From the NCBI GenBank assembly GCA_018662925.1, contig JABJFC010000079.1, forward strand, positions 1 through 33,310: DNA of 33,310 nucleotides. Reading direction: 5' to 3'. A model generated the notes under the pieces. It was given only the letters and a program-made list of their open reading frames with translations, was not told where the DNA came from and ran no database searches. The translations under genes were made by a program, and so were the position numbers. Shown here piece by piece: positions 1 through 33,310 of the stretch. The first letter of the stretch is position 1; every line of letters starts with the position of its first letter. The stretch is from Alphaproteobacteria bacterium. GTDB taxonomy: Bacteria > Pseudomonadota > Alphaproteobacteria > 16-39-46 > JABJFC01.

Positions 1-87
1 AGAGGAAAATTGTTTTATAGATTAATTCAACAGGCACTTGAAATCGACCCAGTCCCAGCTAAATTGCTAGCGGGAGTTGGTGGCTAG
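1..87 (+). CDS. Possible 3' end of an unidentified CDS
   Basis: From base 1 a frame stays open for 28 codons and ends at TAG (85-87). The peptide ends in ...EIDPVPAKLLAGVGG. I do not recognise the family. Twenty-eight open codons are weak evidence, so this may be chance. If real, it is the tail of a gene lying upstream of the pterin dehydratase on the same strand, separated from it by about 80 nt in which I see no gene. Confidence 0.3.
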   Translation, partial: RGKLFYRLIQQALEIDPVPAKLLAGVGG

Positions 88-169
88 TGGACACAGCTGC
101 ATACGTGATCTTGCTTGTGGAGTAAACCGCATACCCAGGTTGAAATATTTAAAAAAAGGAACTTAAGAA

Positions 170-475
170 ATGATAGAAAGGATAACCGGGGAAGAACGTC
201 GTATTGCTGTGCGAGAACTCGATGGTTGGAACGAAGTAAGCGATCAAGATGCTATCCATAAGACATTTCATTTTTCAAATTTTGAAGAAGCTTTTGCCTT
301 TATGGTACGCGTTGCTTTCGTGGCTGAAAAAATGACCCATCATCCTGAGTGGTACAATGTATACAACAGAGTCGAAATTATTTTGACGACCCATGCGTGT
401 AATGGTCTAAGTGAGAAGGATGTTTCTTTGGCGCGCAAAATAAATGAGCTTGCACCGGAGCGTGATCAACGATAA
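170..475 (+). CDS. phhB: Pterin-4a-carbinolamine dehydratase
   Basis: This 101-residue protein has the normal length for the PCD/DCoH family, which dehydrates 4a-hydroxytetrahydropterin during pterin cofactor recycling. The family signature is clear: EKMTHHPEW near residues 53-61 with His57 and His58, then NVYNRVEI, and the downstream His75 before GLSEKD. These histidines match the active-site set of the family. The start ATG follows an AAGGA stretch about 9 nt upstream. It lies 32 nt before trpS on the same strand and is probably co-transcribed with it. I see no aromatic amino-acid hydroxylase in the window, so the physiological partner is unknown; in bacteria the protein can also act with other pterin pathways. 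Confidence 0.9.
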   Translation: MIERITGEERRIAVRELDGWNEVSDQDAIHKTFHFSNFEEAFAFMVRVAFVAEKMTHHPEWYNVYNRVEIILTTHACNGLSEKDVSLARKINELAPERDQR

Positions 476-507
476 GACTTTTCTTGATATAAATCAGGAG
501 ACTATGT

Positions 508-1500
508 ATGGATCGGGTTTTTTCGGGCATCCAACCTACTGGAGATTTGCATTTAGGAAACTATCTTGGAGCCCTTCGCAATTGGATTGGATTTCAAAAA
601 ACCCACGACTGCCTTTTTTGTATCGTAGATCTGCATTCTATGACTGTTCCTTACGATCCGGAGAAGCTTCGCAATAATACGCGCTTTGTTGCGGCAACTT
701 ATATTGCGGCAGGGATCGATCCAAATAAGTCCATCATCTTTGCACAAAGTTCGGTTTCAGAACACTGCGAGTTAGCGTGGATCCTTGGATGTTTAACGCC
801 TCTCGGATGGCTTAATCGCATGACTCATTTTAAGGAAAAAGCTGGCAAACATCGAGAAAATGCTAGCCTGGGACTCTATGCTTATCCGGTTTTGCAAGCC
901 GCTGATATCCTTCTTTACAAGGCAACCCATGTTCCCATTGGAGAAGATCAAAAGCAACATCTGGAATTATCGCGGGATATAGCGGGCACCTTTAACCATC
1001 GTTTTGGGCAAGAGTATTTTCCTTTGCCTGAGCCTCTAATATTAGGAAACGCTACGAGAGTCATGAGTCTTCGAGATGGTACTAAGAAAATGAGCAAATC
1101 GGATATTTCAGAATTCTCACGCATACATCTGACCGATGATCCGGATACAATTAGGCAAAAGATTCGCAAAGCTCGTACAGATGCGGATCCTATTCCAGAA
1201 GATTCGAAGCAACTGGAAGAACGTCCCGAAGCTATGAACCTTCTAAACATATATGGAGCCCTCACGGGGCAATCTCTAAAAGAGGTTTGTGTTCAATTCT
1301 CGGGCAGTAATTTTGCACCTTTTAAAGAGGTGTTGTCAGAGCTATTAATTGAGAAACTGTCTCCTATTCGGGAAGACGTGTCCCGTCTCTTGAAAGATTC
1401 GAAGACTTTGGACGACATTTTGAAATCTGGTGCCGAAAGGGCGCGAGAAAAAGCCGTTAAGACTCTAGAGGAAGTTAAAGGAATTATCGGAGTCCGATAA
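508..1500 (+). CDS. trpS: Tryptophanyl-tRNA synthetase
   Basis: A class I aminoacyl-tRNA synthetase of 330 residues, the usual length for bacterial TrpRS, which charges tRNA-Trp in the cytoplasm. The N-terminus carries TGDLHLGN (residues 11-18), the HIGH-type motif, and KKMSKS (193-198) is the second ATP-binding signature. The GIQPTG opening and GEDQ at about 145-148 are typical of TrpRS rather than TyrRS. The ATG at 508 is supported by AGGAG at 496-500 with 7 nt spacing; the ATG at 504 is out of frame. It follows the pterin dehydratase by 32 nt and converges on the AmpG gene with only 9 nt between stops. Confidence 0.97.
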
Positions 1501-1509
1501 TTTAAGGCC

Positions 1510-2823
1510 TTATGCGACTGCCGTCGAAGGCTTTCCTTCAATAGTTAGCTCATCATCTTTCCCACGTCCTTGTGGAATATACTTTATAAGCATGAGGGAA
1601 GGTATGCCCAAGAGCATGGCAAATCCGAAGAAAGGAATCCAACCCATTTGAGTTGCAAGCCATCCCGATGAGGAGGCTACGATCATTCTGGGAACATGTG
1701 CTAATGCTGACAAAAGGGCGTACTGGGAAGCCGAGTAGGACAGATTACATAGACTAGACATGTACGCAACCGAAGCTGCGATGGTCATGCCACCTGTTAC
1801 ATTTTCCACAACAACTGCACAGTAGTATATGGTGAGATCTGCTCCTGAGAGGGCCATGACGATAAACATGACGTTTGTGAGCAAGTGCGTCAGGCCAAAG
1901 ATGAATAGACTCTTCAAGGTGCCGATTTTTGTGACAAGGCCTCCTCCGATTAAACCACCAATGATGGTTGCCCAAATCCCGAAAATTTTACTGGCGTTTG
2001 CGATATCGATTTTCGTGAATCCGATATCCAAATAAAAAACCACGGCCATCTGACCAATAATGGCATCCCCGATTTTGTACAGGATAACAAACAAAAGGGC
2101 GAGGACCCACTTGTCATGGACCATAAAAGAGCTAAAGGGGGCTATAAATACTTTTTCTACCCAATGAACGATGCCTGTTGCTCCCGTAGAGGTTCCATAG
2201 GCTTTTTCGTCTTCCTTTGGAGGCGTATCCTTTTGTAACAACAGGGTCGTCACCATTCCAATAGAAATAAGAGCTGCCATCAAGGTATAGGTTTGTGGCC
2301 AAGATAAAAACGTTGCTAAATAAAGGGCTCCGGCTCCAGCAAGGATCATGCCAAGTCGATATCCAAACACTTCCATAGCGCCACCGGCTCCGTATTGGGA
2401 AGGTTTGAGGATTTGAATACGATACCCATCAATCACAATATCTTGTGTTGCAGAACATATGGCGACCAGAAAAGCCATTTGGGCCATCCGAAACGTTTCA
2501 CTGACAGGATCGGTAGTTCCAAGTAGTATGATCGATAATATAAGAGCCCCTTGACTTACAAGAAGCCAACTCCGTCTTTGTCCCAATAGTTTACTGAGAA
2601 CAGGAATGGAAATTTTATCAATAAAAGGCGCCCAGAGAAACTTAAGAGTATAGGGAAGTCCAACTGAGGCAAAGAGTCCAATGGTAGTCTTGGAAATACC
2701 TTCCTCAGTCATCCAAACTGTGAGCGTGCCCAATATTAATGCCAAAGGAAGTCCACTGGAAATTCCTAAAAATCCTAGAGCTATTAACTTTGGGTCACGA
2801 TAACTTTTTAACCAGTCAAACAT
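1510..2823 (-). CDS. ampG: AmpG-type muropeptide permease (MFS)
   Basis: A 437-residue, strongly hydrophobic major facilitator protein with about 12 or more membrane segments. The N-terminus (DPKLIALGFLGISSGLP), the EEGISKTTIGLFASVGLPY stretch and KFLWAPFIDK are characteristic of the AmpG family, which imports GlcNAc-anhydroMurNAc peptides from the periplasm during peptidoglycan recycling. A cytoplasmic loop near residues 200-220 is followed by the second half of the transporter. It starts 25 nt after the stop of the IalB-like gene on the same strand, so the two are probably co-transcribed. The soluble lytic transglycosylase at 24265-26238 produces the substrate class of this permease. A related MFS permease with another substrate is possible but less likely. 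Confidence 0.88.
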   Translation of the reverse strand: MFDWLKSYRDPKLIALGFLGISSGLPLALILGTLTVWMTEEGISKTTIGLFASVGLPYTLKFLWAPFIDKISIPVLSKLLGQRRSWLLVSQGALILSIILLGTTDPVSETFRMAQMAFLVAICSATQDIVIDGYRIQILKPSQYGAGGAMEVFGYRLGMILAGAGALYLATFLSWPQTYTLMAALISIGMVTTLLLQKDTPPKEDEKAYGTSTGATGIVHWVEKVFIAPFSSFMVHDKWVLALLFVILYKIGDAIIGQMAVVFYLDIGFTKIDIANASKIFGIWATIIGGLIGGGLVTKIGTLKSLFIFGLTHLLTNVMFIVMALSGADLTIYYCAVVVENVTGGMTIAASVAYMSSLCNLSYSASQYALLSALAHVPRMIVASSSGWLATQMGWIPFFGFAMLLGIPSLMLIKYIPQGRGKDDELTIEGKPSTAVA

Positions 2824-2848
2824 GTGAAAAACTTCGTTTTATAATTGT

Positions 2849-3595
2849 CTACTTGTTACCCTGCACAACGGGTGCTTTCTTTGGGGGACTTTTTTTAGCA
2901 GGTGCCTTAGTTGGAGCCTTCTTTGCGGGTGTTTTAGGAGGCGCCTTTTTAGCTGGAGCCTTCTTTGCAGGGGCTTTAGGAGGCGCCTTTTTAGCTGGAG
3001 CCTTCTTTGCAGGTGCTTTAGGAGGCTCTTTTTTAGCTGGAGCCTTCTTTGCAGGCGCTTTAGGAGGTGCTTTTTTAGATCCTCCCGTAGCTTTCTTAAT
3101 GGATTCTAGAGCACTTGAGATTCCCATTAATGAATAGGTATCTGTCGTCTTGGTGCCTCTTGCGGATGTTCCTTTTACGATTAAGTTATTGCCACTTTTC
3201 ATTGCTGTTACAAGGGTAGTATCCGTTTTATCATCCACAGCCCATGCCCCTTCACCTTGCGTAAACAGCGTGAAGGTTTTCTTACCTGCTTTGCCAATTA
3301 TCTCGAGAGTAGCGACGCTGTCTTTTTTGTAAGTATATCCTGAAACAACATTGACGACATTGCTTGTTTTTTTGTCCGGGCGGCTTGTTATTGTTAAATA
3401 AGTCTTGCCCCGTTTTTCATAAGCGCCTTCCTCTTTTTCAGGACGGCTGGTGACAAAATAGACCCAACTATTGCCTTCTTTAAATTTGAAACTGTGCCAT
3501 GCTTTAGAAGAGCTGATGTGTGTATGAGCCCCATACGCAGCGGACTCACATAATATTAAGCTTATAAAACCAAACGCTAATAATAATCTCTTCAT
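2849..3595 (-). CDS. IalB-like secreted protein with Lys/Ala/Pro repeat tail
   Basis: Two parts are visible. Residues 1-22 form a signal peptide (MKRLLLAFGFISLIL then a polar cleavage region). The next 150 or so residues resemble the invasion-associated locus B (IalB) family: WVYFVTSRPEKEEG, a GYTYKKDS motif, FTLFTQGEGAWA and GTSARGTKTTDTYSL. The last 75 residues are a low-complexity tail of KAPAKK/APPKAP units in about 14-residue periods, rich in Lys, Ala and Pro like histone H1 tails. An in-frame TTG nine codons upstream would extend the protein, but the ATG at 3595 follows GAGGAGAGGA and begins a proper signal peptide, so I prefer it. The family is periplasmic or outer-membrane associated; a role in invasion is known only for some members. 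The function of the tail is not known. Confidence 0.8.
   Translation of the reverse strand: MKRLLLAFGFISLILCESAAYGAHTHISSSKAWHSFKFKEGNSWVYFVTSRPEKEEGAYEKRGKTYLTITSRPDKKTSNVVNVVSGYTYKKDSVATLEIIGKAGKKTFTLFTQGEGAWAVDDKTDTTLVTAMKSGNNLIVKGTSARGTKTTDTYSLMGISSALESIKKATGGSKKAPPKAPAKKAPAKKEPPKAPAKKAPAKKAPPKAPAKKAPAKKAPPKTPAKKAPTKAPAKKSPPKKAPVVQGNK
2895..3076 (-). repeat. 42-bp tandem repeat encoding 14-residue Lys/Ala/Pro units
   Basis: Inside the IalB-like gene, three near-identical 42-bp units run at 2937-2978, 2979-3020 and 3021-3062, with degenerate copies on both sides. Differences between the three are few single-base changes, mostly at the GGAGG(C/T)(G/T)C position and the GCAGG(G/T/C)GC position. 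The length is a multiple of three, so gain or loss of a unit would keep the frame and change the length of the cationic tail. Such arrays can vary by slipped-strand pairing between strains. Confidence 0.85.
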
Positions 3596-3760
3596 CGTCG
3601 GTAGATTTCCTCTCCTCAACAATCAACTCCAACCTACTTTTAGTGTGAATAAGTCAGTGAATCAAGTGTTTTACAGCACAAATAAAGACTTTTGTACATA
3701 TATTCCCTTTTACCCAGTTTTTTCTAAGAGCTATTTTTAGCATCATCCACATAAAATAGT

Positions 3761-3766
3761 TATAAT
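3761..3766 (+). promoter_or_regulatory. Possible -10 box upstream of the SH3_4 gene
   Basis: The AT-rich divergent region between the IalB-like and SH3_4 genes contains a perfect TATAAT. It overlaps the left arm of a small inverted repeat, TAGTTA (3757-3762) and TAACTA (3773-3778). No good -35 box lies 16-18 bp upstream, so the assignment is weak. Confidence 0.3.
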
Positions 3767-3837
3767 TTTTTTTAACTAGCATAATTCGGGAAAGTTTTTT
3801 ATTTGTAACTTTGCAAATAAGTTGGGACGTTGTGAAA

Positions 3838-4311
3838 ATGAAATATGTAAATAGAAATCTAATGGTTTGGTTCTTAGCACTCATAATCATGGGAGTTTCT
3901 ATTGATGCGTATGGAATGACTAATACTAAATATCCCTATTTCGGCTCTGTTCGGTCCCAAAAAGTGAACGTGCGCTGTGGTCCTGGACGACAATATCCTA
4001 TCGAGTGGGTTCTTGTACGAGCTAGTCAGCCTGTAGAAGTTTTGGCTGGATTCGATACCTGGCAAAAGATTCGTGGCTGGGATGGTATAGAGGGGTGGGT
4101 ATATAAGAATATGCTCACAAAAAAACAAACGGCTGTTGTAATGAAAACAGATTGTACCCTCAGTAAATCACCAGATGAGAATGGAAAGTTCATTGCCTAT
4201 ATGGAGAAAGGATTTATTCTCAACGTGCTCTCTTGTAAAGATAGATGGTGCCAAGTAGAGGTCGAGAAGACGCGAGGTTGGACGGCCAAAGACAATCTCT
4301 GGGGTGTTTAG
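3838..4311 (+). CDS. Exported bacterial SH3_4 domain protein
   Basis: A 157-residue protein with an N-terminal signal peptide or anchor (hydrophobic run MVWFLALIIMGVS, ending near SIDAYG) followed by an SH3_4-type (PF06347-like) domain. The motifs are VNVRCGPGRQYPIEWV, PVEVLAGFDTWQKIR and GWVYKNML; a second, shorter SH3-like repeat with CKDRWCQVEV and a final GW follows. Proteins of this family are periplasmic and are thought to bind peptidoglycan or envelope partners. Four cysteines lie in the mature region. I chose the ATG at 3838 because the upstream TTG at 3811 adds charged residues ahead of the signal; the ribosome site is weak (GGGACG). It is divergent from the IalB-like gene with about 240 bp between. 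Confidence 0.8.
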   Translation: MKYVNRNLMVWFLALIIMGVSIDAYGMTNTKYPYFGSVRSQKVNVRCGPGRQYPIEWVLVRASQPVEVLAGFDTWQKIRGWDGIEGWVYKNMLTKKQTAVVMKTDCTLSKSPDENGKFIAYMEKGFILNVLSCKDRWCQVEVEKTRGWTAKDNLWGV

Positions 4312-4427
4312 AGATTTACTAAGTAAATACGAATAAAGAAAACACCTCCCTGTTAACCTTTTATTAACTATTTCTACGTATCCTAAAGATAAGTGAGGAA
4401 GGCATCACTATCTGGGAGAAGTATGAT

Positions 4428-4706
4428 ATGGGAGATAAACCTCTAAAAGGAAAATACGATGCAATATGGGAAAAAACGCTTAAAAATCTCAAAAAAATAA
4501 AAACAGATCTTTGCAAAAAACCGCCAGAAGATCTTGAAAAATCTGTCGAGGAACTAAGTATTTGTTTAAAAGAGTTTCACGCTCACAGCAGAGCGGCGCC
4601 TATTTTACCCGAAGAACCAATGTATGGGGATCTAAAGTCAGCAATTGCAGAAGTGGAAATGGCCCTTCATGCCGCAGTTGCGAGCTGTAAATCAGGGGAT
4701 AGATAA
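4428..4706 (+). CDS. Small helical protein of unknown function
   Basis: A 92-residue soluble protein, Lys- and Glu-rich, with predicted helices at residues 10-30 and 38-52 and an Ala-rich C-terminal helix near 68-86. It has no signal peptide, no membrane segment and no motif that I know. The ATG is preceded by GGGAGAAG about 8 nt upstream, a convincing ribosome site, and codon use is like its neighbours. It lies 116 bp after the SH3_4 gene and converges on the antiporter gene with 25 bp between stops. It may be a lineage-specific gene; the function is not inferable here. Confidence 0.65.
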   Translation: MGDKPLKGKYDAIWEKTLKNLKKIKTDLCKKPPEDLEKSVEELSICLKEFHAHSRAAPILPEEPMYGDLKSAIAEVEMALHAAVASCKSGDR

Positions 4707-4731
4707 AAGAATTTTGAGTTGTTATTTATTT

Positions 4732-6516
4732 TCAAGTCTTCCCAAGTTTTGTGGAAGGCGGCGGAGAGATAGCGGTTTCTGGCTTTTTAACCTCGTTGTC
4801 CTGGTCGATTTTTTCTTCCTCTTCCGTTGCTAAGATTTTCTTCCGCAAGGCGTCAATGGATTTCGTAATTTGGTCAGTCGAGATACCAGCGGCTTCAAGG
4901 ACAGACGCACTTAGTTGGAAACTGGGTTCAAGGGTCTCGGGAATGATCACTTTAGCGCCGGCCTTTTCCAATTTCTTGGCCTGTTCTACATCTTGTGCAC
5001 GAACAAAGAGTGGTAAGTCTTTAAAGTTGCGACGCATCATCATAACCGTTCTGGAGACGGCACCTGGTTGATCTAACGTAATAACGGCTGCTTGAGCGCG
5101 TTCAATACCAATGGTTTTAAATATTTCAGCACGTCGCGCATCTCCGAAGAAAATGGGTAAGCCTTCTGTACGCCCTTCAGAAACACGTGACATATTGATA
5201 TCAATTGCCACGTATGGAACCAGTTGGGCAGTTAAAAGTTTTCCAACCATCTGGCCAACACGTCCATACCCTACGATGATAACGTGAGATTGAAGATCAG
5301 CTGTTTCTTTTTGGGCGAACTGGACTAAGTTTTCTGCAGCGCTTCTTTCGAGTCGACGGTTGATTTTCTTACCAATAGCGGCAAGGAATGGCGTAAAGGC
5401 CATGGAAATGGCGACAGAAAGCAGAAGTATTTGCCCCACCTCATTTGTAAGAATTCCAGTCGTAATAGCAGGCCCAAAGAGTACAAAGGCAAATTCTCCT
5501 CCTGTTGATAAGAGAAGCCCAATTCGAATAGCAGGCCCCCAAGGGACGCTGAATAAGCGGCATAACAGGGTGAGGATGAGACATTTACCAACGAGCATTG
5601 AACCAACAATGGCTGAAACGGTTCCTAGAAACTCGCCTAGAAGTCTCAAGTCAATGTTCATACCCACAGTCATAAAAAAGAGGCCAAGAAGGATCCCTCG
5701 GAAGGGCTGAATATCCGCCTCCACTTGATGTCGATATTCAGTTTCAGCCAAAAGAAGCCCGGCAAGAAAAGCACCTAATTCTTTCGAGAGCCCAACAGTT
5801 TCAGTAGCAACACCGGTTCCTAATATTAAGAGAAGTGACATAGCCACGAAAAGTTCTGCGTTACTTCCTGATGCAACCAATCTGTACAGAGGACGGAGTA
5901 AAAGTCGTCCTACAAGGACGATAGCTGTAAGGACAGCCAGTGCCTTTACTGTCGCAATTCCAAGGGTGGTCAACAGTCCACTATGGGTTGTGATCTGGTC
6001 TTGAGCCAAAAGGGGTGTGAGAACTAAGAAAACAACAACCGCGAGGTCTTGCAATAATAGAACTGAAAATGAAACACGCCCGAAACGGGCGGCAAGTTCC
6101 CCACGTTCAGCTAGGACCTGAAGAACGACAGCTGTAGAGGACAATGAGAGGCCGCATCCGATAAGAAGGGAAACTTCCAATGAAAGTCCTGTAAAGCTAG
6201 AAATAAGGGCCATAATAACGCCCGTGAGGATTACTTGAGATGTCCCGAGCCCAAACACGTATCGTTTGAGTGACATCAATCGGTCCCAAGGAAGTTCAAG
6301 ACCGATGGTAAATAATAAGAAAACAACCCCAAACTCTGCAAGAACTTTCGTTTCTTCGACCCCATCAATGAAGGAAAAACCATGGGGGCCAATAAGAAGG
6401 CCAGATAGTAAGAATCCAAGGATTGGACTTACTCTGAGTCGGCGCATCAACGTAACGACAAATATAGCTGCAACCAGCAATATTAATACATCGTTAAGAT
6501 AGTCTAGATGCGGCAC
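4732..6516 (-). CDS. CPA2-family cation/proton antiporter with TrkA-N domain
   Basis: About 594 residues: an N-terminal Na+/H+ exchanger domain of roughly 12 membrane segments (residues 1-375, with GFLLSGLLIGPHGF and the SLSSTAVVLQVL motif), then a Rossmann-type TrkA-N domain starting at HVIIVGYGRVGQMVG. The TrkA-N domain binds nucleotide and gates the transporter in the KefB/KefC/YbaL group. This points to potassium or sodium efflux in exchange for protons at the inner membrane; the ion cannot be told from sequence. The C-terminus ends in a charged tail. A TTG at 6522 directly abuts AAAGGA, leaving no spacing, so the GTG at 6516 with 6 nt spacing is the better start. It is a single-gene unit, convergent with the small unknown gene. 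Confidence 0.88.
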   Translation of the reverse strand: MPHLDYLNDVLILLVAAIFVVTLMRRLRVSPILGFLLSGLLIGPHGFSFIDGVEETKVLAEFGVVFLLFTIGLELPWDRLMSLKRYVFGLGTSQVILTGVIMALISSFTGLSLEVSLLIGCGLSLSSTAVVLQVLAERGELAARFGRVSFSVLLLQDLAVVVFLVLTPLLAQDQITTHSGLLTTLGIATVKALAVLTAIVLVGRLLLRPLYRLVASGSNAELFVAMSLLLILGTGVATETVGLSKELGAFLAGLLLAETEYRHQVEADIQPFRGILLGLFFMTVGMNIDLRLLGEFLGTVSAIVGSMLVGKCLILTLLCRLFSVPWGPAIRIGLLLSTGGEFAFVLFGPAITTGILTNEVGQILLLSVAISMAFTPFLAAIGKKINRRLERSAAENLVQFAQKETADLQSHVIIVGYGRVGQMVGKLLTAQLVPYVAIDINMSRVSEGRTEGLPIFFGDARRAEIFKTIGIERAQAAVITLDQPGAVSRTVMMMRRNFKDLPLFVRAQDVEQAKKLEKAGAKVIIPETLEPSFQLSASVLEAAGISTDQITKSIDALRKKILATEEEEKIDQDNEVKKPETAISPPPSTKLGKT

Positions 6517-6661
6517 ATGCAATCCTTTTAGATTTACAGATGATTAAAAAACTTATTTTCCTACTCTAGCTGATTTGTATTCGAGAACAAAGGGAAATTA
6601 TACATAAATAGCAATGGAGCTCCCTCTTTTTTTCGTGTGCTGGATCATGAATTAATTTTTT

Positions 6662-6680
6662 ACTTTTTTGCAAAAAAAGT
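6662..6680. repeat. Short inverted repeat upstream of exporter operon
   Basis: ACTTTTTTG and CAAAAAAAGT form an almost perfect palindrome (one extra A in the right arm) about 80 bp before the permease start. It lies in a 245-bp gap between the divergent antiporter and exporter genes. It could be an operator or part of a promoter; AT-rich chance pairing is also possible. Confidence 0.35.
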
Positions 6681-6761
6681 TCATTCCTATCCATGTGTCA
6701 TGGGCCTTGTCTTAGCATGGCTAGAAAGAGTATCATAAACACAAAACTAAGGAAGCAGCGC

Positions 6762-7901
6762 GTGCGATCCATTGCCATTAAAATGCTTACAGGGGATAGG
6801 GCCAAATATTTTGGGCTTATATTCAGCATTACCTTTTCCACATTTCTTATGTCCCAACAGGTATCTATTTTTATAAGCCTTTTGGGCCGCACGGCCGCAC
6901 AAATAAGGGATGTTCCACAAGCAGATATTTGGGTCATGGATCCTCAAGTAGAATATGTTGATGTGGTCAAGCCCCTTCGAGATACAGAGCTTTCTCGTGT
7001 GAGGAGCGTATCAGGGGTTGAGTGGGCGTTGCCTCTTTACAAGGGGCTAAGCGTTATTCGGGCACGTGATGGGAAGATGCAACAGGCGTTAGTACTGGGT
7101 GTAGATGATGCGACATTAACAGGTGGACCGCCAAAAATGGTGCTGGGGGAATGGGCAAGTCTAGCTTCTGCGGATGCAATGATTATGGACAAGTCTGGAT
7201 ACAAGTTTATATGGCCTGGGGAACCTTTGAGTCTAGGGCGTGTCATTGAAATCAATGATCATCGATTTGTCATCAAAGGGATATGTGAAACATCTGCACC
7301 ATTTCTGACATTTCCCATTGTTTACACAAAATTTTCTGATGGTGCCCAACTTCATCCAGGGGAACGCAATCAAATGACGTTTATTATCGTGAAAGCCGCG
7401 TCAGGGATATCTCCAGAAAAACTGGCTCAGAAAATTCATAAAGAAACTCAACTTCAAGCACTTACTTCAAGAGGATTTCAGTGGAGAAGTATTCGTTATT
7501 ATTTGGAAAGGACGGGTATTCCTATAAATTTTGGTATAACAGTTTTACTGGGATTCTTGGTAGGAGCGGCTATCGCGGCACAAACTTTTTACATTTTTGT
7601 CTTGGAAAATATTTCCCAATATGGAGCTCTAAAGGCTATTGGGGTTAGCAATAGGCAAATGTTGATGATGGTGCTCGTACAGGCCCTCTTGGTGGCTTTC
7701 ATAGGGTATGGAATTGGTATTGGTTTAGCCGCGCTCTTTTTTGAAGTGTTTTCCAAAACGGAGGCACTTAGAGGATTTATGCTCCACTGGGAAGTTGTTG
7801 TTGGTTCTGCATTTGTTGTAAGTTTAATTGCTATTCTTTCTAGTGCGGCAAGTATCCGAAAGGTTTTTGTGTTGGATCCTGCTGTGGCCTTTAGGGCTTG
7901 A
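6762..7901 (+). CDS. ABC exporter permease, FtsX/DevC type
   Basis: About 380 residues: a short N-terminal cytoplasmic part, a first membrane segment (residues 14-33), a large periplasmic domain, then three C-terminal membrane segments in an FtsX-like domain containing ENISQYGALKAIGVSN, the coupling region. This topology is that of MacB/DevC-type permeases, which work with a HlyD-type adaptor rather than move solutes alone. The start is uncertain: ATGs at 6693 and 6717 have no ribosome site, while GTG at 6762 follows AAGGAAG at 6749-6755. That start gives a protein opening in SIAIKMLTGDRAKYFGLIF, as in the DevC group. It is the first of four genes. Substrate unknown. Confidence 0.85.
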   Translation: MRSIAIKMLTGDRAKYFGLIFSITFSTFLMSQQVSIFISLLGRTAAQIRDVPQADIWVMDPQVEYVDVVKPLRDTELSRVRSVSGVEWALPLYKGLSVIRARDGKMQQALVLGVDDATLTGGPPKMVLGEWASLASADAMIMDKSGYKFIWPGEPLSLGRVIEINDHRFVIKGICETSAPFLTFPIVYTKFSDGAQLHPGERNQMTFIIVKAASGISPEKLAQKIHKETQLQALTSRGFQWRSIRYYLERTGIPINFGITVLLGFLVGAAIAAQTFYIFVLENISQYGALKAIGVSNRQMLMMVLVQALLVAFIGYGIGIGLAALFFEVFSKTEALRGFMLHWEVVVGSAFVVSLIAILSSAASIRKVFVLDPAVAFRA

Positions 7902-7905
7902 TGAT

Positions 7906-8616
7906 ATGGGAAAAGTTGAGAAAAATTTTGTCGTACAGGGAAGAGGGATCGTAAAAGACTTTCCTGCCGGAGATGAAATGATTCGAGTACTGCATGGGAT
8001 CGATATTTCGTTATCCTATGGAGAGTTGGTCATGCTCGTTGGACCAAGTGGAAGTGGTAAGACGACTCTTTTATCCATCATCACAGGAATTCTGACGCCA
8101 ACATCAGGAGATGTTTTTATTAATGGGGAAGAACTCACTAACATTTCTGATTTAGAAAAGGTTCAGCACAGACTGAAGAACATAGGTTTTATTTTTCAAC
8201 AATTTAATTTGATTCCAGCCTTAACAGCTGTGGAAAACGCGGCTGTACCGTTGATTGCTGCAAACGTTCCCTACGGTGAGGCCTTGAAGGCATCCAAAGA
8301 CGTTTTAACAAAAATTGGGATGGGAGATCAGTTGGATAAAATTCCCGTTCATCTTTCGGGAGGACAACAGCAGAGGGTGTCCATTGCGCGTGCTCTAGTT
8401 CATGACCCAAAGTTTATAGTATGCGACGAGCCCACTTCCTCGTTGGATGCACATACGGGGCATGTAGTTATGGAAATATTGAAGAGTATTGTTTCACGTG
8501 CAAATCGTTCAGTTCTTGTCGTGACCCATGATTCAAGAATTTTTGAGTTTGCAGATCGGATCTTATTCATGGATGATGGTCGTATTGTGAAAGAAGAAAA
8601 GAGAGTGAAAAAGTGA
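7906..8616 (+). CDS. ABC exporter ATPase, MacB/LolD/DevA type
   Basis: A 236-residue ATP-binding subunit with all core motifs: Walker A GPSGSGKT (46-53), Q-loop in FIFQQFN (about 95-101), signature LSGGQQQRV (150-158), Walker B FIVCDEP (170-176), D-loop SSLDAHTG and the switch His in VVTHDSR. The closest subfamily is that of LolD, MacB and DevA. The ATG at 7906 is four bases after the permease stop, with AGGG near 7892; a longer open frame from 7828 would overlap the permease and lacks support. The next gene starts with GTGA overlapping its stop. It should power the permease encoded just upstream. Confidence 0.93.
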   Translation: MGKVEKNFVVQGRGIVKDFPAGDEMIRVLHGIDISLSYGELVMLVGPSGSGKTTLLSIITGILTPTSGDVFINGEELTNISDLEKVQHRLKNIGFIFQQFNLIPALTAVENAAVPLIAANVPYGEALKASKDVLTKIGMGDQLDKIPVHLSGGQQQRVSIARALVHDPKFIVCDEPTSSLDAHTGHVVMEILKSIVSRANRSVLVVTHDSRIFEFADRILFMDDGRIVKEEKRVKK

Positions 8617-9527
8617 GACAAAAGTTCGTACATTTTATTTTGCCAGTGGTTGGCGTGATAGGCGTAAGTTTTATGTTGTTCTCTCTCCTTCATCAGCCTG
8701 GAACATTAGATCCAATTGTATATAAAGATCCGGCTATTTCCCCATTTTCTTCCCAAGTATCGGGAATTGGCATTGTTGAGCCGAAGAGTGAATTGATTGA
8801 AATTGGCACCCATATTTCAGGAATTGCAACAAAAGTGTATGTTCAAGCAGGACAGCATGTTGATAAGGGTGATCCATTGTTCATGGTGGACAATCGAGAA
8901 GCCCTGGCTCAGTTAGAACTTTCGGAGGCACAAGCGATATCAGCCAAGGTATCATCTGAAGATCTCCAGCATCAGCTTTCACTGTTGGAAAATGTGTCTG
9001 ATCAGAGAGCCATTAGTGAGGATGAATTAAGTCGAAAGCGTTATGCATTTGAATTGGGAAAATCACGTTTTAAAGAAGCTTTGGAGAGGGTGAAAATAGC
9101 CAAAGTTCAACTGGAAAGACACACGGTTCGAGCTCTCTCGCGAGGGGAGATTTTGCAGGTCAATATTATTGAAGGTGAATACGCTCCCATTGGTGTCAAT
9201 GTTAAGCCTTTTCTCATCATGGGAGATACAACTGTCTTTTATGTACGCACTGAAATAGATGAATCAGAAGTGGGGCGCGTAGATCCTAAATCCTCAGCGT
9301 ACGCATACCTTCGCGGTGAATCGAAGGATAAAATTTCATTGGATTTTGTAAAAATTGAGCCGCTTGTTACGCCCAAAAGTCAGCTAATCAATAGTCCCAC
9401 CGAGCGGGTAGATACGCGTGTTTTGGAGGTTGTGTATTCTTTCAGTTCTGAGCATGTAAAGGTTTATGTTGGGCAAGAAATGGATGTTTATATAGAGGCA
9501 ACGGATGTTTCAAATGAAGCGAACTGA
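8613..9527 (+). CDS. HlyD-family periplasmic adaptor of ABC exporter
   Basis: A 304-residue membrane fusion protein. Residues 8-26 form a single inner-membrane anchor; the rest is periplasmic. Biotinyl-lipoyl-like halves flank a coiled-coil hairpin (residues 95-170, rich in Glu, Ala, Leu, Lys): the first half has GIATKVYVQAGQHVDKGDPL and the second ends at GEILQVNIIEGEYAPIGV. A beta-barrel domain follows. The hairpin is short, as in DevB-like adaptors. It starts with GTG, overlapping the ATPase stop by four bases, so translational coupling is likely. The adaptor would link the permease and ATPase to the outer membrane channel that follows. Confidence 0.88.
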   Translation: MRQKFVHFILPVVGVIGVSFMLFSLLHQPGTLDPIVYKDPAISPFSSQVSGIGIVEPKSELIEIGTHISGIATKVYVQAGQHVDKGDPLFMVDNREALAQLELSEAQAISAKVSSEDLQHQLSLLENVSDQRAISEDELSRKRYAFELGKSRFKEALERVKIAKVQLERHTVRALSRGEILQVNIIEGEYAPIGVNVKPFLIMGDTTVFYVRTEIDESEVGRVDPKSSAYAYLRGESKDKISLDFVKIEPLVTPKSQLINSPTERVDTRVLEVVYSFSSEHVKVYVGQEMDVYIEATDVSNEAN

Positions 9528-9530
9528 GCC

Positions 9531-10889
9531 ATGAGGGATCCATTTTTACTCATTTTTTTTATAGGGCTTGTTGGGTGTTCTGTTGGGCCAGATTATAAGC
9601 CGCCCCATATTTCTTTACCTGATAAGTGGCATTCAGATTGGAAGCAAGAAACTTCTAACGATGGTATGACAGCGTTTGATAGCTGGTGGAAGGCATTTGA
9701 AGATCCTGTTTTGGAGGGACTTGTAGAGGAAGGAAGTCTCGAAAATCTTGATTTAAAAATGGCTGTAGCTCGATTGGAAGAGTCTCGCGCATTAAAGAGT
9801 GGAGCAAGTGGAGCTCTTTATCCTGATATTCAATCTACAACAAGTGCGGGTCGCTCCAAGCAGGGATTTATAACTGGAAACAGAAAAGTTACTTCTTTTG
9901 AAGCTGGATTTGATGCTAGTTGGGAATTGGATTTATTTGGCAAAAATTATCGTCAATGGGAGGGCGAAGCGGCATTTGAGGGACAACGATTTTATGAGTT
10001 AGAGGACGTATTAGTTTCTGTACGTGCCGAGATTGCGAAACAATATATTTCTTATCGTGAGGCTCAAAAGCAATTAAAAATTACACAGAGGGCTATTAAG
10101 GCTCAAAAGAAATTGTTGGATCTCTTGGAATCTCTTCAGGAAGCAGGGGTTGTTAGTAACGTTGAGTTATCAGAGGGAAGAGCTTTATATACTGACTATC
10201 AGTCACGGGTCCCGGTGCTGAATTCGGATCTCAAACGGGCACAATATGCTCTCGAAGTTTTGCTGGGCAGAAATCCAGGTTCATTGTCAGAGGTATTAGA
10301 GGATGAATTGCCTATCTCCCCAAGTCTAGAACGTATCAATTTGGACGTTCCCATTCGAGTTATTAGTCGTCGTCCCGACGTGAGGGCGGCTGAACAGGCT
10401 TTGAAAGTTGCAACCGCCCTCCAGGGAGTAGCCATTGCTGATTTGTATCCTAACTTTACGATTGCCGGTTTTTATGGATTGCAAGATTCAAACTTATTTC
10501 CTTCAGGAGCTATTTGGAGATTTGCTGCAGACGGAGCTTTATCTTTGTTTGATTTCGGGAGGATTCGTTCCAAAATAGATACTGCAGATGCGCAAAAAAC
10601 GCAGGCATTGAGTGCGTATGAGCTTGCTGTTTTAAAAGCGCTTGAAGAAGTTGAAAATGCCCTTACAGCTTATGGAAACAGTACTAAGGAAAAGAAACTT
10701 CTTAGGGAAAGCCTGAAAGCACGGGAACAGAATTTAAGGTTACTGAAAAGTAAGTATGAAGCAGGGCTTACGTCGTTTCAGGACGTACTTAAATCACAAC
10801 TTTCTTTTTATGAAAGTGATCTTGCTGTTATTCGTACTGAAAGTAAACAATTCAAAAACTTAGTAGCATTGTATAAGGCCCTGGGTTAA
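9531..10889 (+). CDS. NodT/OprM-family outer membrane efflux lipoprotein
   Basis: A 452-residue TolC-like channel protein. The N-terminus is a lipoprotein signal with lipobox LVGC (Cys16), followed by the family motif SVGPDYKPP. Two OEP domains follow; RRPDVRAAEQAL near residues 285-296 and SLFDFGRIRSKID are hallmark stretches of the NodT/OprM subfamily. It starts three bases after the adaptor stop and closes the operon, giving a complete envelope-spanning exporter. The stop codon overlaps the stop of the opposing mrp gene (TTAA at 10886-10889). The C-terminal region repeats the coiled-coil pattern of the first half. Confidence 0.93.
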   Translation: MRDPFLLIFFIGLVGCSVGPDYKPPHISLPDKWHSDWKQETSNDGMTAFDSWWKAFEDPVLEGLVEEGSLENLDLKMAVARLEESRALKSGASGALYPDIQSTTSAGRSKQGFITGNRKVTSFEAGFDASWELDLFGKNYRQWEGEAAFEGQRFYELEDVLVSVRAEIAKQYISYREAQKQLKITQRAIKAQKKLLDLLESLQEAGVVSNVELSEGRALYTDYQSRVPVLNSDLKRAQYALEVLLGRNPGSLSEVLEDELPISPSLERINLDVPIRVISRRPDVRAAEQALKVATALQGVAIADLYPNFTIAGFYGLQDSNLFPSGAIWRFAADGALSLFDFGRIRSKIDTADAQKTQALSAYELAVLKALEEVENALTAYGNSTKEKKLLRESLKAREQNLRLLKSKYEAGLTSFQDVLKSQLSFYESDLAVIRTESKQFKNLVALYKALG

Positions 10890-11956
10890 GCCAACTTCTT
10901 TAAATTTGGAAGTTGATCGGAAATCTTATTTGCAAGTTTCCTAAAGACTTTAGACAAAGCATTCTCAGGTTCCATTTGTGGCAGGGGAACTCCTAAATCA
11001 CCACTTTTTCTAACATCTAGATGGAGAGGGATTTGTGATAAGAGGGGGACCTTAAGTTTTTTGGCCTCTTTCTCAGCACCACCGTTGCTGAAAATATGTG
11101 TTTCATGGCCACAATTTGGGCACTCAAAATGGCTCATGTTTTCGACGATACCGAGAATAGGCACGTCTAACTGCTGGAACATATAGAGCCCCTTACGGGC
11201 ATCGAGAAGGGATAAATCCTGAGGCGTTGTGACGATAATGGCCCCTGATAAGGGGATTTGCTGGGCTAGTGTGATTTGGATATCTCCTGTTCCAGGAGGA
11301 AGGTCTATGACCAGAACGTCTAAGTCTCCCCACGAAACGTTCTGGAGAAATTGTAGTAGGGCTTTGCTGATCATGGGACCGCGCCAAATAGTGGGCTGGC
11401 TTTCAGGGCCGATGAGCCCCATAGACATGCATTTGATGCCGTATTTTTCGATGGGTGGGAGTGTTTTTTTGTCTGGTGAGAGAGGGCGTTCTTTGATGTT
11501 CATCAGGAGAGGGAGCGAGGGGCCGTAAATATCTGCATCTAGGAGTCCAACTCGCAGCTGAAGATCTTTAAGGGCACAGGCCAAACTGACTGCAACGGTG
11601 GACTTGCCGACGCCGCCTTTTCCAGAGCCAACTGCAATGATTTGCTTAATGTTAGGAAAAGAGAACTTTTGCACAGGTTGTTTGCGAGGCATGGGTTTAG
11701 GAGCGGTCATGATGACAGCAACAGAGTCTATTTCTGGAAGCTTTCTAAAAATATTTTCAATTTGAGCACGGAGAGGTTCTAGCTTTTCAGCATCAGCCGA
11801 GGGCACATCTAGGATGCAAGTAATCTTAAGACCATTTTCTGACGGTGTAATTGATAAATGGGAAACAAGGTTTTGCGTGATAACATCTGACTTTAGATAG
11901 GGGTCGCCAATTTTTCTGAGGATATCTCGTAAGTATTCTTCTGAAATCTTTGACAT
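10886..11956 (-). CDS. mrp: Mrp/ApbC/NBP35 iron-sulfur cluster carrier ATPase
   Basis: A 356-residue P-loop ATPase that carries and delivers iron-sulfur clusters in the cytoplasm. Residues 1-80 form the MIP18/DUF59-like domain. Next comes the deviant Walker A GSGKGGVGKST (110-120) typical of the Mrp/MinD class. The DLPPGTGD motif follows, and the CPNC pair in SHFECPNCG is the cluster-binding CxxC. A longer open frame upstream (to 12139) has an implausible Pro/Gly-rich N-terminus antisense to hflK, so I start at ATG 11956, where the MSKISEEYLRDILRKI opening is family-like. No clear ribosome site is visible there. It is divergent from hflK, an arrangement common in alphaproteobacteria. Confidence 0.93.
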   Translation of the reverse strand: MSKISEEYLRDILRKIGDPYLKSDVITQNLVSHLSITPSENGLKITCILDVPSADAEKLEPLRAQIENIFRKLPEIDSVAVIMTAPKPMPRKQPVQKFSFPNIKQIIAVGSGKGGVGKSTVAVSLACALKDLQLRVGLLDADIYGPSLPLLMNIKERPLSPDKKTLPPIEKYGIKCMSMGLIGPESQPTIWRGPMISKALLQFLQNVSWGDLDVLVIDLPPGTGDIQITLAQQIPLSGAIIVTTPQDLSLLDARKGLYMFQQLDVPILGIVENMSHFECPNCGHETHIFSNGGAEKEAKKLKVPLLSQIPLHLDVRKSGDLGVPLPQMEPENALSKVFRKLANKISDQLPNLKKLA

Positions 11957-11972
11957 AATTGAAAGTCCGTGA

Positions 11973-12001
11973 TTGCGTTGAGGCGCTATGTGCCGTATAA
12001 C
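11973..12001 (+). promoter_or_regulatory. Candidate sigma70 promoter of the hflK operon
   Basis: TTGCGT (11973-11978) and TATAAC (11996-12001) are separated by 17 bp and sit about 50 bp before the hflK start. The match to the consensus is 4/6 and 5/6. It is followed by a 12-bp perfect palindrome. Confidence 0.45.
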
Positions 12002-12009
12002 TTTGTACT

Positions 12010-12027
12010 GGTATACCTCATATGAGG
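12010..12027. promoter_or_regulatory. Overlapping palindromes in the hflK leader
   Basis: GGTATACC (12010-12017) overlaps the perfect 12-bp palindrome CCTCATATGAGG (12016-12027). Both lie between the candidate promoter and the AAGGAGAG ribosome site at 12041-12048. The position fits a repressor or activator site, or a short RNA hairpin in the leader. No regulator can be named. Confidence 0.35.
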
Positions 12028-12053
12028 GGAACGGTAAAGAAAAGGAGAGACAA

Positions 12054-13136
12054 ATGTCAAACTTCGCGCAAGGAGGCGGAGAAGGCCCCTGGGGTGGGGG
12101 ACCGTGGGGTGGAGATAAGCCAACACCTAAGGGACCCACTGTTGAGCAGTTTTTTCAAAAAGGCAAAAAAGAGTTTGGCGGATTCTTCCCCAATGGTTTT
12201 GGGGGTAAGAAGGGAATTTTAATAGCTGTTCTCGTCGCATTTGTATTGTGGTTGGGCACAGGTATTTATCGTGTGGATCCAGATGAAAAGGGTGTCGTCT
12301 TACGCTTTGGAAAATTTGTTCGAAAGGTAGAACCTGGTCTTAACTATCACCTTCCTGTACCTATTGAAACGGTCTTTACCCCCAAGGTAACGCGTGTGCA
12401 GCGTGTAGAAATAGGATACCGATCTGGCAAGAATGGAAGGGGAACTGAACACCTTGAAGAGAGCTTGATGTTGACGGGTGACGAAAACATCATTGATATC
12501 AACTTCACGATTTTTTGGTTTATTAAAAATGCTGAATCATATCTTTTTAAGGTGCGCTCGCCTGAAGAAACTGTAAAAGCTGTTGCGGAGAGCGTAATGC
12601 GTGATGTCGTAGGACAGATGCCTATAGCAGTTGCTTTGGCGGAAGGACGTAAAGACATAGAAGAACGGGTTTTAGCGCATCTTCAAGAAATATTGAATGA
12701 ATACAATTCTGGTATTGAGATCACACAAGTTGAGCTCCAGCGTGTTGATCCACCAAATGCCGTAATTGATGCTTTCAGAGATGTTCAAAGAGCAAGGGCA
12801 GATCAGGAGCGGATGCGAAATGAGGCAGAAGGGTATCGAAATCAGGTTATTCCCCACGCACGAGGTGCTGCAGCAAAGTTGCTTCAAGAGGCAGAAGCCT
12901 ACAAGCAGCAAATAACTGCTAAGGCCCAAGGTGACGCTAAGCGGTTTGAGTCTGTTTTGAATGCTTATAAAACAGCGCCCGATGTGACCAGGAAGAGGAT
13001 TTACCTGGAGACTCTCGAAGAAATTTTAACAAATACGAACAAAATTGTTCTTGATGAAGCAACGAAAGGGCAGGGAGTGCTTCCTTATCTCCCATTGCCG
13101 GCTATGAAAGCACATGCTGAGACGGATAAAGGGTAG
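12054..13136 (+). CDS. hflK: HflK, membrane protease modulator
   Basis: A 360-residue SPFH/band 7 protein. Residues 1-55 are cytoplasmic and very rich in Gly and Pro. A membrane segment follows (ILIAVLVAFVLWLGTG), then the SPFH domain beginning VDPDEKGVVLRFGKFV, then a coiled coil rich in Glu, Ala and Arg. HflK forms a large hetero-oligomeric vault with HflC in the inner membrane and restrains the FtsH protease. The ATG at 12054 has a strong ribosome site (AAGGAGAG, 5 nt away); an upstream ATG at 11988 does not. hflC starts 5 bases after its stop. Confidence 0.95.
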   Translation: MSNFAQGGGEGPWGGGPWGGDKPTPKGPTVEQFFQKGKKEFGGFFPNGFGGKKGILIAVLVAFVLWLGTGIYRVDPDEKGVVLRFGKFVRKVEPGLNYHLPVPIETVFTPKVTRVQRVEIGYRSGKNGRGTEHLEESLMLTGDENIIDINFTIFWFIKNAESYLFKVRSPEETVKAVAESVMRDVVGQMPIAVALAEGRKDIEERVLAHLQEILNEYNSGIEITQVELQRVDPPNAVIDAFRDVQRARADQERMRNEAEGYRNQVIPHARGAAAKLLQEAEAYKQQITAKAQGDAKRFESVLNAYKTAPDVTRKRIYLETLEEILTNTNKIVLDEATKGQGVLPYLPLPAMKAHAETDKG

Positions 13137-13141
13137 CTAAA

Positions 13142-14020
13142 ATGAAACAATCAACTGTTATTATTGCACTTATATCCATAGGGGTGCTATTTGTTTTGGG
13201 AACATCGACTTTCTTTACGGTTCATCAGACTGAGCAGGCTCTAGTGCTGCAATTTGGAGATCCTATTCGTACCATTGACGAGCCAGGGCTGAAAATGAAA
13301 ATTCCATTCGTACAGAATGTCGTGTATTACGACAAACGGTTACTGGCATTAGATGTTCCCTCAGAAGAGGTTATTGCGCTTGATCAAAAGCGGCTGGTTG
13401 CTGACATGTTTTTGAGGTATCACATTGTTAAGCCTCTACGCTTTTTCCAAAGTGTTGGGACAGAAGAAATGGCTAAGACCCGACTCGCTGCCTTAATGGT
13501 TGGTAGTTTGCGTCGTATACTTGGACAGGTGCCTCTCGGGACGATGCTATCTAAAAAACGTGAAGACATTATGGATCAGATTCAGCAAGAGGTGAATACG
13601 GCTGCTCAACAGTTTGGGCTCTCTGTGACAGATGTTCGAATAAAGCGTGCTGACCTTCCTAAAGCTAATAGTGAAGCAATATATGCCAGGATGAATAGTG
13701 AGCGCGAACGTGAAGCAAAGGAGTTTAGGGCCCAAGGGATGGAAATTTCTGAGGTTATTAAGGCACGTGCTGAACGAGAGCAAACTGTCATTCTGGCTGA
13801 AGCCGAGAGGGATGCACAAATTCTTCGAGGAGAGGGTGATAAAAAATCTGTTGAGGTTTATGGTAAGTCTTTCGGAAAAGATCCAGACTTCTTCGAGTTT
13901 TATCGCAGTATGGAAGCTAATAAAGCTGCTCTTGGAAATGACAAGACAACCTTTGTGCTATCTCCTCAGAGTGATTTCTTTAAGTACTTCGGAACTTCTA
14001 AGAAGGGAAATCGCCGGTAA
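13142..14020 (+). CDS. hflC: HflC, membrane protease modulator
   Basis: A 292-residue SPFH/band 7 protein, partner of HflK. It has an N-terminal membrane segment (residues 5-24, VIIALISIGVLFVLG), then FTVHQTEQALVLQFGDPI and the SPFH domain. A long helix with RAEREQTVILAEAERDAQ near residues 205-225 follows, the region that packs against HflK. Near the end, DFFEFYRSMEAN and a FFKYF motif are typical of HflC. The gap to hflK is 5 nt, so the two are co-transcribed, as expected for subunits of one complex. It is followed 31 bp later by the degP gene. Confidence 0.95.
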   Translation: MKQSTVIIALISIGVLFVLGTSTFFTVHQTEQALVLQFGDPIRTIDEPGLKMKIPFVQNVVYYDKRLLALDVPSEEVIALDQKRLVADMFLRYHIVKPLRFFQSVGTEEMAKTRLAALMVGSLRRILGQVPLGTMLSKKREDIMDQIQQEVNTAAQQFGLSVTDVRIKRADLPKANSEAIYARMNSEREREAKEFRAQGMEISEVIKARAEREQTVILAEAERDAQILRGEGDKKSVEVYGKSFGKDPDFFEFYRSMEANKAALGNDKTTFVLSPQSDFFKYFGTSKKGNRR

Positions 14021-14051
14021 CTGTATAATAATATAAAAATAATTGGTGTAT

Positions 14052-15518
14052 ATGATGGGCTTAAAGCTTTACAGATTTTTAGGTGTCGTTTTTTGTTTTG
14101 CCATGTTGGTTTTCGATGTTTGTGCGGCAGACAGACCACAGAGCTTTGCAAAAACAGCGGAAAGGGCTTTGCCCACGGTTGTCAATATTTCAACTAAGCA
14201 TATGTCACGAGCAGCCATGGCTGACATGAAAAACTTACCTCAATTTGGCCATCTTGGAGATTTACTGAAAGAGTTTTTGGAGTTTCACCATAGTCGTCCT
14301 CGTGAAATCAGTTCGTTGGGCTCCGGATACATTGTTGACCCGAAGGGGTATGTTGTTACGAATCGTCATGTCATTGCGAAGGCAGATGAGATTACAGTTA
14401 TTCTTAATGATGGGTCAGAGCATGATGCTAAGATCATTGGCGTTGATTCCAGAACAGATGTAGCGGTTTTAAAAATTGAACCCGAAAAGCCTCTCCCAAG
14501 CATTGAATGGGGAAATTCTACAGAAGCGCGCGTGGGGGATTGGATTCTTGTCATCGGGAATCCATTTGGTTTGGGAGGGACCGTAACAGCAGGAATTATA
14601 TCTTCACGGGCTCGGGATATTTCTTCACAGGCTGGAGATATTGCTCTTACCAAATACGTGGACAACATGATCCAAACTGATGCGGCGATCAACTTGGGGA
14701 ATTCTGGGGGCCCCATGTTTGATATGAATGGTAATGTAATAGGAATGAATGTTGCTATCTTTTCGCCTTCAGGTGGAAACGTAGGAATTGGCTTTGCGAT
14801 TCCGTCTAGTATTGTTAAGCGAGTAGTTGAACAAATCAAAACAACAGGGCGTGCTCAGTATGCTTGGATGGGTGTCGTTGTCCAAGATGTGACAGAAGAG
14901 ATTGCTGATAGTCTTGGTTTGGATAAGGAGCGCGGGGCTCTTGTCACAAACGTTGCACCAAATGGTCCAGCGCAAAAAGCACAGCTTCAACCGGGAGATG
15001 TAATCCTTTCATTCAATAATCACCAGGTTCCAAATTATGAGAACTTTCCAAGGATGGTAGGTGAAACACGCATTGGAACCGTAGCGCCAGTAAAGATTTG
15101 GCGGAAAGGGAAAGAAATTAATTTAAAGCTAACACTGGAAGAATACCCAAACAAGGAGGGTGTCGCCGAGATGGTGATGGCTAAGAAGAAAGCTGCTTCT
15201 CAGGAGCCCGAAGCGGGAGAATTTTTAGGTATTTCTGTTGGCCCCATTACAGAAGAAATACGTAAGAAGTTAAATATCAGTGATGATGTTAATGGAGCCA
15301 TTGTTTTCAAGATAGATTCAGGAAGTGTTGCTTCTAAGAAAGGGATCCAAGTGGGAGATTTAGTGGTTGAGGTCAACCAGCATCCCATATCAGATCATCG
15401 CCAGGTGTTGCAAAAAATATCAAATGCCATGGCTAAGGGTAATAAAACTGTACTGCTTAAGATTCTTAGAGGACAGAAATCTGTATACATAGGCCTTCCA
15501 CTCGACAACGACAGATAA
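14052..15518 (+). CDS. degP: Periplasmic serine protease/chaperone, DegP (Do) family
   Basis: A 488-residue HtrA-type protease. An N-terminal signal peptide (GVVFCFAMLVFDVCA) is followed by the trypsin-like domain with catalytic His106 (TNRHVI), Asp136 (DSRTDVAV) and Ser218 (NLGNSGGP), then two PDZ domains (about 265-355 and 385-480). It degrades or refolds misfolded periplasmic proteins. Several in-frame starts exist (TTG 14043, GTG 14046, ATG 14052, ATG 14055) and none has a good ribosome site; the first ATG is my choice. Its place after hflK and hflC is conserved in alphaproteobacteria and links it to membrane protein quality control. Related DegQ/MucD naming is equally possible. Confidence 0.93.
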   Translation: MMGLKLYRFLGVVFCFAMLVFDVCAADRPQSFAKTAERALPTVVNISTKHMSRAAMADMKNLPQFGHLGDLLKEFLEFHHSRPREISSLGSGYIVDPKGYVVTNRHVIAKADEITVILNDGSEHDAKIIGVDSRTDVAVLKIEPEKPLPSIEWGNSTEARVGDWILVIGNPFGLGGTVTAGIISSRARDISSQAGDIALTKYVDNMIQTDAAINLGNSGGPMFDMNGNVIGMNVAIFSPSGGNVGIGFAIPSSIVKRVVEQIKTTGRAQYAWMGVVVQDVTEEIADSLGLDKERGALVTNVAPNGPAQKAQLQPGDVILSFNNHQVPNYENFPRMVGETRIGTVAPVKIWRKGKEINLKLTLEEYPNKEGVAEMVMAKKKAASQEPEAGEFLGISVGPITEEIRKKLNISDDVNGAIVFKIDSGSVASKKGIQVGDLVVEVNQHPISDHRQVLQKISNAMAKGNKTVLLKILRGQKSVYIGLPLDNDR

Positions 15519-15524
15519 CGAATT

Positions 15525-16463
15525 TTGTCAAAAAACATTCTTATTATTGTGGGGCCAACTGGAAGTGGAAAGTCTGCCTTGGCCCATGATTTGGCTGAAG
15601 AACTTGAAGGAGCCGTTCTCAATGCAGACAGTCAGCAAATTTACAGAGAGTTATCTGTATTGTCTGCACGCCCTTCGGAAAATGAGTACAGGAATGTTCC
15701 TTATAAATTGTTTGGCCTTTATTCAGCTGAAAAAAACACCTGTACGGCTGGGGAGTGGCGACAGCTCGCATTGAGAGAAATTAAGAATTCTAAGGAGAAA
15801 AATCAACTTCCAATAATTGTTGGAGGAACGGGATTCTATATATTTACGCTTTTAAATGGTATTTCGCCGGTGCCGGAGGTATCAGAGAAAATTAGGCGTG
15901 ATACAGAGGATCTTCTCAATACGATGGGGATTGAAGCCTTTTATAAGGAACTCTGCATTCGGGATTCTCAGATAGCTCGCAAGCTGAAGCCAACAGACAA
16001 AAGAAGACTCTTGCGTGCATGGGAAGTCCTGGAGGCAACAGGTAAGTCTCTTGCCTATTGGCAAAGCATACCTGCTGATACAAGTGATATAGCAGCGTAT
16101 AACTTTGTTACTGTTTTATTAGCGCCAGAGCGAAAAGAGCTCTACGACTCTATTAATGCGCGTGTGCTCAGTATGATTGAGCAGGGAGCTGTCGAAGAAG
16201 TAAAAGGCCTAGAAAGAATTCCAGATGCTCACCCGGTTACAAAGGCAGTTGGTGTCAAAGAGATTAGAGCGTTTTTGAAGGGGGCTACGTCTTTAGAAGA
16301 AGCAATTGAAGAAATGCAAAAGGAAACGAGGCGTTATGCCAAACGTCAATATACGTGGTTTCGCCACCAGTTGCAGCCATCACTTGTAATCCCCAATGCA
16401 TATATCCAGAAGGATCGTAAAGGATCCCAAAAAACTAGAAACGAAATCAAAGAGCTACTTTAG
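15525..16463 (+). CDS. miaA: tRNA dimethylallyltransferase
   Basis: A 312-residue enzyme that puts the isopentenyl group on A37 of tRNAs reading UNN codons. The P-loop GPTGSGKSALA lies at residues 10-20, then NADSQQIYRELSVLSARPS, the GGTGFYI motif near 100, and TKAVGVKEIRAFL near 240. RRYAKRQYTWFRHQ at about 272-285 is the C-terminal signature. The start is TTG at 15525, six bases after the degP stop, without a clear ribosome site; no later start is possible because the P-loop follows at once. The weak start suggests coupling to degP translation. It converges on lptE. Confidence 0.93.
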   Translation: MSKNILIIVGPTGSGKSALAHDLAEELEGAVLNADSQQIYRELSVLSARPSENEYRNVPYKLFGLYSAEKNTCTAGEWRQLALREIKNSKEKNQLPIIVGGTGFYIFTLLNGISPVPEVSEKIRRDTEDLLNTMGIEAFYKELCIRDSQIARKLKPTDKRRLLRAWEVLEATGKSLAYWQSIPADTSDIAAYNFVTVLLAPERKELYDSINARVLSMIEQGAVEEVKGLERIPDAHPVTKAVGVKEIRAFLKGATSLEEAIEEMQKETRRYAKRQYTWFRHQLQPSLVIPNAYIQKDRKGSQKTRNEIKELL

Positions 16464-16511
16464 TAAGCTGCTTCAGTTGTTTCTCAGTACTAACAACAAA
16501 CAAACTTACTA
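16461..16511. terminator. Nested inverted repeats between convergent miaA and lptE
   Basis: TAGTAAG (16461-16467) pairs with CTTACTA (16505-16511), and inside it GTTGTT (16476-16481) pairs with AACAAC (16492-16497). The outer arms cover both stop codons. It could end transcription in both directions, but the stems are AT-rich and no long T run follows, so this is tentative. Confidence 0.3.
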
Positions 16512-17036
16512 GTGCTTCGAGATGTTTTGTTGATAGCTTTGAAGATCAACCGCTATCTGCAGCTTTATATCTTGGGCAATTTGTCTGAGGGTTTTTGCTT
16601 TTGCATCCTCTGCGGCAACAACAGTCGCATATGGGGCACCAACTATAGTGTTGAAGTTAGAGGTGGCAGTAAGGGACTTGGACGCAATTGGTTTATCCGT
16701 TTTTTGATCTTTGAGGACATAAATTGCCGTTAAGGTAAACTCTGTTCTTGAAGAGGTTGCGTCCTTTAGGATTCCAAGATGGACTTTATTTTCCTTTAGT
16801 CTTACTGACAGAATATATTTAGGGTGTATTGGCGCACCAGTGGGGGAGAGTAGGGTAAGTAGATGGTTGTGGAGCTCTTGTCCAGTTCGATTAGGGATGT
16901 AGTCTATTTTGACATGAGAGAGAGCTGTGACTATTTCCTTTTTGTCTTCGGTGAAAGATTTATTAAGCGGCTTAAAACCACAGCCTGTTAAAAATGCACA
17001 AAGGATAAGGGAGGGTACGATTCTATACAACGACAT
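16509..17036 (-). CDS. lptE: LPS-assembly lipoprotein LptE
   Basis: A 175-residue lipoprotein with a signal peptide ending in lipobox LTGC (Cys19) and then GFKPL, the opening seen in LptE of alphaproteobacteria. LptE plugs the LptD barrel in the outer membrane and helps place LPS at the surface. The rest is a mixed alpha/beta domain with VKIDYIPNRTGQELHNHL near residues 43-60, typical of the family. It begins inside the last codons of leuS (14-nt overlap), a linkage conserved in this class. The holA gene that often follows is not here; the next gene is miaA in the opposite direction. Confidence 0.88.
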   Translation of the reverse strand: MSLYRIVPSLILCAFLTGCGFKPLNKSFTEDKKEIVTALSHVKIDYIPNRTGQELHNHLLTLLSPTGAPIHPKYILSVRLKENKVHLGILKDATSSRTEFTLTAIYVLKDQKTDKPIASKSLTATSNFNTIVGAPYATVVAAEDAKAKTLRQIAQDIKLQIAVDLQSYQQNISKH

Positions 17037-19590
17037 TGACGACTCTATTTGGAATTAAAACAACTTTTTTAGGCTTATTTCCGGAGAGCGCTTTTTGCAC
17101 TGTATCCATATTAAGAGCCCGATCCGTGACGATTTCCTTGGCAGCATCCTTTTTAATATCTAGTGTTCCGCGTAGCTTACCATTAACTTGTATGGCTAGG
17201 GTAATGATTTCTTCCTGGATGAGATTTTTATCTGTTTTTGGCCAAGGAATTGTATCTAAAAATGAAGAATGTCCAAGTTTTTCCCATAACTCAGAGGCAA
17301 GATGTGGTGTGAATGGCGCCACAACGATAACGAGGGTCTCGATAGCGTGTTTTAGGGCCTTTGGATCGATGGAACCAGAAGAAACGTGTTTTTGAATTTC
17401 ATTGGTAAGTTCTCGAATATTAGCCAACACCTTGTTGAAATGGGAACGGTCAAAGTTATAGGTGATATCGGCAATATACTTGTGGGTTTTCTTTGTGAGT
17501 TCTAAACATTCAACGTTGGAATTAGGATTCTTATTTATCAATTGAATCGATTGGTTAACCAAGCGCCACAGGCGATTTATATAGCGCCAGGCTCCTTGAA
17601 CACCTTCTTCAGACCAGTCTAAATTTCGGTCAGGAGGGGTGTCTGATAAACTAAAAAGCCGTGCAGTGTCAACGCCATACTCACTGGTGATAACTGAAGG
17701 ATCCACAACATTGTTTTTAGATTTACTCATTTTTTCAGATCGTCCCACCATTACAGGTGAATCATCCGAAATTTTCACATATGAGTCACCTTTTATACGC
17801 TTTACTTCCTCGGGGTAAAGCCAAGTACCATTTTTATCTTGGTAGGTGTGATGACAAACCATGCCTTGAGTAAGAAGCTTCTTAAATGGTTCAGAATTTT
17901 CAATATATCCGCATTCTTTAAGGGCTTTTGTAAAAAAGCGAGCATAAAGCAGATGGAGGACGGCATGTTCAATTCCTCCAACATAGTCATCTACAGACAT
18001 CCAATAGTCGACTTGCTTTCTATCAAAGGGAGCATTTTTGTCATGGGGAGAACAAAAGCGGAGAAAATACCAGGATGATTCAAAGAAGGTATCAAACGTA
18101 TCCGTTTCACGTTGTGAGGGTTCAGAACATTTTGGACAGTTCACATTTATCCATTCTTGACAGTGATCAAGAGGGTTTCCAGGCTTATCCAAGGAGACAT
18201 TTTCTGGAAGCAGGATAGGGAGATCTTCATCGGGAACGGGAACAGGACCGCATTTTGGACAGTGGATAATGGGAATTGGACAACCCCAGTATCTTTGGCG
18301 AGAAACTCCCCAATCCCGCAAGCGGTAGAATGTCTTTCTTTTTCCTAACTTCAATTTCTCAAACTGATTAATGGCTTCTTCTTTTGCCTTTTCAACATTC
18401 AGATCGTTGAGGAACTCCGAATTAATAAGAACGCCATTTCCTGTGTAAGCTGCTGTTTTTTCGAGGATCTTCTGATTGTCAGCTTGCTCGGGAGATTCAA
18501 TTACTGGAACAATGGGAAGATCATATTTAATAGCAAAATCAAAATCGCGCTCATCGTGAGCGGGGCACGCAAAAACAACGCCAGTTCCATAGTCCATAAT
18601 GACAAAGTTTGCAATATAGATAGGAAGTTGTCTTTCCTTTAAGAAGGGGTGTTGAGCATAATATCCGGTAAATACACCCTCTTTCTCGACCATATCTTGA
18701 GTTGCTTGGTCTACCCCTTGTGTGTGGAATTTCTCGATGAGGCTGGCTATTTTCTTGCTTTCTTTAGAAAGCTCGTGTGAAAGAGGGTGATCAGGAGAAA
18801 CAGCAATAAAAGATGCCCCAAATATGGTATGGGGACACGTTGTGAAGACCTCAAGGTCTTTTATTGAGAGCTTCTCAGCTTTAACTATTGGAAATTGAAT
18901 AAGGGCTCCGTGAGATTTCCCTATCCAGTTCTCTTGCATCACCTTTACGCGCTCAGGCCAATTAGGAAGTTTTTTGAGGTTCTCCAAGAGTTCTTCAGCG
19001 AAAGAAGTTATTTTTAAAAACCATTGGGATAGGAGTCGACGTTCAACGGGGACGCCGGACCTCCATCCACGGCCATCAACAACTTGCTCGTTAGCCAAGA
19101 CAGTATTCTCTTCAGGATCCCAATTTACCCACGCTTCTTTTTGGTAGGCTAAACCCTTTTTAAAAAAATCTAAAAAAATTTGTTGTTCATGCGCGTAATA
19201 GTTGGGAGATGAAGAAGTTATTTCTCGGGACCAATCGTAGGAAAAGCCCAGGGATTTAAATTGCTCTTTCATAATCTGGATGTTTTTCTTTGTCCAGACC
19301 TGAGGGGAAACATGATGTTTAATTGCGGCGTTTTCGGCTGGCAGTCCAAACGAATCCCATCCAATTGGATGCAAAACATTGTATCCACATGCTCGTTTAT
19401 AGCGAGCTATAACATCTCCGATGGCATAGTTACGTACATGCCCCATATGGAGCACACCGGATGGATAAGGAAACATTTCAAGCACGTAGTGCTTTTCTTT
19501 CGAGGCATCTTCACTTGCTCGGTAAAAGTTGCCCTTATCCCAAACATTTTGCCACTTTGGCTCAATTTCTTTAAAGTTGTAAGAATCCAT
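17023..19590 (-). CDS. leuS: Leucyl-tRNA synthetase
   Basis: An 855-residue class I synthetase with the full LeuRS layout: HIGH-type motif PSGVLHMGH (43-51), zinc-binding region, the CP1 editing insertion (about 225-420), a CxxC pair in CPKCGPVPVPDEDLP, KMSKS at 620-624, and the anticodon-binding and C-terminal domains ending in VNVVV. It charges tRNA-Leu and edits misacylated products. The ATG at 19590 lies 17 nt after the DUF3576 stop. No strong ribosome site is visible. Gene order DUF3576-leuS-lptE matches other alphaproteobacteria. Confidence 0.97.
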   Translation of the reverse strand: MDSYNFKEIEPKWQNVWDKGNFYRASEDASKEKHYVLEMFPYPSGVLHMGHVRNYAIGDVIARYKRACGYNVLHPIGWDSFGLPAENAAIKHHVSPQVWTKKNIQIMKEQFKSLGFSYDWSREITSSSPNYYAHEQQIFLDFFKKGLAYQKEAWVNWDPEENTVLANEQVVDGRGWRSGVPVERRLLSQWFLKITSFAEELLENLKKLPNWPERVKVMQENWIGKSHGALIQFPIVKAEKLSIKDLEVFTTCPHTIFGASFIAVSPDHPLSHELSKESKKIASLIEKFHTQGVDQATQDMVEKEGVFTGYYAQHPFLKERQLPIYIANFVIMDYGTGVVFACPAHDERDFDFAIKYDLPIVPVIESPEQADNQKILEKTAAYTGNGVLINSEFLNDLNVEKAKEEAINQFEKLKLGKRKTFYRLRDWGVSRQRYWGCPIPIIHCPKCGPVPVPDEDLPILLPENVSLDKPGNPLDHCQEWINVNCPKCSEPSQRETDTFDTFFESSWYFLRFCSPHDKNAPFDRKQVDYWMSVDDYVGGIEHAVLHLLYARFFTKALKECGYIENSEPFKKLLTQGMVCHHTYQDKNGTWLYPEEVKRIKGDSYVKISDDSPVMVGRSEKMSKSKNNVVDPSVITSEYGVDTARLFSLSDTPPDRNLDWSEEGVQGAWRYINRLWRLVNQSIQLINKNPNSNVECLELTKKTHKYIADITYNFDRSHFNKVLANIRELTNEIQKHVSSGSIDPKALKHAIETLVIVVAPFTPHLASELWEKLGHSSFLDTIPWPKTDKNLIQEEIITLAIQVNGKLRGTLDIKKDAAKEIVTDRALNMDTVQKALSGNKPKKVVLIPNRVVNVVV

Positions 19591-19607
19591 AATCTTTTTT
19601 GGAAGTT

Positions 19608-20120
19608 TTATGCATTATCAGAGCCAATTCTGAGTTGTCTTGCCCGTAAGAGGATTGCCTCCTCTAATTTTTGAGCCATTTGGTCTTCTACTGGGGCATC
19701 TACCCAAGCATTTGTATCATCCATTATCTGTTTAAATGCAGTTAATCGGAGTCCATCTGATCTTAATTGGCGACTCAAAATAATAACGTCTATTTTATAA
19801 CGTTCACCAGGCGTTTGTGGGGGAGAATACCAATTGGTTATAATAACTCCGCCAAATGGATCGGCCGAAGACAAAGGCATAAAGGATAGAGCATCAAGCG
19901 AAGCGTGCCAGAGATAGCTATTCACGCCAATACCAGAAACGTCATCGTCTGTTTTAGACTTTGCTCCCAGAGAAAAAGTATCTTCTCCAAAAAGTTTTCC
20001 AAAGCCTCTCTTTCTTTGCTGTTCCGCACTCTGCGGTACTTCCGTATCGTTAACTTTGACATCAGAACAACTTGTTAAACAGATGAGTGAAAAAATATAT
20101 AATAGTCTGTGTTTCCGCAT
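19608..20120 (-). CDS. DUF3576 family lipoprotein
   Basis: A 170-residue protein with a lipoprotein signal (lipobox LTSC, Cys18). The mature part matches the DUF3576 family: GIGVNSYLWHASLDALSFMPLSSADPFGGVIITNWY, read here as the stretch near residues 63-100, and RYKIDVIILSRQLRSDGLRL after it. The family is restricted mainly to alphaproteobacteria and has no known function; its outer-membrane position and linkage to leuS and lptE suggest an envelope role, which is inference. The start is well supported by GAGGAAG 5 nt before the ATG. Confidence 0.88.
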   Translation of the reverse strand: MRKHRLLYIFSLICLTSCSDVKVNDTEVPQSAEQQRKRGFGKLFGEDTFSLGAKSKTDDDVSGIGVNSYLWHASLDALSFMPLSSADPFGGVIITNWYSPPQTPGERYKIDVIILSRQLRSDGLRLTAFKQIMDDTNAWVDAPVEDQMAQKLEEAILLRARQLRIGSDNA

Positions 20121-20187
20121 GCGTACTTCCTCAAAATAATATTATTACAGCAACTCATAACACAAAATAGCAAAACACAAAATAAAA

Positions 20188-20212
20188 AAAAGAGGAGCTT
20201 AGCCCCTCTTTT
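20188..20212 (-). terminator. Rho-independent terminator of the porin gene
   Basis: Read on the minus strand, AAAAGAGGGGC pairs with GCTCCTCTTTT around a three-base TAA loop (11 bp with one G-T pair) and is followed by a further T tract. It lies about 20 bp after the porin stop. The flanking A and T runs would let it work in both directions. Confidence 0.85.
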
Positions 20213-20232
20213 CTTAAACTTCTAAATTTAAA

Positions 20233-21486
20233 TTAGAAAGAAATTTTCGTACCTAGAATAAATACTGATCCTGTATTGGATTTCTTTCCTGGTGTTCCTA
20301 AAGCTGTAGGTACTGGTGCGGAGGATGCTCCCGAAGCGAAAACAGCCGTTCCACCGTTAACTGAGGCATCTCCACCTGTAGCAGCTTGTGGTACTGTGAA
20401 ACGAATGAAGTCTGCTTCAGCATACACACCTAAGCCTGGCGCGAGTGTATGATCTGCTGTGAAGGACCAGAACTTGCCCTTAGCATCTGACGCTCCAGTA
20501 GCAACTTTCGTTTTAGATTGTTGGTAACCTACTGTAAACTTACTGGCTTCGTAAGTGTAGCCAAGTGCAAAACTCCATGCCTTACCTGCATCGGTACCAA
20601 GCGACCTCAGCGAGTCTACAAGAGTTGATTTTTTGTTGTCAATGTAACCTGCACCAAATTGGAAATCTCTATATGTGACAAGACCACCAATTTGATATGC
20701 TCGAACTTTAGCAGCATTTTCCTCAGTGCTAGCTTTTGAATCACCAGACAAGAAAGCTCCTGTGGCGCTTACACCTACTTCATCAAATGCGTGTGTGTAG
20801 TTCAACGCACCACCAAAGTTCTTACGAGTAATGACATTAGATACCGTAGAAGACGTATCAGCTGATTGAGTAAGCGGCTCTGCGCCTTCATGTCGTGACG
20901 ATGGCGTGAAACTCAAACCGAATTGGAATCCCGCAACTCGTGGTGTAAAGTAACTCATCTTTGTTGCATCACCAGGATCACCGACCATGCTGTCACCAGC
21001 GAATACACCAGCTGGCTGCGTGAACGCATCAAGCCAACTTCCGTCGAAACCACCTGTTCCACCGATAACGTTCACGGCGTCAACCATCATAAGGTCTTGA
21101 GCACCAATGGTGTCACCTAATTGCAAGGCACCCCATGATCCTTTGAACTCAATACGGTTTTCGGAAACACTTGTTGAAGAACCAGTGTTACCACTGAGAG
21201 CTATCAAATAGTTGTATTCCAAACCATTCTTGGCCATTCCTGCAACAGCAAATCTCATTTCACCGGTTTGTGTAAAACCGTAGCTACCAACACCATTACG
21301 TGGGTTTGCAGCAGCATCACCGTCGGCTGCACTAGATCCTTTAGCACTGTTTTTAACACCCATTGCTTGAAAGCGGGCATTACCGCTTATGCTGAGTGCG
21401 GGAGCTACAGCAGCTGCACTTACTTCTTGTGCGGCTACAAAACTTACGGCCATCAAAGCCGTTGTTCCCAGAAGTTTTTTAGTCAT
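20233..21486 (-). CDS. Outer membrane porin (Gram-negative porin family)
   Basis: A 417-residue beta-barrel protein. The signal peptide (MTKKLLGTTALMAVSFVAA, ending near VSA) is followed by ALSISGNARFQ, then alternating amphipathic strands with Gly and aromatic residues, NRIEFKGSWGALQLGD (the constriction-loop start) and EYNYLIALSG. The protein ends in FILGTKISF, with the C-terminal Phe needed for barrel assembly. It resembles general diffusion porins (Porin_4 type). GGAGG stands 8 bases before the ATG, a strong ribosome site, consistent with high expression. It has its own terminator and a 196-bp upstream gap. Confidence 0.88.
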   Translation of the reverse strand: MTKKLLGTTALMAVSFVAAQEVSAAAVAPALSISGNARFQAMGVKNSAKGSSAADGDAAANPRNGVGSYGFTQTGEMRFAVAGMAKNGLEYNYLIALSGNTGSSTSVSENRIEFKGSWGALQLGDTIGAQDLMMVDAVNVIGGTGGFDGSWLDAFTQPAGVFAGDSMVGDPGDATKMSYFTPRVAGFQFGLSFTPSSRHEGAEPLTQSADTSSTVSNVITRKNFGGALNYTHAFDEVGVSATGAFLSGDSKASTEENAAKVRAYQIGGLVTYRDFQFGAGYIDNKKSTLVDSLRSLGTDAGKAWSFALGYTYEASKFTVGYQQSKTKVATGASDAKGKFWSFTADHTLAPGLGVYAEADFIRFTVPQAATGGDASVNGGTAVFASGASSAPVPTALGTPGKKSNTGSVFILGTKISF

Positions 21487-21511
21487 TCATCGTCCTCCAA
21501 AAAGGAATTAT

Positions 21512-21551
21512 AACTTTCATTTACATATAATCCTAGAGATCAATATTCGTA
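21512..21551 (-). promoter_or_regulatory. Candidate porin promoter region
   Basis: On the minus strand a TTTACG hexamer is followed about 16 bp later by ATTATA/TTATAT, some 35 bp ahead of the porin start. The boxes are imperfect and the exact spacing is ambiguous, so this only marks where I would expect the promoter in the 196-bp gap. Confidence 0.3.
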
Positions 21552-21682
21552 AAGTCTCCGGATTCATAAACCTATTTCAACGCTTTTTCCCGTCAAATTC
21601 AAGATTCCCTATGATTAGATAGGCCTGTTTTTTTATGAGTGTGTCGTGTGCGCAACAGTCTGAATTTCCCCTATACCATTTA

Positions 21683-22891
21683 CTATTTCGCTTTTCTTAA
21701 CACACCCATATTGATCAGGTCATTTAAAACACCCTCTTGCTTTATATGATTCAGCTGCAAAAAATTGTCAGAAAATGTTTGAAAATCAAAGGGCGCATTC
21801 TTAAGCATCCAGGGAATAACAGAAGTAAATTCTGTTGGAATTGGGACAGTTGTCCCCTTCGGTCCTTTCAGTAAGTTTTCATTCTCACTCTCTATGATCG
21901 AGAAGTTTTCTGAAGTGAGGTGAAAATGAGGATTTGTCTTGAAACTAGGCAATGTAAAATGGCTTCTGGGGTATCCACGGCTTTTTGACAGCCGATCTAG
22001 TTCGGTTTCAAAGCATGGATCTTCTACAATTGAGAGAACTTCTTTGACGAATTTGTTCAAATATTTTTTGTTATCTTGTTTGTGGGGTGGAATGTAATTT
22101 CTCAAGAATTCTGAACTTAGCCCTTTTTCGAACAGATAGCTTAAAAGGTCCAAGCCAATGAGAGGGCTGCCTCCAAATGAAATATGTACCGTTCCTTCAG
22201 ACGTGGCTAAAGCATCGTGGTACTGTCCACGTGGGATGTACAGAAAATCCCCGGGCTTGAGAGTGATATCCAATAAAACATCGCCTTTTTTCTGTTCTGC
22301 ACGAGCTTCATTGCGCATTTTTAGAAAAGTTGGATGGGAGATGGGGTTAACTTCTCGTCCATCATATACTAGCCATCTTTTCTCACCTACTGTGTGAAAA
22401 ACAAAGACTTCATGTGTATCGAAGTGGCTATGAAAAGCCTGCTTTTCCTTCCAAGAGCAATACAGATTTGCTTGAATCTTTGAACTGAAAGTTCTTTCCA
22501 GCAGATTTGCTATATGAGACAGATCGGGCAAAAGTGAGTCAATGTCGTTACAGACGAGGGAGGCACCCTGTTCCAGAAAAGTGACAATTTGGGTTGAGTT
22601 GGGTTGTAAAATCTGTTGCTGATTGCGGTCAATGGCAGGATAGCAATATAAAGAAGGGTTTATAGGCTTGTTTTCTAGATGGAGTTGAAGAGAAGTGGAA
22701 GACCACACAGAAGTCATATTAAGGATCTGGTTTAATTTTTCCCAGGTCATGAGGGAGGTCAAAACTTCGTATTCGTCTTTGTTCTTAGACTGGAAGGGGA
22801 TATGAAGGGGTTTTTTATCATAATAAACCTCGAAAAATTCTTCAATACCAATGGGGTGTAGAATTTTTTCGAAATCTAGTGGAAAGGCCAT
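21683..22891 (-). CDS. JmjC/cupin-type 2-oxoglutarate oxygenase (ROX family-like)
   Basis: A 402-residue protein of the Cupin_4/JmjC group (PF08007-like). The iron-binding HxD lies at His156 and Asp158 in AFHSHFDTHEVFVFH, and the distal His is His225 in IPRGQYHDAL. The LKPGDFLYIPRG stretch (211-222) is the cupin signature. The N-terminus (EEFFEVYYDKKPLHI) fits the bacterial ribosomal oxygenases (YcfD/RoxA), which hydroxylate ribosomal proteins; the substrate here is unproven. A C-terminal winged-helix region is possible. The ATG at 22891 has AGGGAA 6 nt upstream; the frame extends 12 codons further but less plausibly. It is divergent from the regulator at 22982. Confidence 0.8.
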   Translation of the reverse strand: MAFPLDFEKILHPIGIEEFFEVYYDKKPLHIPFQSKNKDEYEVLTSLMTWEKLNQILNMTSVWSSTSLQLHLENKPINPSLYCYPAIDRNQQQILQPNSTQIVTFLEQGASLVCNDIDSLLPDLSHIANLLERTFSSKIQANLYCSWKEKQAFHSHFDTHEVFVFHTVGEKRWLVYDGREVNPISHPTFLKMRNEARAEQKKGDVLLDITLKPGDFLYIPRGQYHDALATSEGTVHISFGGSPLIGLDLLSYLFEKGLSSEFLRNYIPPHKQDNKKYLNKFVKEVLSIVEDPCFETELDRLSKSRGYPRSHFTLPSFKTNPHFHLTSENFSIIESENENLLKGPKGTTVPIPTEFTSVIPWMLKNAPFDFQTFSDNFLQLNHIKQEGVLNDLINMGVLRKAK

Positions 22892-22981
22892 TTCAATTCC
22901 CTTGATGAAAGAGTTGACGAAGTGCATGCATGATGGCTTATATGTGCTTGAATGCAGACAATTTACTGATAGAAGATTCTC

Positions 22982-23641
22982 ATGGTTTTGTCAAAAACAA
23001 CTTTGCTTATTGTGAATAATGACGCTTTCTTATCTGAGAGTGTCAGGCCCTTTTTGAACAAAGAGAAGATTGCATATGATGAAATTTCTTTTTCAGAATT
23101 TGAAGGCCAATGCCTTCAGAAAGAGGGATGGGATGAGGAATATTCTGGATACATACTTCATATTAGTAATGAGGAAGAGGCGCAGTTTTTGGCAAGCCAT
23201 GTTCAGGTCAGTAGTTCTTTCATAGTCATATCAAACTGTGTAGCAAAGCTGAAGGAAGGAATTCTCGTTAGAAAACCATTTCGAGTGAGTGATCTCTTGA
23301 GATATATATTAGACATTTCTAAAAGCAAAAAACCCCTTTCTACTTTCTCCTTTGGAGCATTTGTTTTTGATGGGCAGTCAAAAGTTTTACACTGTACAGA
23401 GACAGATGCAGATACGTTCTTGACTGAAAAAGAAGCAAAACTCCTATGGTTGTTACACCAAGCTGCAGGAGATGCGGTTGCAAAGGAAAGATGCCTGGAG
23501 AGCGTATGGGGGTACAGCAAAGGGATCAGCACAAGGACTCTGGAAAGTCACATTTATAGGCTTCGGCAAAAAGTTGAGAAAAATCCTGCCACGCCCGTTT
23601 GGTTGCTTACGACTCCAAAAGGGTATTGCCTTGTAAGGTAA
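22982..23641 (+). CDS. OmpR-type regulator with degenerate receiver domain
   Basis: A 219-residue protein of two domains. Residues 5-112 have the receiver fold, but the acidic pair after beta1 reads NN (LLIVNNDAFL) and the phospho-acceptor place after beta3 reads His60 (GYILHIS); only the conserved Lys98 (VRKPF) remains. Residues 120-219 form a winged helix of the Trans_reg_C type: LTEKEAKLLWLLHQAAG, then RTLESHIYRLRQKVEKNP as the recognition helix region, ending in LLTTPKGYCL. It thus probably binds DNA without classical phosphorylation. No histidine kinase is nearby. It is divergent from the JmjC gene by 90 bp and its stop abuts that of smpB. Confidence 0.85.
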   Translation: MVLSKTTLLIVNNDAFLSESVRPFLNKEKIAYDEISFSEFEGQCLQKEGWDEEYSGYILHISNEEEAQFLASHVQVSSSFIVISNCVAKLKEGILVRKPFRVSDLLRYILDISKSKKPLSTFSFGAFVFDGQSKVLHCTETDADTFLTEKEAKLLWLLHQAAGDAVAKERCLESVWGYSKGISTRTLESHIYRLRQKVEKNPATPVWLLTTPKGYCLVR

Positions 23642-24112
23642 TTACTCATTTTTAAGAAGCCGACTTTTTTGGCGGTTCCAGTCGCGTTCCTTTTCCACTG
23701 CGCGCTTGTCAACTTGGTGTTTTCCGGTTGCGATGCCAAGGGAGAGCTTTACGAGACCACGCTTGTTAAAATACATTGATAGAGGAATCAGTGTAACACC
23801 CTTCTTTTTAATGGCGGCTAATAATTTGTTCAGCTCCCGCCTTTTCAAGAGTAATTTACGGGGGCGACGGGTTTCATGGTTCAATTGATGGGATTCAGTA
23901 TATTCGGGGATATAGGCGTTGAACAAAAAGAGCTCGCCCTTGTCCTCCCCCGCGTAGGACTCTTTAATGCTCGCTTGCCCTTTTCTTAAAGCCTTGACTT
24001 CGCTACCTACTAATATAATACCTGCCTCGAGGGTAGATTCTATAAAGTAATCATGGCGAGCTTTTCGATTTTGAGCTACTATTCGGTTGAGGGATTTGAT
24101 TTTCTTGGCCAT
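23642..24112 (-). CDS. smpB: SmpB, tmRNA-binding protein
   Basis: A 156-residue basic protein, the usual length. It binds the tRNA-like part of tmRNA and brings it to stalled ribosomes. Family stretches are visible: VAQNRKARHDYFIE, GIILVGSEVKALRKGQASIKESYA near residues 31-54 and the GLVKLSLGIATGKHQVDKR region, followed by the basic C-terminal tail DWNRQKSRLLKNE that enters the mRNA channel. The ATG at 24112 (MAKK opening) is preferred over a GTG four codons upstream; neither has a clear ribosome site. Its partner tmRNA is encoded at 28325-28714, also on the minus strand. Confidence 0.95.
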   Translation of the reverse strand: MAKKIKSLNRIVAQNRKARHDYFIESTLEAGIILVGSEVKALRKGQASIKESYAGEDKGELFLFNAYIPEYTESHQLNHETRRPRKLLLKRRELNKLLAAIKKKGVTLIPLSMYFNKRGLVKLSLGIATGKHQVDKRAVEKERDWNRQKSRLLKNE

Positions 24113-24264
24113 GGTACTATACACTTAATGGGGAGAGACGAGTCCCTACCATATACAGAGTTCTGAAGGATTTAAAAAGGGAAAAGGCGTTGAAGGTGAA
24201 TAATAGACAGGGATTATGTGGCAGATATTCCACATGGGGAATAATAAAATTGGGTATAGAAAGA

Positions 24265-26238
24265 ATGGTCAGGGGTTTTATTGGGTTTAGTTCCATGTGG
24301 TTAACAATGACGGGGCTGTTTGTCATGCTCATAGGCGGAATAGATTCAGCTTGGGGGCGTGTAGCGTCTCCTACTTGTAACAAAGCACTTAAGGGAGCTT
24401 TTGAAGCTTCAGAAAAAGGGAAGTGGCAAGATGCTTTCAAAAAAGTTTCAGCACAACAATGCCCCTTATCTACCAAGCTTCTTCAATGGGCTTATTATCA
24501 AGACAATAGAACAAAGGCTTCATTTGAAAATATCACTGATTTTGTTATCAAAAATCCTTCTTGGCCCTCTGGGAAGCTCCTTGCCGAAAATGCGGAGAAT
24601 TCTCTTAGTGCAAAAACTCCAGATACATTGATCCTGAGTTGGTTTCAAAATAGAAATCCGAAGACTGCGCGGGGAGGAGTATACCTAGCTGAAGCACTTT
24701 TAAGAGCTGGCAGAGCTGGAGAAGCAGTCACTATTATCAAATCAACTTGGCGGGATATGAATTTTGGAAGTGCTGGGGAAGAGAAAGCTTTTTACTTAAA
24801 ACACAAGTCCCATTTAAACCCTCAAGATCATATCGCTAGGCTAGATCGTCATTTGCGAGAGGACAATGAGTACCTCGTGAAACGTATGTTGCCCAGGGTG
24901 GATATTGGACACCGACTTTTAGCCAAAGCGAGGCTAGCTCTTCGGAAAAAGAGAGGGGGAGTTGATCTGTTGATTGCAAAAATCCCTTTTAAGTTGATGC
25001 AAAAAGCAGGGCTTGTGTACGAAAGGGTTCGATGGCGTCGGCAAAAATCATCTACTCATTACGATAATGGTGCCTGGGAGCTATTAAGTGGCCTTAATGG
25101 TAATACTGAATACTCTTCCCAGCTTTGGCGTGAGAGGGCAATTTTGGCGAGACGGGCCATAGAGAGAAAGCATTTCCAACGGGCCTATGATTTGGTGAAA
25201 GGACATGGATTCAGTGCGGGTGTTGTTTTTGCAGAGGGCGAATGGTTAGCGGGGTGGCTCTCTTTAAGATTTTTAAATAAACCGGAACGTGCTCTTAAAC
25301 ATTTTGAGCGATTACATGCCAATGTGAAAACGCCTCTAAGTCGTTCACGTGGAGCTTATTGGTCTGGCAGAGCAGAGGAAGCATTAGGCCATTCCAAGAA
25401 AGCTAAGGAATGGTATACAGCTGCCTCTAAATATCAAACAACCTACTATGGACAATTAGCTCTTGAGCGGCTTAATAAACCCAAGTCAGTAAAGTTATTT
25501 AAGGCTCCTCGCTATACGAATGGGGATAAGCAGTCCTTCGAAAAAAAGGAATTGGCTCGTGTCGCCATGTTGCTGAAAGAAGTTGGCCAAGATGGGTGGA
25601 TTGACGAATTTTTGATGCAGTTGGCCCTGCGAGCGAAATCATCTAAGGAAATGGATCTAGCCATTTCTTTTGCAAAAAATGTTGACCCAAGACATATTGT
25701 TATAGTTGCAAGGGTTGTTGCGCTTAAAGAGGTTGTTCTTCATCCACACGCATATCCAACTCATTCATTGAATTACCCTAAAAATGAGAACTTAGAGCCC
25801 GCATTAGTTTGGGCCTTAATCCATCGAGAGAGTGGGTTTGACCCAGGCCTTACGAGTGTTGCAGGGGCACAGGGAATGATGCAATTAATGCCTTCAACGG
25901 CAAATAGAATTGCGAAAAAGAAAGGGCTTAGGGTCAGGAAAGGTGATCTTTTAAAAAATCCCGACCTTAATATGCGATTAGGATGTTCGGTTATTGCTGA
26001 ACTATTAAAAGCATACGACGGGTCCTATCCTCTCGCGCTTGCAGCATACAACGCTGGGCCTGAGCCAGTGAATGAGTGGATTAAAGACTTTGGAGATCCG
26101 AGGAAGCCCGATGTGGATGAAATCGATTGGATTGAACTCATTTCATACTTTGAAACGAGAGATTATGTGCAACGGGTTCTTGAGCTGGTTCATATCTATC
26201 GAAATAAGGATGAAACCTTACTTTCTAAGGCATTCTAG
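24265..26238 (+). CDS. slt: Soluble lytic murein transglycosylase (Slt70 type)
   Basis: About 657 residues. A hydrophobic N-terminal segment (MWLTMTGLFVMLIGGI) is the export signal. A long alpha-helical superhelix follows (to about 490), with TPR-like repeats such as AYWSGRAEEALGHSKKAKEWY. The C-terminal SLT domain has catalytic Glu522 in HRESGFDP, AGAQGMMQLMPSTA and AAYNAGP. It cleaves glycan strands in the periplasm to give anhydro-muropeptides. The start is uncertain: TTG 24190 would put a 25-residue extension before the signal. Its 3' end overlaps the RHH gene on the other strand by 21 bp. Confidence 0.92.
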   Translation: MVRGFIGFSSMWLTMTGLFVMLIGGIDSAWGRVASPTCNKALKGAFEASEKGKWQDAFKKVSAQQCPLSTKLLQWAYYQDNRTKASFENITDFVIKNPSWPSGKLLAENAENSLSAKTPDTLILSWFQNRNPKTARGGVYLAEALLRAGRAGEAVTIIKSTWRDMNFGSAGEEKAFYLKHKSHLNPQDHIARLDRHLREDNEYLVKRMLPRVDIGHRLLAKARLALRKKRGGVDLLIAKIPFKLMQKAGLVYERVRWRRQKSSTHYDNGAWELLSGLNGNTEYSSQLWRERAILARRAIERKHFQRAYDLVKGHGFSAGVVFAEGEWLAGWLSLRFLNKPERALKHFERLHANVKTPLSRSRGAYWSGRAEEALGHSKKAKEWYTAASKYQTTYYGQLALERLNKPKSVKLFKAPRYTNGDKQSFEKKELARVAMLLKEVGQDGWIDEFLMQLALRAKSSKEMDLAISFAKNVDPRHIVIVARVVALKEVVLHPHAYPTHSLNYPKNENLEPALVWALIHRESGFDPGLTSVAGAQGMMQLMPSTANRIAKKKGLRVRKGDLLKNPDLNMRLGCSVIAELLKAYDGSYPLALAAYNAGPEPVNEWIKDFGDPRKPDVDEIDWIELISYFETRDYVQRVLELVHIYRNKDETLLSKAF

Positions 26239-26430
26239 AATATAGACTCTAATGGTGCTAGAGAGATTGGCAGAGCGTGCTTCATCAATGTTTTCTATTA
26301 GCTTGTTGAGGGGGACTCCTTTTGTGGCTGCAATTTTCTTTAGTTCTTGCCAAAAAGGTGTTTCAAGGGAAATACTTGTTTTGTGGCCCCATAGTGTAAT
26401 GGAGTGCTTTTGAAGAGAGGATTCAGTCAC
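26218..26430 (-). CDS. Ribbon-helix-helix protein (RHH_4 type)
   Basis: A 70-residue protein matching the RHH_4 family (PF13467-like). [19 protein letters not shown] (residues 11-29) holds the beta strand that pairs in the dimer and contacts DNA, followed by two helices and a final [11 protein letters not shown]. Small proteins of this type are frequent next to fumC in alphaproteobacteria. The start is GTG at 26430, overlapping the fumC stop as GTGA; the TTG at 26466 would overlap fumC by 40 nt. No target is known. The 3' end overlaps slt on the opposite strand. Confidence 0.8.
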
Positions 26431-27818
26431 TCTGTAGGGCCAATCATTTTTTCGGGCCGGACCCAAGTATCAAATTCTTTTTCTGAGACATACCCTAATG
26501 CTAAAGAAGCTTCTTTGAGGGTTAGGTCTTCATTGTAGGCTTTTTTTGATATTTCAGTAGCATTATCATAGCCAATGTGAGGAGAAAGTGCCGTTACGAG
26601 CATGAGAGATTGTTCTAGAAAGTCATTAATACGATCATGATTTGCTTTGATTCCAGAAACACATTTATCAGCAAAGACCCGCATCCCATCGGAAAGTAGC
26701 ATAATCGATTGGAGCAGGTTATAAATGATAACTGGATTAAAGACATTTAGCTCCAGGTGTCCCGAGGCGCCGGCAATGGTAATAGTGACGTGGTTGCCCA
26801 TGACTTGGCTCGCGATCATGGTCAGGGCCTCAGCTTGAGTTGGGTTAACTTTCCCGGGCATGATGGAAGATCCAGGCTCATTTTCAGGGAGGATGATTTC
26901 TCCAAGGCCGCTTCGGGGGCCTGATCCAAGCAAACGAATGTCATTTGCAATTTTCATGCAGGATGTGGCTATTACATTAAGGACTCCCGACAGTTCAACG
27001 AGTGCGTCGTGGGAAGCCATTCCTTCGAACTTATTTTTAGCAACGCAAAACGGAAATCCCGTCGCTTTTGCAACTTGCTTGGCAAACTTCTTATCAAAGT
27101 CTTTCTTTGCATTAAGGCCAGTCCCTACAGCTGTGCCCCCTTGAACTAGTGGATACAGCCTGGGCAAAGTTCCATCAATTCGTTCAAGTCCAAGGGAAAT
27201 TTGTTCTGCATATGCTGAGAATTCCTGTCCCAGCGTGATGGGGGTTGCATCTTGTAAATGGGTACGCCCCAATTTAACTATGTCCTGAAAATCCTTAACC
27301 TTTTTTTCCAACGCTTTATGAAAGTGCTTAAGGGAAGGAATGAGGGACTCTTGAACTTCAAGGACTGCGGCAATGTGCATGGCGGTGGGGAAAGAATCAT
27401 TTGTAGATTGGGCCATGTTTACGTGATCATTAGGGTGAATGGGTGCTTTTGACCCCAAAGAGCTGCCAAGAAGTTTGTTAGCACCATTTGCAATGACTTC
27501 GTTTAGGTTCATGTTTGTTTGTGTACCAGAACCCGTTTGCCAAACAACAAGTGGAAAGTGGTCGTCATATTTTCCGGAAATGATTTCATCTGCGACCTGG
27601 CAGATCACTGAACCTAGCTTTGGTTCAAGGGATTTTAGATCCATGTTTACAAGGGCAGCAGATTTTTTCTGAAGGGCAAAGGCGTGGATAAAGGCAAGGG
27701 GAAGCCTTTCATTTCCGATAGGGAAATTTTCCAAAGACCTTTGGGTCTGGGCACCCCAGTACTTGTCGCTCTCAACAGCCATCTTCCCGAAGGAATCTGT
27801 CTCGGTGCGCTTTGACAT
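26427..27818 (-). CDS. fumC: Fumarate hydratase class II
   Basis: A 463-residue enzyme converting fumarate to malate in the TCA cycle. Family motifs: [16 protein letters not shown] (93-108), [21 protein letters not shown] (128-148), [10 protein letters not shown] and the signature [11 protein letters not shown] (316-326). Being class II, it is free of the iron-sulfur cluster. The ATG at 27818 comes 10 bases after the sspB stop; the open frame runs 11 codons further into sspB and is not preferred. It is followed by the RHH gene with overlapping stop and start codons, so sspB-fumC-RHH looks like one transcript. Confidence 0.96.
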
Positions 27819-27828
27819 TGTAGTGGCT

Positions 27829-28290
27829 TTATTTTTTCCGGAAGGTATCAAGGGTGATCACCTTTCCTGTTGGATCTTCTGCAGCTTTTGCTTTCCCTTT
27901 TTTGGAGGTTTTTTTCGGTGCGGGTGGAAGTTCCTCAGGAAGTTCAGTAGGATTAAACTGGAGGCCGAACTTAACCGAGGGATCCACAAAACCTGTGATG
28001 GCTCCATAGGGTACATAGATAGGTTCTTGAATGTCATTAAAGCTCAAAGTCACATAAAATCCTTTAGTATCAACCTTTAAATCCCAAAATTGGTATTGAA
28101 GGACGATGGTTACTTCATCGGGATGGCGTTCTTTCAAATAGTCTGCCATTTCAACACCAGGATAGTGGGTTTGGAAAGTGATATAAAGGTGATGTTGTCC
28201 TGGAAGGCCATCTTTTTCAACCAATTTAAGGACGTCTTTTACAACACTTCTAAGGGCTTCTTGGACGATTTCTTCGTAATATATGGTCAC
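27829..28290 (-). CDS. sspB: SspB (alpha type), ssrA-tag adaptor for ClpXP
   Basis: A 153-residue protein matching alphaproteobacterial Ssp[51 protein letters not shown] and [16 protein letters not shown] near the end of the folded domain. A Lys/Pro/Ala-rich linker and a short C-terminal tail follow, where the adaptor docks on ClpX. It holds ssrA-tagged proteins for degradation. The GTG at 28290 is supported by AAGG 8 nt upstream and gives a family-like MTIYYEEI start; GTG 28317 is an alternative. It begins about 35 nt after the tmRNA coding piece ends, on the same strand, leaving no obvious room for its own promoter. Confidence 0.92.
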
Positions 28291-28324
28291 GTTATTGCCT
28301 TTTATTGACCTAGACACACAAAAT

Positions 28325-28714
28325 ATGGGGGCTTCTGTTGCCCGGTGCCCCCGAACCGCGCGTTATATTAACTAAATACAACGACTTAAACTACATAAAT
28401 CAAATTCTTTCGAATCAGATTAAGCAGCCATTGTTGCAGCTTCGTGATTGTCGTTGATAAAGTCACCTCTAACACCAACATTATCATTTACTGCAGTTAC
28501 TAATGTATCGGCATTTATTTTGCCTAGCCCGATAACGGTGGTACCATGCCGAGCAAAAAGCAAATCTTTACTACACACGTCGATCCTGTTTCACCCCCAC
28601 AAAAAGAATGCCTAAAACCGAAAGTTCATTCCTTTGGTGGAGGCGCCGGGTACTGCCCCCGGGTCTGTAATGCTTATTCCATCAACCGTTTATTGCCATA
28701 GTTGGTCTCCCAAC
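28325..28714 (-). ncRNA. ssrA: Two-piece, circularly permuted tmRNA (ssrA)
   Basis: Read on the minus strand. The acceptor piece (28714-28635) opens with a GTTGG-GAGA-CCAAC hairpin and ends in a T-arm (CCGGG/CCCGG around a 7-base loop) and CGCCTCCACCA. After about 36 nt the coding piece starts at 28598 with GGGGGTGAAACAGGATCGACG. Its first seven bases pair with the acceptor CGCCTCC strand, with a G-U pair at position 3, the alanine identity element. The tag frame ends at TAA 28422-28420 and encodes NDNHEAATMAA, preceded by ATC. Helices follow, ending with GGGGGC/GCCCCC (28352-28327). The order acceptor-then-coding is that of alphaproteobacterial tmRNA, which is cut into two RNAs. Exact mature ends are approximate. 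Confidence 0.93.
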
Positions 28715-28720
28715 ACCTTT

Positions 28721-28748
28721 AATATAAGCTATTTTCGGTGATTTTCAA
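28721..28748 (-). promoter_or_regulatory. Sigma70-type promoter of ssrA
   Basis: On the minus strand, TTGAAA (28748-28743) and TATATT (28726-28721) are separated by 16 bp. Transcription would begin about 7 bases later, at the first hairpin of the acceptor piece. The boxes match 5/6 each, fitting a strongly expressed RNA. It may also serve sspB. Confidence 0.65.
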
Positions 28749-28782
28749 AGGATTTTAGAAGTTTTTTCTGGTTTTATTTTTT

Positions 28783-28813
28783 TTGTCAGGATAGATTCGG
28801 TGAAAGTTACAAT
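28783..28813 (+). promoter_or_regulatory. Possible thyX promoter
   Basis: TTGTCA (28783-28788) and TACAAT (28808-28813) lie upstream of thyX on the plus strand, but the 19-bp spacer is longer than usual. They would give a divergent promoter pair with ssrA. Confidence 0.3.
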
Positions 28814-28842
28814 ATTAACCCTAAATTTTATGGAGAAATCCT

Positions 28843-29799
28843 GTGCTTACAGATGATCAAAAAGCTGGAATTGAAGAGCAACGTACAACTGAGTTTAAGA
28901 CGCGTCGGGCAACAGTTCCTACGTTAGAGGATATTCTCTATACGGCATTTCCCGTATTAGATCATGGGTTTGTACGAGTCGTTGATTATATGGGGGATGA
29001 TCAAGCCGTTGTACAGGCGGCAAGGGTTTCTTATGGGCGTGGGACAAAAAAAGTCAGTGAAGACAAGGGGTTAATTAATTATTTGATGCGTCACCGCCAT
29101 TCTACACCTTTTGAGATGTGTGAGATCAAATTTCACGTAAAGTTGCCCTTTTTTGTGGCACGACATTGGATTCGTCACCGGACGGCTAATGTAAACGAGT
29201 ATTCTGCCCGTTATTCTATCCTTGACAATGAGTTTTATATACCGGCACCTGATCAATTAGCGGCGCAAGCAACGGAGAATCGTCAGGGGAGAGGTCGAGT
29301 CTTAACAGGCGCTGAATCCGAGAAGATCTTGAAAATGTTGAAAGAGGATGCGCTGCAATCCTATGAGCATTATGGTGAAATGCTCAATGTAGATGATCAA
29401 GGAGTTGTCAAAGATCCTGAAAACTCTGGTTTGGCACGTGAACTTGCACGCATGAATCTTTCCCTTAATTTCTACACCCAGTGGTATTGGAAGGTCGATC
29501 TTCATAATTTGATGCATTTTTTGTCTTTGCGTTGTAGCGAGTTTGCTCAATACGAGATTCGTGTTTATGCCCAGGAAATGATCAAGATGCTAAAAAAATG
29601 GGTTCCACATACGTACGAGGCTTTTGTGCAGCATCGCCTAGAGGGCGCTGGATTGTCACGGGGCGGGCTAGAGGCCGTCAAGAAACTTATTCGGGGACAA
29701 AATGTAAGCCGAGAAGATGTGGGGCTGACTGCACGTGAATGGCGTGAGTTGACAGATTTGTTAGAAATGGATCTTGAGAACCCGCAGAAAGTGGCATAG
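28843..29799 (+). CDS. thyX: Flavin-dependent thymidylate synthase
   Basis: A 318-residue ThyX, which makes dTMP from dUMP using FAD and methylenetetrahydrofolate. The signature RHRxxxxxxxS is present as [11 protein letters not shown] (111-121), and [20 protein letters not shown] (81-100) precedes it. [18 protein letters not shown] is the other conserved part. Length is slightly above the family's usual 220-300, owing to an N-terminal extension of about 35 residues and a C-terminal tail. The start is GTG with GGAG 7 nt upstream. No thyA is in the window, and absence elsewhere cannot be judged. Confidence 0.95.
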
Positions 29800-29842
29800 G
29801 ATTGTTTTTAGAAGTTATTTTGGGAAATTAAGGATTTAAGTG

Positions 29843-30106
29843 ATGACTAAGGAAAAAGGTAAAGGTGAAACGACAGTTGCATTAAATGGTTTGGATGCAG
29901 CTATTATTTTGCGTGAAGATGGTGCAATTGAAGCTTCTCTGCCTGATTTAGGGAACCCGGAAGATATTCCTGAGAATTTGGTTTTTGCGACAGCTTTGAT
30001 GGCAGCGATTCAGAACGATGAGCTCTACGATGCAATCATTCGTAACTTTGAAGTTGAATGCGCCAAAATGGATACTGAAATAGGTAAAGAGAAGACCATT
30101 TGTTAG
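29843..30106 (+). CDS. Small acidic protein of unknown function
   Basis: An 87-residue soluble, acidic protein. After a Lys-rich start it has LNGLDAAIILREDGAIEASLPD, read here as a strand pair with a turn, and two helices with NLVFATALMAAIQ and ELYDAIIRNFEVECAKM. No membrane segment and no motif that I recognise. AAGGA is 9 nt before the ATG at 29843 (a GTG sits directly before it). It follows thyX by 43 bp on the same strand, so it may be co-transcribed with it. The DG turn and the domain size are compatible with a small binding protein, but I do not assign one. Confidence 0.65.
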   Translation: MTKEKGKGETTVALNGLDAAIILREDGAIEASLPDLGNPEDIPENLVFATALMAAIQNDELYDAIIRNFEVECAKMDTEIGKEKTIC

Positions 30107-30155
30107 ACATATTCTCTCTACAGAGTTGAGAGATAAGAAGCGTTAAAGGGTGTCG

Positions 30156-31061
30156 TTAGTATATATACTTTTTGCTTTTTATCTTTTGCGTAACGCCCAT
30201 GATATAGTCACTTAGTTGAAGAATTTGTTGCGACTTCCTAAGTCTTTCTGGATAGGTGAAACAGAGATCTAGGGAGGGACTTTTTGCCTTGGGCATGATC
30301 TCAACCAGGTTGGAATATCTCAGTCGCTGGTTATCTTGAGGGAAGGTTGCAATTCCCAGGCCTTGCTCGGCTAAATGAATGAGACTAGCTCCAGAATTTA
30401 TTTGAATCACAGGCCTTCTACTCTGTCCGGGCGAAGTTCCTGCAGAAAGATGCCAATTCAGTTCCGAAAAAGGATGAATATGAGTTCCATATCCCAAGAG
30501 CCGATGACTATCTAGCTCTTCGAGGGTTTCTGGGGTGCCATATTTCTTTAAATATTGGGGACTTGCATACAGTTTTAAGGGGGAGGAGAGCAATAATTGT
30601 TGAATTAGATGGGTTGCTCCTGGGATAAAAGGCCAAATGGCAGCATCTATTTCTTTTGGAGAGAAGGCTGGTTCTTGGTCATTGTTTAAAACTATCAGTT
30701 TAACCTCAGGATTTTTTTTCATAAACTCTGAGAGCTTATTTATAAGAAAAGTAAAAGAGATTCCCTCTGTTGAAGCTATTTTGATGGTTTTTTCTTTATC
30801 GGTAAAAGTTTTTTGCATGGAGCTTCTTATGGACTCCATCTCAGAAATTGCTTTTTTTGATGCTTCATACAAAATTTGCCCGTGCTTCGTAAGTAACAAT
30901 CCACGAGCATAACGGCTAAAAAGCTTCACATTCAGCTGTTTTTCCAAAGCGATGATTTGGCGACTTAGAGCCGATCTGCTTAAGTATAGATTTTTGGCGC
31001 CAATGGCAAAGCTTCCCGCGACGGCCACATAGTAAAAACTTTTGATTTTATCCCAATCCAT
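30156..31061 (-). CDS. LysR-family transcriptional regulator 1
   Basis: A 301-residue LysR-type regulator: winged helix-turn-helix at residues 1-60 (FYYVAVAGSFAIGAKNLYLSRSALSRQI, seen near residues 8-36), then a linker helix and a two-lobed periplasmic-binding-type effector domain (about 90-295) with TIKIASTEGISFTFLI at its start. The ATG at 31061 has AAGGAG 11 nt upstream, inside the end of regulator 2; the two genes overlap by 14 bp. The protein starts MDWDKI like regulator 2, so the pair arose by duplication. Targets unknown. Confidence 0.9.
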   Translation of the reverse strand: MDWDKIKSFYYVAVAGSFAIGAKNLYLSRSALSRQIIALEKQLNVKLFSRYARGLLLTKHGQILYEASKKAISEMESIRSSMQKTFTDKEKTIKIASTEGISFTFLINKLSEFMKKNPEVKLIVLNNDQEPAFSPKEIDAAIWPFIPGATHLIQQLLLSSPLKLYASPQYLKKYGTPETLEELDSHRLLGYGTHIHPFSELNWHLSAGTSPGQSRRPVIQINSGASLIHLAEQGLGIATFPQDNQRLRYSNLVEIMPKAKSPSLDLCFTYPERLRKSQQILQLSDYIMGVTQKIKSKKYIY

Positions 31062-31971
31062 GTAGAGGCTTCTCCTTATCAGAGATGGCTTGGGTTGAAT
31101 CAAAGACTTCTTTCAGAAAGTTGCCAAATGCTAGGACTGCTTTGGAATACATTAAATGGTGAGGGTAAACAAAATTGAAATCGATCTTTGGTCCTGAGAC
31201 GTGGGGCAGAATTTCAACGAGATTGGATCCCTGAAGTCTAAAGTTTGATTGGCATAAAGAAATGATTCCCAAACCCTTTTCTGCAAGTTGGAATAGACTC
31301 GTCTCCGAGTTTACGAGGAGGAAAGGTTGACGAGATTTTCCATTTTTTGTGCCAATTGATAGAAACCAATTTAATTTAGATGAGGGGTCCATATATCCTC
31401 CACGAGAGATGAGGCGGTGGCACTCAAGATCTTCGGGGTGTTTAGGCGTCCCAAATTTTTCTAGATATTTAGGACTGGTGTATAGTTTGAGTTGAGAGGA
31501 TACAATTGGTGATTGAAAAAAGCCTCTTTTGGATTCTATGGAAGGGATTAAGGCTGCATCTACACTTCTTAGGGCCAACTCTGAGCTTTTGTCACAATTC
31601 ACAATTTTCAACTGAATGTTTGTGTGTTGGTTGATGAAGTCATCTATTTTCCCCATGACACATGATCGAATGCTGCTTGCAAGGCCTATTGTCAGAGGGC
31701 CAAAGGGGTCAGTTTGATCTTCACGAATCAGAGATTCGGCAAGCTCGAATTCGGAATGCATTATTTGAGCAGAGTGATAAAGCGCTTCCCCTTCCTTTGT
31801 AAGCACAAGCCCCCGTGAGTGCCTTTTAAAGAGTTTAGATTTTAGTCTATACTCAAGTGCACTAATTTGGCGACTCAGCGCAGACTGAGTTACTTCCATC
31901 TGCTCAGCAGCAGAGGTAAAGCTTCCAGACTTCGCTATACGATAAAATACTCTAATTTTGTCCCAGTCCAT
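31048..31971 (-). CDS. LysR-family transcriptional regulator 2
   Basis: A 307-residue LysR-type regulator with the helix-turn-helix SGSFTSAAEQMEVTQSALSR (residues 15-34) followed by QISALEYRLKSKLFKRHSRGL, which is more canonical than regulators 1 and 3. The effector domain begins near 90 with PLTIGLASSIRSCVMGK. Similarity to regulator 1 runs along the whole length (shared MDWDKI, KLYxSPxYLxKxGTP, LNWxLS). It translates just before regulator 1 and the two are likely one transcript. The ATG at 31971 has a GGGAAG very close upstream, poorly spaced. Confidence 0.9.
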   Translation of the reverse strand: MDWDKIRVFYRIAKSGSFTSAAEQMEVTQSALSRQISALEYRLKSKLFKRHSRGLVLTKEGEALYHSAQIMHSEFELAESLIREDQTDPFGPLTIGLASSIRSCVMGKIDDFINQHTNIQLKIVNCDKSSELALRSVDAALIPSIESKRGFFQSPIVSSQLKLYTSPKYLEKFGTPKHPEDLECHRLISRGGYMDPSSKLNWFLSIGTKNGKSRQPFLLVNSETSLFQLAEKGLGIISLCQSNFRLQGSNLVEILPHVSGPKIDFNFVYPHHLMYSKAVLAFGNFLKEVFDSTQAISDKEKPLHGLG

Positions 31972-32163
31972 CTTCCCAGTCGATGATAAAAATAGTTCCC
32001 TAATACTTTATTGATTGTCATCTAATAGGGGTTATTAAAATAAGTCAAGCTGGAGAATTTGTGCAACAAAGTAGTCTCTTTTGAAGACAACTTAAAAGTT
32101 TTCATTTTATTTCAATGGATTGTCGTTTCTTTTATCAAAATGTAAAACAGTTTAAATGAAGAG

Positions 32164-32204
32164 TATTCCATATTTTCACGCCTGAAGCGTGCAAAAATGG
32201 AATA
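32164..32204. repeat. Long inverted repeat between LysR 3 and LysR 2
   Basis: TATTCCATATTTTCACGC (32164-32181) pairs with GCGTGCAAAAATGGAATA (32187-32204) around a CTGAA loop, with 16 of 18 positions complementary. It lies 14 bp beyond the stop of regulator 3. No T run follows on either strand, so it is either an atypical terminator or a binding site. It is the largest palindrome I found in non-coding DNA here. Confidence 0.7.
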
Positions 32205-32218
32205 GCTAGTTTGAAATC

Positions 32219-33136
32219 CTATTCAGCTTTCTGAATGGTTACGTTGTGGTGCTTTAGAAAGGCTTTGAAGAAATTTTCAAATATCTCGATATTCTTTTTC
32301 GTTGTTGGATTTACGTTTTTGTTCACACAAAAAAATGTTTTGGTACAGGGGCCATCAATATGGGGGAGAACTCTTACTAAACTGGACTCAAAAAAGGGAC
32401 TTGGTTCTACGGGGGCTGAGCAAATCCCGATCCCTTCTTTTGCCGCAAGAAAAACAGAGGTTGAGGAATTTACAGTGAAGTCCGGTTTTAATTTTGGAAA
32501 ATCTGGGTGCATTCCTTTGAGGTGCCAATTAATGTTTGAAAAATGCGAAAATTCATGTTCACCGTATCCTATGAGGCAATGATTCTGCAGGTCCTGGGGC
32601 GTTTTTGGTGTTCCCATACGCTCTAGATATTCTTTGCTGGCAAATAATCCATGTTGATAGGGGATATACCACTTCTTTTCAAAGTGGTTTGTTTCAGTAA
32701 GAGGTCTAATCATAATATCAGACGCGACTTCCTCTTTCTTGGAAAGGTAATCGTTGGATGTAATATGTGTTGTGAAGTTTGGGTGTTTTGAATGAAGAGT
32801 TTTGAGGCTTTTTATCATCCAGCCTGATACAACAGCTTTCGTGGTAGAAATAACAATTTGGATTTTAGAGTTTGCAGTTTGGGGCTGGGAGAATTTGTTT
32901 TTTGCGTGTTCCAGGGTGGTGTGAACGTCTCGAATGTAAGGGAGAAAGGCGAGGCCTTCTTTGGTGAAGGAGGAATGCCGCTTATGTCTATTAATAAGTT
33001 TTATGCCAATTTCTTTTTCGATTTCATCCACATGTGACCACATGGTTGCCCTCGGAATGCCAACGGACTTGTGGACACCAAAATCGCAGTTACTTTCTTC
33101 CAAATAAAGTAAAGTTTTCAGACTCTTAAGTTTCAA
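32219..33136 (-). CDS. LysR-family transcriptional regulator 3 (divergent)
   Basis: About 305 residues. The effector domain is recognisable by its shared elements with regulators 1 and 2 (FASKEYLERMGTPKTPQDL, INWHLKG, SSTSVFLAAKEGIGICSAP). The N-terminal helix-turn-helix has lost several usual residues (GVHKSVGIPRATMWSHVDEIEKEIG, read near residues 19-43), so its DNA recognition may differ. The start is TTG at 33136, chosen for the strong GGAGG at 33143-33147 six bases away; the frame runs open to 33220 but the added residues are not family-like. It is separated from regulator 2 by 247 bp with the inverted repeat. Targets unknown. Confidence 0.82.
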   Translation of the reverse strand: MKLKSLKTLLYLEESNCDFGVHKSVGIPRATMWSHVDEIEKEIGIKLINRHKRHSSFTKEGLAFLPYIRDVHTTLEHAKNKFSQPQTANSKIQIVISTTKAVVSGWMIKSLKTLHSKHPNFTTHITSNDYLSKKEEVASDIMIRPLTETNHFEKKWYIPYQHGLFASKEYLERMGTPKTPQDLQNHCLIGYGEHEFSHFSNINWHLKGMHPDFPKLKPDFTVNSSTSVFLAAKEGIGICSAPVEPSPFFESSLVRVLPHIDGPCTKTFFCVNKNVNPTTKKNIEIFENFFKAFLKHHNVTIQKAE

Positions 33137-33310
33137 ACGAAACCTCCATTTCGTGGTTCCTATGAATTTTTTGCACACCCTACCCTGTGAAAAAAAATCA
33201 AACCAACGAGCAAATTGCAAAATTAGGTGAGTGAGTTAATTTTTGTTGTCTTTAAGAAGCGACAAACCAGACAAAAATACCAGGTCCTCCTGTTATTGGG
33301 GTTTAATAAG

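Follow-up and report, generated by a model that had tools for sequence, protein, structure and literature searches.

The locus raises the question whether the tmRNA gene (ssrA) and the gene for the adaptor SspB stand side by side as a functional unit or as a remnant of inherited gene order. Both are carried by the window, the whole stretch of alphaproteobacterial DNA analysed here (33,310 nt, contig JABJFC010000079.1).

Genes of the locus

Five genes are considered. Coordinates are those of the window.

23642..24124, minus strand: smpB, 4.2 kb downstream of ssrA (PF01668, E 4.4e-54)
26427..27818, minus strand: fumC, encoding a class II fumarase; its ATG start is likely about 10 nt past the sspB stop (PF00206, PF10415, sequence)
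27829..28290, minus strand: sspB, alpha-type SspB adaptor (PF04386, E 3.6e-41; 2NYS, 2QAZ; family alignment)
about 28324..28714, minus strand: ssrA, whole permuted alpha tmRNA gene (RF01849 and sequence)
28843..29799, plus strand: thyX, divergent neighbour upstream of ssrA (PF02511, E 3.9e-57)

The tmRNA gene is of the alpha two-piece type and is present in one copy in this genome. The whole RF01849 model (alpha_tmRNA, positions 1-355) is matched at 28324-28753 on the minus strand with 227.6 bits (E 5.9e-65), above the gathering score of 50 bits; the alpha tmRNA claimed in an earlier note on this DNA is thus recovered by a covariance model. A second Rfam match, RF04321 (tmRNA_permuted), covers 28420-28697. 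ARAGORN called no tmRNA at this locus, and the Rfam models were used instead. The gene is circularly permuted: GCCTCCACCA, with the CCA end at 28635, precedes GGGGGTGAAACAGG (28598) on the minus strand, and RF04321 agrees. Its parts are as follows, in order of transcription.

28721..28748, minus strand: promoter-like site TTGAAA-N16-TATATT, from which the ssrA(-sspB-fumC) transcript is predicted to start (sigma-70-like consensus scan)
28635..28714, minus strand: acceptor piece, encoded first, ending in GCCTCCACCA (RF01849, sequence; boundaries from acceptor-stem pairing judged by eye)
28599..28634, minus strand: intervening segment between the CCA (28635) and GGGGGTGAAACAGG (28598), predicted from the sequence to drop out on cleavage of the permuted transcript into two pieces
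28324..28598, minus strand: coding piece, starting with GGGGGTGAAACAGG (RF01849, sequence)

The right edge given in the earlier note, 28714, lies closer than 28753, the Rfam edge, to where the mature 5' end is likely to be, and is preferred because the best promoter-like site falls inside the upper Rfam span. That site has 10 of 12 consensus matches and is the best of 4 in 3 kb, no excess over the 4.9 sites expected from shuffling. The block CTTATATTAAAG recurs 5' of ssrA in relatives of the same order. The coding piece ends 3' in a hairpin, GGGGGC..CAACAGAA-GCCCCC, with a weak U tract, AUAUUUU, after it. The permuted gene with its acceptor piece first, the intervening segment, and the coding piece with tag and 3' hairpin are those of the two-piece tmRNA of Caulobacter crescentus and Sinorhizobium meliloti (RF01849), matched here over the full model length.

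By sequence, SspB is an ordinary member of the alpha type (Lessner et al. 2007; 2QAZ, 2QAS, 2NYS). It has the PF04386 domain, matches 2QAZ, a solved SspB, as well as the homologue 2NYS (phmmer E as low as 2.4e-34), and aligns full-length to 2NYS. sspB is single-copy in this genome. The longest ORF runs from GTG 28317; the likely start is GTG 28290, which has AAAAGG upstream and fits the family alignment. The order on the minus strand is ssrA, 36 nt, likely sspB start, fumC, so that the two genes are consecutive on one strand as first described, with identities confirmed by Rfam and Pfam.

The earlier note also linked smpB to the pair. Its distance of 4.2 kb on the same strand stands, but the proximity is a property of this genome only: within the neighbourhoods examined, smpB lies near ssrA in no other surveyed genome, and the link was rejected on that ground. 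fumC and an opposite-strand SLT transglycosylase gene lie between ssrA-sspB and smpB. Since this SLT gene intervenes between smpB and fumC, a transcript shared with smpB is unlikely, and one functional cluster of ssrA, sspB and smpB with a selected placement of smpB is hardly credible.

At the far end of the window, three LysR-type regulators stand in a row (30156-33220, minus strand), two of them overlapping at 31048-31103.

Gene order in the class

The survey comprises 115 alphaproteobacterial genomes, one per family. A tmRNA that passes the Rfam cut-off is present in 105, SspB in 103 and both in 101. sspB lies 36-259 nt downstream of ssrA on the same strand in 68/101 (measured from the ssrA end to the start of the SspB domain), and 0.5-7.6 kb downstream, likewise on the same strand, in a further 9/101. 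All 77 genomes with sspB at most 8 kb downstream have it in the orientation of ssrA; in part of the genomes outside the 77, the two genes are parted only by contig breaks. An insert separates ssrA and sspB in G003, G009, G022, G027, G039 and G100. In a second sample, drawn mostly from named records, the pair is tight in 50 of 82 SspB loci, named ones including those from Magnetospirillum, Azospirillum, Telmatospirillum, Reyranella, Parvibaculum, Sneathiella, Caedibacter and Paracaedibacteraceae. SspB loci of Sphingomonadales and Hyphomonas have no ssrA inside 5 kb. The viral collection holds two SspB loci only, neither with an adjoining ssrA match.

Chance adjacency is excluded, because 68 of the 101 families share the tight same-strand order. 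The order is close to a class-wide rule in Alphaproteobacteria. Conservation over several genera, proposed in the earlier note as the check, is found widely in both samples; that note had not regarded the arrangement as a general rule in alphaproteobacteria, contrary to what the survey shows. Three relatives of the same order (G115, G116, G117) have ssrA without sspB following; in G116 a single contig carries both genes at a distance of 62 kb, and no SspB was found in G115 and G117.

The adjacency is largely expected. A 2007 paper (PMC2245857) has both tmRNA flanking genes conserved in alphaproteobacteria and smpB not linked; in Cand. Pelagibacter ubique, thyX adjoins tmRNA (PMC2704228, Table 1). 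As far as the accessible portions of the two papers go, genes recur or are conserved beside alpha tmRNA, thyX among them, as here, and sspB is not named.

The pair may also have persisted merely as part of an inherited order thyX-ssrA-sspB-fumC, sspB having its own promoter, perhaps in the 3' part of ssrA, and being expressed independently of it. In about 40 families, thyX and ssrA are linked. In well-assembled genomes this functionally unrelated gene lies within 10 kb of ssrA in 19/27 of those having it, compared with 34/45 for sspB. Where the pair is broken, sspB often remains with fumC (G008, G012, G042, G052, G062) or thyX (G085, G106). The S. meliloti sRNA study calls the functional link between alphaproteobacterial sRNAs and their neighbours uncertain (PMC2245857). 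Spacing and strand argue the other way. Tight links in 48 well-assembled genomes number 28/45 for ssrA-sspB, 12/27 for thyX-ssrA and 9/34 for sspB-fumC; the tight link is kept more often for ssrA-sspB than for sspB-fumC (Fisher p 0.003), and somewhat, not significantly, more often than for thyX-ssrA (p 0.15). The single orientation in all 77 genomes points in the same direction.

Synteny alone is weak evidence of coupling and does not prove it. A simple coupling claim from synteny was dropped because the link of thyX, a gene not known to take part in trans-translation, is nearly as frequent.

In G085 (C12:23062-24447) and G106 (C14:42186-44551), thyX adjoins sspB and ssrA lies elsewhere, as if the latter had moved out of the cluster.

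Evidence on a shared transcript

At the locus, the hairpin and the SD-preceded GTG of sspB are on one strand and 36 nt apart. There is little room for a separate promoter in this gap, which has no promoter or terminator match in consensus scans, themselves weak evidence, and a weak U tract after the hairpin. In 61/67 surveyed ssrA-sspB gaps, no promoter site with at least 9/12 matches is present, a figure that is supportive only, as short gaps hold fewer sites by chance. The U-tail 3' of ssrA is weaker where sspB follows: with GC and T content corrected for, it holds 0.86 fewer T per 10 nt (p 0.02), and a permutation stratified by GC gives p 0.013. The lack of a promoter-sized gap and the weaker tails both count against an independently expressed sspB, and inherited order with uncoupled expression is considered rather unlikely. 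In its favour, a U tract is still present after ssrA in many loci.

Judged from the sequence, sspB is most likely expressed by read-through from the ssrA promoter. An ancestral alphaproteobacterial ssrA-sspB unit, with one promoter for the tagging RNA and its adaptor and, in this lineage, an extended NDN-repeat tag, is regarded as probable. In such a unit, a sigma-70-type promoter before ssrA would drive a permuted tmRNA precursor, and part of the transcription would continue beyond the 3' hairpin into sspB and, in this genome, into fumC. The precursor would be cut into the two-piece tmRNA, for which a review (PMC3985003) proposes RNase P and tRNase Z as processing enzymes, and the downstream part would be translated into SspB. 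SspB would then bind the N-x-N of tmRNA-added tags and hand the tagged proteins to ClpXP; the delivery of tagged proteins to ClpXP by SspB is described in the same review, citing Lessner et al. 2007. With one promoter, tagging RNA and adaptor would be made together, and the amount of tmRNA relative to SspB mRNA could be set by incomplete termination at the 3' hairpin.

Several observations stand against a shared unit. thyX is linked nearly as well without a known functional tie, and shared ancestry may suffice. The same-order relatives lack the pair, the genome G030 (below) keeps the tag motif despite having no SspB, and the final tmRNA stem-loops of S. meliloti were interpreted as a terminator (PMC2245857). 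Adaptor supply would, as the earlier note proposed, be matched to tmRNA supply; this is favoured by the little room for a promoter at the locus, the weaker tail with sspB, and the joint absence of SspB and the tag motif in one order. The functional link suggested in that note gains indirect support from the weaker U-tails and from tag-adaptor covariation. Gene order would then link the supply of an adaptor for degradation with the RNA that gives rise to its substrates, in most of the class, and the coupling can be tested on this widespread pair in common laboratory species.

Tag length, tag motif and SspB

The tag frame of this ssrA is long.

28420..28512, minus strand: tag reading frame, resume codon GCC, ADTLVTAVNDNVGVRGDFINDNHEAATMAA and stop, 30 codons, two NDN motifs (sequence)

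It has a stop and the AA end (EAATMAA) of the alpha two-piece class. The tag is about 30 codons in length, compared with a class median of 12 and with 12 residues in S. meliloti (PMC10117765). The resume codon was set by its distance of 12 nt from the conserved TTATCGGGCTA block, the class range being 9-12 nt. Resumption at a later GCA (AVNDN...), with the first six codons structural, would fit the resemblance of GCA-GTA-AAT-GAT-AAT to the usual GCN-AAY-GAY-AAY start, but would put the resume codon 30 nt from the block; such a misreading is improbable, and the tag from GCA would still have 24 codons and two NDN motifs.

Long tags are also found in G005, G006, G013, G017, G020, G055, G072, G085, G092, G103, G110, G111 and G116 and, among the named loci, in L193-L198. 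At least two N-x-N motifs are present in 10/13 one-per-family long tags, compared with 4.1 expected when the first motif is fixed and the other residues are shuffled (p 0.00015, for a motif chosen after the tags were seen). This stricter test replaced a first shuffle without the fixed motif, in which 1.6 were expected. The long tags of G005 and G072 have no N-x-N motif. Mycoplasma tmRNA tags, far longer than 10-15 residues and recognized by Lon, no SspB being known there, are likewise long, but belong to a different phylum. A 2025 tmRNA database paper describes, in its accessible part, extremely short tags and a commonest length of 10, and makes no mention there of repeated motifs.

Repeated N-x-N in long tags would represent repeated adaptor sites, and the two NDN of the present lineage probably give the adaptor two sites. 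A broader reading, in which about a dozen families, this one included, have tags of 20-40 residues with 2-3 N-x-N, a single tagged protein could be held at two or more SspB sites, and tag and adaptor coevolve, the motif being lost with SspB, is put forward tentatively, as somewhat doubtful. The repeated-motif lineages could serve to ask whether multivalent tags alter ClpXP delivery.

Tag motif and adaptor vary together. N-x-N is present in the tags of 98/101 SspB-holding families. In one order (G098, G118-G156), SspB is absent in 40/40 genomes and N-x-N is found in no tag read; the tags have 9 codons (ANDELALAA, ANESYAIAA, ANESYALAA, ANNKLALAA and similar). G049 has no SspB, fumC directly after ssrA, and the tag AKSDYAEYALAA. 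G083, also without SspB, has a one-piece, unpermuted tmRNA within the class (C7:644426-644829, L275; RF00023, 152.9 bits) and the tag ADDNFEYAMAA. Two counterexamples are known: G030, from a family (f31) in which all sampled genomes are without SspB, has the tag ANDNELALAA, and G002 (81% complete) keeps ANDN. By family, SspB and N-x-N are associated at p 0.0004-0.005 according to how cases are counted, the independent losses being few. The comparison of tags is a natural experiment, the SspB-lacking lineages showing which residues the alpha adaptor likely needs.

Short tmRNA-like elements occur besides the complete genes. In some genomes of the SspB-lacking order, additional short tmRNA-like matches score under the cut-off. 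The three same-order relatives G115-G117 have a second, short element (L188:3291-3416, plus strand; L189:4001-4126, minus strand; L190:4060-4186, plus strand) that matches no Rfam family above the cut-off. It has TTGACA-17-TAACCT upstream, an NDN-containing frame that also folds as a hairpin, and a 3' end like the tmRNA pseudoknot, the acceptor part being absent.
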